Assembly (NCBI RefSeq): GCF_000724545.1
Contig: NZ_JHBV01000008.1
Location: forward strand, 1-64,000
Origin: Aureispira sp. CCB-QB1
GTDB taxonomy: Bacteria; Bacteroidota; Bacteroidia; Chitinophagales; Saprospiraceae
Length of the DNA: 64,000 bases
Direction: 5' to 3'
Shown one piece after another: positions 1 to 64,000 of the stretch. The position numbers were made by a program, and so were the translations under genes. The notes under the pieces are model-generated. The model saw nothing but the letters and a program-made list of their open reading frames with translations. It ran no database searches and was not told the DNA's origin. Within the stretch, counting starts at the first letter, position 1; each line of letters opens with the position of its first letter.

Positions 1-1440
1 GACGTGGATGGTGTTTTTATACCCGCCAATCAAACTCGTTACAATATTGCACTAGCTGCTGGAGATATGTTTGATGTAATGGCAATCGGCTATGATTTGG
101 CTTTGATCCAAGAATTGACCGATTCATTACTAAATGGTAGTAATGGTAATGGGCAACCTTGTTGCAATATGTTTAGTCTTATGGCTATCGTTCTGAGTGA
201 GCCAGCTTTAGCAGGTTTCTGTGATACATTGAATAATGCAGGAATTTACTCAGGTGCAGATGTAACTAGCTTTGAAGATGTATTGACTGTTTTTAGTCCT
301 TTTGTTGAAGATCAATTTTCTGTAGAAGCCATCGTTTATGTGTTTGACTTAATTAATGGAAATGGAACCTATATTTCTCCTGAATGTGGTGGAACAGCGA
401 GTAATGACTTTGTTCCTTATGGCTTGAATGGTGGAGAACGATATACGTATCATGCAACAGCGACAGTGCTTGCTAATACCTGTTGTTCTAGTGCAACCGT
501 TGCCCCTGAACTAAATCCAGGATTACACGGAACACTTATTGCAACCAATGAGAATACACCTAGCCCAGTTCTAGCTGTTAATGCTTCGCCAGATTTGCCA
601 ACAGTAGAGTATTTAATCACAAAAAGAAATGAGGCAGCATTAGATGCATTAGGGCAACCAGATACGACCCAAGGTGGTGGAGATGTTGTTATAGGAGCAG
701 ATGAAGATGGTATTTTTATGCCCATGGATAAAACACGTCATGGAGTAACACTTGTAGTGGGAGATACATTTGATATAACTGCAATTGGTTATGACTTAAG
801 TGTTTGGCAGACGCTAGTCGATTCTATTTTAAATGGAATGCAAAATGGGCAACCTTGTTGTGATTTATTTTCACTTTTGGCAACAGCTTCAAACAAACCT
901 TATCTAGCAGGTTTTTGTGATAGCATTGCTAATCTAGGAATTTCAGGTGCAGGAGATCTTAACAATATGGAAGAATTGCTGCCTATTTTTGAAGAACTGA
1001 ATAATACTCAAATTTCTTTGAATTCATTAGTAGCTACTTTTGAGTTACTAAACAATAATGGAACCTATATTTCTCCTGATTGTGGAGGAACGGGTAGTAA
1101 TAATTTTATTCCTTATGGTATTCACTTGGAAAAGCAATATGCTTATGTTGTTGATAATCCTTTGGTAGTGGAGAAGTTGAGTGAAGTTTCTTTGTTTATG
1201 TTATACCCAAATCCAGCCAATACTGATGCATTAAATGTTTATTTTACAACCAAAGAAGTAGTTGATTTGACGATTAATCTATTTGATGCTTTGGGACAAC
1301 GTGTACACAGCCAAGTATTAGGGAATGTTTCGGGTGATTTTAACACCACAATTCCAGTTCATAATCTTGCGGCAGGAATGTACTATGTAGAGTTGACAGA
1401 CGGACGAAACAATCAATTACTTAAGGTGATTTTTGAGTAA
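1..1440 (+). CDS. T9SS-sorted surface protein with duplicated domain (5' partial)
   Basis: The reading frame is open through the first base, so the true start lies upstream. The visible 479 codons hold two copies of one module: the first begins at the edge, the second near base 694. They share cues such as DGVFIPANQTR / DGIFMPMDKTR, a Cys-Cys pair after NGQP, and GTYISPECGGT / GTYISPDCGGT. The last 80 or so residues (from YPNPANTDALNVYF to LLKVIFE) form a type A T9SS C-terminal sorting domain, so the protein is exported by the type IX system and anchored or released at the surface. The module itself is not one I recognise. The paired cysteines suggest disulfides in an extracellular fold. Confidence 0.8.
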   Translation, partial: DVDGVFIPANQTRYNIALAAGDMFDVMAIGYDLALIQELTDSLLNGSNGNGQPCCNMFSLMAIVLSEPALAGFCDTLNNAGIYSGADVTSFEDVLTVFSPFVEDQFSVEAIVYVFDLINGNGTYISPECGGTASNDFVPYGLNGGERYTYHATATVLANTCCSSATVAPELNPGLHGTLIATNENTPSPVLAVNASPDLPTVEYLITKRNEAALDALGQPDTTQGGGDVVIGADEDGIFMPMDKTRHGVTLVVGDTFDITAIGYDLSVWQTLVDSILNGMQNGQPCCDLFSLLATASNKPYLAGFCDSIANLGISGAGDLNNMEELLPIFEELNNTQISLNSLVATFELLNNNGTYISPDCGGTGSNNFIPYGIHLEKQYAYVVDNPLVVEKLSEVSLFMLYPNPANTDALNVYFTTKEVVDLTINLFDALGQRVHSQVLGNVSGDFNTTIPVHNLAAGMYYVELTDGRNNQLLKVIFE

Positions 1441-1469
1441 TTACAATTTTTATAAAAGAAAATCAGAGT

Positions 1470-1505
1470 AGGCTGCTAGGAAACTGTTTTCTAGTAGCCT
1501 TTTAG
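1470..1505 (+). terminator. Rho-independent terminator-like hairpin
   Basis: AGGCTGCTAG pairs with CTAGTAGCCT (one G-T pair) around a short loop and is followed by a T run. It lies 30 bp after the stop of the preceding T9SS gene. Confidence 0.75.
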
Positions 1506-1883
1506 GTATATAGATAAGGTAGTAAAAATTAGAATAAGTGTTATAATTGCAAATGGTTTGTAGGGGAAGAGAAGAATATATTCATCTTATATGGTGTAGC
1601 TTAAAAAGTTTGGAAGCAAGTTTAATTCACTATGATAGTGAGTAACTAACTTTGTAGATAACAATTTAAGGTTTTTATGATATTCAAAGTATATAAAAGT
1701 AAGTTTTTAATAAGATTTAGACAGTGGTACGATATTATTCTTGCCATAATCAAAGAATTCGAAATGAATTTGGCAGATCTTTTGTCGAAGTGCTTAAGCA
1801 ACTGATTACTAGATTAATTGACCAAATAGTTAAAAGGATTGTAAAAAAATAAAAAAAAACTTATTTTTACGTTGGTGCTTATC
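1506..1883. other. AT-rich intergenic region
   Basis: About 380 bp of AT-rich sequence with no coding-like frame, no tRNA fold and no convincing promoter. It probably separates the two flanking T9SS genes. Confidence 0.5.
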
Positions 1884-2000
1884 AGTAATCGTTCAGAAAA
1901 ATAGTAACTTAAATAGAAATTCTTTTTGATTGCTCCTCATCGAAAAAAAACGTTTTAACTCATTGTGGCGTTGGTTTTTTTCTTTGATTGGTACAAAAAA
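1884..2000 (-). repeat. Dispersed repeat family B, copy 3 (inverted)
   Basis: Read on the minus strand this segment starts with AATCAAAGAAAAAAACC, continues through TTCGATGAGGAGCAATCAAAAAG and ends in TTTTTCTGAACGATTACT. The same order of blocks occurs near 27.4 kb and 42.0 kb. The end block is identical to those at 42061-42080 and 43848-43868. It lies about 120 bp before a T9SS gene. Confidence 0.6.
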
Positions 2001-2119
2001 CAATTTTTCTATGCTTTTGACTGTTCGTTTGCTTACCAAAAAATATACTTAAAAAATTAAATCTGAATTAACAATATAAAACAGGTTTAATCAATCGTTT
2101 ATCAAAAAAAAACAAAAGA

Positions 2120-3577
2120 ATGAAGAACAACAACTTGTTTTTGACTTTGTTGTCATTATTGTGTTTGGGATGGCTGAATGAAGCAAACGCACAATGTCCA
2201 AATTGTACCATTGTTTTACCTGCGGGAATTCCAGCGGATACAATTTTAGTTGATTCATTGCCTGCGGCATATAAAAATGCTTACTACGAGGAGTCAATGA
2301 GTTATCGTTTGCCTTATACAACAGATCCTTTAGCGGCTGTGGCTCCTCCTGGTACAAACGTGCCTCTTGGTGTGAATATTGATGATTTCACAATCCTTAG
2401 TGTAACGGGACTACCTCCAGGTTTGGCATGGGTAGGAGATCGCCCAACTCCAATGGTTTATGATGAAGCGCCTCCTCAAACTAGAGATGGATGTATTACG
2501 CTTTGTGGTACACCAGGTGCGGCAGGAACATTTATTGTTAATGTAAACTTGGGAATTCGAATCGCTGGCTTTGTTGTGCCTTCGCCTCCAATTCCATTAG
2601 AATTTATCGTGTTTCCTGATACAAACGCTTCTTTTACACTAGATACAGCAGCAGGTTGTGCTCCTTTTGGAGCAGTCATTAATAACTTAGTGCCTAGTAA
2701 TGGGAACCCTGGGTTTTCTTATTCATGGGACTTTGGAAATGGAATGACATCTACTTTGGAGAATCCAGATACAGTATGGTATGATTTTAACATCACAAGA
2801 GATACTACTGTAGCAATTACACAACAAGTTATCATTGATACATTTCCTTATTTGTTAGAATCTATTGTTGTTGCTTCAGATCCTGGAAATAGTTGTAACG
2901 ATGATGTTGGCTTTCCTCCCTTGGTTATTTCAGGAGCACCAGATATGTATATCATCATGATAGGTAATGGTGATACTGTTAATACAGACCCTAACTTTGC
3001 TCTAATTGGAAATACTCAGAACAATGAATACCCGAGAGATACAATGGTATTTCCTGGCCCAATTGAATTGGCAAATGGACAAACCTACAGTTTGGAAATT
3101 TGGGATGATGACAGTGCTTTGGGACCATTAGATAATGATGATCCTTGTGGAAGCGGTCCGGTTACCTTAGGCGCTTTTCTTGGAGCAGGAACACATACCT
3201 TGACGACTGGTTCAATGACAATAGAAGTAACCATATCTCATTATATTGATACAATTAATTACGTAGATAGCGTAATGGTGCAATATTGTAATGTAAGCGT
3301 TGATCAAATCAAGCAGGTTGATCGTTCTTTGACAGTTTATCCGAACCCTACATCAGAGGCTGTTAATGTTCAGTTTCAGTTGAATGGAGTGAACAAAGAT
3401 GTAGATTTAGTTGTTAGTGATGTACTAGGAAAAACGGTCTATGCACAGCAAATGAAAAACTTTACAGGAACTTTTAATCAACCAATTGATTTGAGCCGAC
3501 AAGCTAATGGGGTTTATATATTACAATTGCGTGTAGGAAGTGATGTCGTTTCTAGAAAGATAGTTCTTCAAAAATAA
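2120..3577 (+). CDS. T9SS type A sorting domain protein with PKD-like region
   Basis: 485 residues. Residues 1-25 (MKNNNLFLTLLSLLCLGW then NEANAQ) are a Sec signal peptide. A PKD-like stretch follows near residues 175-210 (FSYSWDFGNGMTS), and the tail from about residue 405 (LTVYPNPTSEAVNVQF ... VSRKIVLQK) is a type A T9SS sorting domain. The N-terminal CPNC motif and an extended, Pro/Thr-rich body fit an extracellular, calcium-stabilised beta protein. No catalytic motif is visible. It is monocistronic, with a hairpin downstream. A role as adhesin or cell-surface structural protein is inferred from architecture only. Confidence 0.85.
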   Translation: MKNNNLFLTLLSLLCLGWLNEANAQCPNCTIVLPAGIPADTILVDSLPAAYKNAYYEESMSYRLPYTTDPLAAVAPPGTNVPLGVNIDDFTILSVTGLPPGLAWVGDRPTPMVYDEAPPQTRDGCITLCGTPGAAGTFIVNVNLGIRIAGFVVPSPPIPLEFIVFPDTNASFTLDTAAGCAPFGAVINNLVPSNGNPGFSYSWDFGNGMTSTLENPDTVWYDFNITRDTTVAITQQVIIDTFPYLLESIVVASDPGNSCNDDVGFPPLVISGAPDMYIIMIGNGDTVNTDPNFALIGNTQNNEYPRDTMVFPGPIELANGQTYSLEIWDDDSALGPLDNDDPCGSGPVTLGAFLGAGTHTLTTGSMTIEVTISHYIDTINYVDSVMVQYCNVSVDQIKQVDRSLTVYPNPTSEAVNVQFQLNGVNKDVDLVVSDVLGKTVYAQQMKNFTGTFNQPIDLSRQANGVYILQLRVGSDVVSRKIVLQK

Positions 3578-3631
3578 ACACGAAGCTAGATGCCATAAAA
3601 TTGGTATCGTATTTGCAAATATAAAATTAAT

Positions 3632-3669
3632 AAACCATTCTAGATTAGGTTTTTAGGATGGTTTGTTTT
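3632..3669 (+). terminator. Terminator-like hairpin
   Basis: AAACCATTC pairs with GGATGGTTT (wobble pairs near the loop), followed by GTTTTTC, 55 bp after the T9SS gene stop. Confidence 0.65.
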
Positions 3670-3720
3670 TCGCCTTTTTTTTAATCAACCAAATGTTTAA
3701 ACAATATATTTAATCAACCA

Positions 3721-4566
3721 ATGAAAGTACACTTAACTGCCTTTTTGCTCTCTTTTTGTTTTCTTGGCTCAGCAGTAGCGCAAGATCCTGTAGAGATTAT
3801 TGATAAAATGCGTGCTGCTATAAAAAAAATGAATAAATCATCTTTTGTATTACATTCCAAAGAACGATTTGGAGATAAGTATGTCTACAAGAAAATGAAA
3901 TTTCATATACAAGAAAGCCCACGAAAAGTATACATGAAAGATTTGGATAAAGGGGTTGAACTATTGTATGTTGATGGTTGGAATAATAACAAGGGGTACA
4001 TCAATCCAAATGGTTTTCCTTGGATTAATGTGAGTTTGAGTATTTATGATTCCAAAGTGGTCGCAGAGAATCACCACACGGTTGATGATGCAGGAATGGG
4101 ATTTGTTAATATACTATTGGATGGATTTGAGTCAACAGCTAGAAAAGCAGGCAAGTCTAGAAGTGCTTTGTATGCTTACAAAGGGGAGGTTACTTATGAT
4201 GGTAAAACCTGTTACAAATTGTATATTTATCCGCCAACAGAATTTAAGTATATTTCCTACACTACCGACAGAGATCAAAATCTAATGCAGCTTTCTAGAA
4301 GAATTGTTGCTTCTGATTTTTTGATCAAAGAGAGAAACAAGATATCTTATGCTAAAACAATAAAAAAAGGGACGACTTTAAGTGTACCGAGTAATTATGC
4401 AAAAAAGGTAATTGTTTATATCGACAAAAAAACTTACATGCCGATTGTGCAAATGTTGTATGATGAAAAAGGTTTATTTGAAAAATACGAATATAAAAAT
4501 ATAACGGCTTACCCTAAATTTGCCAGCAACGAATTTACAACAGATTGTTCTAGCTACGGTTTTTAA
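3721..4566 (+). CDS. DUF1571 family exported protein
   Basis: 281 residues. A clear signal peptide ends at AVAQ (residue 20 or so). The rest matches what I remember of DUF1571: an early helix (VEIIDKMRAAIKKMNKSSF), many beta strands with a GVELLYVDGWNNNKGYINP turn, and a C-terminal KKTYMPIVQMLYDEKGLFEKYEY block. This resembles the LolA/LolB-like outer-membrane-lipoprotein fold, in which a half-barrel reports on or carries a lipid. The location should be periplasmic. No cysteine suits a lipobox. It has its own terminator and stands alone between a T9SS gene and an aldehyde dehydrogenase. Exact function is unknown. Confidence 0.75.
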   Translation: MKVHLTAFLLSFCFLGSAVAQDPVEIIDKMRAAIKKMNKSSFVLHSKERFGDKYVYKKMKFHIQESPRKVYMKDLDKGVELLYVDGWNNNKGYINPNGFPWINVSLSIYDSKVVAENHHTVDDAGMGFVNILLDGFESTARKAGKSRSALYAYKGEVTYDGKTCYKLYIYPPTEFKYISYTTDRDQNLMQLSRRIVASDFLIKERNKISYAKTIKKGTTLSVPSNYAKKVIVYIDKKTYMPIVQMLYDEKGLFEKYEYKNITAYPKFASNEFTTDCSSYGF

Positions 4567-4605
4567 GAAGGACAATTTGTTAATCTAAGTTAGATATATT
4601 ATCTT

Positions 4606-4650
4606 AATGGTTCTTACAAATGCTTTTTTGTGAGAACCATTTCTTTTTTT
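4606..4650 (+). terminator. Strong Rho-independent terminator
   Basis: AATGGTTCTTACAAA pairs with TTTGTGAGAACCATT (one G-T pair), then TCTTTTTTTT. It lies 40 bp after the DUF1571 gene. Confidence 0.85.
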
Positions 4651-4747
4651 TAGGGTTTAATAAATAGCTGAAAAACTGTTTTGAACTTGTTGTTTTCACC
4701 AAAGGCAACAAATTTAAGAAGATCAACAATCAATCAATTACAATATC

Positions 4748-6163
4748 ATGGATACAACAACAGAAACCAATACTAATTTAACAGCTGCGAAAGTGCAAAC
4801 TATCTTGCAAGCTCAACGAGATTTTTTTGCTAGTAATGCTACCAAAGATTTAACGTTTAGAAAGGAGCAATTAGAAAAGTTAAAGAAAATGATTGTAGAT
4901 AATGAAACTGCAATCATAGATGCTTTACACAAGGATTTAAGAAAACACGAGTTTGAGGCTTATGCTACTGAGATCGGATTTGTTTTGGTAGATATCAATG
5001 AGGCTATAAAAAAAATGAAATCTTGGGCTAAACCAAGAAAGGTGAAAACACCACCATTCCATTATATAGCAAGTAGCTATACAAAAGCAGACCCGTATGG
5101 CAATGTCTTGATAATAGCTCCATGGAATTATCCTGTTCAGTTGCTATTAGCTCCTTTAGTAGGGGCTATTGTAGCTGGTAATACAGCAATTTTAAAGCCT
5201 TCGGAATATGCCATGCATACATCTCGTTTGTTAACAAAATTGATTAACTCAACGTTCGATGCACAATATATTAAAATGATAGAGGGTGCTGTCCCTGAAA
5301 CACAGTTGTTGCTAGAGCAAAAATTTGATTTTATCTTCTTTACAGGAAGTACTAATGTTGGTAAAATTGTTTATCAAGCAGCTGCAAAGCATTTGACTCC
5401 TGTTGCTTTAGAATTGGGAGGAAAAAGCCCTTGTATAGTAGATACCGATATTCATTTAGATTATACTGCCAAAAGAATTGTTTGGGGGAAGTTCATTAAT
5501 ATGGGGCAGACCTGTATTGCACCAGATTATTTGCTGGTAGATCATAAAATTAAGGATGCTCTCATTGCAAAAATGAAGTTTTACATCCATGAGTTTTTTG
5601 GTGAAAATCCTCAAGAGAGTGAAGCCTTAGGTCGAATTATTAATGAAAACCACTTTGATCGCTTGAGTAGCTATCTTAATGATGGCGACGTTATCGAGGG
5701 AGGTCAAACAGATCGAGCGGATAAGTATATAGCCCCTACCTTGATGGAAAACGTGGGATTAGAAACTGGGGTGATGCAAGATGAAATTTTTGGACCTATA
5801 TTGCCAATAATTGAATATGGCAATCTACGAGAAGCGATTGATTTTGTTAATGATAAATCTAAACCATTAGCATTGTACATTTTTTCTAAAAATGATAAAA
5901 AAATTGATCGAATTTTAGAAGAAACTTCTGCTGGGGGAGTAACTATTAACGATACGTTGATGCATATTGCAAATGGGCATTTGCCATTTGGAGGAGTTGG
6001 AGATAGTGGAATAGGAGCATACCATGGGCAACATTCGTTTGACCTATTTTCGCATCAAAAAGCCGTGTTGCATCGCTCTTTCTTAATAGAAGAACCGATT
6101 CGCTATGCGCCTTATAAATTAAGTTTGAAATGGATTAAAAAGATTATGGATTGGGCATTATAA
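4748..6163 (+). CDS. NAD(P)-dependent aldehyde dehydrogenase (ALDH class 3-like)
   Basis: 471 residues, the length of the class 3 / fatty-aldehyde group, shorter than class 1/2 enzymes (about 500). Visible landmarks: PWNYP (125-129), the cofactor loop FTGS (198-201), general base E222 in LELGGKSP, nucleophile C256 in GQTCIAP, and the late EIFGP motif. The C-terminal tail after HQKAVLHRS carries basic and aromatic residues as in membrane-associated class 3 enzymes, but I see no clear transmembrane helix. It oxidises aldehydes, probably long-chain or aromatic, to acids. It is single-gene with its own hairpin. Close to the paa block but not in its operon. Confidence 0.92.
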   Translation: MDTTTETNTNLTAAKVQTILQAQRDFFASNATKDLTFRKEQLEKLKKMIVDNETAIIDALHKDLRKHEFEAYATEIGFVLVDINEAIKKMKSWAKPRKVKTPPFHYIASSYTKADPYGNVLIIAPWNYPVQLLLAPLVGAIVAGNTAILKPSEYAMHTSRLLTKLINSTFDAQYIKMIEGAVPETQLLLEQKFDFIFFTGSTNVGKIVYQAAAKHLTPVALELGGKSPCIVDTDIHLDYTAKRIVWGKFINMGQTCIAPDYLLVDHKIKDALIAKMKFYIHEFFGENPQESEALGRIINENHFDRLSSYLNDGDVIEGGQTDRADKYIAPTLMENVGLETGVMQDEIFGPILPIIEYGNLREAIDFVNDKSKPLALYIFSKNDKKIDRILEETSAGGVTINDTLMHIANGHLPFGGVGDSGIGAYHGQHSFDLFSHQKAVLHRSFLIEEPIRYAPYKLSLKWIKKIMDWAL

Positions 6164-6211
6164 ATAGAAACGTACTTAGCTCAACACAAAGGTTAAAAAC
6201 GGATCTTTTAG

Positions 6212-6266
6212 ATCGCAAATTTCCCTTAGTATTGTTTTAAAATCGGGGAAGTTTGCGATTTTTTTA
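6212..6266 (+). terminator. Terminator of the aldehyde dehydrogenase gene
   Basis: ATCGCAAATTTCCC pairs with GGGGAAGTTTGCGAT (minor mismatches) and runs into TTTTTTT. Confidence 0.75.
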
Positions 6267-6310
6267 TAAAGTGTCATAATGAACGATGAATGAACCGTTA
6301 GATTTATAAT

Positions 6311-6345
6311 AAAAAAGCCCCTGAAGATACTTTCTTCAAGGGCTT
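6311..6345 (-). terminator. Terminator of the transaldolase-like gene
   Basis: On the minus strand AAGCCCTTGAAGA folds with TCTTCAGGGGCTT and is followed by TTTTT. It lies 20 bp beyond the stop codon at 6366. Confidence 0.85.
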
Positions 6346-6365
6346 CAATGTAAATGAGAGGTTGA

Positions 6366-7022
6366 TTAGCCATTTACCTTTTTGTGATCTGCTAAGAATT
6401 TAGCCAAACCAATATCTGTCAAAGGATGGTTCAATAATGCTAAAATAGCACTTAATGGACAAGTAACAACATCCGCTCCAATCTCTGCACATTTTACAAT
6501 ATGTAGAGGATTACGAATAGAAGCAGCTAAAACTTCTGTTTTGAATCCATAAAAGTTATAAATATGCACCACTTGGTCGATTAAGTCCATACCATCCCAA
6601 GAAATGTCATCCACACGTCCAATAAAAGGAGATAGGTAAGTTGCGCCTGCTTTAGCTGCTAAAATAGCTTGTCCAGCAGAGAAAACAAGTGTACAGTTGG
6701 TACGGATACCTTTGCTAGAAAAATGCTTGATGGCCTTGATTCCATCTTTAATCATTGGAACTTTAACAACAATATTAGGATGTAATGCAGCCAAAGCTTC
6801 TCCTTCCTTTACAATACCTTCAAAGTCGGTTGCAATAACTTCTGCACTAACATCTCCATCTACAATTTCGCAGATTTTTTTGTAATGCTCTAATACAGCT
6901 TCTTGACCACTAATACCTTCTTTTGCCATCAGAGATGGATTGGTTGTAACACCATCTAAAATACCTAAGTCATGTGCTTCTTGAATTTGCGCTAAGTTGG
7001 CAGTATCAACAAAAAATTTCAT
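6366..7022 (-). CDS. fsa: Fructose-6-phosphate aldolase / transaldolase-like protein
   Basis: 218 residues, the size of the short transaldolase subfamily (TalC/FSA, about 215-220) rather than classical TalB (about 315). The opening MKFFVDTANLAQIQEA and DGVTTNPSLMAKEG, Schiff-base lysine K87 in VVKVPM, and the TNCTLVFSAGQA strand define the family. Later FIGRVDD and EVLAASIRNPLHI complete the phosphate site. It either makes or cleaves fructose 6-phosphate or acts as the pentose-phosphate transaldolase of this organism; sequence reading alone cannot separate these. Cytoplasmic, monocistronic, with its own terminator. Transcribed divergently from the TetR gene at 7203. Confidence 0.93.
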   Translation of the reverse strand: MKFFVDTANLAQIQEAHDLGILDGVTTNPSLMAKEGISGQEAVLEHYKKICEIVDGDVSAEVIATDFEGIVKEGEALAALHPNIVVKVPMIKDGIKAIKHFSSKGIRTNCTLVFSAGQAILAAKAGATYLSPFIGRVDDISWDGMDLIDQVVHIYNFYGFKTEVLAASIRNPLHIVKCAEIGADVVTCPLSAILALLNHPLTDIGLAKFLADHKKVNG

Positions 7023-7165
7023 TTTGATTTGTTTTTGTAAGTAGTATGAAAAGTATTGTAATCTGCTTGAGTTTGATTTAAACTACTACAGACAGTTTAT
7101 TTTTTTGAACGATTGTTTTTATGCCCCAAAACTAATGGTTTTTTATTATTCACCCTAATTTTCGT

Positions 7166-7173
7166 TAAGTTTG
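7166..7173 (+). promoter_or_regulatory. Possible Bacteroidota -7 element
   Basis: TAAGTTTG fits the TAnnTTTG -7 consensus of Bacteroidota promoters and lies 30 bp before the TetR start. No good -33 TTTG is visible at the right spacing, so this is weak. Confidence 0.3.
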
Positions 7174-7202
7174 TAGCCTAACAATTATTTATTCTATACA
7201 GC

Positions 7203-7802
7203 ATGATCGAAAAGAGCAAACCAAAGAAGCGTAAAAAGGAGGCAATTTATGAGGCAGCCGCACAATTATTTAGAGAAAAAGGCTACAAAGCTGCATCCAT
7301 GAGAGATTTAGCCGAGCGAGTAGATTTAAAAGTCTCTAGTTTGTACAGCCATATTGGTTCCAAAGAAGAGTTGCTACAAAAGATCTGTTTTGACAATGCT
7401 AAGTTGTTCGTTGAAGGGATGAATGAGATTGAATGTCAACCCATCACTACAATAGAAAAAATAAAAGCGTTAATTGCTTTGCACGTTGATATAGCTGTTA
7501 AAAATCCTACTTCTGTAACGGTTTTTAATGATGAGTGGAAGCATTTGGCAAATGAAGGGAAAGACTCTAACTTAAAGACTTTTTTAACACTTCGAAAAGA
7601 TTATGAAAATCGTTTTCAACAAATAATAATTAAAGGGATTGAAGCTGGTGAATTAAAAAATATCAATTCAAACATAGCTTTATATACAATATTAACTTCG
7701 GTGCGTTGGTTGCACTATTGGTACAAACCAACTCGAAGTATTCAGCCAGAGTTGTTGAAGAAACAAATAGCCAATTTGCTTTTAGACGGCGTTGCTATTT
7801 GA
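7203..7802 (+). CDS. TetR/AcrR family transcriptional regulator
   Basis: 199 residues. After a very basic start (KSKPKKRKK) comes the TetR helix-turn-helix: EAAAQLFREKGYKAASMRDLAERVDLKVSS is spread over residues 17-46, with LYSHIGSKEELL closing it. The remaining 140 residues are an all-helical ligand domain ending WLHYWYKPTRSIQPELLKKQ, of the kind seen in FadR/PaaR-like regulators of acyl-CoA degradation. It has no linked operon on the same strand. The neighbouring aldolase gene starts 180 bp away in the opposite direction and could be a target. Control of the paa or aldehyde genes is possible but unproven. Confidence 0.88.
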   Translation: MIEKSKPKKRKKEAIYEAAAQLFREKGYKAASMRDLAERVDLKVSSLYSHIGSKEELLQKICFDNAKLFVEGMNEIECQPITTIEKIKALIALHVDIAVKNPTSVTVFNDEWKHLANEGKDSNLKTFLTLRKDYENRFQQIIIKGIEAGELKNINSNIALYTILTSVRWLHYWYKPTRSIQPELLKKQIANLLLDGVAI

Positions 7803-8190
7803 GAAAATAGTTAATAGGATGGTCTAGCCATGTATTAATTTATAAAGAAGTACAATCGAAAAGGGCAAAACATATTTACTTGTTGATTGAAACGTACATT
7901 GTTGATTTTTTTTACCAAAAGCCTTAAGGGCTAATAAACTTGTTTTTGGCGTTTTTTAGTTCTTATAGGATAAAAAGTGCTTTTTAAGAACCCTGTTTTA
8001 TATATTAATGTCTGTTTAATGCTTGATTTTTACACGAAAAAAAACTATTTTGAGATTTATTTTTAAGTAAAAACCTCATTTTAAACGTACAAAAGTATCA
8101 ATTTAGGTGTCTTGTAATACTCTTTGGATATTCCTTCTAAAGAACTCTACAAGAAACTATGTCATTGGTATTTTAAATTAAACAGACAAT
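7803..8190. other. AT-rich intergenic region with one hairpin
   Basis: No coding-like frame. GTTCTTA at 7959 and TAAGAAC at 7985 can form a 7 bp stem without a T tract. The remainder is probably the leader and promoter of the adhesin gene at 8191. Confidence 0.4.
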
Positions 8191-10752
8191 ATGAATAAAA
8201 TACAACAATTTGTTATTTGGGCAATATGCTCAATGACTATTTTTTCTCAATCCTCGCAAGCACAAGTCCTGTACTCCGAAGATTTTGAAGGAACGGGAGG
8301 TATAATGCCAAGTGGATTGACAATCATTGACAATGATGGAAATGCTAACGCTAATGTAGCCACTTTTGATCAATGGACACTTTCTGGCAGTACTGAAACA
8401 GGAGCAGTAGTAGATTCGGTTGCTGCTGTAACTTCTTGGTTGGATCCAGCGGGTGCAAGTGATGATTGGTTAATTACACCACAAGTATCTGGGATTACTT
8501 CGGCAACTAGTTTGGCTTGGGAAGCAGTGGCAAGAGATCCTAATTTTGCAGATGGTTATGAAGTATGGGTAACTTCAACAATAGCAGGAGCAAGCCCTGT
8601 TATTAGCGATTTTACGACAGGTGGTACAATGGTATTTAACATTGCAGCAGAAGATACATCTTTTGTATCGCATATGATAAGTTTATCTTCTTTTGCAGGG
8701 CAGAGTATCTATGTAGGTTTTCGCAATAATTCTTTTGATAAGTTTATCTTAGAAATTGATGATATTGTTATTGAGAACAATGCTACTGTTACATTAAGTA
8801 CAACGAATACGACTACGAATGCGAGCTGTAATGGTTCTGATGGTACGGCCACTTCTAACCCTTCAGGAGGTATAGCGCCTTATTCTTTTTTATGGGACGC
8901 AAATGCCAATAATCAAACAACGGCAACGGCAACGGGTTTAGCGGCAGGTACATATATGTTTACTTACACAGATGCAAATGGCGCATCAGATACGAGCAGT
9001 GTCGTTATTGCTAGCGATGGGGTTGTTATATATTCTGAAGATTTTGAAGGTACAGGAGGTGTAATGCCAAGTGGATTGACAATTATTGATAATGATGGAA
9101 ATGCTAATGCTAATGTAGCCACTTTTGATCAATGGACACTTTCTGGTAGCACCGAAACAGGGGCTATAGTAGATTCTGTTGCTGCCGTAACTTCTTGGTT
9201 AGATCCTGCAGGTACAAGTGATGATTGGTTAATTACGCCACAAATATCTGGTGTTGTTTCTGGGGCTAATTTGTCATGGGAGGCAGTAGCAAGAGATCCT
9301 AGTTTTGCAGATGGTTATGAAGTATGGGTGACTTCAACAATAGCAGGAGCGAGCCCTGTTATTAGCGACTTTACGACAGGAGGTACAATGGTATTTAATA
9401 TTGCTGCGGAAGATACTTCTTTTGTTTCACGCACTGTAAGTTTGACAGCATTCGCAGGACAAGATATTTATGTAGCTTTCCGTAACAATTCTTCAGATAA
9501 ATTTATTTTGGAAATTGATGATATTGTTGTCGCCAACCCATGTGTAACGGTTCAATTGACAACAACAAATACAACTACAGATGCTAGTTGTGGAGGAACA
9601 GACGGAACAGCTACCTCTGTGCCATCTGGTGGTGCAGCGCCTTATACTTTCTTGTGGGATGCCAACGCAGGCAACCAAACAACAGCAACAGCAACAGGTT
9701 TAGCAGCTGGTACGTACATGTTTACTTATACAGATGCCAACGGTATTTCTGCGACAAGTAGTGTTGTTATTTCTAACCCTAATGCTCCAGTTGGATCTGC
9801 TTCTGTTACTTCTAACTACAATGGAGCGGATATAAGCTGTAATGGTTTGTCTGATGGAGAAGCAACGGTAACAGCAACGGGAGGTACAGGAGTATATACT
9901 TACCAATGGGATGCTAATGCCAATAATCAAACGACAGCAACAGCAACAGGTTTGTCAGCTGGAATGTACATGGTAACAACGACAGATGCTTTGAGTTGTT
10001 TGACAATTGATACGGTTGTTGTTACAGAACCAGGAGTACTTGTTGCGAGTATAGGAACACCTGTAAATGTATCTTGTAATGGTGGTAACGATGGATCTAT
10101 TACAACTTCAGTATCAGGTGGAACAAGTCCATATACTTATGCATGGAGTAATAGTGCCACTACATCGGACTTATTAGCATTGTCAGCAGGTACTTATTCT
10201 GGTACAATTACAGATGCGAATGGTTGTACAGACGTTGCAGGAGGAACTATAACAGAACCAATGTTGCTTGTTGCATCTATTTTAGATAATGGTGATGGTA
10301 CTGCTACGGCTTCTGCTACAGGTGGCGTAGGTGGGTATACTTACCAATGGGATGCTGCTGCTAACAACCAAACTACGGCTACCGCTACTGGTTTGACAAA
10401 CAACACAACATATGGCGTAACGGTAACAGATGCGAATGGTTGTACTAGTGATACTACTGTTACAGTAACTATTGTTGGGGTTGAAGGTATTGCTAATTTG
10501 AATAATTTGAGTATGTATCCTAATCCAGCAAATGCTAATGTATTTGTTGACTTAGACCTAGAAAAAAGCTCTGATGTTACTATTCGTGTTATGAATACAA
10601 TGGGACAAACCGTTTTAGAGAAACAATTGGGTACTGTAGTGTCAAGACGCATTGAGCTGAGTACAAAAGACTTGACAACAGGTGTTTACATGGTACAGTT
10701 TGTTATTGGTGAGCAGTCAATCACGGAACGATTGGTTGTAAATAAAAAATAA
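8191..10752 (+). CDS. T9SS-sorted adhesin: two choice-of-anchor J modules plus SprB-type repeats
   Basis: 853 residues. The signal peptide ends at SSQAQ (25). Two nearly identical cleaved-adhesin (choice-of-anchor J) modules begin VLYSEDFEGTGG and VIYSEDFEGTGG exactly 253 residues apart. Each is followed by SprB-like repeats with the pattern CNGS/GxDGTATxxxxGG..PYxFLWDANANNQTTATATGL; three more related repeats run to about residue 765. The C-terminus (LSMYPNPANANVFVDL ... ERLVVNKK) is a type A T9SS sorting domain. This architecture suits a large surface adhesin for gliding, attachment or glycan binding. The modules bind ligands rather than catalyse; no active site is seen. Confidence 0.9.
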   Translation: MNKIQQFVIWAICSMTIFSQSSQAQVLYSEDFEGTGGIMPSGLTIIDNDGNANANVATFDQWTLSGSTETGAVVDSVAAVTSWLDPAGASDDWLITPQVSGITSATSLAWEAVARDPNFADGYEVWVTSTIAGASPVISDFTTGGTMVFNIAAEDTSFVSHMISLSSFAGQSIYVGFRNNSFDKFILEIDDIVIENNATVTLSTTNTTTNASCNGSDGTATSNPSGGIAPYSFLWDANANNQTTATATGLAAGTYMFTYTDANGASDTSSVVIASDGVVIYSEDFEGTGGVMPSGLTIIDNDGNANANVATFDQWTLSGSTETGAIVDSVAAVTSWLDPAGTSDDWLITPQISGVVSGANLSWEAVARDPSFADGYEVWVTSTIAGASPVISDFTTGGTMVFNIAAEDTSFVSRTVSLTAFAGQDIYVAFRNNSSDKFILEIDDIVVANPCVTVQLTTTNTTTDASCGGTDGTATSVPSGGAAPYTFLWDANAGNQTTATATGLAAGTYMFTYTDANGISATSSVVISNPNAPVGSASVTSNYNGADISCNGLSDGEATVTATGGTGVYTYQWDANANNQTTATATGLSAGMYMVTTTDALSCLTIDTVVVTEPGVLVASIGTPVNVSCNGGNDGSITTSVSGGTSPYTYAWSNSATTSDLLALSAGTYSGTITDANGCTDVAGGTITEPMLLVASILDNGDGTATASATGGVGGYTYQWDAAANNQTTATATGLTNNTTYGVTVTDANGCTSDTTVTVTIVGVEGIANLNNLSMYPNPANANVFVDLDLEKSSDVTIRVMNTMGQTVLEKQLGTVVSRRIELSTKDLTTGVYMVQFVIGEQSITERLVVNKK

Positions 10753-10790
10753 CTAATAAATAACAGATATCACCTGTTTTTGTAAAATAA

Positions 10791-10825
10791 AAGGGCTCTT
10801 GGAAGATTAAATTCCAAGAGCCTTT
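10791..10825. terminator. Bidirectional terminator between convergent T9SS genes
   Basis: AAGGGCTCTTGGAA pairs with TTCCAAGAGCCTTTT around a 7 bp loop, with A tract before and T tract after. It can serve both the plus-strand adhesin gene and the minus-strand LRR gene. Confidence 0.9.
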
Positions 10826-10861
10826 TGTATTCTTATGAATAGAACTTTCGTCAGTATTCGG

Positions 10862-11941
10862 TTAGTTTTTGATAATTCGAAATGTTTGTTGAGTGCTCTT
10901 TGTTTGGATTTTAATGAGATATACGCCTTTAGGACCTTCGAGTTGTATTTCTGTTTCTGAAACATTGTTGAACTTCTTTTCAAAAAGAACTTGCCCAACT
11001 AAATTCATTACTTGAATGGCTGCTTTGGGATAGACTGTTCCCAAGTTTATGTTGACTAGGTTGGAGGTAGGATTGGGAGAAATCGTTGCCCCTGATATAA
11101 TTGAAACAGTTTGAAAACTATTGATAAGGGTGCAATTGTTGCTAAAATAAGCCCCCGCATCTATATCAGCCCAATTGTTGGCAGAAAAAGTAGAATCATC
11201 TACTTGAATGCAAGTTAGATTTGGATTGTTGGTTGCATTGAATAGCATGAAGTTAGTGTTGTTGCCATTTTTTACATCCAAATCTAGAAGTTGATTGTTG
11301 TAACAGTTTAAAATAACTAGGTCAGTATTTTGACTCATATCCAAACTACTGAGTTGATTGTTGTAGCAGTTTAAATTTGTTAAATCAGCATTCTGACTTA
11401 GATCTAGTGTTGTTAGTTGATTGTGGTCACAATCAAGTCTTCTCAACGCTGTATTTTGGTGGAGATCTAGATTTGCCAATTGATTATGATCGCATTTGAA
11501 TTTACTTAAATTGGTGTTTTGGCTAATGTCTAAATTTGTCAATTGGTTGTAAGAACATTTTAGTTCAATCAAATTGGTGTTTTGAACAAGATTTATATTC
11601 GTTAGTTGATTGTTGTCACAGTCTAAATGCGTAAGATTAATATTTTGACTTAAGTCTAAGCCACTTAGTTGGTTACTATAACATTCTAACTCTGTTAAAT
11701 TAATAAAGGTCTCTATGCCTGTTAGATCGGTTATATTTAAATTGTAGCAATCTATTTTCCCATTAAATGCATTGGCTTCACTAACTTGTATTTCTGTGTC
11801 ATTATTGGTGTTAATATTACTATTAGCCACTAAATAGGCTTTGAAATTGGCATCAGGAATATTGACATTTTGTGCATTCAAGGGGGAATAAGCAACTGTA
11901 AAATACAAGGCAAAAACGCCAATTGTTTTGGATAGTTTCAT
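10862..11941 (-). CDS. Secreted leucine-rich-repeat protein with T9SS sorting domain
   Basis: 359 residues. A signal peptide (to LNAQ, residue 24) is followed by VNIPDANFKAYL, a common cap before Bacteroidota internalin-like LRRs. About eight repeats of 21 residues then run on the frame N-x-L-x-x-L-x-C-x-x-N-Q-L-x-x-L-D-L-S-Q-N. Repeats carry Cys in place of the usual buried residue, and several differ from neighbours by a few bases, suggesting recent expansion. A linker with TCIQVDDSTFSANNWADID precedes the sorting domain (ISPNPTSNLVNINL ... QQTFRIIKN). It is likely a surface-exposed binding protein. Confidence 0.88.
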   Translation of the reverse strand: MKLSKTIGVFALYFTVAYSPLNAQNVNIPDANFKAYLVANSNINTNNDTEIQVSEANAFNGKIDCYNLNITDLTGIETFINLTELECYSNQLSGLDLSQNINLTHLDCDNNQLTNINLVQNTNLIELKCSYNQLTNLDISQNTNLSKFKCDHNQLANLDLHQNTALRRLDCDHNQLTTLDLSQNADLTNLNCYNNQLSSLDMSQNTDLVILNCYNNQLLDLDVKNGNNTNFMLFNATNNPNLTCIQVDDSTFSANNWADIDAGAYFSNNCTLINSFQTVSIISGATISPNPTSNLVNINLGTVYPKAAIQVMNLVGQVLFEKKFNNVSETEIQLEGPKGVYLIKIQTKSTQQTFRIIKN

Positions 11942-12101
11942 TTCTATGATTTTAGATATTTTTAAGATTTTTGATGAACAAATATACCATAATCATAGGG
12001 AAAAGAGGTATTATAATTAAGCTTTAACCTATCCAGTTAATGGATAGGTGTGCTTAAATGAAAATAGTTTGTAAGCCTTTGTACAGCGTACGTTGATGTG
12101 A

Positions 12102-12494
12102 TTATTTGATATTGAAGTTAAGCGGGTTGACATGAATAGGAATCCGTTCTCCTTGGCAATGTACTTTTACATTAATAAAAATATATTTATCTCCTTTTTC
12201 TGCTTGCTGGACAGAGGCTTGTATCGGAGGTGAAAAGGTAGCACAGGTGCCTTTGTAGATGGCGATGTCTTTTGTAAGAGAAATGTGGTACAACGTATAG
12301 TGAGATACGGCACAGGAATGATTGGTAGTATCTATATGTAAACCATCGTATTTCGAAAATTCATGAGAAAAAATGGAGCCACTTGTTTGTCCATTTAAAG
12401 TAACGACAGGAATGACCCGATAAGCAAAAGACGAACAAAACAGAAGAATGAATATTCCAATACCTATTTTCCAGAAATATGTTAAACTGCTCAT
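12102..12494 (-). CDS. Exported hypothetical protein, GldM C-terminal-like
   Basis: 130 residues starting with a hydrophobic signal or anchor (IGIGIFILLFCSSFAYR). The mature part has four well-spaced cysteines (SCAVSHY, GTCATF, HCQGER) that could form disulfides. The ending (PPIQASVQQAEKGDKYIFINVKVHC ... then VNPLNFNIK) resembles by eye the last beta strands of gliding-motility protein GldM (KPGSxVYFENVKA...IxF). That would make it a detached, periplasmic, GldM-like beta domain. The resemblance is short and needs a profile search. ATG at 12494 is the only reasonable start. Confidence 0.55.
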   Translation of the reverse strand: MSSLTYFWKIGIGIFILLFCSSFAYRVIPVVTLNGQTSGSIFSHEFSKYDGLHIDTTNHSCAVSHYTLYHISLTKDIAIYKGTCATFSPPIQASVQQAEKGDKYIFINVKVHCQGERIPIHVNPLNFNIK

Positions 12495-12859
12495 AGTATG
12501 GTGTTTTTATGATAAAATATTGAACAGAACTATTAGGAGGTTGGGTGGGAGTGACTTAAGGAGGGAGATTGAGCATGAGAATTGGTTGGTTTAAGAATGA
12601 TTGGGCAATTGTTGATGTAGACATTGCCAATGTATTTATAACTGTTTCTTAAGAGAAATTATTGTATTGTTAAAGAATTATCAACTCTTAAGGATTGTTC
12701 ACTATTTCTTTTTTTTATTCAAAAAGTAAAAAATAGCAACTTATTGTATTTAAATAACTGTATATTATACTTGGTATTTTTTTAAAATAATACGCTACAA
12801 AACAAAAAAAGCGAACAGTTGTTCGTATATTTGGAGAAACAAAATAATCGTCTAGTACT
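12495..12859. other. Intergenic promoter region
   Basis: An AT-rich 365 bp gap between divergent genes. TATATTTG at 12826-12833 fits the Bacteroidota -7 consensus TAnnTTTG and sits 26 bp before the E1 start, but a matching -33 TTTG is not obvious. No other element is visible. Confidence 0.35.
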
Positions 12860-14974
12860 ATGTCAAAAACCAAAACACCAACTAAAAGAACCAAAACGAT
12901 TTCAAAACCAATGAGTAAGGTGACTAAAAAAACTTTAGAAGAAGCGTTTCGTTTGATGGCTACTGCTAAAACAATGGCCGAAACCTATGAAGCAAATGTT
13001 AAAGTTGCCTCTAAGTACGTGCATGCAACTTCTAGAGGACACGAAGCAATTCAATTAGCATTAGGGTTGCAATTAAAATCGCAAGATTTTGTAGCACCTT
13101 ATTATCGAGACGATTCTATTTTATTGGGAATTGGTATGACTCCTTATGAGTTAATGCTACAGGTATTGGCCAAACGAGATGATCCATTCTCAGGAGGAAG
13201 AACTTATTATTCTCATCCTAGTTTGAAAGATGATGATAAGCCTAAAATTCCACATCAATCTTCTGCTACAGGGATGCAAGCCATTCCAACGACAGGGGTA
13301 GCAATGGGAGTGCAGTATAAAGAAAATCAAAATTTAGTGGAGGACACCAAGGATGTAGAGAAACCGATTGTTGTTTGTTCTTTGGGAGATGCTTCAGTAA
13401 CAGAAGGTGAAGTTTCTGAGGCGTTCCAAATGGCAGCATTAAAACAATTGCCGATTCTTTATTTGGTACAAGATAACGATTGGGATATTTCGGCAAGTGC
13501 CGATGAAATCCGTGCGCAGAATGCTTATGAGTTTATACAAGGATTTAAGGGAATAGAGGCTATTAGCATTAATGGCAATGACTTTATAGAATGTTATACG
13601 GCATTAAAAGAAGTTATTACAAAAATAAGAAAAGAGCGTCGCCCATTTTTGGTACATGCCAAAGTACCCTTGCTAAACCACCACACATCAGGTGTTCGAA
13701 TGGAGTGGTATAGAGATGATTTAGAGGAACATAAAACTCGTGATCCTTATCCGATTATGATTCAACAGCTGCTAGACGCTGGTTTTACAGAAAAGAAAAT
13801 CTCAGCGATCGAAGAAGAGGTAAAAGAGGTTGTTTTGGCAGATTTTGAGCGAGCATTAGCCGCTGAAGATCCTCGTCCTGAAGATTTATTGACGCATGAT
13901 TTTGCACCAACAACGGTTACAGAGGAGACTGGAATTAGACAACCAGATGGGGCAGAGGCAACGGTAATGGTAGATAGTGCTTTGACAGCAGTAGAAGAAT
14001 TGATGCGCAAGCACCCTGAATGTCTGCTGTATGGCCAAGATGTAGGCGGACGATTGGGCGGTGTATTTCGTGAGGCAGCTACCTTGGCTCAAAAATTTGG
14101 AGATGGTCGAGTGTTTAATACCCCTATTCAGGAGGCATTTATTATTGGTTCAACAGTAGGTATGTCCGCAGTAGGCTTGAAGCCAATTGTTGAGGTACAA
14201 TTTGCAGATTATATTTGGCCTGGTCTAAATCAATTGTTTACAGAGGTGAGCCGTTCTTGTTATTTATCCAATGGAAAATGGCCTGTTAGCATGATTTTAA
14301 GAGTGCCAATTGGTGCTTATGGCAGCGGTGGACCTTATCACTCTTCTAGTGTAGAATCTGTTGTCGCTAATATCAAAGGAGTCAAAATTGCTTACCCTAG
14401 TAATGGGGCAGACTTAAAAGGATTGATGAAAGCGGCTTATTATGATCCTAACCCTGTGGTTATTTTTGAACACAAAGGACTTTATTGGTCTAAAGTAAAG
14501 GGAACAGAAACCGCACGAACGGTACTACCTGATGAAAACTATATGATTCCATTTGGACAGGCAGCGATAACTGTACAAGCAGATGCTGAACAGGTTGAAA
14601 AGGGAAAGTCTATTGCTGTTGTTACTTATGGTATGGGGGTACACTGGGCATTGAATGCAGCAAAGAATTTGGATGGTCGTGTTGAAATTATTGATTTACG
14701 GACATTGTATCCATTAGATACAGCTACTATTTTTGATGCAGTTAAAAAACATGGTAGGTGTTTGGTGGTAACAGAAGAGGCTGTTAATTGTACCTTTGCT
14801 CAAAGTGTTGCTGCTAGAATCCAAGAGAATTGCTTTGAATATTTGGATGCTCCTGTGCGAACACTCGGTTCAATTGACGTTCCTGCAATTCCATTAAACC
14901 AAGTTTTAGAAAAAACAATGTTGCCGTCTACTCAAAAAGTAGAGGACGCTATTCTCAACTTGTTAGAATATTAG
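12860..14974 (+). CDS. Fused alpha/beta 2-oxoacid dehydrogenase E1 (branched-chain type)
   Basis: 704 residues joining the two subunits of thiamine-diphosphate E1. The alpha half (about 30-340) has the ThDP motif beginning GDASVTEGEVSEAF and ending QDNDWDIS, and the HTSGVRMEWYRDD phosphorylation-loop-like region. The beta half (about 365-704) has YGQDVGGRLGGVFREA, FADYIWPGLNQL, and the terminal DxxxTPyr contacts. A Lys/Thr-rich, disordered leader precedes it. It decarboxylates branched-chain 2-oxo acids or pyruvate and passes the acyl group to a lipoyl E2. No E2 or E3 gene is nearby. Such fusions are common in Bacteroidota. Monocistronic. Confidence 0.92.
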   Translation: MSKTKTPTKRTKTISKPMSKVTKKTLEEAFRLMATAKTMAETYEANVKVASKYVHATSRGHEAIQLALGLQLKSQDFVAPYYRDDSILLGIGMTPYELMLQVLAKRDDPFSGGRTYYSHPSLKDDDKPKIPHQSSATGMQAIPTTGVAMGVQYKENQNLVEDTKDVEKPIVVCSLGDASVTEGEVSEAFQMAALKQLPILYLVQDNDWDISASADEIRAQNAYEFIQGFKGIEAISINGNDFIECYTALKEVITKIRKERRPFLVHAKVPLLNHHTSGVRMEWYRDDLEEHKTRDPYPIMIQQLLDAGFTEKKISAIEEEVKEVVLADFERALAAEDPRPEDLLTHDFAPTTVTEETGIRQPDGAEATVMVDSALTAVEELMRKHPECLLYGQDVGGRLGGVFREAATLAQKFGDGRVFNTPIQEAFIIGSTVGMSAVGLKPIVEVQFADYIWPGLNQLFTEVSRSCYLSNGKWPVSMILRVPIGAYGSGGPYHSSSVESVVANIKGVKIAYPSNGADLKGLMKAAYYDPNPVVIFEHKGLYWSKVKGTETARTVLPDENYMIPFGQAAITVQADAEQVEKGKSIAVVTYGMGVHWALNAAKNLDGRVEIIDLRTLYPLDTATIFDAVKKHGRCLVVTEEAVNCTFAQSVAARIQENCFEYLDAPVRTLGSIDVPAIPLNQVLEKTMLPSTQKVEDAILNLLEY

Positions 14975-15201
14975 ATTAAAACTAGTTGGAGACTTTTATA
15001 GCGTGGTTTTAAACCAAAAGGGTTTAAAATAAAATTGGAGAAACAACCAATTTAATATTGAAATAAAAAGAAATGAACAGAATGCTAATTTAGTGATTTA
15101 AATCATTTTAGGACTTACGAAATGTCTTTTTTTCTTAGTTAGAATAAAGGTAATATTGCATTATAAGAAATATTTAATCATGCTTAATTACTAATAACAT
15201 T

Positions 15202-16023
15202 ATGAAAAAAATACTCGTTCCATTCAATTTTTCAGTTTCATCAAGTTGGGGCTTTTGTTATGCTTATGAATTAGCGGCATCTATTGGTGCTGAGATTATT
15301 GTAGTGAATATGTATACGGCTGCTATGGAGTCTACTTATTCCTTAGAAAAACTGCAAGCTAACGCACACAAAAGAAAGCTAGAAATCTTAGAACATTTAA
15401 AAGCAGCAACGCAGTATCCGACAGCTTCTCAATCTGTAAAAGTGTCTTATGATATTGACTATGGTTTGAAGGATGATATTACTTTGTATGCCAAACGCCA
15501 AGATGTGGATTTGATTGTGATGGGAACGGATGGCAATGATAAAGTTTTGAATAAACTTTGGGGAAGCAATACAAGTGCTGTCATTAACAATGCACACTGT
15601 CCTGTATTGGCGATTCCTAATGGGACTAGTTTCAAGTCGGTAAAAACGATAGCGTATGCCACTAATTTTGATGAAAAAGACATAGAGTCAATCACGCAAT
15701 TAGGGCGTGTTGCTGAGGCAACCAATGCAACTTTATTCTGTGTGCATGTCAATCTATTTAGCGAGGCTCCAAAGACCGAGGAGGCAGCAGTTTTTGAAAC
15801 AAAATTACAAGCTAATCTACCTGATTTGCCAATCGTATTTCATGCTTGGAGTGCACATAATGTAGAAGATGGGTTGGAAATCTTTTGTCGTGTAAACCAA
15901 ATAGATATGTTAGCTATGTTGACTCACAACCGTTCTACTTGGGACAAGTTGTTTGGAGAGCATAGTGTGACAAAATCAATGGCAATGCGGAATAAATTAC
16001 CTTTGCTAGCGTTTCACGGATAA
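15202..16023 (+). CDS. Universal stress protein, tandem UspA domains
   Basis: 273 residues with two Usp domains. The first begins KKILVPFNFSVSSSWGF and contains the nucleotide-loop sequence MGTDGNDKVLNKLWGSNTSAVI, near the ATP-binding Gx2Gx9GS/T pattern though altered (G-T-D-G-N). The second (VKTIAYATNFDEKDIES) has lost the clear glycine-rich loop. Soluble cytoplasmic stress protein. It is a paralogue of the gene 53 bp downstream (shared IVxPxxFSxxSSWGF start, VWSAN/AWSAH block and LAMLTHxxSxWxKxFG end), so the pair arose by tandem duplication and is probably co-transcribed. Confidence 0.93.
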   Translation: MKKILVPFNFSVSSSWGFCYAYELAASIGAEIIVVNMYTAAMESTYSLEKLQANAHKRKLEILEHLKAATQYPTASQSVKVSYDIDYGLKDDITLYAKRQDVDLIVMGTDGNDKVLNKLWGSNTSAVINNAHCPVLAIPNGTSFKSVKTIAYATNFDEKDIESITQLGRVAEATNATLFCVHVNLFSEAPKTEEAAVFETKLQANLPDLPIVFHAWSAHNVEDGLEIFCRVNQIDMLAMLTHNRSTWDKLFGEHSVTKSMAMRNKLPLLAFHG

Positions 16024-16076
16024 AATATTGTAGTATACGGAAGTTGATTTTTAAGATATAAAAACATAGGAACATC

Positions 16077-16904
16077 ATGGATAGAATAATTGTACCGGTC
16101 GATTTTTCATCGGCTTCAAGTTGGGGCTTTTATTACGCCTATAATATAGCAAAGGAAATAGGATCAGAACTAGTTGTCGTTCATTTGTACTGGCCTCCTT
16201 ATGTGGAGTCAACTTACCCAGTAGATATGATTCAAACGATTATTAACGAGAAAGAAACAGAGGTTCTAAAGCATCTAAAAGCAGCAACAAGACCTCCTTT
16301 GGGAGACAAAGATGATGTTGCAATACGTTACATCGTTCAGTCAGGCTCTGAAAATTCTATTGTAGACATTGCAACTGAAAATGAGGCTGATTTGATTGTG
16401 ATGGGCACACATGGATCGGGGAAAGCGTTGGACAAGGTGTGGGGAACAAACACAGCTAATGTAATTGAAAGCGCAACTTGTCCTGTATTGGCGATTCCTA
16501 TCGGAGCGGATTATAAAGGAGTTGGTAGCATTGCCTATGCTACAGATTTTGATGATAAAGACACTGAATTGTTGTTGCAATTGACTTTAATTGCGACGGC
16601 AATCAAAGCAAAAGTACATTGTGTGCATATCAATCAAGCCGATGCGCCTTATGATGATAAGAAAGAGGTTGCGTTTAGAACTTCTTTTCAAAAGAATTTT
16701 TCCAGTTTGCCTGTAACTTATTCGGTGTGGAGTGCCAACGAAATAGAAGATGGCTTGGAGACATTTTGTCGAGTCAATAAAATAGATGTGTTGGCGATGT
16801 TGACGCACAAGAAAAGTCTTTGGGGAAAAGTTTTTGGAGGGGCTAGTATTACTAAAAAAATGACAATGCAAACCAAATTACCATTGTTAGCATTTCATAA
16901 GTAA
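16077..16904 (+). CDS. Universal stress protein, tandem UspA domains (paralogue)
   Basis: 275 residues, same architecture as the gene just upstream. Here the first domain keeps the canonical ATP loop: MGTHGSGKALDKVWGTNTANVI has G-x2-G-x9-G-(T) spacing, so ATP binding is more credible than in its neighbour. The second domain starts VGSIAYATDFDDKDTE. No membrane segment or extra domain is seen. The two-gene Usp operon ends at a hairpin 105 bp downstream and lies between the E1 gene and the phenylacetate cluster. A shared stress or oxygen response is only inferred. Confidence 0.93.
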   Translation: MDRIIVPVDFSSASSWGFYYAYNIAKEIGSELVVVHLYWPPYVESTYPVDMIQTIINEKETEVLKHLKAATRPPLGDKDDVAIRYIVQSGSENSIVDIATENEADLIVMGTHGSGKALDKVWGTNTANVIESATCPVLAIPIGADYKGVGSIAYATDFDDKDTELLLQLTLIATAIKAKVHCVHINQADAPYDDKKEVAFRTSFQKNFSSLPVTYSVWSANEIEDGLETFCRVNKIDVLAMLTHKKSLWGKVFGGASITKKMTMQTKLPLLAFHK

Positions 16905-17009
16905 TTGTCTAAGAATATAGCATTGCTGTTTTGTGTTCTGATCATCATTAGTTTACTTGAAAAACATACAGTTTTTGAAGACTACTGGAAATAAAAACTT
17001 AAAGCTTTG

Positions 17010-17042
17010 TAGTCCGCTAATAGTATGAAAATTAGCGGACTA
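17010..17042 (+). terminator. Hairpin after the Usp pair
   Basis: TAGTCCGCTAAT pairs perfectly with ATTAGCGGACTA across a 9-base loop. The following TTGGCTGTTATT is only weakly T-rich, so termination strength is uncertain. Confidence 0.65.
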
Positions 17043-17182
17043 TTGGCTGTTATTATAAAAGCAAGATAGCAAGCTAATTGCGACTACTTGCGAATCAATG
17101 ATTTTACAATTGAAAATTATTATTTAGAAAAAAAATCTATGCTATTATTAATACGGTATAGATTTCCTAAGTTACAAGATAA

Positions 17183-18265
17183 ATGAAACCAACATTTCAC
17201 ACCTTAAAAGTTAAAGAAGTTCGCAAGGAAACGCGTGATTGCTGTTCTATTGCTTTTGAAATTCCTGAAGAATTAAAGCTAGCTTATGATTTTACGCAAG
17301 GGCAGTATTTGACCTTAAAAAAAGATATTAACAATGAAGATATTCGCCGTTCGTACAGCATATGCACAAGTCCGAATGACGATGAGTTGAGAGTGGCTGT
17401 GAAACAGGTGCATAATGGTAAATTCTCTACATTTGCCAATCATCAACTAAAAGCTGGTGATACTTTGGATGTAATGACACCAATGGGAAACTTTTATACA
17501 GAGTTGGATCCAAATCAAGAGAAGCACTATGTTGGTTTTGCCGCAGGTAGTGGTATTACGCCAATTATCTCGATTATGAAAACAGTTTTGGAAACCGAAC
17601 CCAAGAGCCGTTTTACTTTGTTTTATGGAAATAAGAATACAGGTTCAATTATCTTTAAAGAGGAAATTGAAGCCTTAAAAAATAGCTACATGGAGCGTCT
17701 AGTAGTGCATTATTTTTTGAGTCGAGAAATGTTGGATGCTCCCTTGATGAATGGGCGTATTGATAAGGAAAAATGTGCTGCTATTTTTGATACTTTGTTG
17801 GATGTATCAGAGATTGACGATTGTTTTTCTTGTGGTCCTGAGTCTATGATTTTTGCTGTAAAAGATGCTTTGTTAGAACGTGACTTTGATGAAGCAAAAA
17901 TTCACTTTGAACTATTTACGTCTCCCTTGGGTAAATTAGGAGTTGAAAAGAAAATTGAGGTGAAGGAGACCAACAAAGGAAAGTCCTCTCAAATAACTGT
18001 TAATTTGGATGGAAAGGCTTTTCAGTTTGATTTACCTTTTGGAACAGACAATTTGCTTGATGCAGCGTTGAAACAAGGTGCTGATTTGCCTTTTGCTTGT
18101 AAGGGGGGAGTTTGTTGTACATGCAAAGCAAAAATAAAAGAAGGGACAGTAGATATGGCGCTAAATTATGCTTTGGAAAAGGATGAAGTAGAAGCTGGTT
18201 TTATTTTAACTTGCCAAGCTTATCCAACGACAGATAAGGTAGTTATAGACTTTGACGAAGTCTAA
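17183..18265 (+). CDS. paaE: Phenylacetyl-CoA 1,2-epoxidase reductase subunit PaaE
   Basis: 360 residues. The FAD domain has RRSYSICTSP (flavin-contacting R-x-Y-S), the NAD(P)-binding part has GFAAGSGITPIISIMK and SCGPESMIFAVK, and a C-terminal plant-type [2Fe-2S] domain has C-x4-C-x2-C in ACKGGVCCTCKAK with the fourth cysteine in ILTCQAYP. It passes electrons from NADPH to the di-iron centre of PaaA in the epoxidase that dearomatises phenylacetyl-CoA. First gene of paaE-A-B-C, with 105 bp to paaA. Placement of paaE first is usual in Bacteroidota. Confidence 0.95.
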   Translation: MKPTFHTLKVKEVRKETRDCCSIAFEIPEELKLAYDFTQGQYLTLKKDINNEDIRRSYSICTSPNDDELRVAVKQVHNGKFSTFANHQLKAGDTLDVMTPMGNFYTELDPNQEKHYVGFAAGSGITPIISIMKTVLETEPKSRFTLFYGNKNTGSIIFKEEIEALKNSYMERLVVHYFLSREMLDAPLMNGRIDKEKCAAIFDTLLDVSEIDDCFSCGPESMIFAVKDALLERDFDEAKIHFELFTSPLGKLGVEKKIEVKETNKGKSSQITVNLDGKAFQFDLPFGTDNLLDAALKQGADLPFACKGGVCCTCKAKIKEGTVDMALNYALEKDEVEAGFILTCQAYPTTDKVVIDFDEV

Positions 18266-18370
18266 ACTTATCGTTGAATTTGGCGTTATAATTGTACTAA
18301 AATAGAGATACCAAAGATTGTTTGAAATTATTTTTTGAACAATAATTTGCGGTTTTAAATATAACTTATT

Positions 18371-19318
18371 ATGGAAAATACTATTGAGAATTTAGAGGCA
18401 AAATTTCAAGCTAAAATAGATGCTGAAATTAAAATAGAACCAAAGGATTGGATGCCAGAAAAGTATCGCAAAACTTTGGTACGACAAATCTCACAGCATG
18501 CACATTCTGAAATTGTCGGAATGCTACCAGAAGGAAACTGGATTACAAGAGCTCCTTCTTTGCGTCGTAAAATTGGCTTGCTTGCCAAGGTTCAAGACGA
18601 AGGTGGGCACGGTTTGTACTTATATAGTGCTGCCGAAACTCTAGGAACATCTAGAGAGCAAATGTTTGAAGACTTAAATTCTGGAAAAGCAAAGTATTCT
18701 AGCATCTTTAATTATCCGACATTAACGTGGGCGGATATTGGGGCTGTTGGATGGTTGGTTGATGGAGCAGCGATTATGAACCAAGTAATGTTGACACGTG
18801 CCTCTTATGGTCCGTATGCTCGTGCGATGGTGCGTATTTGTAAGGAAGAAAGTTTTCACCAACGTCAAGGTTATGAAATAACAATGGCATTGGCACAAGG
18901 AACACCCGAACAGAAAGAAATGGCACAAGATGCTCTAAATCGTTGGTGGTGGCCTTCTTTGATGATGTTTGGTCCTAACGATGCCGACTCAACCCATTCA
19001 GCGCAATCTATGGCTTGGAAAATTAAGCGAAAATCTAACGATGAATTGCGTCAAGCTTTTGTAGATGCAACAGTGCCTCAAGCAGAATTTTTAGGCTTAA
19101 CGATTCCTGACAAAGATTTAAAATGGAATGAGGAGCGTGGGCATTACGACTTTGGCGAAATCGATTGGGAAGAATTTTGGCAAGTTGTAAAAGGCGGTGG
19201 TCCTTGTAACAAGGATCGTTTAAAAGCTCGCAACAAAGCTTATAAAGAGGGTGCTTGGGTACGCGAAGCAGCCATGGCTCATGCTGAAAAACGTGCTGAA
19301 AGAAGAAAAAATAATTAA
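18371..19318 (+). CDS. paaA: Phenylacetyl-CoA 1,2-epoxidase catalytic subunit PaaA
   Basis: 315 residues, normal length. This is the ferritin-like carboxylate-bridged di-iron oxygenase. Visible family blocks: [24 protein letters not shown] is split here across residues 22-45, [23 protein letters not shown] supplies Glu and His ligands, and [15 protein letters not shown] supplies the second Glu-x2-His pair. [19 protein letters not shown] is typical of PaaA. Cytoplasmic; works with PaaC (structural), PaaB (bridging) and PaaE (reductase). 30 bp to paaB, so one operon. Confidence 0.97.
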
Positions 19319-19348
19319 CTATTAGGAACCACTAAAAATAAAACCATT

Positions 19349-19636
19349 ATGTCTAAGAAAGATTGGCCTCTATGGGAGGTGTTTATCAGAAGTAAAGCGG
19401 GGTTGCACCACAAACATGCTGGAAGTTTGCATGCTGCTGATGAAGAAATGGCAATTGAAAACGCTCGTGATGTTTATACTCGTAGACAAGAAGGTGTGAG
19501 TATCTGGGTGGTAGAATCCAAGCATATTACAGCTTCTATACCAGACGATGGCGACATGCTGTTTGAAGCAGCTAAAACAAAACCGTATCGCCATCCTACA
19601 TTCTATGAAATCCCAGATGAAATCGGACATATGTAG
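19349..19636 (+). CDS. paaB: Phenylacetyl-CoA 1,2-epoxidase subunit PaaB
   Basis: 95 residues, the usual length for PaaB. It starts KKDWPLWEVFIRSKAGLHHK and continues AGSLHAADEEMAIENARDVYTRR, then EGVSIWVVESKHI: the standard signature of this small bridging subunit, which joins PaaAC heterodimers into the larger complex. It has no catalytic residue. 30 bp after paaA and 129 bp before paaC. Confidence 0.96.
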   Translation: MSKKDWPLWEVFIRSKAGLHHKHAGSLHAADEEMAIENARDVYTRRQEGVSIWVVESKHITASIPDDGDMLFEAAKTKPYRHPTFYEIPDEIGHM

Positions 19637-19765
19637 GAGGCTTTGATAAAAATAGGTCTATTTCTGAAATGATAACTTGTGTGTATAGTTGGTTGATTTT
19701 TAATGGAATTAGCTAAAGAGAGGAATGGATGGAAGTTATAAAAAATAATTAAACAACAATAGCTT

Positions 19766-20524
19766 GTGGAAAATAAAGAAGCTTTATTCGAATATGTATT
19801 GCGTATAGCTGATAATGCGCTAATTTTGGGACATCGTGTTTCTGAATGGTGTGGGCATGGTCCTAGTTTAGAAACCGATATTGGGTTGACCAATATTGCC
19901 TTGGATTTAGTAGGGCATGCTCGTGTTTTGTTGCAATATGCTGCACAGGTCGAAGGAAAAGGACGGTCAGAAGATGACTTGGCTTTCTTGCGTGATATTC
20001 GTGATTTTAAGAACGTTTTATTGGTCGAGCAGCCCAATGGAAATTTTGCCAATACAATCGCTCGTCAATTTTTATTCGATACCTTTAATTATCACTTTTT
20101 TGCTGCTCTAAGTAACAGCAAGAATGAAAAATTGGTCGCCATCGCCAAAAAATCAATTAAGGAATTAACATATCATTACCGATATAGTGCTGAATGGGTC
20201 ATCCGCTTGGGAGATGGAACCGAAGAGAGCCATGAGAAAATGCAAGAGGCTTTAGACGATATTTGGGATTATGCTGGTGAATTGTTTGTGGCAGATGAGG
20301 TAGATGCTAAAATGCTTGAAGAGGGAATAGGAGTAGATTTGGAAGCCATCCGACCGCTTTGGGAGGAGCGTGTAAATGCGATTTTAAAAGAAGCTACATT
20401 AACACGTCCTAAAGATGGGTGGATTCAAAAAGGCGGCAAGCAAGGGAAACATACCGAACAAATGGGGCTTGTCTTAGCAGAAATGCAATGGATGCAGCGT
20501 GCCTATCCTGGTATGGAATGGTAG
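19766..20524 (+). CDS. paaC: Phenylacetyl-CoA 1,2-epoxidase structural subunit PaaC
   Basis: 252 residues. The start is GTG (MENKEALFEYVLRIADNALI...), which gives the conserved PaaC N-terminus, so it is preferred over internal ATGs. HRVSEWCGHGPSLETDIGL, NIALDLVGHARVLLQYAAQ and ELTYHYRYSAEWVIRLGDGT are family blocks; the ferritin-like fold is kept but the metal ligands are lost, as known for PaaC. Last gene of the cluster. A 15 bp perfect hairpin follows within 15 bp, and no paaD (Fe-S maturation factor) is present here, nor are paaZ, paaG, paaH, paaJ or paaK. Confidence 0.95.
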   Translation: MENKEALFEYVLRIADNALILGHRVSEWCGHGPSLETDIGLTNIALDLVGHARVLLQYAAQVEGKGRSEDDLAFLRDIRDFKNVLLVEQPNGNFANTIARQFLFDTFNYHFFAALSNSKNEKLVAIAKKSIKELTYHYRYSAEWVIRLGDGTEESHEKMQEALDDIWDYAGELFVADEVDAKMLEEGIGVDLEAIRPLWEERVNAILKEATLTRPKDGWIQKGGKQGKHTEQMGLVLAEMQWMQRAYPGMEW

Positions 20525-20534
20525 CAGCTTGCGT

Positions 20535-20581
20535 TTCAAAATCTTAGACTTACTATACAATAGCATGTCTAAGATTTTGAA
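20535..20581. terminator. Hairpin between convergent paaC and ROK genes
   Basis: TTCAAAATCTTAGAC pairs perfectly with GTCTAAGATTTTGAA across a 17-base loop. The long stem between convergent genes suggests a bidirectional terminator. The T tract is poor. Confidence 0.75.
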
Positions 20582-20607
20582 TTTGTGTTCTCTATAAAGG
20601 GATGTAT

Positions 20608-21561
20608 CTACAAAGCCCCATTGACATTTTTCCACGCCAATGCTCCTGCTCCTAAAATAGCAGCGTGATGTTGAGGAACGGTAGAAACAAGTAGTTTTAC
20701 TTTGTTTTGAAAGATATTGAGCATGTAGGCTTCCATATAATGTTTGGTGGGGGCTGCAATTAAGGCGCCCGAATTGGCTAAACCTCCGAATAAAATAATG
20801 GCTTCTGGACTCGTAATGGCAACCGTATTAGCTAAGCTGTAGCCTAATTGTTGGGCTGTATAATCAAAAATTTCCAACGCTAATGCATCTCCTTTTTCTG
20901 CACATTCGGCGATGATTCTTGAGCTAATACGCTCTTGTTCTTGTAGCAAGCTTTTTCCTTCATAGTGTTCTAAACGCTCTTTGGCTGTGCGAACAATTCC
21001 CGTGGCAGAAGCATAGGTTTCTAAGCAACCTTTTCGACTACAGCCACAAAGTCTTCCATCTCGTTCTATAATGGTATGTCCTAACTCTCCTGCAAAAGCA
21101 TCGTGTCCATAGATCAGTTCGCCATTAACAACAAAACCACTTCCCAAGCCAGTTCCTAAAGTAACAACAACAAAGTCTTTCATGCCTTTAGCGGCTCCAA
21201 ATAGCATTTCTCCTATAGCGGCAGCATTGGCATCGTTGGTAATCCAAACAGGCAAATCAAAATGCGTTTGAAACATTTTTTGTAGAGGAACAATGCCTTT
21301 CCATATCAAATTAGGAGCATGTTCTATTGTGCCGTTAAAATAATTTCCATTGGGAGCGCCAACTCCCATTCCTACTAATTCAAACTGGGGGTGTAGTTGA
21401 AGATCTTCTTTAATGTCTAACGCTAATTTGGCAACAAAGTCATTCGGATTCGTATAGTCCTTTGTTCGAATATTACCTTCCAACTGGACTTGCCCTTGCT
21501 CGTCAATGATGCCCCAAACGGTATTGGTTCCTCCTATATCAATTCCTACAGATACTTTCAA
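20608..21561 (-). CDS. ROK family sugar kinase (glucokinase-like)
   Basis: 317 residues. The N-terminal phosphate loop VGIDIGGTNTVWGIID, the sugar-binding GELGHTIIERDGRLCGC with catalytic Asp region WITNDANAAAIGE, and the zinc-binding cluster CGCSRKGCLETYASA are all intact, and VVTLGTGLGSG follows as expected. ROK proteins of this length without an N-terminal HTH are kinases, most often glucokinase or N-acetylmannosamine/allose kinases; substrate cannot be settled here. Its start lies 4 bp after the stop of the YCII lipoprotein gene, so the two share a transcript. Confidence 0.93.
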   Translation of the reverse strand: MKVSVGIDIGGTNTVWGIIDEQGQVQLEGNIRTKDYTNPNDFVAKLALDIKEDLQLHPQFELVGMGVGAPNGNYFNGTIEHAPNLIWKGIVPLQKMFQTHFDLPVWITNDANAAAIGEMLFGAAKGMKDFVVVTLGTGLGSGFVVNGELIYGHDAFAGELGHTIIERDGRLCGCSRKGCLETYASATGIVRTAKERLEHYEGKSLLQEQERISSRIIAECAEKGDALALEIFDYTAQQLGYSLANTVAITSPEAIILFGGLANSGALIAAPTKHYMEAYMLNIFQNKVKLLVSTVPQHHAAILGAGALAWKNVNGAL

Positions 21562-21565
21562 TTTA

Positions 21566-22072
21566 TTATTTCTTTATTTTATTATGAATTGTATTAACAT
21601 CAACTAAAGCCGCAGAACCATACCAAGGGTGAAGTTCCATTACCAAGCTACCTGATTGTATGGCCGGATCTGTATTGGTTAACATTTCTGCTTCTTCGAT
21701 AGTTTTTACATTAAAAATATAAATGCCCCGCAGCTCTCCATCGTCCAAAAAAGGTCCTGCAACAACTAGTTTCCCTTCCTCTGCTAGTTTTCCTATATTT
21801 TCGAGATGTTTGGTTTGTAATCGTTTAGCTTCTTCAGGGTCTTCAGGTCTATTCGGTCCTTTTTTTAGAAACGCCATAACATATTGACGCATTCCATAGG
21901 CATCAGCTCCTAATCGTTGTGCGAGTAAGCTATCGTAACCTGTTTCGGGTTGTTTATCTACGATAGTTGTCTCTGATTCTATTGTTTTTTGAGCCTGTTC
22001 GTTATTGGCACAAGAATACAGAAAATAGACTACAATTACGATAAATAGGAAAGCTGTTTTTTTGTTTAACAT
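21566..22072 (-). CDS. YCII-domain lipoprotein
   Basis: 168 residues. A signal peptide with lipobox FLYSC (Cys 20) makes it a periplasmic lipoprotein. After a Glu/Thr linker, residues 55-160 are a YciI-like ferredoxin-fold domain: MRQYVMAFLKKGPNR, HLENIGKLAEEGKLVVAGPF with a conserved His, LRGIYIFNVKTIEEAEML and PAIQSGSLVMELHPWYG. YCII domains are usually cytoplasmic and may bind small acids; a lipid-anchored version is a Bacteroidota variation. Co-transcribed with the ROK kinase downstream. Confidence 0.85.
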   Translation of the reverse strand: MLNKKTAFLFIVIVVYFLYSCANNEQAQKTIESETTIVDKQPETGYDSLLAQRLGADAYGMRQYVMAFLKKGPNRPEDPEEAKRLQTKHLENIGKLAEEGKLVVAGPFLDDGELRGIYIFNVKTIEEAEMLTNTDPAIQSGSLVMELHPWYGSAALVDVNTIHNKIKK

Positions 22073-22199
22073 ACTTGTTGTTTCTTGGTACTCTAGTAGT
22101 AAAATTCTTTCATTTTTACAGAGAATTACTGTAAGAGTATATGGTGTTTATAATAATTAAAGGTACAAAACAGACGGTCTAATTTCAAAACTTTAAATG

Positions 22200-24893
22200 C
22201 TATTTTGTAGATAGAGCAGGCAAGGCAATTTCAAATTGTACTTTGAAGGGATCACGTCGGTCTGTCCGTTTCCTATAATGGATATTTCCGTTATGATTGT
22301 CAATAATTTGGTGAATTAGATAGCCCCCGATTCCAGAGTGCCCTGTTTGCCCTGCATAATTTCCATAACCAATAAAATCTTCGAAAGAAAAGTTATTAGG
22401 AAACTCTTTTCCGTCGTTTTTATAAAGAATAATCACCTCTTGTTGATCAGAAGATAAGCCAACTCTAAATTGAATGGTATACTGCTTGTTGTTTTGCACA
22501 AAACCATGGCGTTTCGCATTGTCAATAAGGTTGGTGAAAACAGTTGTAAGTTGTGTTTTATCAATGAGGGTATAGATTGGGATTTCTCGCCCTTTGGCAT
22601 CCTCCTCTACTTCAATCTGAATTCTAAAACTTGTTTCTTGCGTATAAAATTGTTGAATTTCTTCTAAAAAATCTTTAATTTTCGTTCGTTCTAGATTGAG
22701 TTTACTTCGATCCGCTTTGATAATATCTCCTGTTGAATCAAGGCTATTGATAGAATGAATGAGTATGGATTCTATTCGTTCTATCGTGGTGGCTAAGGTG
22801 TCAACAGTATCAATATCTTCGTCCTCAAAAACGGGAAACATGGGTTCTGAAAAATTAATTGGTGTTTGATCTTCCTCTTTGTCTTTTAGAAAATATTTTA
22901 AGTTTTTAATTTCTGTAAGAACAGCAGGCAATCGATTTCCTAATTCATGTTGCAAGGAAGAAATAATTTTATATTGTTCATTTTGAGCTCTTTGTTTGCC
23001 TAAATTTAAATCATTTCGAAGTTGCTCTACTTTTTCTTCCTCTTCTTGAAGCAAACGAACTTTTGTTTCTTTGATAATTGTCGCCTGTTCTTCTAAAGGG
23101 GGTAAATTGATTTGAAGCCCTTCAAAGTATTCTTCCGTAATCATGTTGTGTTGATAATCCATCTTATACATATTGAGTTGCTGTATAAAAAGATCATCGT
23201 GTAGTTGCAAAATGAGGTATTCAATTAAGAGGCGATCTTCGTCCACTCGAAAGGTCATGATGTCTTCATTAACCAATATAGGAGTACCTTGAAAAACAAA
23301 GTAACTTGTTCTCAATTTTCGACCAGATCGGTTGACCAATAAAATAGATTCATTAATCAGTTGACCAGCAACTTGCTGCACCTCATCAGTGTTGGGAATA
23401 TTTTTAGGGTCAATTAGATAGTTGGTAATGGATTTACCCAAATTCTGAGGGCGTATGTAAGGAATATCTTGATAAGGTGTTTCGTCAAACCACAATGCTG
23501 GGCGTTCGGATCTAAAAATTTCTTTGAGCCGAATTAACTGTCCGTGCGCTTCTAACAATCGAAGTTGTGCAATAAAAGGAGAGGCGTAACGCTTGGCATC
23601 TAAATTATAATCGTTTAAGATAACTTGATGTAAAGGAATTGTAGAAACGCAAGCCTCCAGTTCTGGTGTGCAGTCGGTGTCTAAGTGATGAAAGACGGCC
23701 CGAATACATTCTACATGTTTGGGAGTTAATTCACGGTTTAGTTTGGATTGCGTTTTGACATCCAAGTTGGCACCGTTTATAAATAAAATTTGCTCTTTTC
23801 GCAAAGTAGTTTTATTTTTATTAATCACCAAAATACAGATGGGAATACCCGTAGAATGCAACAACCCATAAGGCAACGTGATAACAGCTTCTAATAAATC
23901 TCTACGAATAAGAAATTCTCTCAGTTTTCTATCTTCTTTATCATCTACTAGCGTATTAATTGGCATGATGGTAATTAAGCGCCCTTTGGTGTTTAATTTG
24001 GACAACATGAGTTGTATAAACAGGCTATTGCAAGGAATATGTGGTGTACTTACGTCAAAAGGAATAGAAGTATAGGACTGTTCTTTGATTTTTTCTGTTG
24101 GTGTATATTGACCAAAAGGAAAATGAGCAATGGCAATGTCTACTTTCAAATCTTCTTGTAAGTCATCTACTAAGGTGTTTCCATTACTGATTTGGGCTTG
24201 ATAAGCTCCATTTGCCCATAAATTCATTTTACAGAGTGCCCAGATATGAATATTTTGTTCTTGAGCAAAAACATGCAAGTTGGGCTCTTTGTTTAGAAAT
24301 GCAATCAAACTAGAACCTTGACCAGCAGTAGGATCGTAGACAGATTCGTTGGTTTGGGGATTGGCAAGTTCTACTAATAATTGATTAATTGTTTTGGGGG
24401 TCGTTCGTTTAATCCCAGTATTACTTGCTCGAAGTGCGGTTCTATACAAACTGTCGTTAAAGAAACTGCCAAATTCGGAAATAGAAATGGCTTTGGTTGA
24501 GAAATCTAAATCCTCCAATACTAGAATAACTTGAATGAGTAATTGTAGATTATTTTCTTCTTGTAAAGCGAGCCCCAACGGCGCAAAAATATTTTTGAGC
24601 GAAGTATTTCGCTTGGAAAATTGCGTTAGGGTAATAATTAGGTCGCGCATGGCTAACTCTGGATCATCAATAACTTTATTTCTAAAATTACTTGACCAAA
24701 GATAGTCTTCTGGCTCTGTTTCAATAAAATCAAAAACGTGCTCTTTTTGGAGGGCTAAAATTCGTTTGAAAAATACTAAAGAAAGTAAGACACTACTTGC
24801 GTTGTTGGCATCCCAAACACCTCGAAGGGAGTCTAAGGTCGAAAAAAAAACAGCTTCTAACTGTTGTGCATGCTCTCTGGTTTTGGTATCCAT
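22200..24893 (-). CDS. Fusion protein: type I methyltransferase (HsdM-like) + specificity (HsdS-like) + histidine-kinase-type ATPase
   Basis: 897 residues in one frame. Residues 1-130 match the HsdM N-terminal helical domain (FFSTLDSLRGVW, LSLVFFKRILAL). 140-400 is an N6-adenine methyltransferase core with SAM motif I DPTAGQGS (187-194), but motif IV, normally NPPF/Y, reads HFPF (257-260), so methylation may be lost. 430-610 is an HsdS-like target-recognition half ending LPPLEEQATI (597-606). A coiled coil (606-645) leads to SLQHELGNRLP (H649), resembling a phospho-acceptor H-box, and a GHKL ATPase: N-box TNLIDNAKRHGF (787-798), G1-like KNDGKEFP, G2 GHSGIGGYLIHQIIDNHNG (851-869). No hsdR or receiver partner is adjacent. 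Function unknown: DNA- or SAM-triggered kinase, or defence sensor, are inferences. Confidence 0.85.
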   Translation of the reverse strand: MDTKTREHAQQLEAVFFSTLDSLRGVWDANNASSVLLSLVFFKRILALQKEHVFDFIETEPEDYLWSSNFRNKVIDDPELAMRDLIITLTQFSKRNTSLKNIFAPLGLALQEENNLQLLIQVILVLEDLDFSTKAISISEFGSFFNDSLYRTALRASNTGIKRTTPKTINQLLVELANPQTNESVYDPTAGQGSSLIAFLNKEPNLHVFAQEQNIHIWALCKMNLWANGAYQAQISNGNTLVDDLQEDLKVDIAIAHFPFGQYTPTEKIKEQSYTSIPFDVSTPHIPCNSLFIQLMLSKLNTKGRLITIMPINTLVDDKEDRKLREFLIRRDLLEAVITLPYGLLHSTGIPICILVINKNKTTLRKEQILFINGANLDVKTQSKLNRELTPKHVECIRAVFHHLDTDCTPELEACVSTIPLHQVILNDYNLDAKRYASPFIAQLRLLEAHGQLIRLKEIFRSERPALWFDETPYQDIPYIRPQNLGKSITNYLIDPKNIPNTDEVQQVAGQLINESILLVNRSGRKLRTSYFVFQGTPILVNEDIMTFRVDEDRLLIEYLILQLHDDLFIQQLNMYKMDYQHNMITEEYFEGLQINLPPLEEQATIIKETKVRLLQEEEEKVEQLRNDLNLGKQRAQNEQYKIISSLQHELGNRLPAVLTEIKNLKYFLKDKEEDQTPINFSEPMFPVFEDEDIDTVDTLATTIERIESILIHSINSLDSTGDIIKADRSKLNLERTKIKDFLEEIQQFYTQETSFRIQIEVEEDAKGREIPIYTLIDKTQLTTVFTNLIDNAKRHGFVQNNKQYTIQFRVGLSSDQQEVIILYKNDGKEFPNNFSFEDFIGYGNYAGQTGHSGIGGYLIHQIIDNHNGNIHYRKRTDRRDPFKVQFEIALPALSTK

Positions 24894-25187
24894 ATTAAAT
24901 ACTGAGGGGCTAATTATATCTGTTTAATGTCGGTAGTTGGTATGATACAGCATATTAGTCAACTTATAGGTTTGATGTACCTAGTCGCGAACTACTGGAT
25001 CAGAAAATTACAATAAATATACTAACATATTCTGAAAAGCTGTACTTTTAAACTTTTACTTCTATAATAGTCTATCGAAAGAACTTAGTAGAAGTAATTT
25101 TAAATTGTATTAACTTGATTATTAGTAAAATGGGTTTTGTTTGTTCCTGTGATAACATTTTAGTAATCAGTAAATAATAAAATTGAT

Positions 25188-25406
25188 ATGGAAAAACAGC
25201 CGAATAATCCACTTCATGGAAAAACGTTACTGAATATTTTGGAATACTTGGTTGAAATTTATGGCTGGGAGCACTTGGGATATAAAATCAATATCCGTTG
25301 TTTTAATCACGACCCTAGTATTAAATCTAGCTTAAAGTTTTTGCGTAAAACTCCTTGGGCGAGAAAAAAAGTAGAAGCTTTGTATATTCAGACAATTGAA
25401 AGGTAA
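25188..25406 (+). CDS. VF530 family (DUF2132) DNA-binding protein
   Basis: 72 residues, essentially the whole family domain: [56 protein letters not shown] in two blocks. VF530 from Vibrio fischeri is a small helical protein structurally related to HU-type or other DNA-binding folds; a DNA-binding role is reported for the family but the target is unknown. It is divergent from the methyltransferase/kinase fusion (294 bp apart) and ends 3 bp before the YchJ-like gene, so the two are co-transcribed. Confidence 0.9.
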
Positions 25407-25409
25407 AAA

Positions 25410-25913
25410 ATGATAACAATGGAAAAATGTCCTTGTGGTAGCCAACAAACTTACTCTAATTGCTGCGCTCCTTTTTTAGAAGGGAGACAAAATGCACCAA
25501 CAGCAGAAGCGTTGATGCGTTCAAGGTATACGGCACATGTAAAAGGGGAAATAGATTATATTATCCATACGGTTCACCCTGATAGAAGAGCAGACAGCGA
25601 TCGAAAAACAATTGAAAGTTGGGCTAAAGAAGCCGATTGGAAAGGTCTGGAAATTCTTCAAAGAACACAGGGCTCAGAAAAAGATGACGTAGGGCGTGTT
25701 GTTTTTAAAGCACATTACAAATATCAAAATCTCCTGAAAGTACATACAGAAGATTCTTTGTTTAAGAGGGTCGAAGGAAAATGGTATTTTGTGGAAGGGG
25801 TAGAACCTAAGCGAATTTATACTAAAACTTCAAAAATTGGTCGCAATGATCCTTGTTCTTGTGGAAGTGGAAAGAAGTTTAAAAAATGTTGCGCGAAAAA
25901 GGGAGGCTTTTGA
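25410..25913 (+). CDS. YchJ family protein with SEC-C zinc motifs
   Basis: 167 residues. An N-terminal SEC-C-like motif [13 protein letters not shown] and a canonical C-terminal SEC-C zinc knuckle [16 protein letters not shown] flank a NTF2-like YchJ middle domain ([23 protein letters not shown] is split across residues 28-50, [16 protein letters not shown]). It belongs to UPF0225/YchJ; zinc binding is expected, biochemical role unknown. The first ATG (25410) is used; an ATG at 25419 (MEKCPCGS) is equally good. Operon with VF530. Confidence 0.93.
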
Positions 25914-26000
25914 GTGAATTATTTTTGTTGAATTGCTGTTGTTTTCGGTACAGTAGTTTGTGATAATTATATTATTTTACTATCTTTTGCTACAAAATTG

Positions 26001-26204
26001 CAATAGTTTGTTGAAACCATACAGTAGCAGCGAACCGAACTATGCGAACGCACGTAACAAGGCTAGCTAAATGCAAAGCGCTCACGAAGTAACCAACGAC
26101 CACGAAGTAGCAGCGAACCGAGCATAGCGAGCTCACGACCGTAGGGAGTAACAAACCCAGCTTACTGGCTCATGACCGAAGGGAGTAACTAAGCTAACTA
26201 CTAA
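26001..26204. repeat. Dispersed palindromic repeat family A, copy 1
   Basis: The longest copy here. It opens TAGTTTGTTGAAACCA and closes CTAACTACTAA. Inside are units of the form CACGAAGTAGCAGCGAACCG, then AGC-ATA-GCGAGCTCACGACC and GTAGGGAGTAAC, partly repeated twice. It ends 26 bp before the start codon at 26230. Confidence 0.8.
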
Positions 26205-26229
26205 AATTAATAACCTAGAACTTTTAAAG

Positions 26230-26850
26230 ATGACATTTATAGAAGCAATTCAGGCCGATTGGATTTTTTATGTAGTGAATATTTTAGTTTTTATTGTTGT
26301 TGTATTGGTAACTTGGTTGTATGTTCGAGGACAACAAATGGAGGCTATTGCTAAGTTACAAGCTCAACTTCAACAAATCCAATTGCAACAAAATGATAAA
26401 CTGTTTTCTTTAGAAGATGAGTACAAGCTCAAAAAAGAACGTTTGCGGTTAATTATCAAAGATATGGAAGCACAATTGCAAGCTAAAGATGTCACCATGC
26501 TTCAATCTAGGAGAAATGAGTTGAGCAACGTTTTTGTGATGGAATATAGAGAAACGATGCATCGATATGCTCGTTTAGCAGATCAATATTATGAATTGCA
26601 TCCGCCTAAATATCAAGAATTTGTGCGCAACTATATTTTCCCGTTTTTAGATACAAGTAGAAAAGTACTAGCGGCAACAAATGCGCCTGTTGTTATGTCT
26701 ACTTTAGGTGAAACTACCCCCATCCAATACAGTTACAAAGACTTTGATTTTGCCTTTGATATGATTCGAAAACATCCCACGTTTAATTTCAAAAAAGAAA
26801 TGATGGCGTACTTAAAGGCTTTGGGTTTTTCTAAAAAAGATTTGGATTAA
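26230..26850 (+). CDS. Membrane-anchored coiled-coil protein, unknown function
   Basis: 206 residues. One N-terminal transmembrane helix (WIFYVVNILVFIVVVLVTWL, about 11-30), then a heptad-rich coiled coil (LQAQLQQIQLQQNDK, 43-90) and a helical C-terminal domain with the sequence YYELHPPKYQEFVRNYIFPF. I recognise no family. The coiled coil should point into the cytoplasm given the positive residues after the helix. It is preceded at 26 bp by a family A repeat and followed 56 bp later by a small membrane protein gene, perhaps one operon. Confidence 0.7.
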   Translation: MTFIEAIQADWIFYVVNILVFIVVVLVTWLYVRGQQMEAIAKLQAQLQQIQLQQNDKLFSLEDEYKLKKERLRLIIKDMEAQLQAKDVTMLQSRRNELSNVFVMEYRETMHRYARLADQYYELHPPKYQEFVRNYIFPFLDTSRKVLAATNAPVVMSTLGETTPIQYSYKDFDFAFDMIRKHPTFNFKKEMMAYLKALGFSKKDLD

Positions 26851-26906
26851 AAGTAGGTGCTTGGAATTTAAAAATTGGAGAAGCAACCAAAAGTAATTTT
26901 AATCGC

Positions 26907-27290
26907 ATGGGAATATCCACCAAACAAGCAGTCACAAAGGTTTTATATTGGCAACAAAAGACCATAATTATTTTGACTTTTATAATATTGGTATTTTGGG
27001 GACTTGTGATTAGTGATGTCATTTGGGGCTTTCAATATGACTATATCAAAACATACTACAGATCAACATTGTGTTATATCGTAGCCTGTTCCTTAGCAAC
27101 ATATACCAATTATCTCTTATACAAAAGTTGGAGTTCGTTAAAGAATTATCAAGAAAGTGAATATATAGCTGACTTGGAACTTGCCTTTAGAAAACAGCGT
27201 TATTTTTGGATGGTAGGTCCCCTTTTGCTGCTGTTTTTTCTGGTCGTTTTAATTGGCTCAATGATTTTTTCTTTCCTTGCAATTATTTGA
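26907..27290 (+). CDS. Small integral membrane protein (DUF5362-like)
   Basis: 127 residues with three hydrophobic helices: IIILTFIILVFWGLVI, STLCYIVACSLATYTNYLLY and WMVGPLLLLFFLVVLIGSMI. Before the last helix comes a soluble segment (YIADLELAFRKQRYF). The order (helix, paired helix, amphipathic L-x-x-A-F-x-x-Q, last helix) resembles the DUF5362 group of Bacteroidota and the next gene downstream, so these may be distant paralogues. No function can be assigned. Confidence 0.65.
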   Translation: MGISTKQAVTKVLYWQQKTIIILTFIILVFWGLVISDVIWGFQYDYIKTYYRSTLCYIVACSLATYTNYLLYKSWSSLKNYQESEYIADLELAFRKQRYFWMVGPLLLLFFLVVLIGSMIFSFLAII

Positions 27291-27390
27291 TTTAGTAGCA
27301 GGGCAGCTAACTATTTAAGCATAATGATACATTAATTTTCTAATAAGTAAGAGGTCAGAAAAAATAAGAACAAAAAATGGGATTATTTTT

Positions 27391-27490
27391 TTGCTAATCA
27401 AAGAAGAAAAAGGAAGGCTTAGCGAGCTAAGACAAGTTTTTCTGATGAAGAGTAGCACAAAAAGAAGGCTGTTTTACTTGCTATTATTAC
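27391..27490 (+). repeat. Dispersed repeat family B, copy 1
   Basis: Blocks GCTAATCAAAGAAGAAAAAG, GGCTTAGCGAGCTAAG and TCTGATGAAGAGTAGCACAA, then AAAGAAGGCTGTTTT and a degraded end ATTATTACTTATAA. The second block is a hairpin (CTTAGC-GA-GCTAAG). It ends just before the start codon at 27497. Confidence 0.7.
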
Positions 27491-27496
27491 TTATAA

Positions 27497-27910
27497 ATGG
27501 CGAATAATAATTTACTAGATGACAATACAATTCAGTCAGAGCATAAAAGCAGCTGTTTTGTTGAAATCAAACGAGTCGAAGTTTGGTTAAGCATATTATC
27601 TGCTCTAGGGTTTGTTATTGGCACATTACTTTGCCTGATTGGGCTTTCTATTTTTATAGATGACGACTGGTCTACGATCATAATTGTGCTAGAAATAATG
27701 GCATTTGTTCAGGGGTGCCTCTTTATTTACTGGAGTTATGTAACCTTTCAATATACAAGACAAGTAAAATGGTATCAACCAGAAAGCCTCTCTAACCGTA
27801 TGGAGCATTTGTTGGAACAAAATAGCCATTTGTGGAGGGCAACAGCCTTGCTATTCTTAGGCTTGTTTGCCATGCTGATAGTAGCAGGAATAGGAGGTCT
27901 TTGGGGATAG
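27497..27910 (+). CDS. Small integral membrane protein (DUF5362-like)
   Basis: 137 residues, three or four hydrophobic helices (WLSILSALGFVIGTLLCLIG, IIIVLEIMAFVQGCLFIYWS, ATALLFLGLFAMLIVAGIGG) after an acidic soluble start. A segment SNRMEHLLEQNSHLWRA precedes the last helix, matching the layout of the membrane protein at 26907. Function unknown. Separated from that gene by a family B repeat. A hairpin follows 7 bp after the stop. Confidence 0.65.
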   Translation: MANNNLLDDNTIQSEHKSSCFVEIKRVEVWLSILSALGFVIGTLLCLIGLSIFIDDDWSTIIIVLEIMAFVQGCLFIYWSYVTFQYTRQVKWYQPESLSNRMEHLLEQNSHLWRATALLFLGLFAMLIVAGIGGLWG

Positions 27911-27916
27911 TGAAAA

Positions 27917-27945
27917 AGAAGCCAATCAATGGGTGGATTGGCTTC
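27917..27945. terminator. Bidirectional terminator
   Basis: AGAAGCCAATC pairs perfectly with GATTGGCTTCT across a 7-base loop, between convergent small membrane-protein genes. Confidence 0.8.
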
Positions 27946-27959
27946 TATCGATTAGGTAT

Positions 27960-28136
27960 TTACAAGCTTTCAGGTGTTAAATGCCTGAAATGTGTAAAAG
28001 GATAATCGGCGCTTGCCTGATTAGGAGGCAAATGACCTACGTTGCCTTTTCGCATCCAATAAATGAAGCTAAGGATAATAAATCCTAAAAGGAACGTTCC
28101 TACTATCAAGGCAATGGGGGTGATAAAGAACTCCAT
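27960..28136 (-). CDS. Small single-pass membrane protein
   Basis: 58 residues from the ATG at 28136 (MEFFITPIALIVGTFLLGFI); a TTG two codons upstream is also possible. One transmembrane helix (TPIALIVGTFLLGFIILSFI) is followed by a basic turn (WMRKG) and a short polar tail. No family recognised. It is supported by the hydrophobic profile, an in-frame ATG and a shared terminator at its 3' end, but could still be non-coding. Confidence 0.5.
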   Translation of the reverse strand: MEFFITPIALIVGTFLLGFIILSFIYWMRKGNVGHLPPNQASADYPFTHFRHLTPESL

Positions 28137-28142
28137 AAGCAA

Positions 28143-28436
28143 TGATTTTGAGGGATCAGATAAATGGGAATACGAAACTATACTATGAACTTGTTAGTAA
28201 TTCGTTGATTTTTTGATAGTTATATAAAATTAAAACAAAAAAAGCAATTTTCATAGTAATAGCGAATTCTATTTTTATAAAATGTGAACATAAAGTCCTG
28301 AAAAAGAGCTGTGTTTGAAAGGTAGCAAGAGCACAAACTCTTTAGTGAGCCTTGTTTGAGTGCCTATTGAGATTGTTTTATGAAATGCTGAATTTATTTG
28401 ATGAGAATAAAGAACAGGGAGGTTAGTAAAACATAA
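28143..28436. other. AT-rich intergenic region
   Basis: No coding-like frame or RNA fold seen. It should hold the promoter for the small membrane protein and the 3' end of the bioB transcript. Confidence 0.4.
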
Positions 28437-28469
28437 AAAGCACTGCTTTCTAAAAAAAAACAGTGCTTT
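28437..28469 (-). terminator. Terminator of bioB
   Basis: On the minus strand AAAGCACTG and CAGTGCTTT form a 9 bp stem with an A/T loop, followed by TTATGTTTTAC. It lies 24 bp after the bioB stop. Confidence 0.75.
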
Positions 28470-28492
28470 GGGATATTTATATAGAATTATTT

Positions 28493-29482
28493 TTAGAATT
28501 CAGTCGCTTCTAATTCTTTTTCTTGACCTTTAAATGCTGCCATAGGTTTTAATCCTAATAATTCAAACATCATTTTATCTTGGTCTACATCTGGATTTGG
28601 TGTGGTTAATAATTTTTCACCAGCAAATATAGAGCTAGCACCTGCCATAAAGCACAACGCTTGTTCTGTAATAGGCATCTCTTGGCGTCCAGCAGAAAGG
28701 CGAACTTGAGATTTAGGCATGATAATTCTTGCAGTAGCAATCATTCGAACCATGTCCCAAACTGACACTCGTTCTTGATTTTCAAGAGGCGTACCTTTTA
28801 CGGCAACTAATGCATTGACAGGAACAGATTCTGGATGTTTAGGAAGGTTAGCTAGAGTGTGTAGCATAATAATTCTGTCCTCTGCGGTTTCTCCCAACCC
28901 AATGATTCCACCACTACAAACATTTAGCCCTGTTTCTCTAACATGTTCTAAGGTATCCAAGCGATCTTGATATGTTCTAGTTGTAATGATTTCTGCGTAA
29001 TGTCCTTCAGAAGTATCTAAGTTGTGGTTGTAAGCGTGTAAGCCAGCTTCTTTTAAGCGTTCGGCTTGCTCTTTGGTCAACATACCTAAAGTACAACATA
29101 CCTCCATACCTAGAGAATTTACGCCTTTAACCATATCAATAACACGATCAAACTGCTTGTTGTCTTTTACATTTCTCCAAGCAGCTCCCATGCAGAATCG
29201 AGTAGAACCATTTTGACTCGCAATACTTGCTTTTGTCATTACTTCGTCTAATGTTAATAAACGTTCAGGTTCCAAGTCGGTATTATGATGAATCGATTGT
29301 GGACAATAGGAACAGTTTTCAGGACACCCACCTGTTTTAATTGACAAAAGAGTAGATACCTGCACTTCGCTAGGGTCGTTGTTTTCACGATGAATTGTAG
29401 CCGCTTCATAGATTAATTCTAAAATTGGCTTGTTGTAAATGGCTTCGATTTCTTCTCTTGTCCAGTCATTACGTAAACTCAT
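28493..29482 (-). CDS. bioB: Biotin synthase
   Basis: 329 residues. Radical-SAM enzyme with the C53-x3-C57-x2-C60 cluster in [13 protein letters not shown], then [13 protein letters not shown] and [33 protein letters not shown] (second cluster ligands) and [11 protein letters not shown] with the Arg ligand of the auxiliary [2Fe-2S] cluster. It inserts sulfur into dethiobiotin to form biotin. The other bio genes (bioA, bioD, bioF) are not in this window, so it stands alone with its own terminator. Its start is preceded by about 300 bp of AT-rich sequence in which I saw no biotin-repressor palindrome. Confidence 0.97.
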
Positions 29483-29780
29483 AGTACTTATTTTAATTTG
29501 AAGGTTTGATGATTTGATGATTTGGATAGTTATTTACCCATAAACATTCAAATCCGTTAACTAAGACCATTGGTTAAAACATACGGTCTTGTCTAATTTT
29601 CATTATTTTATAAAAATCGTATCTTTTATTGATTAATATCGTCCATTAATTTTTTTTGGAACTCTATTAGATAGCATCATAACAATGTTTATTGAAAAGG
29701 TGCTTCCATCGATTTTTTCAACTTCGTCAGACAAAAGTAATTAATAAAATTCAACTTGCAACAAGTTTTTTCTTGATATT

Positions 29781-30419
29781 TTACTCATCTCGTTGAGACA
29801 GCAAATCTTTTAAAGGTAAGTTACCTGGAAAATAGTCGTGATACAAAATTCGTTGAGCTTGGACAATATGCCTTTCTGTATGATAAACTAAGATTTTGAG
29901 CATATCACCCAACTGTATGCTTACTAGTCCTAAGAAAGCTGCATAAACACGAGTTTTTTGCAAATTGATTAAACGAGCATCTTGAAGCATAGAATAGAGG
30001 GTATCTTGATTTGCTAAAAATTCTTGAACAATCGCTTTGCCTTCCAATTGGCTAGATGAAATACTTCTTGGATTATATTTAGAAGGCGATTCAATTTTGC
30101 TTTTCATTTGATTATCAAGATTAAGGCGAAACTTGCTAGCGTAATAATGTCCTAGCCATCCTCTAGTAAATTTTGCTTGTGGTTTGCTTTTTTTTGACTT
30201 TGAATTTTTAATAGCTTTGAGTGTTGCAGGAAAATAATAATCAGCAACATAGTTTAAGTGCAGCAAGCATTCTGCGATGCTCCATTTTTCTTCATGCTCT
30301 CGCCAATTCAATTGTTCCGAGCTCAAATTGGCAAAGTCTCTAGCAACAATTTCAGATAAACGTTGATTCAATCGCTCTAATTCTCGCAACAGTGTTATGG
30401 TCTGTACAGTTTTCGGCAT
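29781..30419 (-). CDS. DinB superfamily protein
   Basis: 212 residues. A four-helix-bundle DinB/YfiT-like protein: H54 in WSIAECLLHLNYV and H180/H184 in VYHTERHIVQAQRI give the usual three-histidine metal site. The basic linker between (KNSKSKKSKPQAKFTRGW) is family-typical. Such proteins are thiol-dependent transferases or hydrolases, some using bacillithiol; a YtxJ homologue at 38.4 kb makes bacillithiol use plausible in this genome, but substrate is unknown. 17 bp downstream of the small membrane protein at 30437, so probably one operon. Confidence 0.85.
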   Translation of the reverse strand: MPKTVQTITLLRELERLNQRLSEIVARDFANLSSEQLNWREHEEKWSIAECLLHLNYVADYYFPATLKAIKNSKSKKSKPQAKFTRGWLGHYYASKFRLNLDNQMKSKIESPSKYNPRSISSSQLEGKAIVQEFLANQDTLYSMLQDARLINLQKTRVYAAFLGLVSIQLGDMLKILVYHTERHIVQAQRILYHDYFPGNLPLKDLLSQRDE

Positions 30420-30436
30420 AAATTTTTAGACTAGTA

Positions 30437-30856
30437 TTAAAATATAATTCCTATTACTAATAAATACAAACCAGTACCCATTGCAACAAGTCCTGATGTT
30501 ACTTTGTAAGGAGTAAGTCGTTCGTACATTTCTGCACTTTTAGCTCTTGCATCTTCACTTAGTTCATCCAATAATAAATCTTGAAGTACAGGATAACCTA
30601 AAAGAAATCCCATTACAATACAAGAGGCAACACAAGATATATATACAAGTCCCCAAATCAAACCTATTCTAAATGCTAGCGCAATATTTAGTAGTTTCAG
30701 AATGCCAAGAATAAGAGATGCAGCCCCAATTCCAGCTTCATAAGGTTTGATTTTTTTTATAAGATTGGCTGCGTCTGGAGATTTTTTGACAACAACAGAT
30801 GCAGCGGCCAGCATTCCTGTGATAATTGCTAATAAGGGAAGGAGTAATCCACTCAT
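30437..30856 (-). CDS. Small integral membrane protein
   Basis: 139 residues with four hydrophobic segments (LLPLLAIITGMLAAASVVV, IGAASLILGILKLLNIALAF, IGLIWGLVYISCVASCIVMGF, LVAMGTGLYLLVIGIIF). Between helices 3 and 4 lies an acidic-polar loop (DELSEDARAKSAEMYERL). No named family recognised. It is first in a likely two-gene operon with the DinB-like gene, and a family A repeat starts 40 bp upstream of its start. Confidence 0.7.
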   Translation of the reverse strand: MSGLLLPLLAIITGMLAAASVVVKKSPDAANLIKKIKPYEAGIGAASLILGILKLLNIALAFRIGLIWGLVYISCVASCIVMGFLLGYPVLQDLLLDELSEDARAKSAEMYERLTPYKVTSGLVAMGTGLYLLVIGIIF

Positions 30857-30896
30857 GAGATAACATTATTTTAAGTTATAATAAGAAAATAATTAA

Positions 30897-31024
30897 CAAT
30901 AGTTCGTTGAAACCACGAAGTAGTAGCGCAGTTAACTAAAAGCGCAGCGCCCACGAAGTACCACATAGTGGCAGCGAAGCTAACTAAAAGCAAAGCGCTC
31001 ACGAACTAATCAACGAACTACTAA
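30897..31024. repeat. Dispersed palindromic repeat family A, copy 2
   Basis: Ends are exact inverted repeats: TAGTTCGTTG at the left and CAACGAACTA at the right. The interior carries variants of CCACGAAGTAGTAGCGCAGT and GCTAACTAAAAGCAAAGCGC. It lies 40 bp upstream of the membrane protein gene at 30856. Confidence 0.85.
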
Positions 31025-31649
31025 ATTAAGTAGTACGAGTAATAACGATTATTACAAAACGTAGTACCTACAATAAACCTATAATGAAGTTGTATGGTTC
31101 GCGACACGGTCTTTTTTCCTTTTATTAACATGATTAAAAAATCGAACAGTTCGCTTTTTATAAATTCTATGATCGTTTCGTGGCAATCGTTAATGGTTTC
31201 ATTTTTAGAGCACAATAAAAGCCTACGCATAAAACAACACTATTCTGCTCTAAAAAGACCTCATATTTAAGCCCCAAATTACAAAATTATATACTGGAAG
31301 TTAGGAATAAACTATTTACTTTCCAATACTTAATGGATTAGAAATCTTTTCAAAAGATTTTTTTGAGCAATAAAATAGACCTAAAACGTTATAGACGTTA
31401 TTTTTTAGATAAAAATGTCACTTTAAAAAAATAAGCTTCTATGATTATTTTAAAGAATAGATAGAAAAGGTTTAAATTTTTATGGCAAACTGTTTTTTTT
31501 ATACTACTTTTGCGGCACATTTAAACCATTTTTGCGAGAAGATAGCCACTTTTAGTAATTCAAATAGTGTTGTATGTGCATTTTGAAGAATGAATTTAAA
31601 AATATAATACTATTTAAATGCGTGGGAAAAAGAACATTAAATTAGAAGT
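31025..31649. other. Long AT-rich intergenic region
   Basis: Contains no frame that reads as a plausible protein. TACTTTTG at 31505-31512 fits the Bacteroidota -7 consensus and could start a leader of about 130 bases for the glycosyltransferase operon, but no -33 box is evident. Confidence 0.4.
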
Positions 31650-32336
31650 ATGGCAAGAATAGTGGTCATCATTCCTGCTTACAACGAAGAAAATTCAGTG
31701 GGACGTGTTATTCAAGATATTCCAATGGATCTTGTTCAGGAAGTTATTGTGGTGAACAATAATTCGAATGATGAGACGGCAACGGTCGCAAAATCAGCAG
31801 GTGCAACAGTACTGCATGAGCAACAACAAGGATACGGTTTTGCTTGCCTAAAAGGAATCGATTATCTCAAAAAAATGGAGCAAAAACCAGATATTGTGGT
31901 TTTTCTGGATGCAGACTATTCAGATCATCCTGAGGAGCTACCACAAATAGTGGCACCAATTTTGAAAAGCGATGTAGAGATGGTTATTGGTTCAAGAGCG
32001 TTGGGAGACAAGGAACAAGGTTCGATGACTCCGCAACAAGTTTTTGGCAATTGGCTAGCAACAATGCTCATTAAATGGTTTTATGGAGTCGTTTATACCG
32101 ACTTGGGACCCTTTAGAGCAATAAAATATGACAGACTGATAGACTTGAATATGTGTGATGAAACCTATGGTTGGACAGTAGAAATGCAAGTAAAGGCAGC
32201 AAAACAAGGACTTAAAACTACTGAAATTCCAGTCTCTTATCGAGTACGAGTAGGAAAATCTAAAATCTCAGGAACTATCAAAGGAACTATTTTAGCAGGT
32301 TATAAAATTATTACAACAATATTCAAATACAAATAA
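31650..32336 (+). CDS. Family 2 glycosyltransferase (DPM1/polyprenyl-type)
   Basis: 228 residues, single GT-A domain with no transmembrane helix. IVVIIPAYNEENSVGRVI and VVNNNSNDETATVAK bind the nucleotide sugar; VVFLDADYSDHPEEL carries the DxD metal site; IGSRALG and GPFRAIK follow the pattern of dolichyl-phosphate-mannose-synthase-like enzymes. Acceptor unknown, probably a lipid carrier. It ends 2 bp before the next glycosyltransferase gene, so both are translated from one message. Confidence 0.92.
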   Translation: MARIVVIIPAYNEENSVGRVIQDIPMDLVQEVIVVNNNSNDETATVAKSAGATVLHEQQQGYGFACLKGIDYLKKMEQKPDIVVFLDADYSDHPEELPQIVAPILKSDVEMVIGSRALGDKEQGSMTPQQVFGNWLATMLIKWFYGVVYTDLGPFRAIKYDRLIDLNMCDETYGWTVEMQVKAAKQGLKTTEIPVSYRVRVGKSKISGTIKGTILAGYKIITTIFKYK

Positions 32337-32338
32337 AC

Positions 32339-33829
32339 GTGGAAATATTTATCATTGCGTTGTACGTGCTTCCCCTCATTTTTATCTTTCTTTATAGCTG
32401 TGTGCAATTGCACCTTGCCATTAGCTTTTGGTGGAGACGCCGAAAAGAGAATAACAATGCCGTAATGACGGACGATTTTGTGCCTACAGTAACGATTCAG
32501 CTACCTGTTTACAACGAATTGTACGTTGTAGAACGCCTTTTAGATGCTATTGTTTTGTTAGACTACCCTAAAGAAAAAGTAGAAATCCAAGTCTTGGACG
32601 ATTCTACAGACGAGACAGTTCAAATTATTGCCAACAAAATCAAAGCGTTGGAGCCTTATGGGTGGAACATACAACATGTTCGCCGCCCAGAGCGAGTTGG
32701 CTTTAAAGCTGGTGCGCTTGCCTATGGTTTGACCATTTCTAAAGGTGAATTTGTGGCTGTATTTGATGCTGACTTTATCCCTCATGCAGATTTCTTGAAG
32801 CGCACAATTCCTTATTTTAAAAATGAGAAAATTGGTGTGGTTCAAACGCGTTGGGAACACATGAATAAAAACTATTCGTTTTTGACTCAAATGCAAGCTT
32901 TGGCATTGGATGCGCATTTTGTGGTAGAGCAAATGGGACGTAACATGTCAGGACACTTCATGAACTTTAATGGCACGGCTGGTCTTTGGAGACGTGCTTG
33001 TATTGAAGATGCAGGTGGTTGGTCTTCCGATACTTTGACAGAAGATTTGGATTTGAGTTACCGTGCTCAGCTAAAAGGTTGGGTATTCAAGTATTTGGGA
33101 GATGTAACAACTCCAGCAGAGTTGCCTGTGGCGATGAATGCCTTCAAAAGCCAACAGTTTAGATGGACAAAAGGAGCAGCAGAATGTGCTGTTAAGAATT
33201 TGCCTAGAGTTATGAAAGCCAAAGATTTAGGCTTTGTAGATAAGTTGCACGCTATTTCGCATTTGATGAATACGGGTATCTTTATTTGTATTTTGCTACT
33301 TTCTTTGAGCAGTATTCCTTTAGTTTGGGTACAACACGTTCATCAAGGAGATACCTCAATTTATAATGATATCTTGGGATATGCCGCTTTGGGATCGTTA
33401 AATATGATTATGGTTTCTCTATTTTTCTGGTTGTCTTATGAGCATACCAGAGGTGGATTTTCGATTAAAAACTTATTCTCTTTTGTCATTCGTTTTCCTT
33501 TCTTTTTAGCGTTATCAATGGGAATGGCATTGCACAATGCAATGGCAGCCTTTGAAGGATATATTGGTAAAAAAACACCTTTCGTTCGTACGCCTAAATT
33601 TAATTTGGAAGACAAAAAGCAAAAAGGTTGGGGAGCTAATAAATACCTATCTAAAGGAGTGAGCCCAATTGCTAAAGTAGAATTATTATTAGCTTTGCTA
33701 TTCTTGTCAACAATTGTTGTTTCAGTTTCTTATGGAATAGTAGGTATGTTGCCATTCCATATCTTAGTGTTCATAGGATATACTATCATTAGTGGTTATT
33801 CTTTTGTACATGCCAGAATGATGGGATAG
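32339..33829 (+). CDS. Processive-type membrane glycosyltransferase (cellulose synthase-like GT2)
   Basis: 496 residues. GTG start, 2 bp after the preceding stop. One N-terminal helix (FIIALYVLPLIFIFLYSCV), a GT-A domain with D-x-D in FDADF, TEDLDLSYRAQ and QQFRWTKGA (the D, D, D, Q-x2-RW set of processive beta-glycosyltransferases), then four or five C-terminal helices. GKKTPFVRTPKFN is a conserved motif of ceramide glucosyltransferase / glucomannan synthase-like proteins in this group. Likely exports a polysaccharide or builds a glycolipid. A strong terminator follows. Confidence 0.9.
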   Translation: MEIFIIALYVLPLIFIFLYSCVQLHLAISFWWRRRKENNNAVMTDDFVPTVTIQLPVYNELYVVERLLDAIVLLDYPKEKVEIQVLDDSTDETVQIIANKIKALEPYGWNIQHVRRPERVGFKAGALAYGLTISKGEFVAVFDADFIPHADFLKRTIPYFKNEKIGVVQTRWEHMNKNYSFLTQMQALALDAHFVVEQMGRNMSGHFMNFNGTAGLWRRACIEDAGGWSSDTLTEDLDLSYRAQLKGWVFKYLGDVTTPAELPVAMNAFKSQQFRWTKGAAECAVKNLPRVMKAKDLGFVDKLHAISHLMNTGIFICILLLSLSSIPLVWVQHVHQGDTSIYNDILGYAALGSLNMIMVSLFFWLSYEHTRGGFSIKNLFSFVIRFPFFLALSMGMALHNAMAAFEGYIGKKTPFVRTPKFNLEDKKQKGWGANKYLSKGVSPIAKVELLLALLFLSTIVVSVSYGIVGMLPFHILVFIGYTIISGYSFVHARMMG

Positions 33830-33870
33830 AAGAAAAGAACTTACAGAAGATTTTTATATAAAAAATACAA

Positions 33871-33906
33871 TAAACACTAGCTTTTTTAAGGCTAGTGTTT
33901 ATTTTT
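33871..33906 (+). terminator. Strong terminator of the glycosyltransferase operon
   Basis: TAAACACTAGC pairs with GCTAGTGTTTA, followed by TTTTT. Confidence 0.85.
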
Positions 33907-34124
33907 GCCCCTATGGGAACTAAAATGGCGCTGTATTGTTAAGTAAAGGGTCAAAAGAAGCCGTAAAATATTTTAGTCAGCTTCTGGATAATTACTTAAA
34001 ATTTCAATCGAAAATTACTCAGAAAGAATAATTCCATTCTGAATACTTTTCTATAGAAGTATGTCTATTTAAGAAATGCTTGTAAAGTGCTATATTTCTT
34101 GGGTTATGATTTAAAACAATAAGA

Positions 34125-36305
34125 ATGAACAACAAAAAACACACGATAACGGCAGCTCTACCGTATGCAAATGGAGCATTGCATTTAGGACATTTGGCAG
34201 GTGCTTATTTGCCAGCAGATATTTATGCACGCTTTCTACGGTTGCAAGGAAAAGACGTTGTGTTTATTTGTGGTTCAGACGAGCATGGTGCTGCGATTAC
34301 AATTCGTGCCAAACAAGAAGGGAGAACACCACAAGATATTATAGATACTTACCACAATTTGAATAAGGAGACTTTTGAGCGTCTAGGAATTTCCTTTGAT
34401 AAGTATCACCGTACTAGTGCTCCATTGCACCACGAAACGGCACAAGACTTTTTCAAGAAGTTGCTTGAAAAGGGAGGTGAGTTTGATGTTAAAGAGTCAG
34501 AGCAATATTACGACGAAGCTTTTGATCAATTCTTAGCCGATCGTTATATTATTGGGACTTGTCCTAAATGTAATCACACAGAAGCTTATGGCGATCAGTG
34601 CGAAAACTGTGGATCGACTTTGTCACCAACCGATTTGATCGAACCTCGCTCTACTATGAGTGGAAAAACACCAGTTCTAAGAAAAACAAAGCATTGGTAC
34701 TTTAGATTGGATAAACACGGTGATTGGTTGAAAGAATGGGTTAAAACAGGAAAGGTAGATGGAGTGCAATTGCATGATCCCAAAACTTGGAAGTCACATG
34801 TAATTGGACAATGCAATTCTTGGTTGAATGATGGGGAAGGCTTGCAGCCTAGAGCAATTACTAGAGATTTGAGTTGGGGAATTCCTGTGCCTGTAGAAGG
34901 AGGAGAAGGGAAGGTGCTGTATGTTTGGTTTGATGCTCCAATAGGGTATATTTCTGCAACAAAGCAATGGGCTTTGGAGAATAATACGGACTGGGAGTCC
35001 TATTGGAAAGGAGATGATGTAGAGCTAGTGCATTTTATTGGAAAAGATAATATTGTTTTTCATTGCATTGTGTTCCCTGCCATGTTGCATGCTCATGGAG
35101 ATTATGTATTGCCTAAAGCAGTTCCTGCCAATCAATTTTTGAACTTAGAAGGACGAAAATTTTCTAAATCTAAGGGCTGGGTAATTGAGCAGCATGAATA
35201 TTTGAAAGATTTTGAAGCTTTCCCAAATAAGGAAGATGCCTTGCGTTATGCTTTGATTCGTACTTTGCCAGAAAACAAAGATGGTGATTTTAAGTGGGAC
35301 GAATTTGTGGCATTGCATGATAATGAATTAGTGGCTAATTTAGGGAATTTAATCAACCGAGTCATTAACTTAACACATAGTTATTATAAAGGAGAGGTGC
35401 CCGCAGCAGATGCTTCCATATCTATCAAAGATGTAGAGGATGAAAAAACTATAACACTAGGGGATGCCTATAAAGTTTTGTTGTCTAAAGTAGCGCATTT
35501 AGAAACTTGTATTTTGAATTATGAGTTTAAAAATGGCGTGCAAGCTCTTATGGATATTTCTGCTTATGCTAATATTTTATTGCAGCGCAATGAACCTTGG
35601 AAAGTTTGGAAAACAGAGCCAGATTCGGATTTGGTGAAAGGCGTTATGAATTTAAGCTTACAGATTGCAACGGTCTTGAGCGTTGTGAGTCAACCGTTTT
35701 TGCCTTTTACAGCAGCTAAATTGAGAACCTTATTGGCTTTAGAACCATTACAGTCTGGTGATTTTGATGTGTTGAAACAAGTCTTGAAGCAAGGAGGGCA
35801 TTTAATTCCTGGAGGACATAAAATTAATGCACCCGAATTGTTATTTGCTAAAATCAATGATAGAAAAGATAAATCTAGGTTAGCGTTGATTGAATTGCAA
35901 AAACAAAAATTGGAAGTGTTAAAAAAGAAAATGGAGGCATTAAAAGCACAAGCAGAAAAAGAGCCTGAGCAAGTAAAAGAAACGTGCGCATTTGATGATT
36001 TTACAAAAATAGATTTCCGAGTAGGAACTATTACTGCCGCAGAAAAAATTAAAAAAGCTAAGAAGTTACTTAAGCTGACCGTTGATTTAGGATTTGAGAC
36101 TAGAACAGTTGTGTCTGGTATCGCGTTGCATTATGAACCTGAAGAGGTTATTGGGCAACAAGTGACTCTAGTTGCTAATTTGGCACCACGCAAAATGATG
36201 GGAATTGAGTCGCAAGGAATGATTCTAATGGCAGAAAATGAAGCGGGCAAGTTGATTTTTGTGGGACCTCAAGAAGCAGCAATTAACGGAGGTGTAGTCC
36301 GATAA
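34125..36305 (+). CDS. metG: Methionine-tRNA ligase with C-terminal tRNA-binding domain
   Basis: 726 residues. Class I synthetase: HIGH-type motif ALHLGHLAGAY, two zinc knuckles CPKCNHTEAYGDQCENC, the GEGKVLYVWFDAPIGY active-site block, and KMSKS-type loop GRKFSKSKGW. A Lys/Glu-rich linker (about 590-620) leads to a C-terminal EMAPII/Trbp111 OB-fold tRNA-binding domain (FRVGTITAAEKIKK ... AENEAGKLIFVGP). It charges tRNA-Met in the cytoplasm. Monocistronic, hairpin 40 bp downstream. The neighbouring gene at 36419 carries a domain that aligns with this C-terminal domain. Confidence 0.97.
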   Translation: MNNKKHTITAALPYANGALHLGHLAGAYLPADIYARFLRLQGKDVVFICGSDEHGAAITIRAKQEGRTPQDIIDTYHNLNKETFERLGISFDKYHRTSAPLHHETAQDFFKKLLEKGGEFDVKESEQYYDEAFDQFLADRYIIGTCPKCNHTEAYGDQCENCGSTLSPTDLIEPRSTMSGKTPVLRKTKHWYFRLDKHGDWLKEWVKTGKVDGVQLHDPKTWKSHVIGQCNSWLNDGEGLQPRAITRDLSWGIPVPVEGGEGKVLYVWFDAPIGYISATKQWALENNTDWESYWKGDDVELVHFIGKDNIVFHCIVFPAMLHAHGDYVLPKAVPANQFLNLEGRKFSKSKGWVIEQHEYLKDFEAFPNKEDALRYALIRTLPENKDGDFKWDEFVALHDNELVANLGNLINRVINLTHSYYKGEVPAADASISIKDVEDEKTITLGDAYKVLLSKVAHLETCILNYEFKNGVQALMDISAYANILLQRNEPWKVWKTEPDSDLVKGVMNLSLQIATVLSVVSQPFLPFTAAKLRTLLALEPLQSGDFDVLKQVLKQGGHLIPGGHKINAPELLFAKINDRKDKSRLALIELQKQKLEVLKKKMEALKAQAEKEPEQVKETCAFDDFTKIDFRVGTITAAEKIKKAKKLLKLTVDLGFETRTVVSGIALHYEPEEVIGQQVTLVANLAPRKMMGIESQGMILMAENEAGKLIFVGPQEAAINGGVVR

Positions 36306-36343
36306 TATCGTAAACTTTTTTATAGTCTAACTGTTTAGTTAAG

Positions 36344-36372
36344 GAATGATTACTCTTTTGGAGTAGTCATTC
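36344..36372 (+). terminator. Hairpin after metG
   Basis: GAATGATTACTC pairs with GAGTAGTCATTC (one mismatch) across TTTTG, followed by a weak TTGCTT tail. Confidence 0.7.
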
Positions 36373-36418
36373 TTGCTTAACATAAGTTGGGCAACACTCC
36401 AAAATACAGATTCCCGCA

Positions 36419-37222
36419 ATGAAGAAAGTTTTTCTTGTTCTTATTAATTTATTCCTATTTAGCCAGATAATGTCGGCGCAATTATTGAAAGAATATGTAC
36501 GCTCTTTTTCCTTAAGAAATAGCGATACGATTTTGATTGATTTGCAGATTCCCTATGAAATTATTGATTGGGATCGAAAAATTGTGCGGACATTCACGCA
36601 GATAGAATCTTTTAGTATGTCCGATGAGTTGCTACGAAAGTTGGCACATAAAGGACATTATAGTGTTCGAGGGAGACGAAAGAACGAAATTTTGAGGATT
36701 TATATGCCCAAAGTAGATCAGAGAATTACGGTAAAAGGAGAGGTGCTAACAGATCAAGTTATTGCTCAGATTTATGTGCCAGAAGGATTTCCTGTTCGAG
36801 TGATTTGCAATAGCAAAACTCCAACAGAGCAGTTGCAAGATTTATGGTTACAGCAAGAAGTGTTAACTCGTCGTTTGAATTACCCTATTCGCAGGGCTAT
36901 TAATGCAGATTATTATGCAGAAGTAAGCTTTCAAGAAGGGCAAATTATTGAGGCAACTGAGATAAAAGGAACCAAACGTTTTATTGCTTTGACGGTACTT
37001 GCTGATGGTCAAGAATATAAAACAGTTAGCCGAATTGGACGCTTATATGATGTAGAAGAATTGGTTAATCAAGAAGTCGTTTTTGTAGCACATAGCTTTG
37101 CAAAAGAGCTAAGAAATCGTCCCAATGAAGGTATGGTTTTGATCCATGAAAATGAAATAGGTGATTTGGTGTTGATGCAAAAGTCAGATGTACCAGATTT
37201 TCTTTTTTCTGCGGGCTTGTAG
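36419..37222 (+). CDS. Exported protein with a tRNA-binding (EMAPII/Trbp-like) OB-fold domain
   Basis: 267 residues. Residues 1-21 (MKKVFLVLINLFLF ... MSAQ) are a Sec signal peptide. The middle (about 25-150) is beta-rich with EILRIYMPKVDQRITVKGEV and AQIYVPEGFPVRV, like periplasmic adhesin-type beta repeats. The last part, from FQEGQIIEATEIKG to HENEIGDLVLM, aligns without any gap over 83 positions with the C-terminal tRNA-binding domain of MetG encoded just upstream, with 28 identities by my count (G-x-I, IK-x2-K, LTV, EE-x3-Q, VA, GM-x-L, ENE-x-G-x-L). It is probably a duplicate of that domain placed behind an export signal. Whether it binds RNA is unknown. Confidence 0.75.
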   Translation: MKKVFLVLINLFLFSQIMSAQLLKEYVRSFSLRNSDTILIDLQIPYEIIDWDRKIVRTFTQIESFSMSDELLRKLAHKGHYSVRGRRKNEILRIYMPKVDQRITVKGEVLTDQVIAQIYVPEGFPVRVICNSKTPTEQLQDLWLQQEVLTRRLNYPIRRAINADYYAEVSFQEGQIIEATEIKGTKRFIALTVLADGQEYKTVSRIGRLYDVEELVNQEVVFVAHSFAKELRNRPNEGMVLIHENEIGDLVLMQKSDVPDFLFSAGL

Positions 37223-37249
37223 TGATTAAAGAGATTCGGAATGGCATCT

Positions 37250-38068
37250 TTATTTTTTTACAACAATTGTTTCCCAGCCATCGTATTCTCCATCATATTT
37301 CTTTGCTAATACTTGCAAACTGGAGGTTTCAGCACTAATATTCTCCATATCAGGCAAGCCATTTTTCCAAATTTGGATACTATATAAATTTTCTCGTTCT
37401 TCTACTTTTTTATAGCCTTCGATTGTATAACCTAGTTGCTCAAGTTCAGATATACACTCTTTTAATTTTGTTTCATCATGAAACCAAAGCCAATGATCAA
37501 TTCTTCTTTTTTCTGTTAATAGATCCCCTGCATCGTAAAGAGCTTTTACAACTTTCTTATTGTACATATAACCCAATATTTCTTCACTAGGGTATAAAAA
37601 TTCAGTATAAGCCTTCCATTCAATGTCCTCTTTAATGGTGATCTGCGATTTAAAGCCAGGGTAATTTTTTTTATAAAATTTTTGAAGCTTTTTCTCTAAG
37701 TTCTTATCTGATTTGATATAATAATATCCTAATCTTTCATAATTATATGTAAAACTGCCAACATAGATAATTTCAAAATGCTTTTTTAATAAAGCTTCTA
37801 GTTTATCATTTATCTCATAAAGCGTTTGAAGCATCTCCTTGTCAGGAAACCCATCTTCTCTATTGCTTTTGTAAGTAACGCCTGTTATTAATAACTTAGA
37901 GTATTCTTTTAATGGAGCTTTTTCTATTAAGTCCATTCGCAATATTGTAGAACCGGGGTTGTCATCTTCGTAAGCTGCCATATAAGCATCCCAAGTTCCT
38001 TCATCATCTTGAGCAGATAGAAGAAATGTAGAAAAAAGGCATAAGACTGCAAGGAAAATAGTTTTCAT
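37250..38068 (-). CDS. Exported DUF695 / RraB-domain protein
   Basis: 272 residues. Signal peptide to LLSAQ (about 19). Residues 20-140 resemble DUF695 (WDAYMAAYEDDNPGSTILR, LLITGVTYKSNREDGFPDKE). Residues 170-272 resemble RraB, the RNase E inhibitor fold (ALYDAGDLLTEKRRIDHWLW, ELEQLGYTIEGYKK, LQVLAKKYDGEYDGWETIV). The pairing is known from cytoplasmic bacterial proteins, so a signal peptide is notable. A ferredoxin-like fold is expected; activity unknown. Convergent with the exported tRNA-binding-like gene (27 bp between stops). A family A repeat lies 14 bp before its start. Confidence 0.8.
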   Translation of the reverse strand: MKTIFLAVLCLFSTFLLSAQDDEGTWDAYMAAYEDDNPGSTILRMDLIEKAPLKEYSKLLITGVTYKSNREDGFPDKEMLQTLYEINDKLEALLKKHFEIIYVGSFTYNYERLGYYYIKSDKNLEKKLQKFYKKNYPGFKSQITIKEDIEWKAYTEFLYPSEEILGYMYNKKVVKALYDAGDLLTEKRRIDHWLWFHDETKLKECISELEQLGYTIEGYKKVEERENLYSIQIWKNGLPDMENISAETSSLQVLAKKYDGEYDGWETIVVKK

Positions 38069-38082
38069 AGGTTTAGATTTAG

Positions 38083-38137
38083 CAATAGTTCGTTGAAACC
38101 ACGGAGTAGTGGCGAAGCTAATTAACGAACTACTAAT
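38083..38137. repeat. Dispersed palindromic repeat family A, copy 3 (minimal)
   Basis: A short 55 bp copy: left end TAGTTCGTTGAAACCACGGA, core GTAGTGGCGAAGCTAATT, right end AACGAACTACTAA. The ends are inverted repeats. It lies 14 bp from the start codon of the DUF695 gene. Confidence 0.85.
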
Positions 38138-38312
38138 TTAAGATAGACAGAATATTGTAACGATAAATTTTTTTAAGGATTCTCAGAGTTTAAATAAATC
38201 TGTTTTGCCTTCAATTCAAGAATATTTCATATTAGGTGTAAATGTAACAAGATTTTGAATTTTCCAAATCAAAATTTTAACAACTGGGCTCTTTAGAGGG
38301 ATTTAAACATAT

Positions 38313-38343
38313 AAAAAGGCAGCGAAAACAATTTCAACTGCCT
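38313..38343 (-). terminator. Terminator of ytxJ
   Basis: On the minus strand AGGCAGTTGAAA and CGCTGCCT make the stem, followed by TTTTTAT. It lies about 40 bp after the stop of the ytxJ-like gene. Confidence 0.7.
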
Positions 38344-38383
38344 AATATATGGATCGTTAACATTTTTTTAAAAAATAGCAGCG

Positions 38384-38707
38384 CTATAACAAATCTCCCA
38401 TAGTATCAACATCAATAGAACCATGAGAGGCATTATAAATAGCTTTTCCCTCTTTGACTAGAATCATTTGAGGCGATTGATGCTCTATATTTAGTTGATC
38501 TGCAATAGCGTTCGACACATCTCTGTGGGCGATTAAATCCAAGTAATAAGCGTCAATATCCAAATCCCAAAAACGTTCTACACTCTTTTTAGCCATCAAA
38601 CTAACAGAGCAACGTGTACTGTGCTTGAATAGGGCAACAGGTTGTTCATAAGAGGCTTTTAAAGCAGTTTCTAGATCATTAATATTGTTAAGCTCTTTCC
38701 ATTTCAT
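38384..38707 (-). CDS. ytxJ: Bacillithiol system redox-active protein YtxJ
   Basis: 107 residues from the ATG at 38707 (MKWKELNNINDLETAL). A longer in-frame ATG at 38806 would add 33 residues with no family resemblance, so the shorter start is preferred. It is a thioredoxin-fold monothiol protein: FKHSTRCSVSLMAKK has the single conserved Cys, followed by YYLDLIAHRDVSNAIADQL and EHQSPQMILVKEG with the cis-Pro. Linked to bacillithiol redox chemistry in Firmicutes and Bacteroidota. Monocistronic. Confidence 0.9.
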   Translation of the reverse strand: MKWKELNNINDLETALKASYEQPVALFKHSTRCSVSLMAKKSVERFWDLDIDAYYLDLIAHRDVSNAIADQLNIEHQSPQMILVKEGKAIYNASHGSIDVDTMGDLL

Positions 38708-38912
38708 TGACTTATTGGTTTTAAATGCGATACGCTGTGATAAAAAGTTCTGATTTTCTTGATATAGTACTGTACTGACACCTAAGGAGTGTAGCAAGTT
38801 AATCAACGAAATACTACGATAAAGTATCTAGTAATAATTGAAATTCTGATTTGAATCAGAATGGATCTACTGTCTTTTATTAGACATTATTACGAATTAA
38901 TTTGTATGGCTA

Positions 38913-39013
38913 AAAAATAGCATTTTCCAATTTCTCTGCGTTGAAAAAAGACTCAAAGCCCTACGAGTATGCTCGTTTTTTTCGCCTTGATAAATTGGAA
39001 AATCAGTATTTTT
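38913..39013. repeat. 101 bp inverted-repeat element
   Basis: The arms AAAAATA-GC-ATTTTCCAATTT (38913-38933) and AAATTGGAAAAT-CAG-TATTTTT (38992-39013) pair over 19 bp with a small internal mismatch. Between them lies a second hairpin, ACGAG-TATG-CTCGT (38963-38976), flanked by GAAAAAA and TTTTTTT. It lies between divergent ytxJ and rimM. It could be a small RNA or terminator, or a MITE-like repeat. Confidence 0.7.
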
Positions 39014-39125
39014 ATTAAAAAATAAACAAGACACTATACAAAGATACGCAAGTATTTTTAATCTTTGTAAGCATAATTATAACAAAAATAAAATAGAAAG
39101 GTTTTATAAAATTATTAGAGCGAAA

Positions 39126-39641
39126 ATGGATTACGTTGAAATTGGACGTTTTAGAAAACCACATGGTTTAAACGGTGAAATCAAAGGAGATATTGATGAG
39201 CGTTTTTGGAATGATGTGGCAGATGTAGAGGCATTTTTTGTTGAAATTAAGGGCGAAAAAACACCTTATTTTATTGAGTATTTGAGAGGGAAAGGAACCC
39301 TGATTTTTAAGTTTGAAGATATTGATACCAAAGAAGCGGCAAGCCTATTCACTAGTCAGCCGTTATATTTGCGTCGAGACGATATTTCTTTGACAGAAGA
39401 AGAAATCAATGACACAGGATTAGAATTTGGCTATTTAGAAGGCTATGAGTTGCACTTAGAAGCTATTGGGAAAGCTGGAGTTATAAAATATGTCGATGAG
39501 TATCCTCAGCAAGAAATGGCAACTGTGCACGATGGTGAAAAAGAAATTTTAGTCCCTCTGAGAGCAGCTTGGATTATCTCTGTTGATAAAAGTGAGAAAG
39601 TTGTCATCATGGATTTACCAGAAGGGTTGTTAGATATTTAA
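39126..39641 (+). CDS. rimM: Ribosome maturation factor RimM
   Basis: 171 residues, normal length. The N-terminal RimM beta barrel (IGRFRKPHGLNGEIKGDI) and the C-terminal PRC barrel (EGYELHLEAIGKAG ... QEMATVHDGEKEILVPLR, then ISVDKSEKVVIMDLPEGLLDI) are intact. It helps assemble the 3' head domain of the 30S subunit with S19. rimM usually follows rpsP; here the upstream region is an inverted-repeat element and no rpsP or trmD is in the window. It is followed 69 bp later by a DUF1294 gene, probably in one operon. Confidence 0.95.
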   Translation: MDYVEIGRFRKPHGLNGEIKGDIDERFWNDVADVEAFFVEIKGEKTPYFIEYLRGKGTLIFKFEDIDTKEAASLFTSQPLYLRRDDISLTEEEINDTGLEFGYLEGYELHLEAIGKAGVIKYVDEYPQQEMATVHDGEKEILVPLRAAWIISVDKSEKVVIMDLPEGLLDI

Positions 39642-39710
39642 GAACAGAATGGTTTTTAATTTCTATATGTGAAATTTTATATTGCTAATGATTGAAATGA
39701 CTAAAAACAA

Positions 39711-39989
39711 ATGACGCTATTTACCTTGAGTTTAATTTGGATTGGAACCTCCTCTTTGTATTCTTTTGTAAGAATGGGGTGGGACAAACAAAAAGCAAAT
39801 CAAAAAGAATGGCGAACTTCTGAAAAACACTTCTTTATTGCTGCTGCGGTTGGAGGAAGTCTAGGGGTATTGTTAGGCATGCAGGTTTGGAGGCATAAAA
39901 CGCAAAAATGGGCGTTTAAATTGCCTATTTATGGTATTGTTACCATTCAATTAATACTATTGTATTTCTATTGGTTTGTATGGCAATAA
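39711..39989 (+). CDS. DUF1294 membrane protein
   Basis: 92 residues. Three hydrophobic helices; the conserved family block is WDKQKANQKEWRTSEKHFF followed by AVGGSLGVLLGMQVWRHKT, with R and H residues positioned on the membrane face. The short C-terminal helix ends ILLYFYWFVWQ. Function of the family is unknown. Co-directional with rimM and followed within 6 bp by a bidirectional terminator. Confidence 0.9.
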   Translation: MTLFTLSLIWIGTSSLYSFVRMGWDKQKANQKEWRTSEKHFFIAAAVGGSLGVLLGMQVWRHKTQKWAFKLPIYGIVTIQLILLYFYWFVWQ

Positions 39990-39994
39990 AAAAT

Positions 39995-40030
39995 TAGGCG
40001 ATATAACGTTATAGTTGGTTATATCGCCTA
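39995..40030. terminator. Bidirectional terminator
   Basis: TAGGCGATATAAC pairs perfectly with GTTATATCGCCTA, between convergent DUF1294 and cytochrome-like lipoprotein genes; A-rich before and AGAG after. Confidence 0.85.
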
Positions 40031-40048
40031 GAGTAAAAATCACCTATT

Positions 40049-41509
40049 CTATTGAATAGGATTTCCTTGGTCGTCAATCATATTACCTTCAATACTCCAA
40101 GCAAAATCTAAGGTGACGGTGCTTTTAAAGTAAGGAGCTTGCATATCAACATATTGATCGGCAACATAGCCCGCACCACCTTGTACGGTAGCCTGTATAT
40201 GACAGCTCATGCAGTTGGTTTGCATACCCCAGTTGTTTAAATTACCTTGAATTTTGGCATAATCTGGACCATAGGTATCTGAGATGACTTGATTACCATG
40301 TGTAAATTGGCTACTAGAAAAACCAGCTTCTAAATAAGGGTTGTAAGCATAAACAGAAGTTACATCTTGATTGGAACCCCCTGTGTCTGGCTGTGCTTTT
40401 TGCACCATATTATAAGCAACAGCCATTGCGTAATGATTTGCTGCGGCATCTAATCCCGCATTAGTTCTAAGCCCTGCAATCAAAGGAGAACTTGGTGTCT
40501 GTGGTTGATCTGCATTTTCAGACCACCAGAAAGTTTGCCAAGTCCAACGAACGTTTTCTTTAGAAGTCACATGCATACCAACTAAAATAGCATAGTTCCC
40601 TTTTTGAGGGTTTTCACCAGGCAATTGAGGATTGTTTTTAATTTCAGCAGCTTGTGTAGAGTCTATTCTAAAATGAATAAAGTCATTGATCGAATAGATA
40701 CGATTGGCAACATCCGTTTGACCATCGATCGTAACTTCTACTGTGTTTCCCCAATCAGAGGGTCCCCAAGAGCGTTCATTGTTACCACCTTCACCGGGCC
40801 AGACTTGCAAAACATAGTTCCCAGTAGCAGGATTAATCGTATCTAGGGTAGAGAACACTGGTTTTAAGGCAATGCCACCCAACGGAAATTCTGGAATAGC
40901 AGCCAGCTCACCTTCTTTTTTATAACTTTCTAAAACAGATTTATAAAACAGCTTCTTTTCGTAAAGATGTTCTGCGGCTGCGGGATCGTATTTTACAAAA
41001 CCAAGCACACTAGCATCTGAAGGGTCCATTTTGTTGCTTCCATGTGTAAATTGGTTGAAATGCGTCAGTTTACCTCTATTGCGTTTTACATGGATTAATT
41101 GCGCATCCGAATTTTTATTTTTTAAGTTATACGCATTGATAATGTCTTCTGGAGTGTACCAAGTTTCAAAACGCCTTAATGGTTGATTATCGTGCATTTC
41201 GGAGGTTATTTCTGTTAAAGCTTGCCACAGTCCCCAACCGTGTTGGATAATACTTTCATTAGTTTCTAAATTATTGCCATCAACTTCAGATTTTAAAACC
41301 CAACCGTTGACAGTAGTAGAATCTGTCGGAAATGGCTCACCTGTGCTTAGTGTTGCTGGCATTGGAACAGGTGCAAAGCCATTGGCAGTTAATGTTAGTT
41401 TAGGAGGAGGAGTTTCCTTATTGGGTTTTTCTGGAGTTTCGTTGCAAGCGGCTAATGCTACAAATAGAAAAAATAGTGCGCTTCCGATTTTAATTGTGAT
41501 GTTGTTCAT
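40049..41509 (-). CDS. Lipoprotein with a single c-type haem motif
   Basis: 486 residues. Signal peptide with lipobox ALAAC (Cys 22), then a Pro/Lys-rich spacer. One haem c site, NCMSCH, sits near residue 435 in NWGMQTNCMSCHIQATVQGG, with M430 or later Met/His as possible second ligand. The long middle (GSNKMDPSDASVLGFVKYDP, LQVWPGEGGNNERSWGPSDWGN) is not a domain I recognise. It should sit in the outer or inner periplasmic membrane leaflet, as an electron-transfer or sensor protein. Monocistronic. Confidence 0.75.
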   Translation of the reverse strand: MNNITIKIGSALFFLFVALAACNETPEKPNKETPPPKLTLTANGFAPVPMPATLSTGEPFPTDSTTVNGWVLKSEVDGNNLETNESIIQHGWGLWQALTEITSEMHDNQPLRRFETWYTPEDIINAYNLKNKNSDAQLIHVKRNRGKLTHFNQFTHGSNKMDPSDASVLGFVKYDPAAAEHLYEKKLFYKSVLESYKKEGELAAIPEFPLGGIALKPVFSTLDTINPATGNYVLQVWPGEGGNNERSWGPSDWGNTVEVTIDGQTDVANRIYSINDFIHFRIDSTQAAEIKNNPQLPGENPQKGNYAILVGMHVTSKENVRWTWQTFWWSENADQPQTPSSPLIAGLRTNAGLDAAANHYAMAVAYNMVQKAQPDTGGSNQDVTSVYAYNPYLEAGFSSSQFTHGNQVISDTYGPDYAKIQGNLNNWGMQTNCMSCHIQATVQGGAGYVADQYVDMQAPYFKSTVTLDFAWSIEGNMIDDQGNPIQ

Positions 41510-41840
41510 AGTAGTTGGTTGTTGGTTTGGTTGAAGAATAGGTGGTTGGATTTTAGGTATCTAATTGTTAATAAGTGATATATGTATTGTTAAAATGATA
41601 AAAATATACTATACTATTATTAGTAGTTGGTTGATTTTTTACTTCTCTTAGCAAAAAACGAAGAAAGTTTATTTGTATTTAGTTGATAATTAGTGTTTTA
41701 TGTTTTAAGTGTTATCGATTTTTAATCGATTAATTATCAGTATGTTAGAACAGTGAAGGTCTGTTTTATATTTGAGATGTGGTAGGAGAAAAATACTTGT
41801 TTGGGAAAAGTAGGTATTTTTACGGAGTGTGTCAGAAATA
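41510..41840. other. AT-rich intergenic region
   Basis: About 330 bp with no coding-like frame; it should contain the promoter of the haem lipoprotein gene. No other signal seen. Confidence 0.4.
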
Positions 41841-41870
41841 AAAAAGCCCTGTCTCTAGTGAGGCAAGGCT
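41841..41870 (-). terminator. Terminator-like hairpin
   Basis: Minus-strand AGCCTTGCCTC and GAGACAGGGCT form an imperfect stem followed by TTTTTT. It lies about 235 bp after the stop of the TPR gene, beyond a family B repeat. Confidence 0.6.
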
Positions 41871-41940
41871 ATGAAGGATATAATGTATTTTTATTTAAGT
41901 AAGTGGGCAGAAAAAAATATAGCTAAAAAAATAGACTTAT

Positions 41941-42080
41941 TTTTAGTGCTAGTCAAAGAGAAAAAGTGCAGATTTACCTGCGGTGCTACTGCGTGGTAGC
42001 GGGCTAAAGCAAGATGTTTCGATGAAGAGTAGCGCAAAAAGAAGGTTGTTTTTTATATAGTTTTTTCTGAACGATTACTT
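41941..42080 (+). repeat. Dispersed repeat family B, copy 2
   Basis: Blocks GTCAAAGAGAAAAAGTGCAG, GGTGCTACTGCGTGGTAGC (hairpin), CGATGAAGAGTAGCGCAAAA and AGAAGGTTGTTTT, and the closing 18-mer TTTTTCTGAACGATTACT. It lies in the 3' untranslated region of the minus-strand TPR gene. Confidence 0.75.
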
Positions 42081-42102
42081 ATTAGAGCAATAAACAAGAA
42101 CT

Positions 42103-43038
42103 TTATTTAAAAGCATCTAGCTGCTCACAAGTAGTTCTAACCAACTCTGATTTGTCGGATAAACAACTACGTTTTACTTTTTTAGAGCTAGTAGATTTTA
42201 CTTCGGTGCAAGTACAAAGTCGAATAGCCTCTTGGTCATTGGCGAGCAAATCAAGTACCTGTTTGTCTGAAAGAGGAAGCAATGTGAGTAAAGCTCCAAG
42301 ACGGATATCAAGAGAGTTGTTGGTATCATTAAAAGCAGCTTTTGCTGTGGCAGCTTGGGATTCGAGCTGTCTATCAATATCGTGATCTGCTAAATTAAAT
42401 TTAATTTCTACAGGTGTTTTAGAGCTGTTATAACTGCATTTCCATATCTCATAAGTCCCTTTGTACTGTCGATTGCCAACATGAAGGAATTGACCTTTAT
42501 CATCACGAATATTTTTAACAATCAATTCTTGTTCTGTAATTGTTTTAACCTCATATTCTTTGTGGGCAACAGTGCTACTTAGATAGTTTTTGGGAAAATC
42601 TAAATGATTAATAAAATAAGACCATTTGCAGACTTCTTTAAATTCCTCTATCAATGTTTTATTGCCAGGATATTTTTGTAACGCATCCCAAGCAGTGGCA
42701 TAAGCGGCAGCGAAATCTAATTGACGCAATTGTATGCGAATCAGATTATCCCAAGCAGCTAATTGAGGCTTTTTAGGACTGTTTTGGATACACGTTTTGT
42801 AATAAAAAATAGCAGAGTCTGGTTGTTCCTCAAGGTCATAAGCCATTGCCAACCAGTAGCAACACAAGGGGCGAGGCATTTCTTTATAAACATTTAATAA
42901 GTAAGGTTTGGCTTGGGTATATTCTTGGGCATTACAAAGTTCTTTAGCTTGGTTCCATGCCACTCGTATGGCTTCACTTTGAGCGTTCAGCGTCTCCCAA
43001 GAGATCAAGAAAGAAAGAATAATGAATATTATTTTCAT
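42103..43038 (-). CDS. Exported TPR-like protein of unknown function
   Basis: 311 residues from the ATG at 43038 (MKIIFIILSFLISWETLNAQ), which gives a clean signal peptide; a start 12 codons upstream does not. Residues 25-150 form two or three TPR-like helical hairpins (AKELCNAQEYTQAKPYLLNV, LEEQPDSAIFYYKTCIQNSP). The C-terminal half is a mixed domain with cysteines (IRLCTCTEVKSTSSKK) and no family I know. It starts 45 bp after the TetR gene ends, so it is probably in that operon and under its control. Confidence 0.65.
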   Translation of the reverse strand: MKIIFIILSFLISWETLNAQSEAIRVAWNQAKELCNAQEYTQAKPYLLNVYKEMPRPLCCYWLAMAYDLEEQPDSAIFYYKTCIQNSPKKPQLAAWDNLIRIQLRQLDFAAAYATAWDALQKYPGNKTLIEEFKEVCKWSYFINHLDFPKNYLSSTVAHKEYEVKTITEQELIVKNIRDDKGQFLHVGNRQYKGTYEIWKCSYNSSKTPVEIKFNLADHDIDRQLESQAATAKAAFNDTNNSLDIRLGALLTLLPLSDKQVLDLLANDQEAIRLCTCTEVKSTSSKKVKRSCLSDKSELVRTTCEQLDAFK

Positions 43039-43082
43039 AACAGCTACTATTTGTATCAACAATAAATAGGGCAAGGGATCAT

Positions 43083-43766
43083 CTAAACGGCAGCGGCAAT
43101 AGATGCAAAGGCAAAATGCTCTAACAAACGCTGAACTTCTTCTAACTCTCCGTTATCAGGAATTTTAATATCAGTAAGAGCAGGCAAGTGTTGTGCAAAA
43201 TAAATATTATTATTTGCCATTTCAATTAGAGTAGAAGCCAAGGCTTTGGGATAAGGATAAGAAGGACTTTTCTCTAAAATAATTTTAGAAATACTCTCAC
43301 ACAGCACTTTGTAATTGGTAAAATATCCCTCTTTATTCTCTTTGTCCACAAGTTTGGTGTGGTAAGCCTTACTAGATTCAGCTACCACAATATTATGCAA
43401 TAGATTTTCATCGACATAACTAATTGCAGGGTTTTTGCGAGAGGATTCAACCAAAACAGACAAAGCTATTTTTAAACGTTTATCAACATCTTCGATGTTC
43501 ATTGTATTAAAGTCAATTTGGTATTTCATCCATTCCCAATACCAAGAAACCAAATAAATTAAGAGTTTGTGTTTGTTCTTAAAGTATCTATAAATGGAGG
43601 CTTCTGTAGATTCTATTTGAGTAGCTAGTTTTTTAAACGTAAATTTCTCAAATCCCAGTTTATCAATTAAGATAATGCTATGCTCAATAATTCTTTTGCC
43701 TAACTTTGTTTCTTGAGGGTCTCTAAGGTATAAGTTGGCATTTAGTTGGATTTGTATTGCAATCAT
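43083..43766 (-). CDS. TetR/AcrR family transcriptional regulator
   Basis: 227 residues. The helix-turn-helix spans about residues 24-65: IIEHSIILIDKLGFEKFTFK, KLATQIESTEASIYRYFKNK and HKLLIYLVSWYWEWM. The C-terminal ligand domain is helical and resembles a Bacteroidota-specific TetR group. It heads a probable two-gene transcript with the exported TPR-like gene. Its upstream gap contains a fragment of repeat family B. Ligand and regulon are unknown. Confidence 0.85.
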   Translation of the reverse strand: MIAIQIQLNANLYLRDPQETKLGKRIIEHSIILIDKLGFEKFTFKKLATQIESTEASIYRYFKNKHKLLIYLVSWYWEWMKYQIDFNTMNIEDVDKRLKIALSVLVESSRKNPAISYVDENLLHNIVVAESSKAYHTKLVDKENKEGYFTNYKVLCESISKIILEKSPSYPYPKALASTLIEMANNNIYFAQHLPALTDIKIPDNGELEEVQRLLEHFAFASIAAAV

Positions 43767-43827
43767 AAATCTTCTATCAACTTTCTTTTAACTAGCGGTT
43801 TACAAATAAAAGGTCACAAAAATTATC

Positions 43828-43868
43828 CCTCAAAGAAGGACATGGTAATTTTTCTGAACGATTACTTG
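43828..43868 (+). repeat. Repeat family B, terminal fragment (copy 4)
   Basis: CCCTCAAAGAAGGACATGG followed by TTTTTCTGAACGATTACT. Only the two ends of the family are kept; the middle is missing. Confidence 0.55.
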
Positions 43869-44145
43869 TATCTGTATATCGAAAAGGCAACGAGCATTAC
43901 TAAACTTGCTTGATGATGGAGGATGAAATCCACGATTTAGAGCAAAGCGATCTAAGATGTTGATGCTTAAAAAAATCATCAGGGAAAGTAAAGGTAATGG
44001 TTGCTATAAAAATTATAAATTTGGTTTAGGCAATAAAGTTCAAATATAATAAAAAAGAAGTGAAAAGCAGTGCTTGGTACCAGCTAGTTTAGAATTCAAA
44101 ATTTCTCTAATTTTTTTTCTTTAGCGGAATTCTAAATCGAAGGAC
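43869..44145. other. Intergenic region with a hairpin
   Basis: AT-rich, no coding-like frame. TTTAGAATTC at 44088 and GAATTCTAAA at 44127 can pair, perhaps ending the minus-strand RNase H transcript, but no T tract follows on either strand. Confidence 0.4.
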
Positions 44146-44769
44146 TTATTTTCGACCAAAATCGGCAGGAATTTCCCCCCAAGCTTTGGTTTCCCACTTT
44201 AAAATTTCTGTTTCAAAACTATTGTTTTTTAACCAATTTTCGCCACGAGTAATCAAATCAAAAATTTTAACATTGGCTTTGGTTTTGGCAACTTTGGTGC
44301 GGCATTTTTTTGCTTTAATCCATCCCATAGCAATTTTTGAATCGGTGTAAATCGGTAGATTGCTATTGTGTTGTTTTAGGAAGGCAAGCCCATGGACCAA
44401 AGCTAAAAATTCTCCAATATTATTGGTTCCCTGTTGCAGAGGTCCTACGTGGAATAATCGTTTGCCAGTACTTGTATCAACACCTTGATATTCCATCAAT
44501 CCAGGATTGCCACTACAAGCAGCATCAACGGCAATACTTTTCCAAATTGGCGTTCCTGCCAAACTAGGGTCAATTGTTTTCTTTTTACTAGGAGTGATTG
44601 CGTCAAAGTAACTGCCCGCAAAAGCATCTTCCGCTTCTCTTAAACTGCCAAAAGATTTGTACTTGGCACCTGCATAACCTTTGATGTGTTTTTGGCATTC
44701 TTTCCAAGTCTTAAAAATTCCAGTTTCATGCCCTTCCCATACTACATAAAATTTGTTCTTTTTTGCCAT
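44146..44769 (-). CDS. rnhA: Ribonuclease HI with N-terminal viroplasmin domain
   Basis: 207 residues. An N-terminal viroplasmin-like hybrid-binding domain (KFYVVWEGHETGIFKTWKEC, YKSFGSLREAEDAF) is followed by a type 1 RNase H domain with catalytic Asp in AVDAACSGNPG, Glu in NNIGEFLALVHG, Asp in IYTDSKIAMGWIK and a final Asp in PADFGRK. It degrades the RNA strand of RNA-DNA hybrids. This domain order is typical for Bacteroidota and eukaryotic RNase H1. Monocistronic; a family A repeat lies 160 bp upstream. Confidence 0.95.
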   Translation of the reverse strand: MAKKNKFYVVWEGHETGIFKTWKECQKHIKGYAGAKYKSFGSLREAEDAFAGSYFDAITPSKKKTIDPSLAGTPIWKSIAVDAACSGNPGLMEYQGVDTSTGKRLFHVGPLQQGTNNIGEFLALVHGLAFLKQHNSNLPIYTDSKIAMGWIKAKKCRTKVAKTKANVKIFDLITRGENWLKNNSFETEILKWETKAWGEIPADFGRK

Positions 44770-44929
44770 ATGATTTTATCTGTAAACTTGCTTAAGGATT
44801 AAAAATCGGGATTTGGGATCATAGTTACATTACTACGATGAGTGAAGTAACAACAGACAAAGGTATTTATTTTTAGTGGAAAAGAAAATGCAGTGAAAAA
44901 GTTCTAACAATATAGCACAAAAGTCCAAG

Positions 44930-45055
44930 GTCATGAGCGAACCGAGCATAGCGAGCTCACGACCAAAGGGAGTAACAAAGCGAACGACCACGAAGTAGCA
45001 GCGAACCGAGCTATGCGAGCTCACGACCGTAGGGAGTAACAATGCTAACTACTAT
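44930..45055. repeat. Dispersed palindromic repeat family A, copy 4
   Basis: Two tandem units: GCGAACCGAGCATAGCGAGC-TCACGACCAAAGGGAGTAAC and then CACGAAGTAGCAGCGAACCG-AGCTATGCGAGCTCACGACC-GTAGGGAGTAAC. The second unit matches copy 1 at 26101-26152 almost base for base. The right end is CTAACTACTA. Confidence 0.85.
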
Positions 45056-45127
45056 TCTAAGCAACGATAAAAAATAATCTTTCGATTTGCCTAATCTTGC
45101 CGCCAATTGTTGAAATATTGAACATGA

Positions 45128-46771
45128 CTAAACTCTATAAAGGCTAAAAAAGCCATAATCAGTACGAACGCCAAGTAAGTCACCAACAAACTTAATAGAG
45201 GCTTTTTTGATCGAATGTTCAAACTGAAACTCGTGCAAAAACTGTTGGGTTTGAAAATCAAAAATTTTGACTGTATTTCTATAAGTAATGGCTAATTTTG
45301 AATTGTCTGAATTGAAGGCAAAATAAAACGCATATTCATATGGTGGAATTTGGATGTCTTTAAAAAACAGTTCTTGTTGTGTTTCCAAACTAAAGAAGCG
45401 AACGTTCCAGTAGCCTTCCATGTCAATGAACACTACCATTTTGTTATCTTTTGTAAAAGCCATTTGACCGATGGATTTAGTGCTGACGTCTAGGGTTATA
45501 ATTGTTTGTAAGGAATTACAATCTATGATATCTAGCGTTTTTTGTCGGCGTTGAATGGCTAATAATTGAGCATCAGAAGAAAGAGTTAAGGCAAAAGAAG
45601 GATTGCTTCTGGGGATGGTTAAGTCAAATTTTTTCTGATGGAGATTTGAAATATTGTTGGTCAATAAAAGTTGTTGTTTAGTGCTAAACGCAAGACAATT
45701 AGCAGCCGTTGAAAGTTGCTTGTGTTCCCAATCTTTGGCGGCACTTAATGGCGTAAATGTTTGTTGATGGATATTGTATTGATAAATACGTTTGTCTAAA
45801 TAGATAAACAAGGAATGATGCAAGGCATTGTAACAAATATCCCAAGGAAGCGCAGCTGGCAAATCTATTTCTTCTTTAATAACGCCAGATCTGTCTATCA
45901 AAATAAGTGTGTCCTTAATCAATTCTTTTGGAGTTTTGTTGTTCCAACCAACTTTGGAAACGTAAATCCCATTTGTACTAGGTTCAAAAGAAAGTGCCCC
46001 AGTATACCCTGTTCCAATAAAACGATGCATGGTAGCCATGCCCGCCATAGCATTGGGGTTTCTATAAATATACCCTTTTTTTAGCCACTCTACTTCTTTC
46101 TTTTTCCAGTGCAGAATCGCTTCTGCTGGTGTAGAAAATGTTTTGATTGTAATTTTTGTCTTTGGCGGCTTTCCAATTTCCACCCAGACACTTTTATCTT
46201 TATAAGCAATCCGACAAATCTTTTCTGTGTTTGTTTGTTCTAATTGTCTAAAAATAGGATATGCTGTTGGCTCTAAGTTTGTTATGCCAAGAGTTGTTTG
46301 TTTCGGCTTTAAGGAGACTTTATAAGCTTTAATTTTTGCAGCTGTAGAAGGATGATTGGTGTAAAAATCCTTATATTTTTTATTTTCTACACCATTAAAA
46401 ATACGTTTGCCTCCTTTGTGTCCCGCAATTATAAAATAATCCAAAGCCTCTATTTTTTGACCACGATCAAAGGCAAGTTTACCAGCTAAGAATTCGCTCT
46501 CGCCATAATTTCTATTTTGTTGGTCGCAACGCATGAAGGTTGGTAAATAGGCTATGGCTTGCTCTATATTTTTACCTTGGAGGTACGCATGAATGATATT
46601 TTGAGCGATATAATAACTCTCTTGCCAGTTTTCTTTGGGGAGTGGGAGTAAGTCCCAAGCTTTTTCTAATAACTGCAAACTTGGGGTCGTATTTTCTTTG
46701 TCAAACACATGATAAGATTGTTGAATTAAATCATCAATTGTCTTAGCAAGTTCTTTTTCTAAATTAGGCAT
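45128..46771 (-). CDS. TPR and beta-propeller protein, cytoplasmic
   Basis: 547 residues without a signal peptide. The first 110 residues are helical and TPR-like (LLEKAWDLLPLPKENWQESY, KLAFDRGQKIEALDYFIIAG). After a linker, residues 220-547 contain about six or seven WD/NHL-like blades (LSSDAQLLAIQRRQKTLDI, MAFTKDNKMVVFIDMEGYWN, FNSDNSKLAITYRNTVKIFD). Probably a scaffold for protein interactions. No enzymatic motif is visible and I do not know its partner. Isolated, with a family A repeat beyond its 3' end. Confidence 0.7.
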   Translation of the reverse strand: MPNLEKELAKTIDDLIQQSYHVFDKENTTPSLQLLEKAWDLLPLPKENWQESYYIAQNIIHAYLQGKNIEQAIAYLPTFMRCDQQNRNYGESEFLAGKLAFDRGQKIEALDYFIIAGHKGGKRIFNGVENKKYKDFYTNHPSTAAKIKAYKVSLKPKQTTLGITNLEPTAYPIFRQLEQTNTEKICRIAYKDKSVWVEIGKPPKTKITIKTFSTPAEAILHWKKKEVEWLKKGYIYRNPNAMAGMATMHRFIGTGYTGALSFEPSTNGIYVSKVGWNNKTPKELIKDTLILIDRSGVIKEEIDLPAALPWDICYNALHHSLFIYLDKRIYQYNIHQQTFTPLSAAKDWEHKQLSTAANCLAFSTKQQLLLTNNISNLHQKKFDLTIPRSNPSFALTLSSDAQLLAIQRRQKTLDIIDCNSLQTIITLDVSTKSIGQMAFTKDNKMVVFIDMEGYWNVRFFSLETQQELFFKDIQIPPYEYAFYFAFNSDNSKLAITYRNTVKIFDFQTQQFLHEFQFEHSIKKASIKFVGDLLGVRTDYGFFSLYRV

Positions 46772-46843
46772 ATCATTTAATTGGAAAGAATTGTATAAAG
46801 ATTAAAACTTCTTTTTACGAGAGATTACTCAAAACGTTACAAT

Positions 46844-46875
46844 AAAAAAGATTCACCCTAAATAAGAGTGAATCT
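46844..46875 (-). terminator. Terminator downstream of the 47.0 kb lipoprotein gene
   Basis: AGATTCACTCTTATTTAGGG-TGAATCT on the minus strand folds as a 9 bp stem and is followed by TTTTTTATT. It lies about 155 bp after the lipoprotein stop. Confidence 0.75.
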
Positions 46876-47030
46876 GTTATTGCACATTGTTGTGCTACCA
46901 AATACATAAAACAACAATGGCATGTAAATTTTGATCAGCTTCAACCACTTGAATAAACAAGTTGGGGTTGTTATACTACAAGGGTTAAGCGAACAAATGG
47001 GGCTAGGGAGAGAGTACTGAGGTTAGAAAA

Positions 47031-47765
47031 TTACTGAACAGTAACAGAAAGTTGTTGTACCATTTCTTTGCCAAAACAGATGGTTTTGCCTCCAAAAACA
47101 GCCGAACTATAAGTGTAAGGAACGATTTGAACTAGATTGGTTCCATTGTCTAAGGTGCTCAACTCGTTTGCTGTGAATGTACAAGAAGTAGCGTTAGGTC
47201 CCATTGTCTTGTGTACTCCACCAACTAAAAATAGAACAGAATCGGCACCCGATACAGTGTTACAAGTTAGTGTATAGCCAGAAGATTTGGTAACGACATC
47301 GCCACTAGTAATTTCGGTAACAGTAGGAAAGTTATTGGTTGGCGTGTGAGTAAAGGCTGGATAGCCATTATCTCCAGTTGCCTCCCATGAAACGCCATTA
47401 GACCAGTCAATACCTGTTGCTTGGGAGGCACTTGCTGTTGCAAGATAGGTTTCTCCTTGATAGTCCATTTTGGTACCGTTGACTTTGATGTCACCGATAG
47501 AAACACGAGTGGGAGTAGCAGCAGAAAGCCCGTTGGAAGTGAAAAAACCAACGCCTGTTCCAACTGTAATTTCAAAGGCTGGAACATTTGGAACAGATTG
47601 TTGTTTGGTGACTGATTTTACAGCCCACAATGCTCCATCAGCGTTAGGACAAGCATTTGGAGTAGCAGGTGTACCATTGTTGTTGTTGGTAGTAGGGGCA
47701 AAAGGATCTTTGATACAGGCGATAAATAGAACACTGATTGCCAAGAAAAAAAATACGTTCTTCAT
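47031..47765 (-). CDS. Lipoprotein, unknown function
   Basis: 244 residues. Signal peptide with lipobox LFIAC (Cys 17). An Asn/Thr/Pro-rich linker (TTNNNNGTPATPNACPNADG) precedes a beta-rich body with a repeated look: GDIKVNGTKMDYQGETYL, TGIDWSNGVSWEATGDNG, and ISSGDVVTKSSGYTLTC-like strands. It resembles the two-domain Bacteroidota lipoproteins with an Ig-like C-terminal domain. No catalytic residue seen. Own transcript, with a family A repeat 49 bp upstream of its start. Confidence 0.7.
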   Translation of the reverse strand: MKNVFFFLAISVLFIACIKDPFAPTTNNNNGTPATPNACPNADGALWAVKSVTKQQSVPNVPAFEITVGTGVGFFTSNGLSAATPTRVSIGDIKVNGTKMDYQGETYLATASASQATGIDWSNGVSWEATGDNGYPAFTHTPTNNFPTVTEITSGDVVTKSSGYTLTCNTVSGADSVLFLVGGVHKTMGPNATSCTFTANELSTLDNGTNLVQIVPYTYSSAVFGGKTICFGKEMVQQLSVTVQ

Positions 47766-47814
47766 TTTAGGTAATTTTTGGTTGTAAATAGCATGCTTTA
47801 TGTGGTAGCTTTGT

Positions 47815-47892
47815 GTGAGCTCGCATAGCTCGGTTCGTTGCTACTGTGTCGTGGTTTTAACGACCACGAAGTAGCAGCGCAACTAACTATTG
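47815..47892. repeat. Dispersed palindromic repeat family A, copy 5
   Basis: Left half GTGAGCTCGCATAGCTCGGT-TCGTTGCTACTG is inverted relative to copies 1 and 4, right half CGACCACGAAGTAGCAGCGC is direct, so the copy is itself a long hairpin: TTGCTACTGTGTCGTGG against CCACGAAGTAGCAG. Confidence 0.8.
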
Positions 47893-48050
47893 TAAAAAGC
47901 AACTATTTAAAAGAATATGTAATTGGTATTTGTTATTACAAAGATATAGCAAGATGCACAACCAAAAAATAGGGCATTTGCCCCATTTTGATATTTACAA
48001 ACGAATTTTTTAAAACTTGTGGAGATTATTGGGCACAAGTAGCCTTGTAT

Positions 48051-48647
48051 CTAATCGTATATTTTGCCTTGGGGATTAATTTTGAAATGAGCTTTTTGAG
48101 CATCGACAAAATTATTAATAGTTGTTTTTTGACCTAATTCAATTTCACAAAAGGCTTGTAGCATCTGGTTGGCAGAAACACTAGGAGACATTCTTCCTAC
48201 GCCTGTGCAAAAACCAGGAATACCAATAGAATTAATGGATGGATGGTTCTTAGCTGCAATCAAAGCAGCTTTCATCGCCAAATACGCATTGACAGAGGTA
48301 GCAATATTAAAACTCATGGGCACTCGCATTGTTGGAGCAGATATCAAATAAGGAATGTGAGCATCTCCTGTTTTTAAGGTAAGGGATTTGCCTACTAATA
48401 GTTCTCCTTCAGGTAATGCTTGGATTTCCTTTTGAAGTCTACGATGAAAATCCCACCCTAAACGGACTGAAATAGCGTAGTCAACTCCTCCGTCCATGAA
48501 GCCAAAGGAATTTGCAGGGCTTACTAGTGCATCGCATTTTATAGTTGTAATATCTCCTTCAAGTATTTGAACATTTTTAAACGAATCAAAGGCTATTTTC
48601 CAAGCCTCAATCATAAGTGGATTTTTATCAACAAATAGATAATTCAT
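48051..48647 (-). CDS. Macro domain protein (ADP-ribose-binding)
   Basis: 198 residues, a single macro domain. Landmarks are VQILEGDITTIKCDALVSPAN (ligand-binding Asp and Asn), SFGFMDGGVDYAI (glycine-rich loop) and SIGIPGFCTGVGRMSP (the second ribose/phosphate loop). It may bind or hydrolyse ADP-ribose, its 1''-phosphate or protein-linked ADP-ribose. It resembles phage- and Bacteroidota-type macro proteins. No ADP-ribosyltransferase partner is nearby. Placed 60 bp from the response regulator gene, same strand. Confidence 0.88.
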   Translation of the reverse strand: MNYLFVDKNPLMIEAWKIAFDSFKNVQILEGDITTIKCDALVSPANSFGFMDGGVDYAISVRLGWDFHRRLQKEIQALPEGELLVGKSLTLKTGDAHIPYLISAPTMRVPMSFNIATSVNAYLAMKAALIAAKNHPSINSIGIPGFCTGVGRMSPSVSANQMLQAFCEIELGQKTTINNFVDAQKAHFKINPQGKIYD

Positions 48648-48707
48648 GAGTATTTTTAAAGTTTATAGAAATCTTTTTATATGGTTATTTATAATTCTAC
48701 AGCAATC

Positions 48708-49358
48708 TTAAATAATAAAATTATTTCTAGCTTTTTGAACCGCTTCAAGTTTAGAATGCACTTGTAGCTTTTTGTAGATTCGTTCAATGTGATTGCGAAC
48801 GGTTTTGGGAGAACGATTTAAATTAGTAGCAATTTTTGTATTAGAAAGACCATGACTGAGCTGTTCTAAAATTTCAACTTCTCGCTTGGTTAGTTTGATC
48901 TCTTCTTGATTAAAATTAGCTTTTTTTAGATTGGGGTTTCGCAATAGTTGCAAAGCTTTTTGAGCAATAACTGGTGTCATTGCAGCACCTCCATCTATGG
49001 TTTCCAAGATACTTTTGTGCAAATCAGAAGCATTGATTTCTTTTAACAAATAGCCGTTGGCACCTGCCTGTATGGCTTTAAAAATACTATCATAATCGTC
49101 TAAAACCGTTAACATAACAATCTTAATTTGTGGGTATTTCTTTTTGACATTAGCCGTTGCTTCAATGCCATTCATAATAGGCATTTCAATATCCATTAAA
49201 ATCAAATCCAAGTGAAAGTTGCCCTCCAATTTTTCCATTAATTCTTTGCCATTGGTAGCAATGGTAACTACTTGTAAGTCATCAAAAAAAGATAATTTTT
49301 CTTTAATATTTTGTAACAAGAAGATATTATCTTCTGCGATAGCAATTTGAATGGGCAT
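48708..49358 (-). CDS. NarL/LuxR-type response regulator
   Basis: 216 residues from the ATG at 49358 (MPIQIAIAEDNIFLL); a TTG two codons upstream is less likely. Receiver domain with acidic pair E9-D10, phospho-acceptor D56 in LILMDIEMP, Thr/Lys positions in VMLTVLDDYDS. C-terminal LuxR helix-turn-helix (LTKREVEILEQLSHGLSNTK, IATNLNRSPKTVRNHIERIY). It is the partner of the histidine kinase gene 79 bp upstream on the same strand. Confidence 0.95.
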   Translation of the reverse strand: MPIQIAIAEDNIFLLQNIKEKLSFFDDLQVVTIATNGKELMEKLEGNFHLDLILMDIEMPIMNGIEATANVKKKYPQIKIVMLTVLDDYDSIFKAIQAGANGYLLKEINASDLHKSILETIDGGAAMTPVIAQKALQLLRNPNLKKANFNQEEIKLTKREVEILEQLSHGLSNTKIATNLNRSPKTVRNHIERIYKKLQVHSKLEAVQKARNNFII

Positions 49359-49436
49359 CGTCAATAATTATCGGTTAAAAACAAATTACGCGGCTTCTTG
49401 GGGCTCTGTTAACAAAATGAGATAAGAAGCCGTTTC

Positions 49437-51380
49437 TTAATGCACAACGTGTTTTAGAGTGACAAAAGTTCCTACGTTCAGTTGAGAGTTTATTTCTAAA
49501 TCAGCGCCCATTTCTTGGGCACGTTTGCGCATATTGTGTAAACCATTGCTTAAGGTGGCATTAGCTACGTCAAAACCTTTGCCATTATCACAAATTTTAA
49601 AATAGAGCGTACCGTTTGTTTTATTAATACTAATTTCTATTTGATCTGCTTCGGCATATTTTAAGGCATTGTTCAAGGCCTCTTGGATGATTCTATAAAT
49701 ATTCATTCCTTCAACCGAAGACAAAGTGCCGTTAACAGGCAGTTGATCGTTGATGATAAAACGAAAATCAATATGCTGCGTGGCATCCTTAGCAGCGACT
49801 AGGAAAGTATTAATGCGTTGTTTTAAATCATAGAAGCTAATGGCATCTTTGTTCATTGCCCAAATGGTATCTCGCAAATCTTGAATGGTATTTGAGGTAA
49901 AGGTTGTAATTTTTTTAAGCTTTTTGTTCAATGAATTTTCTAATTGAAAGGCATACTTTAGGTTGTCAATAGAGGAAATAATAAAAGTTAATTGAGCTCC
50001 AATATTGTCGTGCAAATCTCTAGAAATTTGATACCGTTGTTGGGCTAATTTTTTCTGAGTTTCTATTTTTCCCATGGCCTCTTTCAGTTGATGTTCCTTT
50101 TGAAGCTGTAGATTGCGTTGTCTCAAATAGTTAAAAATTAAAACTCCAATCAAGATCAAAATAACAGCCATACTCCCCAAGGAAAGCAGCTGGATATTTT
50201 TTTGGTTAATCTCTAAGGCTTGTTGATCAATTTGTGCTTGTTGCAATAAAATTTCTTTTTCCTTTTTTTCGGCTTGGTATTTTGATTCAGCTTCAGCAAT
50301 AGCTTGGGTGCTTTGCTCATTAATCATGGAATCTTTGGCATTAATATGCAAATTAAGATACTCATTTGCCTTTTGGAATTGCTGCTGTTCGCTCCATAAT
50401 TGGGCTAAGCTTTTATAGGTTTCCATTTCAATTTCTCTCAAGCTTTTCTCTTTTGACAAAGCCAAGCTTTTTAAGTAAAACCTTTCTGCTTCTTTGGGTT
50501 TGCCTTGATCTTTACTAACAGCCGCAAAATTATGGTAAGAGTAAGCTGCCCCTCTGTTGTCTCCTAATTCTTCTCGCAATTGTATCGATTGATTGAGATA
50601 AATAACCGCAGAGTCCAAATTCCTTAAACTATGATGGGCGACAGCTATATTGTTAAGATTAATAGACATTTCCTGTTTATCCTTTAATTTTTGGCTAAGC
50701 GTATAGGATTTTTTATAGTAACTTAGAGCCTTTTGGTACTTCTTTTGGTAGTTGTACAATGCTCCAATATTGTTATAACCTTTGGTTAAAATTTCAATAT
50801 CTCCTAGACGTTCTTCAATGGCGATTGCTTTTTCAAAATATTCTAATGTTTTATCTATGTTTTTTTGATAATAATAAACAATCCCAATATTGTTATATGC
50901 TTGAGCAATTCCTTTAGGGTTGTTGGTTTGTTCTTCTGCTTTTAATGCTTCAAAATAAAGTGCTAATGCCTTTTCGTGTGCTCCTGTTCTGGTATGGATA
51001 ATCGCAATATTGTTGAGTACAATAGCAAAACCTGCTGTGTAGTCGTGTTGTTCACAAATTTCTAGTGCTTCGTTATAATAATCTAAAGCGGTAGGATAAT
51101 CTGTTTTACGTTCGTAGTAATTGCCTGTTACATTTAAACAACGGATAATTCCTTGATAAAGACCTAGTTTTTTTGCCAACTGAAGTCCCTGCTTAGCGTA
51201 AACAACAGAAGAGTCCAAATGAGTCGTTAAATATTGTTGTGCAATTGTTTGATAAGCAATTACTTTATTGCTATCATTAGGCATACTGGGCAAGGCTTGA
51301 ACAAGGCTGTCAGTATTATTTTGAGCTTGTGCGTATATGGTCCAAAATAGAAGTAGGACAAGGGAAAATTTGGATGGCAT
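49437..51380 (-). CDS. TPR-containing sensor histidine kinase (NarX/DesK type)
   Basis: 647 residues. Signal peptide to AQAQ (20), seven or so TPRs in the periplasm (about 40-350; for example AYNNIGIVYYYQKNIDKTLE), a coiled segment, one transmembrane helix (399-417, LSLGSMAVILILIGVLIFNY), then HisKA_3 with phospho-acceptor H457 in SRDLHDNIGAQL and a HATPase domain (N-box IIQEALNNALKYAE, G1 CDNGKGFD, G2 SNGLHNMRKRAQEMGA). It should sense a ligand or protein through TPRs and phosphorylate the adjacent response regulator. Confidence 0.95.
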   Translation of the reverse strand: MPSKFSLVLLLFWTIYAQAQNNTDSLVQALPSMPNDSNKVIAYQTIAQQYLTTHLDSSVVYAKQGLQLAKKLGLYQGIIRCLNVTGNYYERKTDYPTALDYYNEALEICEQHDYTAGFAIVLNNIAIIHTRTGAHEKALALYFEALKAEEQTNNPKGIAQAYNNIGIVYYYQKNIDKTLEYFEKAIAIEERLGDIEILTKGYNNIGALYNYQKKYQKALSYYKKSYTLSQKLKDKQEMSINLNNIAVAHHSLRNLDSAVIYLNQSIQLREELGDNRGAAYSYHNFAAVSKDQGKPKEAERFYLKSLALSKEKSLREIEMETYKSLAQLWSEQQQFQKANEYLNLHINAKDSMINEQSTQAIAEAESKYQAEKKEKEILLQQAQIDQQALEINQKNIQLLSLGSMAVILILIGVLIFNYLRQRNLQLQKEHQLKEAMGKIETQKKLAQQRYQISRDLHDNIGAQLTFIISSIDNLKYAFQLENSLNKKLKKITTFTSNTIQDLRDTIWAMNKDAISFYDLKQRINTFLVAAKDATQHIDFRFIINDQLPVNGTLSSVEGMNIYRIIQEALNNALKYAEADQIEISINKTNGTLYFKICDNGKGFDVANATLSNGLHNMRKRAQEMGADLEINSQLNVGTFVTLKHVVH

Positions 51381-51696
51381 GAGCGTGTTAATCTAAATTA
51401 GAAATAAGAGAACTAAGATAGGTAATATTGTCTCGTTTACAATAAGTTCTACCGTATAATTCTATCAAATTAGCAAAGAAGTATATTGGTTTTGTAACAG
51501 TACTCAAAGGAATCAACTTTATTGAGTAATTTGAAGAGAGAGAGGGTAAAGCAAAAAATCCACGAACTACTAATTTTATAAGCGGTTTTATTTTAGTATA
51601 TTCGAAAATTAATAGTTGGTTTACTACTTTCGAAGCAAAATAGGTTAGTAGACTCTAAAAAATATTAAGCAAATCAATCAAATTTTTACATTATTT
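51381..51696. other. Divergent intergenic region with a repeat A fragment
   Basis: Holds promoters for the kinase and for the gene at 51697. CCACGAACTACTAATTTTA at about 51560-51578 is the right-hand end of repeat family A, left without the rest of the element. Confidence 0.5.
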
Positions 51697-53121
51697 ATGG
51701 CAGTACAAATTCTTGAAACCCGTCAAAAAGCACTTGAAATAAACTTAGACAGCAACACCTATGGTTCTTTTGCAGAAATCGGTGCAGGGCAAGAAGTAGC
51801 GCAGTATTTTTTCAAGGCAGGGGCTTCCTCAGGAACAATTGCAAAAACAATTTCGGCTTACGACAAGCTAGTTAGTGATGATATTTATGGAGCAGAGCAA
51901 TCGGGGCGTTATGTTTGCGAATCTAGATTGTACAAAATGTTAGACCATGAATATGATTTAATGCTTGACCGTTTGAGTAACACGCGCCCTGAGTCTCGTT
52001 TGTTTGCGTTTGCCGATACCGTAGAAACAATTAATTATCACAAAACAAACAAAGGTCAAGGTTGGCTTGGGTTGCGCTTTCAGCTTCATCCGCAAGCAGA
52101 ACCTAATGATATTGTAATGCACATTGAATTGTTGGATAATGATATTGCTTTGCAACAACAAGCAGTGGGAATGCTGGGCGTTAATTTGATATATGGGTCT
52201 TATTACTATTATGGAGATTATACCAAATTAATGGCTTCTTTGTTAGAGGGAATCCAAAACCGAGTCAAAATAGATATGTTGAGGTTGACAGGACCGCAAT
52301 TTATAGACATAGACAATCGCTTGGTTACTTTGGAGCTGGTCAAGCAAAAAATGACGGATGTGGCTATGTTTAATAATAAAGGCGTGCCTGTTCATCCTTC
52401 AGAATTTATGTATAAGCACAATGCTTTGGTTGTTCGAGGTAGTTTCAGACCTGCTACTTTGAGGACGTTAGATCGGTTTGAGTCGGCTACAAAACAATTT
52501 AGTGCAGAGGCAGATTTGTCAACAAGGGGAACTAGCATACTGGCTGAAATTACGTTAAAAGATTTGTGTCGGGATACAGGGAAAGTAGAGGAACAGGATT
52601 TTTTAGATCGGGCTTCTTTGCTCAATCATCTGGGAAAATGTGTGATGATTACAAACTGTAACGAATACAAGCGTTTGATTAATTACTTGGCAGATTATAG
52701 AGTGGCCAAGTTGGGTATTGTCATTAGTGCAAAGGGCTTGTTAGATATTGTGAATAGCAAATATTATCGAAATAAAGACGGTCGGTTGATTACTTCTTAT
52801 GGAGAAATTTTTACACGCAATGTTCGGGTTTATGTTTATCCTGCTTACAACGAGGGAGGAAGCGAATTGATGACGTGCCGCAATTTACCTATTCCTGATG
52901 GGATTCGATATTTGTACAAGCATATTGTAGAAAATAGGCATGTCGTTGATATCGAAAGTTATAATGAAGATTTATTGCAAATATACTCCATCAAAGCTTT
53001 GAGAATGTTGCGAGAGAACGAGAAAGGATGGACAAAATTTGTTTCTCAAAAAGTAGCCAAATACATTCGAGAAAAGCACCTCTTTGGTTTTCCCAAACCC
53101 AATATGGAATTTGAATATTAA
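51697..53121 (+). CDS. Conserved protein of unknown function
   Basis: 474 residues, no signal peptide, no transmembrane helix. It begins VQILETRQKALEINLDSNTY and GSFAEIGAGQEVAQYFFKAG, a start I remember from a widespread family of uncharacterised proteins in Bacteroidota and cyanobacteria that carry unreliable database names. Other fixed-looking stretches are SAYDKLVSDDIYG, QGWLGLRFQLHPQAEPNDIV and RNVRVYVYPAYNEGGSELMT. Likely a cytoplasmic enzyme or scaffold; no cofactor motif is recognisable. Lone gene, convergent terminator shared with the MBL gene. Confidence 0.8.
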   Translation: MAVQILETRQKALEINLDSNTYGSFAEIGAGQEVAQYFFKAGASSGTIAKTISAYDKLVSDDIYGAEQSGRYVCESRLYKMLDHEYDLMLDRLSNTRPESRLFAFADTVETINYHKTNKGQGWLGLRFQLHPQAEPNDIVMHIELLDNDIALQQQAVGMLGVNLIYGSYYYYGDYTKLMASLLEGIQNRVKIDMLRLTGPQFIDIDNRLVTLELVKQKMTDVAMFNNKGVPVHPSEFMYKHNALVVRGSFRPATLRTLDRFESATKQFSAEADLSTRGTSILAEITLKDLCRDTGKVEEQDFLDRASLLNHLGKCVMITNCNEYKRLINYLADYRVAKLGIVISAKGLLDIVNSKYYRNKDGRLITSYGEIFTRNVRVYVYPAYNEGGSELMTCRNLPIPDGIRYLYKHIVENRHVVDIESYNEDLLQIYSIKALRMLRENEKGWTKFVSQKVAKYIREKHLFGFPKPNMEFEY

Positions 53122-53129
53122 AACAATTT

Positions 53130-53168
53130 ACAACATTAGCTTGTTAATTGCCAACGAGCTAATGTTGT
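53130..53168. terminator. Bidirectional terminator
   Basis: ACAACATTAGCT pairs perfectly with AGCTAATGTTGT, with further pairing in the loop (GTTAATTGCCAAC). Located between convergent genes. Confidence 0.85.
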
Positions 53169-53174
53169 ACTATA

Positions 53175-54116
53175 TTACAACGCAGCTTTAAATTCTTGTA
53201 TCAATAGCTCGATATCTTCTGGACCATATTTTCTAGAAAAATGAACGGGAACAGGCTGCAAAACATTTGCTTCTCGCATTACTTTTCCTGACATAGCAGC
53301 ATAACTGTGGTAGTTTGTTTCGGCAAAAGCTTTATCTTCATTTTTGTAAAAACATTCTATAAAAACTTGGCGGCAGTCGGAAAAATGACTTGTAATTTTC
53401 CTGTGATTTTCTGGATGAGCAGCATGATCCATAATAATTCCCAATGAATCACCCTTTTGTAGATGCAACAAATGAAATAAGTCTTTGGCCTGATATTGAT
53501 GGTCTTCAATAATAATTATTCTTTCTGCTTGCTTTTGTTCAAAGGCTTCTTTTAGTTCTCGAACCCATTTGCCACCACGAAACCCACTGGCTTGAATGTC
53601 GATTTTGACGGTATCTATTTCTTTGAACAAATAAGCTAAAGTTGGAATTTTGTGGTCGAGTAAAATGCCAGTGACAGTAAAATTTTTTTCTTGGAAAATA
53701 ATATTGCTATAGAGAGGATTTTTTTCTACTAATTCCCAAACGGGTGGTTCCAATTCAAATACCTTAATTTCATTTTCAGAAATTAGCTCTCGAATTTCAT
53801 ATACAACCGCCCCCAACTCAATTAAATTCCAAGTATAGCTTTTTAATTTGGCTTGAACTTGCTGTGTAATATCCTTAGGACCACAAATAACAACTTTGCG
53901 CTGAATTCCAATTTGATGTCGAATGACCATATCAAAATTTACAAAATGATCAATGTGTGTGTGGCTAATAAAAACGGCATTGATATTTTGAACTTCTTTA
54001 ACAGTCCAATTGCTAGCATCACCACATTCACAAAGGTAATTCCAAGAGTGGTTATCTAGTTGCACTAAAATAGATATGTCTTCGTTGATCTGGTTTTTTA
54101 GAGTTGCTTGAAACAT
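53175..54116 (-). CDS. MBL-fold metallohydrolase, RNase Z-like
   Basis: 313 residues. Metal motif HTHIDH in AVFISHTHIDHFVNFD, later DHK in ILLDHKIPTLAYL, ED-H in IIEDHQYQ and a final FIECFYKNEDKAFAETNYHS block with His. The layout (short opening, HxHxDH near residue 50, long helical insert) is that of tRNase Z-like proteins that lack the exosite. It probably hydrolyses a phosphodiester or thioester; substrate unknown. Convergent with the unknown gene at 51697, co-directional with PP2C 118 bp upstream. Confidence 0.88.
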   Translation of the reverse strand: MFQATLKNQINEDISILVQLDNHSWNYLCECGDASNWTVKEVQNINAVFISHTHIDHFVNFDMVIRHQIGIQRKVVICGPKDITQQVQAKLKSYTWNLIELGAVVYEIRELISENEIKVFELEPPVWELVEKNPLYSNIIFQEKNFTVTGILLDHKIPTLAYLFKEIDTVKIDIQASGFRGGKWVRELKEAFEQKQAERIIIIEDHQYQAKDLFHLLHLQKGDSLGIIMDHAAHPENHRKITSHFSDCRQVFIECFYKNEDKAFAETNYHSYAAMSGKVMREANVLQPVPVHFSRKYGPEDIELLIQEFKAAL

Positions 54117-54234
54117 GAAAATAAAATGATGTTAATATGATTTTTTACGTCTTCTTAAAAGAAGAATTGCTCTAGAAAGTTCCCAAGCCTTTATCATTTT
54201 TAGAGTTTTGAGCCCTCCGAAAGCCTTATTGGAT

Positions 54235-54972
54235 TTAAAATAGCCGAATAATTGCTACATCGTCATTAGGTTTTAATCCATACTCTTGTTCTAGATAAAG
54301 ACATTTTCGGTCAAGCATATTGTCTTGTTGACTGAAATCTGTATCAAGCATTAAATACCTAATAGGGTCAATTTCGTAGACTGTTTCCGTATTGTTTTTC
54401 GCAAAACTCAGAATACCATCTGTTGAAATGGCTAGGTTAGTTACTTGCTCAAAGCTATATTGAGTGGTATGATTGGTCAGCCACTGATCAAATGTTTTAT
54501 GTAAGTGATAAGCTAAATAATCAGGTTTGTCATTTTGTTCTATCACTATAATTTGATCGTTGATGGCTACAACGCCATCTCCACTGACGGTTATCAAAGC
54601 CTTTTGAGTTGGGTAATGATAAACTAAGATAAGACAAGTAGCGACTAGTTCTTCTATTTCCAAAAAAAGATTATTTTTTTCAGTTTGAATGAGCGAAAAA
54701 AATTGACAAAGTACTTGATGAGATAGTTGCTGTATTGAAAGCTGTTCCAATTCCAATTTGGCGTTCTTAAGTGCTAGATAAGGAAATTCTTGTAGGATTT
54801 TTTTTAATATTTTGCCAAATAGAGTCGCCGCAAAATGACTGTCTTTGCCAGAAGAACATCCATCCATGACTCCAGCAACTAACCAGTCTTGATGAATTTG
54901 TTTTGAGTATAAAAAATCTTCACAAAAAACAGGATGAAATTCGCCTAATTGTAATGTTGAGTATACTTGCAT
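54235..54972 (-). CDS. PP2C-like protein phosphatase
   Basis: 245 residues. PP2C signatures: VAGVMDGCSSGKDSHFAA (the metal-binding D-G), LITVSGDGVVAIND, NLAISTDGILSFAK (metal Asp) and PNDDVAIIRLF at the C-terminus (the last metal Asp). The usual early ExRxxxE is reduced to HPVFCEDFLYS. It is a manganese/magnesium-dependent Ser/Thr phosphatase, cytoplasmic. No adjacent Ser/Thr kinase is found. Terminator of the nrd operon separates it from nrdA. Confidence 0.8.
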   Translation of the reverse strand: MQVYSTLQLGEFHPVFCEDFLYSKQIHQDWLVAGVMDGCSSGKDSHFAATLFGKILKKILQEFPYLALKNAKLELEQLSIQQLSHQVLCQFFSLIQTEKNNLFLEIEELVATCLILVYHYPTQKALITVSGDGVVAINDQIIVIEQNDKPDYLAYHLHKTFDQWLTNHTTQYSFEQVTNLAISTDGILSFAKNNTETVYEIDPIRYLMLDTDFSQQDNMLDRKCLYLEQEYGLKPNDDVAIIRLF

Positions 54973-55066
54973 GCTCTAAAGTAATTCTTTTTTGTCATAG
55001 AACAAAAAAGATTTCTTATTCCAAGAATTTTGAGGCAATTGCTAAATTTGATAACTCGCTACTAAC

Positions 55067-55100
55067 AAAAAAAGCGAACAACCCTAAGGAGTTGCTCGCC
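55067..55100 (-). terminator. Terminator of the nrdB-nrdA operon
   Basis: Minus-strand GGCGAGCAACTCC and GTTGTTCGC make the stem, followed by TTTTTTTGTT. Confidence 0.75.
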
Positions 55101-55152
55101 TTTATATGGTACGTTTTAATTCTTGTTTGCTATCAAAACAAAAGACATTTTA

Positions 55153-57543
55153 TTAAGAACCACACATTAGACAATCGTCAGGATTATCTAGGCTACAAGA
55201 AATACCTTCATCCGTATTGGCAGGATCAACTGTTTCCGCCTTAACAAATTTTTGTTGGTGTTTAGCTGATAATGTAAATTTGATAGGATCAACAGCTGCC
55301 TTACTTCTTAGGTAATACATGCCTGTTTTTAATCCTTTTTTCCATGCATAGAAATGCATAGATGTTAATTTAGCAAATGTTGGATTTTCTACAAATAAAT
55401 TCAAGCTTTGCGATTGACAAATAAATGCCCCTCTATCTGCCGACATGTCAATAATATGACGTTGCTTAATTTCATACGCTGTTTTGTAGAGCGCTTTGAT
55501 ATCGTCTGGAATTTCTTTGATATTTTGGATAGATCCGTTAGCAGCCATCAATTGCTCTTTGATTTCTTCTGTCCATAAGCCCAGCTCAATCAAATCTTTC
55601 AGCAGATGCTTGTTAACAATAATATACTCACCCGAAAGTGTTCTGCGAGTGTAGATATTAGAAGTATAGGGTTCAAAACATTCATTGTTACCTAAGATCT
55701 GAGATGTTGAGGCTGTTGGCATTGGAGCCAATAATAAACTGTTGCGAACACCATATTTTTTGATGTTAGCGCGAAGTTTATCCCAATCCCATTTTGAGGA
55801 AGGAGTTTGATCCCACATATCAAATTGCAAAATTCCTTGACTAATAGGAGAGCCTTCATAAGATTGGTAAGGACCTTCTTCTTTTGCTAGTTCAGCAGAT
55901 TCTGTTACGGCAGCATAGTACATCGTTTCAAAAATAGCTCTATTAAGCATTTTTCCTTCTGTACTATCAAATGGATAGCGCATTAAAATCAAGGCATCTG
56001 CCAAACCTTGCACACCAATACCAATTGGACGGTGGCGCATGTTAGAATTGTAGGCTTCTTGTACAGGATAATAGTTAATGTCGATAACCTTGTTCAAGTT
56101 GCGAGTAACTATTCTAGTAATTTCGTATAGTTTGTCAAAATCGAACTTACCATTAATCACAAATTTAGGTAAAGAGATAGAAGCTAAGTTACAAACAGCC
56201 ACTTCGTCTTTAGAGGTATATTCCATAATCTCAGTACAAAGATTACTAGAACGAATAACACCTAAATTCTTTTGGTTTGACTTTGAGTTAGCGTGATCCT
56301 TGTACAACATGTAAGGCGTTCCAGTCTCAATTTGAGACTCAAGAATTTTGGTCCACAATTCACGCGCTTTGATTGTTTTTCTTCCTTTTCCTTCTGCTTC
56401 GTATTTTTGATATAATTTTTCGAATTCTTCACCATACGTATTGTACAAGTCAGGACATTCATTAGGACACATCAACGTCCATTCTACATCCTCTTCTACA
56501 CGTTGCATGAATAAATCAGAAATCCACATAGCATAGAATAAATCTCTAGCACGTTTTTCTTCTTTACCGTGATTCTTTTTAAGATCTAAGAAATCAAAAA
56601 TGTCAGCATGCCAAGGTTCTAGATAAACCGCAAAAGCACCTTTCCGCTTCCCACCTCCTTGGTCAACATAACGAGCCGTATCATTATATACTCTCAACAT
56701 AGGAACAATACCATTGGAAGTACCCCCTGTTCCTTTAATATAACTACCTTGTGCACGAACATTGTGAATGCTCAATCCAATTCCACCGGCAGACTGAGAA
56801 ATCTTGGCACAACGTGTTAGGGTTTCAAAAATACCAGAAATGGAATCCTCGGTAGCACTCAACAAAAAGCAAGAAGACAATTGAGGTTTTGGAGTTCCAG
56901 CATTAAACAAAGTTGGGGTAGCATGGATAAACCACTTTTCGGACATCAAACTATAGGTTTGGATTGCAGAAACAATATCCTGTCCATGAATGCCAATGGC
57001 AGCACGCATCAACATATATTGAGGACGTTCTACGATTTTACCATCCATGCGCAACAAATAAGAGCGCTCCAAGGTTTTAAAACCAAAGTAGTCAAATTCA
57101 TAATCATTCTCATGTTTGATAGCCGTATCAAACACTTTGCGGTTTTTCCAAATAATATCAAATGTTTCATTGGATATTAACTGGGCATTTTCTCCTGTTT
57201 TAGGATCAATATACTCGTGCAATGCTTTCATTGTTTTAGAGAAAGAATTGTTAGAGTTTTTGTGTAAGTTAGAAACCGATATACGGGCTGCCAAAATTGC
57301 GTAATCAGGATGTTGAGTAGCCATAGTAGCAGCAGTCTCAGAAGCCAAATTATCTAAGATAGTTGTACTAACACCATCGTATAAACCTTGGATAACCTTT
57401 TTGCAAATTTCAATAGAATCTACATAACGAAGGTCAAGACCGTTGCATAGATACTCAATGCGTTTTTTGATTTTATCAAAAGAGACATCTTCTTTTTTTC
57501 CATTTCTTTTTAGTACTTGCATTTTTTTTGTTTTGATGTCCAT
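55153..57543 (-). CDS. nrdA: Class I ribonucleotide reductase, large subunit
   Basis: 796 residues from the ATG at 57543 ([20 protein letters not shown]). An earlier in-frame start adds 32 residues with no homology to the family. An N-terminal ATP-cone ([14 protein letters not shown]) controls overall activity. Active site: LSSCFLL (first redox Cys), [10 protein letters not shown] (radical Cys and Glu), [32 protein letters not shown]-terminal shuttle cysteines CLMC in [10 protein letters not shown]. Reduces ribonucleoside diphosphates. Downstream of nrdB (296 bp gap), with a terminator after the stop. Confidence 0.96.
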
Positions 57544-57839
57544 GCGCTTCTTCACGCATGTATTTTGGTGGAACAATCTAGTAGTGAATACTAGTAATAC
57601 TTTGGGACGCCCAATAATCAAACCTTTGGTATAGGGCAAAGATTGGACGAGTGACTATTCTAAAGAAAGCTTTCAGCTGCTTCAATAGCCACTTAACAAG
57701 TTGATCTGTTTCTTTTTGTTATAATTATAGCCTGCCCAACAAACTAGTGCTTACGTGAAGTCAGTTGGCAGACTATGAGAAGTTGTGTAAGAAAAAATAG
57801 ATAGCGTTTAAAACAATGATTTCTTACCAATTCATTTTG

Positions 57840-58814
57840 CTAAAAATCTTCGTCTAGAGAGAACGTTTGCTTTTCACGATCTGCCATTACGCCAGCTTTT
57901 TGATAATCGCCCACACGTTTTTCGAAGAAATTGGTTTTTCCTTGCAAGGAAATTAAGTCCATCCAAGAGAAAGGATTTGCCGTGCCATAAACCTTATCGT
58001 TGCCCAAGGAAACCAACAAGCGATCTGCTACAAATTCGATGTATTCGTTCATCAAACCTGAGTTCATTCCAATTAAAGAAACAGGAAGCGCATCGGTTAC
58101 AAATTCTTTTTCAAATTCAACCGCTTCAGTAATAATATCTTGAAGTTCTCTTTTGTCTAGTTTGTTTTCTAACATAGAGTACAACAAGCAAGCAAAATCA
58201 CAGTGCATCCCTTCGTCTCTACTGATAAGCTCATTAGAGAACGTCAAACCAGGCATTAGACCACGTTTTTTAAGCCAGTAAATAGCACAGAAGCTACCTG
58301 AAAAGAAAATACCTTCTACCGCAGCAAAAGCAATCAAGCGATGAGCAAAAGATGGTGCTTCATCAATCCATTTTAAAGCCCATTTAGCTTTTTTCTGAAC
58401 ACAAGGAAGGGTGTTCATGGCTTTGAATAGACCATTTTTTTCTTCGGTATCTCTGATGTAGGTATCTATTAAAAGGCTATACGTTTCTGCGTGTATATCT
58501 TCAATCTGTATCTGGGTAGAGTAGAAAGAACGCGCTTCCGCAATTTGCACGTCCTTGTAGAAATTTAAAACTAAATTCTCATTAACAATGCCATCACTAG
58601 CTGCAAAAAATGCTAAGACATGTTTAATGAAATGGCGCTCATTGTCATTTAGCTTTTCATTCCAATCAACGATGTCTGCTTCTAGATCAATTTCGTCTGT
58701 AGTCCAAAAACAAGCCAAGGCTTTTTTTCGCATTTCCCATACTGCATCATGTTGAATTGGAAACAAAACAAAACGATCGTCACTCTCTGTAAGAATTAAT
58801 TCTTTATTATTCAT
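57840..58814 (-). CDS. nrdB: Class Ia ribonucleotide reductase, small subunit
   Basis: 324 residues. Ferritin-like di-iron protein: first-helix ligand region in [38 protein letters not shown] with the iron ligands E and H and the radical tyrosine (the Y in AETYSLL, at the place of the radical Tyr in eukaryotic-type R2), and [15 protein letters not shown] and [13 protein letters not shown] for the second half of the site. It makes the tyrosyl radical used by NrdA. First gene of the nrdB-nrdA transcript. The upstream region holds DnaA boxes. Confidence 0.96.
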
Positions 58815-58833
58815 TTGATTTAAAACAATTTGT

Positions 58834-59241
58834 TGTGGATAAGTCTCTGTGAAATGATCTCGTGAATAAGTTAAAAAGGAATATTTAACAGGTACTTGTC
58901 CGGGTTAATTTTTGTGCTTATCAAATTTATAGTTTTTATTCCAATCGCCCAAATTGGCTTTTGTTGTTATTTTAATGTTAAGAGTTTATTGGTTTGATTA
59001 TCAATTATTTAAAACTTAAATAAAAATATTCTTCAAATGATATGCTCAAAAAACACTTATCAACAGATATTTTGTGAATAACTAACTTAGTACCTTGATT
59101 TCGCTATGTTTTTTGCCATTTTCATACTAAAAGATCTAAAAAGTTTCATACTAAAAAAAGGGTGTAAAAACAAAAATATTCATTAATTTTTTGAAACTTT
59201 TTTTTGTAAAAGAAAATAGTATTGTTGTAAAATGTGGATAA
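58834..59241. promoter_or_regulatory. DnaA-box cluster in an AT-rich region upstream of nrdB
   Basis: TGTGGATAA at 58834-58842 and at 59233-59241 are perfect DnaA boxes (TTATCCACA on the minus strand). TGTGAATAA at 59073-59081 (TTATTCACA) also fits TTATNCACA. TTATCAACA at 59057-59065 and CGTGAATAA at 58861-58869 differ by one base. The stretch is very AT-rich. It could mediate DnaA control of nrdBA, as known for the E. coli nrdAB promoter, or form part of a replication origin. Confidence 0.6.
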
Positions 59242-59379
59242 CTTTTTTGAAAGGGGAATTTTATACCCCCAAAAGAAGGATAACAGTCTTTGGGATAAGA
59301 ATAAAAATAGGGAAAATAAGCGGCTAGCAAATCTAACCAGTAATGATTGGAAAAATTGAACAAGCGCAACAAAAATAGC

Positions 59380-59916
59380 TTAGCTTTGCATGGCGATAGT
59401 ACACAATCCTATTTTTCCTGTCTCTAAGGTTGGCCAAACATGTTGACCATAAATAGCATCAACACCTTCTAGAACGCCATCTTCAATCATGGGAATTGCT
59501 CCGCCAGGAATGTTTTCTTCGTCGGGTTGAAAAATAAAGCGGATATTATGTTGAAGTCGATCTTTGTATTGAACAATTAATTTAGCAGCGCCCAAAAGCA
59601 TGGCTGTATGAGCATCGTGCCCACACATGTGTGCAATACCTTTGATGGTAGATTGATAGCTTTTATCTCCTAATTCTTGAATTGGAAGGGCATCCATATC
59701 TGCTCTCAATGCAATTCTTTTTCCTGCATTAGGAACATTTAAATCGGCATATAAACCATTTTTACCTATATTGGAATGAACTTCTAAGCCCAACGCAAGT
59801 AATTCTTGTCGAACTAATGCAACTGTTTGATAAACCTCTGAGCCAAGTTCTGGATATTGGTGAATGTGTCGACGAGTTTGTACAGTTTCTGTAAGAATAT
59901 TTGTAGGTATAAGCAT
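59380..59916 (-). pseudogene. Truncated M20 amidohydrolase (HipO/AmhX-like) remnant
   Basis: 178 residues, less than half of the usual 380-400. The N-terminal half is good: RRHIHQYPELGSEVYQT, ADMDALPIQELGD, HMCGHDAHTAMLLGAAK (metal His and Asp) and FQPDEENIPGGA. After YGQHVWPTLETGKIGLCTIA the frame stops, where relatives continue with the dimerisation domain and the last metal His. No frame in the next 500 bp restores homology. It is therefore likely dead, cut by deletion or rearrangement. Confidence 0.8.
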
Positions 59917-60110
59917 GTTTTGAGATATTGAGGATTTTTAAAATTGAATGCATGCACAATAGTTTGTTATAGTAATAGGGGAAACTGCTATACAACTATA
60001 CATTAGGGTAAATTTGGAGCAAGTATCAACTGATTGTGATTTCATACTTAACCAAACTAATACGATTTTCAACGGAGTAATATTAGATATTATTAGGATA
60101 ATAAATAAAA

Positions 60111-61913
60111 ATGAATTTAGAAAAAATATATCAAGAACGTTTAAATGATTTCTTGAAACAGCAAAAAGGGAAAGCAAGTAAGATGTTCCAAATTGGAAAT
60201 ATTCGAGTTGCTTTGTTTGTTTTGATGGTGTATTGTTTGGTCCAATTTTTTAGTTCAGAGTTTGAAACGATGTATTGGTGGTGGGGATTCTTGGGAGTGC
60301 TGCCTGTTTTTATATTTTTCATTCGTTTGCATCAACGTCATTTTGATGAAAAAAGAAGGATTGATGAGTTGGTTGTTATTAATGAGAAAGAGCTTAAGGC
60401 ATTAGAAACCAATCGACCGCAGTTTGAAGGAGGAGGTGAATTTGATGATCCTAGACACGATTATTGTTCAGATTTAGATTTGTTTGGTTCGGCAGGATTA
60501 TTTGCTTTTGTCAATCGAACTTCAACCGCAAAAGGAAAAGAACGGCTGGCAAATTTATTTAAACAACCTTTTGAAAACCCCAAAACCATTTATACACAGC
60601 AAGAAGCAGTGAAGGTGTTGAGTCCTAAGGTTGATTTTCGCCAAGCTTTTATGGCAAATGGTAGAATTACAGAAGATACTTTGGATGACATTGCTTACTT
60701 GCAAGCTTGGGCGGAAGCTCCTGTTGCTTTTTTAGAATCAATTCCTTGGAGAATTGCTCGTATTATCTTGCCTTTGTTGTCTATTGTCGCATTGGTTTAT
60801 TTTATCATAACTTTTAATCACCTTCCATTGGTGGTAATGGGGACGTTGAACTTTGCCTTATTAGGCGTAAAAAGCAAATATGTAGGAAAAGAACACACAG
60901 AAATAGGGAAGCGCCAAGAAATTTTAAGAATGTATGTTTCCTTGTTAGACTTAGCAAATCAAGAAGATTTTGGAGATGCTGCGATATTGAATGAAATTAA
61001 AGAAACGGCTAAAGCCGCACAGTCTGGTTTTGGTCGATTGACTAAGATTGTGGATTATTTCGATCAACGGTTAAATATATTTGTAGGTTTAGGGCTAAAT
61101 CTACTTATTTTGTACGATGTGCATTGCTTGTTTGCTTTAGAAGCTTGGAAGAAAAAACACAAACAATTTTTGACAAAGTGGTTGGATAGTGTAGCGGAGT
61201 TGGACGGATTGATTAGTCTAGCTACTTTTAATTATAATAATCCTGAATTAAATTTTCCTCAGTTAGAAAAATCTGACAAGTTGTATGTGCATGCAGAAGC
61301 CTTAGGGCATCCTTTAATTTCTGTGCAAGAACGGGTGTGTAATGATACAAAACTAGGAAGCCAACACAAAGTTTTTGTCGTGACAGGATCAAACATGGCG
61401 GGCAAGAGTACTTTTTTACGTTGTGTAGCGATAAATTTGTTGTTAGCAAAATGTGGTGCACCCGTTTGTGCAACTTCATTTAAGTGTTCTATAATGGATA
61501 TTATGACATCTATGCGGGTGCAGGATTCTATCAGCCAGCAGACTTCTTATTTTCAAGCGGAATTGTTGCGTTTGCAGTATATAATTCAATCCTTAAAAGA
61601 AGGGAAGCCTACATTTATTATTTTAGATGAAATATTGAAAGGAACGAACTCTGAAGATAAATTGCTTGGTTCTCAATTGTTAGTGCAACACTTTTTAGAC
61701 TTTAATTGCTTAGCGATGGTTGCTACACATGATCTAGAATTAGGAAATATGCAAGACGATTTACCGGATCAAGTCGAAAATCTTTGTTTCGAAAGTATTA
61801 TTGAAAATGATGAATTGAGTTTTGATTACAAACTAAATAGAGGCATTGCCAAAAATAAGAATGCAACATTTCTAATGCGTAAGATGGAGATTGTTCCCAA
61901 GGAGTTGTTTTAA
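60111..61913 (+). CDS. Membrane-anchored MutS-like ATPase
   Basis: 600 residues. The C-terminal third is a MutS domain V ATPase: Walker A TGSNMAGKST (425-434), SISQQTSYFQAEL, Walker B TFIILDEILKGTNSEDK (501-517) and ATHDLELG. No mismatch-recognition domain I is present. Instead there are two pairs of hydrophobic helices (about 32-48 and 56-72; 214-232 and 236-254), so the protein is anchored in the membrane. MutS-like proteins of this kind are widespread in Bacteroidota; classical mismatch repair is unlikely. Divergent from the M20 remnant. Single gene. Confidence 0.85.
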   Translation: MNLEKIYQERLNDFLKQQKGKASKMFQIGNIRVALFVLMVYCLVQFFSSEFETMYWWWGFLGVLPVFIFFIRLHQRHFDEKRRIDELVVINEKELKALETNRPQFEGGGEFDDPRHDYCSDLDLFGSAGLFAFVNRTSTAKGKERLANLFKQPFENPKTIYTQQEAVKVLSPKVDFRQAFMANGRITEDTLDDIAYLQAWAEAPVAFLESIPWRIARIILPLLSIVALVYFIITFNHLPLVVMGTLNFALLGVKSKYVGKEHTEIGKRQEILRMYVSLLDLANQEDFGDAAILNEIKETAKAAQSGFGRLTKIVDYFDQRLNIFVGLGLNLLILYDVHCLFALEAWKKKHKQFLTKWLDSVAELDGLISLATFNYNNPELNFPQLEKSDKLYVHAEALGHPLISVQERVCNDTKLGSQHKVFVVTGSNMAGKSTFLRCVAINLLLAKCGAPVCATSFKCSIMDIMTSMRVQDSISQQTSYFQAELLRLQYIIQSLKEGKPTFIILDEILKGTNSEDKLLGSQLLVQHFLDFNCLAMVATHDLELGNMQDDLPDQVENLCFESIIENDELSFDYKLNRGIAKNKNATFLMRKMEIVPKELF

Positions 61914-61929
61914 TTTCAAAGAAAGAATA

Positions 61930-61974
61930 CTTGCTACACTCGAACGGGCTAAGTGTTTGTTTGAGTGTAGCAAG
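61930..61974. terminator. Hairpin between convergent genes
   Basis: CTTGCTACACTC pairs perfectly with GAGTGTAGCAAG across a 21-base loop, between the MutS-like gene and the lipoprotein gene. T tract is weak. Confidence 0.7.
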
Positions 61975-62035
61975 TGGTTTAATCTAATTTCAATAGACGT
62001 AGTGACAGTGTAGCTAACGGGCAACTGAATTCTTT

Positions 62036-62692
62036 CTATACTTTTTCAAAAATATAACGTTGTATGTATTCTGGAGGAATAGGATAGTAATCTACAGCCG
62101 ACCAGCCAACTTCATAACTATCTAAGATCAGTACATTATTACTTAATCTAAAAATTCTGAAACGCCCATATTGAGGAGGACCGCATCGAGCGGCTAGTGG
62201 ACTAGGATCAGAGCAATACAATGCTGCTACATCCAACAAATAATCAGTGCAATTTACTTGATACATACCATGATAGCATTCATGTGGAATGTTGGGGGTG
62301 TAATCTAGTAAATGAAAGCCAGTCGCATCAATCCAATTTAAGCGAATGTTATGATTATAGGTAAAACTTAGCGTGTCGGGAAGGTGTGCATAAATCATGT
62401 CACAACTAGTGCTGTTGCCTTCGTGGTCCAATACGTCAGTAAGTACCCAAGTGCCCTGGAGTCTTACTTGGCAGTCTCCATCAGAAGCACTTGGTTTTGC
62501 AGTGGCGGTATTGAGATTGGAAAGTGCTGGTGCAATTGATTGATTGGTAATCGTATTTGAAGTATTTGAAGGGGTGTTGGAAGTGCCTATGGCAGATGTA
62601 GTTGGGGTTGGATTAATAATTTCGTTGTTTTGGCAACCAATTACAAGGGTCAGTAGTAAGCCAATGGAACCCAATAAGATACTTTTTTTCAT
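62036..62692 (-). CDS. Lipocalin-like lipoprotein
   Basis: 218 residues. Lipobox LVIGC (Cys 20), then a Thr/Asn/Ser-rich spacer of about 50 residues. The folded part begins QVRLQGTWVLTDVLDHEGN and ends FRIFRLSNNVLILDSYEVGW, the layout of Bacteroidota lipocalin-like domains (G-x-W start, about 130 residues). Six or so cysteines (SCDMIYAH, ECYHGMYQVNCTD, YCSDPSPLAARCGPP) are unusual and suggest disulfides. Ligand unknown. Monocistronic. Confidence 0.7.
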   Translation of the reverse strand: MKKSILLGSIGLLLTLVIGCQNNEIINPTPTTSAIGTSNTPSNTSNTITNQSIAPALSNLNTATAKPSASDGDCQVRLQGTWVLTDVLDHEGNSTSCDMIYAHLPDTLSFTYNHNIRLNWIDATGFHLLDYTPNIPHECYHGMYQVNCTDYLLDVAALYCSDPSPLAARCGPPQYGRFRIFRLSNNVLILDSYEVGWSAVDYYPIPPEYIQRYIFEKV

Positions 62693-62920
62693 ATAATTAT
62701 ATTGTTATAGTTAATTAAAATAAGTAGATGGTTTAAGTAAATGATTAGCAAAATTTAACTGCCAATAATTGCTTATTTCGATCTATCATTTGATTACAAT
62801 ACAAAGGTATATGAATAAGGATGGGAAGTCGATGCAAAAAATGATACAAGACTTGCAAAAAAAAGTAAAATACGATAGGTTATCATAAAATTGTATAAAA
62901 TCTATCTGATTAGGTGCTTG

Positions 62921-64000
62921 TTAGAAATAAAATGGTTCAAACTGTTTTCCATTGTAACAATAAATACCTGAATCATGTGTCGTAAGCCAAAGTTTGCCTT
63001 GCTTATCTTGGTAAATCGAGAAAATTAAAGGAGTTTTCTTAGAACGTTTAATTGGATAATGGGTTAGTTGGTCGTGCTGTTTGCACCAAACACCATCATC
63101 ATAAGTAGCCATCCATAAAGCGCCATTATTATCTTCAACGATAGACATGTAATAAATAGTAGCTTTATCGTTGGGTAATATCTCATTTTCTCTCTGATAG
63201 TCTAGAGTTGTCCTGTTGGATGTTGTTGGAGAAATTTTATATCGATAACGATTGTTAGAAAACCAAAAATAGCCTTCTTGATCTTCGATAATTGCTCGGA
63301 TTCCAAATTCACCTCCTTCTGGGGTTAAGGATAAATGTTCTTCATAAAGCCATTGGAGAGTTGAACCGTCAAATCGGCAAAGTCCTAATGAGCTTGTGCC
63401 AAACCAAAGGTGTCCGTTGCGGTCCTTATACATCGAATAAATGCCATAAGGAGAATAAGAAGGAGTGGGGTGTTTAGCATAGAATGTTTCTGCAAGTTTA
63501 GGTGGAGGAAATTCTAAATAATATAAATGTTTGCCATCGTAACGATAGGGACCTTTTTTAGACCAACCCATCCTAAACCATAGATCAGTAGAGGTTAATT
63601 TCCATTGGTGCTTAGAAGAATCGTTTTCTATGACAGTTAAGGTAGTAAATCGGTGACCATCAAATTTAGAAACGCCTTCTGGAGTATCAAAGTATACATT
63701 TCCTAAATGATCTTCTTGTATTCCAATGATAGCATGGCTGCATAAGCCATCTTCTTTGGTAAAACGCATCAACTTTTCACCATCATATTTGTATAGCCCT
63801 TTTTCATTACCTCCAAACCAATAGTTTTCTTGTTTATCTTGGAAAATAAGCATTGCCTTGTAGTCAAAGTCGGATGTTATTTGCCCGAAGGTACTTTCTT
63901 TTGTAGAGGAAGTACTATCATTAGAAGAGGAGGCTCCTTTGCAAGAGACCAATAGAAAAGGTAAAATGATTGGCAAAAGGGAAAATTTAAAAAAAGAATT
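62921..64000 (-). CDS. Lipoprotein with two-component-regulator-type propeller (5' partial)
   Basis: The frame runs off the right edge: upstream of residue IILPFLLVSCKG it stays open (NSFFKFSLL), so this is the middle of a signal peptide with lipobox LLVSC. The mature part has at least six Reg_prop repeats with the pattern D-x-x-G-x-x-W-F/L-x-T, such as QDKQENYWFGGNEKGLYKYD, YKDRNGHLWFGTSSLGLCRF and QDKQGKLWLTTHDSGIYCYN. These blades usually sense ligands in hybrid two-component systems, but here no kinase domain follows. A binding or sensory lipoprotein is inferred. Confidence 0.8.
   Translation of the reverse strand, partial: NSFFKFSLLPIILPFLLVSCKGASSSNDSTSSTKESTFGQITSDFDYKAMLIFQDKQENYWFGGNEKGLYKYDGEKLMRFTKEDGLCSHAIIGIQEDHLGNVYFDTPEGVSKFDGHRFTTLTVIENDSSKHQWKLTSTDLWFRMGWSKKGPYRYDGKHLYYLEFPPPKLAETFYAKHPTPSYSPYGIYSMYKDRNGHLWFGTSSLGLCRFDGSTLQWLYEEHLSLTPEGGEFGIRAIIEDQEGYFWFSNNRYRYKISPTTSNRTTLDYQRENEILPNDKATIYYMSIVEDNNGALWMATYDDGVWCKQHDQLTHYPIKRSKKTPLIFSIYQDKQGKLWLTTHDSGIYCYNGKQFEPFYF

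Follow-up and report, generated by a model that had tools for sequence, protein, structure and literature searches.

Histidine kinases of the HisKA class work as dimers. A histidine kinase and a receiver occur in a defence setting in Detocs, a two-component anti-phage system for which, to our knowledge, no sensor built from a methyltransferase or a target recognition domain (TRD) is known. A PNP effector is listed for Detocs (PMC10952713). An inactive DAM methyltransferase, in which the SAM and [SDN]PP[FYW] motifs are eroded and the domain is kept, is described for DndH (PMC10853773). Cam2, a predicted membrane protein with a REC domain, occurs at type III CRISPR loci and is reported to have no histidine kinase associated with it (PMC11229360). 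No description of a kinase with an HsdM-HsdS sensor was found among the matches listed from the open-access literature, in agreement with the initial annotation, which knew of no characterised system with this layout.

The gene analysed here lies on contig C8 of Aureispira sp. CCB-QB1, within the window (the whole stretch of 64,000 nucleotides). Its uninterrupted frame, which has an ATG start and a single stop, encodes 897 aa and is located on the minus strand; the plus strand is full of stops in the frame of the same positions. The uninterrupted frame of the initial annotation was correct in its coordinates and is assigned to the minus strand. The features of the gene and of its product, P0001, are as follows.

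22200..24893, minus strand: whole gene, P0001, a predicted 897-aa histidine kinase with a pseudo HsdM-HsdS sensor (frame, Pfam, orthologues).
24531..24854, minus strand: weak HsdM N-terminal-like helical region, residues 14–121 (Pfam HsdM_N, E = 0.028, below cut-off).
23577..24410, minus strand: N6_Mtase-like domain, predicted catalytically dead, residues 162–439 (Pfam, 4.5e-49; motif comparison).
24315..24335, minus strand: motif I DPTAGQG, residues 187–193, SAM-loop pattern kept (motif comparison).
24114..24125, minus strand: motif IV position with HFPF instead of NPPF/Y, residues 257–260 (motif comparison).
23070..23534, minus strand: single HsdS-like TRD, residues 454–608 (Pfam Methylase_S, 5.4e-9).
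22581..23060, minus strand: coiled coil and DHp-like (dimerisation/histidine) region, residues ~612–771 (profile A5 against solved sensor kinases, E ~4e-16).
22947..22949, minus strand: H649, predicted phospho-acceptor histidine (invariant; aligned with the SHELRTPL histidine of 5uht).
22245..22562, minus strand: HATPase_c (GHKL) catalytic domain, residues 778–883 (Pfam, 7.8e-9; N792, H796, N826, G828, G854 and G856 invariant).

The Pfam search thus placed N6_Mtase, Methylase_S and HATPase_c in one frame, each match passing its gathering cut-off. The HsdM N-terminal domain named in the initial annotation was recovered only by a suggestive match below the cut-off; N-terminal HARE-HTH matches in three relatives also fell just below it. 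The HsdS-like half with its LPPLEEQ was borne out, the motif being present together with the N, G1 and G2 boxes. Comparison of the sequence with solved structures matched the front of P0001 to type I M proteins (7vru, 7bst and others) and its back part to histidine kinases, and a family profile of the middle region matched S subunits. A scan for promoters and terminators gave no excess over shuffles, and AlphaFold with a three-sequence alignment gave no usable model (mean pLDDT 32). We read P0001 as a cytoplasmic HisKA-type kinase with a pseudo-enzyme M-S sensor and a dedicated receiver, which in Aureispira would be a fixed regulator, with a probability of about 0.6.

No hsdR is located near P0001, as annotated initially, the four HSDR_N matches of the genome being on C146, C45, C48 and C24. 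The neighbours scanned are ordinary chromosomal genes (ROK-family, YCII-domain, PaaA/PaaC, VF530, YchJ/SEC-C and biotin-synthase-like), and PADLOC analysis of ten window neighbours gave short matches to one SEC-C protein tail only. The proposal of a defence protein fits most relatives, since 15 of the 21 non-Aureispira methylase-type kinases are accompanied by type I restriction genes in the stretch examined, but not the setting of the Aureispira gene itself. A separate HsdM, recognised by Pfam for some and by annotation for one, was present at 14 kinase loci (G175, G193, G186, G125, G211, G292, Myroides, G341, G375, G502, G542, G593, G559 and G549), and the G165 locus contained an HsdR. No type I restriction genes were seen in the stretches, some of them short, of G330, G308, G309, G318, G566 and G673. 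A WYL-type regulator was confirmed beside the kinases of two relatives. At several other kinase loci, a gene with the N-terminal sequence of a WYL-type regulator was noticed by eye. Plasmid pFM-G13 of Myroides carries, in this order, WYL, "N-6 DNA methylase" (the kinase), "hypothetical protein" (the receiver), HsdM and HsdS; with these labels neither the kinase nor the receiver is named as such. The kinase core and receiver of G485 are inside a type III-A CRISPR locus (Cas10, RAMP protein, Csx1-CARF, Cas1) with a repeat array of 25 copies, and this kinase had no methylase match in Pfam. In G962 the kinase core comes after an RtcR/CARF-like protein.

The question of what the sensor reads was approached through G186 and G125, which are 97% identical in their kinases, 98% in their receivers, 94% in HsdM and 96% in the kinase TRD, the companion HsdS being only 37% identical. 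On these identities the kinase of this pair does not follow the target of the companion restriction system, which weakens both the tracking of a companion site and detection of the modification state, which the initial annotation had envisaged, at such sites; the kinase may recognise a constant site specific to itself, or a ligand that is not DNA. The DNA-site guidance suggested in the initial annotation would suit the S-like domain. Similarity between kinase TRDs and HsdS proteins was weak in general. The set compared lacks the Myroides HsdS, and its row labelled G165 S is an HsdR; of the kinases whose companion HsdS it includes, only that of G292 had its own companion as the best of the matches listed. 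It is unlikely, though worth keeping in view, that the pseudo M-S part of the same kinase senses proteins or metabolites, such as HsdM/HsdR assemblies, phage anti-restriction proteins or SAM. The SAM-loop pattern DPxxGxG, kept in all seven Aureispira copies, would suit such a sensor, as would the unchanged recognition domain of G186/G125 beside a different HsdS; HsdM, 94% identical in this pair, may be what is contacted. Against it, the Aureispira gene is maintained although it has no companion restriction genes next to it, and the TRD is conserved to the same degree as the other front parts, which a contact with HsdM alone would not require. We infer that the pseudo M-S part of P0001 senses DNA.

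The kinase part was compared with solved structures using profile A5, made from the last ~285 residues of 26 family members. The profile matched the sensor kinases 5uht, 2c2a and 3dge, the chains of which we take to be HK853, across the histidine helix and the ATPase, and its invariant His aligned with that of SHELRTPL in 5uht, presumably the phospho-acceptor. The best match by E-value, 3a0r, covers the ATPase and second helix only. A5 has seven invariant columns, which comprise one His, the Asn and His of the N box, N-x-G and G-x-G. The corresponding residues of P0001 (H649, N792, H796, N826, G828, G854 and G856) were invariant in 21/21 methylase-type members, a count that omits G305 (1049 aa; different at H796 and G828), and in 8/8 further members found through the receiver partner only; H649 and the kinase residues were kept in 28/28 methylase-type members. 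The G1 box of the family has Asn where 5uht has Asp, and 3a0r also has Asn there. These results uphold the H-box (SLQHELGNRLP) and the GHKL boxes of the initial annotation, and a soluble histidine kinase is the preferred reading of P0001.

It is rather improbable that the GHKL domain acts instead as an ATP-driven conformational switch with no phosphate passed on. GHKL ATPases without phosphotransfer exist, and the kinase core of G962, which has a different sensor, keeps the ATPase residues with Asn in place of the histidine. However, H649 is invariant amid varying neighbours, the kinase core resembles the histidine-bearing domain of solved kinases, and the partner receivers keep Asp, Thr/Ser and Lys in 22/22 cases. 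The HisKA-type histidine, the GHKL boxes and the dedicated receiver-domain family thus argue for the signalling by phosphorylation suggested at the outset for P0001.

In the relatives, the gene immediately 3′ of the kinase gene encodes a protein of ~290–410 aa, the front of which is a divergent receiver domain. This is the conserved partner that the initial annotation had proposed to look for among homologues and neighbours, and it was found at 22/22 loci tabulated with a spacing of −35 to +15 bp; the spacing is taken from longest-frame starts, so small overlaps are uncertain. Pfam Response_reg was matched by 2 of the first 6 receivers (best 4.4e-5) and by 3/9 others at only 0.0023 to 0.052, and a profile of the family matched PDB response regulators at ~0.002. 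The positions D18, D63, T/S100 and K121, numbered as in the G175 receiver, were kept in 22/22. Weak stray matches only, and no recognised output domain, were found by Pfam in the receivers. The two alignments made disagree on a conserved C-terminal His of the receivers: one has N or Q at this position for Aureispira and the other shows it as invariant (H266), and no conclusion is drawn from it.

When 395 genomes of the class were searched, the receiver profile gave 14 matches, including that of the own genome. An intact kinase was next door in 10 of them, six of which had supplied the profile; the adjoining kinase was cut by the contig end in G185 and in fragments in G354, and for G141 no kinase match was present in the 420 bp upstream available. 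A receiver-only profile gave 13 matches in 395 genomes of the phylum, 8 of them new, and a kinase adjoins the receiver in all 8, which is independent confirmation of the pairing. The 391 genomes of the class of G485 added one further case, G962, in which the kinase core adjoins the receiver. Kinase and receiver trees agree on the groups G186+G125+G341+Myroides, G309+G175+G193 and Aureispira, and both contain G165+G375, with weak support in the kinase tree (82/62); G211 is placed in different halves of the two trees, which agree only in part. Eleven plasmid records matched the C-terminal half of the kinase, three from Myroides and eight being Rhizobium sensor kinases matched in the ATPase part only. 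No match was found for the Myroides receiver in phages or for P0002, the Aureispira receiver, in plasmids, and viral contigs yielded no relative of either P0001 or the G186 receiver when searched with exact short-peptide patterns, which reach only close relatives.

The own genome encodes one receiver of the partner family, P0002, at 110–1030 of contig C47, near the contig start; C47 gave no kinase profile match. The Pfam Response_reg match of P0002 is weak (0.052), and its aspartate is residue 63 in a numbering with one extra residue before Met. A receiver of this family is present in all eight Aureispira genomes as an orphan gene away from the kinase, at a distance of ~740 kb in G299 and ~17 kb in G301, and in G303 the receiver is present and the kinase was not found. 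Because the receiver is an orphan in Aureispira, its pairing with P0001 is deduced only from the rest of the family: the family-wide adjacency, the largely matching trees and the co-conservation suggest that P0001 pairs with P0002.

The N6-adenine methyltransferase core of the initial annotation stands as a domain; its motif IV, HFPF and not NPPF, does not fit an active enzyme. The Aureispira kinases have HFPF (6/7) or HFAF (1/7) where ordinary HsdM has NPPF or NPPY, and DPTAGQG of P0001 fits the SAM-loop pattern of motif I. Among 28 methylase-type kinases, a count that omits G354 (kinase in fragments) and G185 (kinase cut by the contig end), [NDS]PP[FYW] was found in four (G186, G125, G375 and G549, the first two being near copies of each other) and again in four when whole proteins were searched, [DE]PxxGxG in 11, and both patterns together in none. 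Ordinary HsdM controls from the same surveys had motif IV in 37/37, motif I in 33/37 and both in 33/37; these 37 are the proteins passing the filter among loci L002–L034, L049–L052 and L094–L102. Motif I was searched in the aligned stretch of the kinases and in the whole HsdM proteins, motif IV in whole proteins for both. At the 14 loci with a companion HsdM, motif IV was found in 14/14 companions and in 4/14 kinases. The genes of G270 (L040) and G139 (L042) were left out as ordinary HsdM or restriction genes, and Fisher values for the motif comparison were not relied on, since they overstate significance for related sequences.

Thus, the methyltransferase part of P0001 looks like a dead METHYLTRANSFERASE that has lost catalytic motif IV. 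An active, ATPase-regulated DNA methyltransferase, with which Aureispira would mark its DNA, was rejected on motif IV and is very improbable: the strong N6_Mtase match and the intact motif IV pattern of 4/28 relatives speak for it, against the HFPF or HFAF of all seven Aureispira copies and the lack of any relative with both patterns. The tree of the methylase domain, which has long branches, neither supports nor rejects a single origin of the M-kinase fusion (p-AU 0.157).

The full-length gene was found in 7/8 Aureispira genomes in a search of 40 relatives; G295 and G296 seem to be identical assemblies to G302 and G297, the contig numbers and places matching, and were counted once. Two orthologues from MAGs (L035 and L036; 87–88% identity) and four further Aureispira genomes (G298–G301) carry the same full-length frame, which excludes a fusion created by sequencing error. 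The neighbourhood of P0001 is shared with L035 on both sides and with L036 on the one side available, as judged by reading, and by BLAST with G299 on both sides and with G301 in part. Selection was estimated from the L035–L036 pair alone, which has unsaturated silent sites, because most other dS values were near or past saturation. This pair gave pN 0.049, pS 0.515 and an overall dN/dS of 0.058, with 0.085 for the N-terminus, 0.080 for the methyltransferase, 0.055 for the TRD, 0.023 for the coiled coil-DHp region and 0.025 for the ATPase; by these values all parts of the gene, the recognition domain included, are under purifying selection. A false union of hsdM, hsdS and kinase genes during annotation or assembly, to which the unusual architecture and the bare name "N-6 DNA methylase" of the sole annotated relative might point, is practically discounted by the full-length genes present in several genera, in a complete plasmid record and in seven Aureispira genomes.

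For the DNA-reading kinase favoured here, the following mechanism is proposed from sequence comparisons. The sensor would be an HsdM methyltransferase lacking catalytic motif IV, fused to one HsdS target recognition domain. Since HisKA-class kinases are dimeric, a P0001 dimer would present two M and two recognition domains, an M2-TRD2 reader that mimics the M2S core of type I enzymes and could recognise a symmetric, bipartite DNA site but leave it unmethylated. Binding, or a change of binding caused by methylation, SAM or invading DNA, would act on the coiled coil and so switch autophosphorylation of H649, from which the phosphate would pass to the dedicated receiver protein, P0002 in Aureispira. 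In most relatives the kinase-receiver pair in type I loci may tune or alarm the restriction system, and in Aureispira it would now be a fixed chromosomal regulator.

A wider reading, which we put forward tentatively and hold at somewhat less than even odds, is that of a Bacteroidota signalling cassette with one kinase core and one receiver family, in which the sensor is exchanged according to the nucleic-acid reader of the defence locus: a dead M-S in type I loci, a different sensor in the type III-A CRISPR locus of G485 and another in G962 with its CARF-like neighbour. The Aureispira system would then be a domesticated and split form, in which a non-catalytic restriction core serves to read a site in chromosomal DNA or the methylation of that site. 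If the model of a DNA-reading kinase is right, restriction-modification subunits would form the sensory half of a two-component system, tying DNA sequence or methylation state to a phosphorelay, and restriction and CRISPR loci would gain a built-in signalling arm. It could also explain gene pairs annotated "N-6 DNA methylase" and "hypothetical protein", as on the Myroides plasmid. The model predicts a DNA-switched kinase, suggesting that parts of restriction enzymes can serve to sense DNA and not to cut or mark it.

In comparison with known systems, the MADS gene mad2 matched the M part of P0001 (1.5e-29) and mad5 the S part of two relatives in the PADLOC models; the matches are confined to the shared methylase and specificity domains, and no mad match occurred among the ten window neighbours. 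Detocs has its PNP effector, whereas the receiver family described here is without a Pfam-recognised one. DndH resembles P0001 in an eroded yet retained DNA methyltransferase domain, coupled there to a REase and HerA/FtsK (PMC10853773) and here to a kinase. Cam2 (PMC11229360) and the G485 protein both bring a receiver domain into a type III CRISPR setting, that of G485 having a kinase. The M and S subunits of type I enzymes (EcoR124I and EcoKI type) share with P0001 an HsdM-like domain and one TRD; P0001 differs in the loss of motif IV, in the fusion of M with half an S, in the added kinase and, in Aureispira, in having no R subunit beside it. With the HisKA-type kinases (5uht, 2c2a and 3dge) it shares the histidine helix, the N, G1 and G2 boxes and, putatively, a receiver-domain partner, and it differs from them in the pseudo HsdM and HsdS-half sensor and in Asn for the G1 Asp.

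In the relative G485, a kinase core and a member of the same receiver family both lie within a type III-A CRISPR locus (L151:2605-13241), and the end of the receiver gene is overlapped by the frame of a Csx1/CARF gene. No methylase match was obtained by Pfam for this kinase core. The array of this locus is as follows:

L151 16011-17953, CRISPR array with 25 repeats (G485)

At a second locus (genome G962, L154:7777-11019), an RtcR/Csm6-CARF-like gene is followed by a kinase core that carries Asn in place of its histidine and has a different N-terminus, GIY-YIG-like in appearance when inspected by eye; a GIY-YIG match for this N-terminus was not found by Pfam.

A NACHT-domain protein is encoded immediately upstream of the kinase-receiver pair of G175 (L037:5346-8228), in a locus which also holds type I restriction genes. 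The pair of G566 (L148:8961-12720) is accompanied by a WYL-like gene, recognized by eye, and an ATPase-like gene, and no HsdM was seen at this locus. In the window, the following neighbour was considered:

window 25410-25910, YchJ/SEC-C protein

Several PADLOC models hit the SEC-C tail of this protein, the best at 7.2e-9; these matches reflect the shared tail only and give no sign of a defence system.

A 1049-aa protein of G305 (L095:466-3615) matches the family profile but departs from it at two of the seven kinase positions and is possibly another fusion type. In G354 (L127:1765-4168) the receiver gene is still open and the kinase gene is fragmented.

In the receiver alignment (A2), a C-terminal extension is seen in several receivers that are about 380-410 aa long. 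A weak S1/CSD-like TOTE match (0.0017), present in one of the six receivers scanned, hints at a nucleic-acid-binding barrel.
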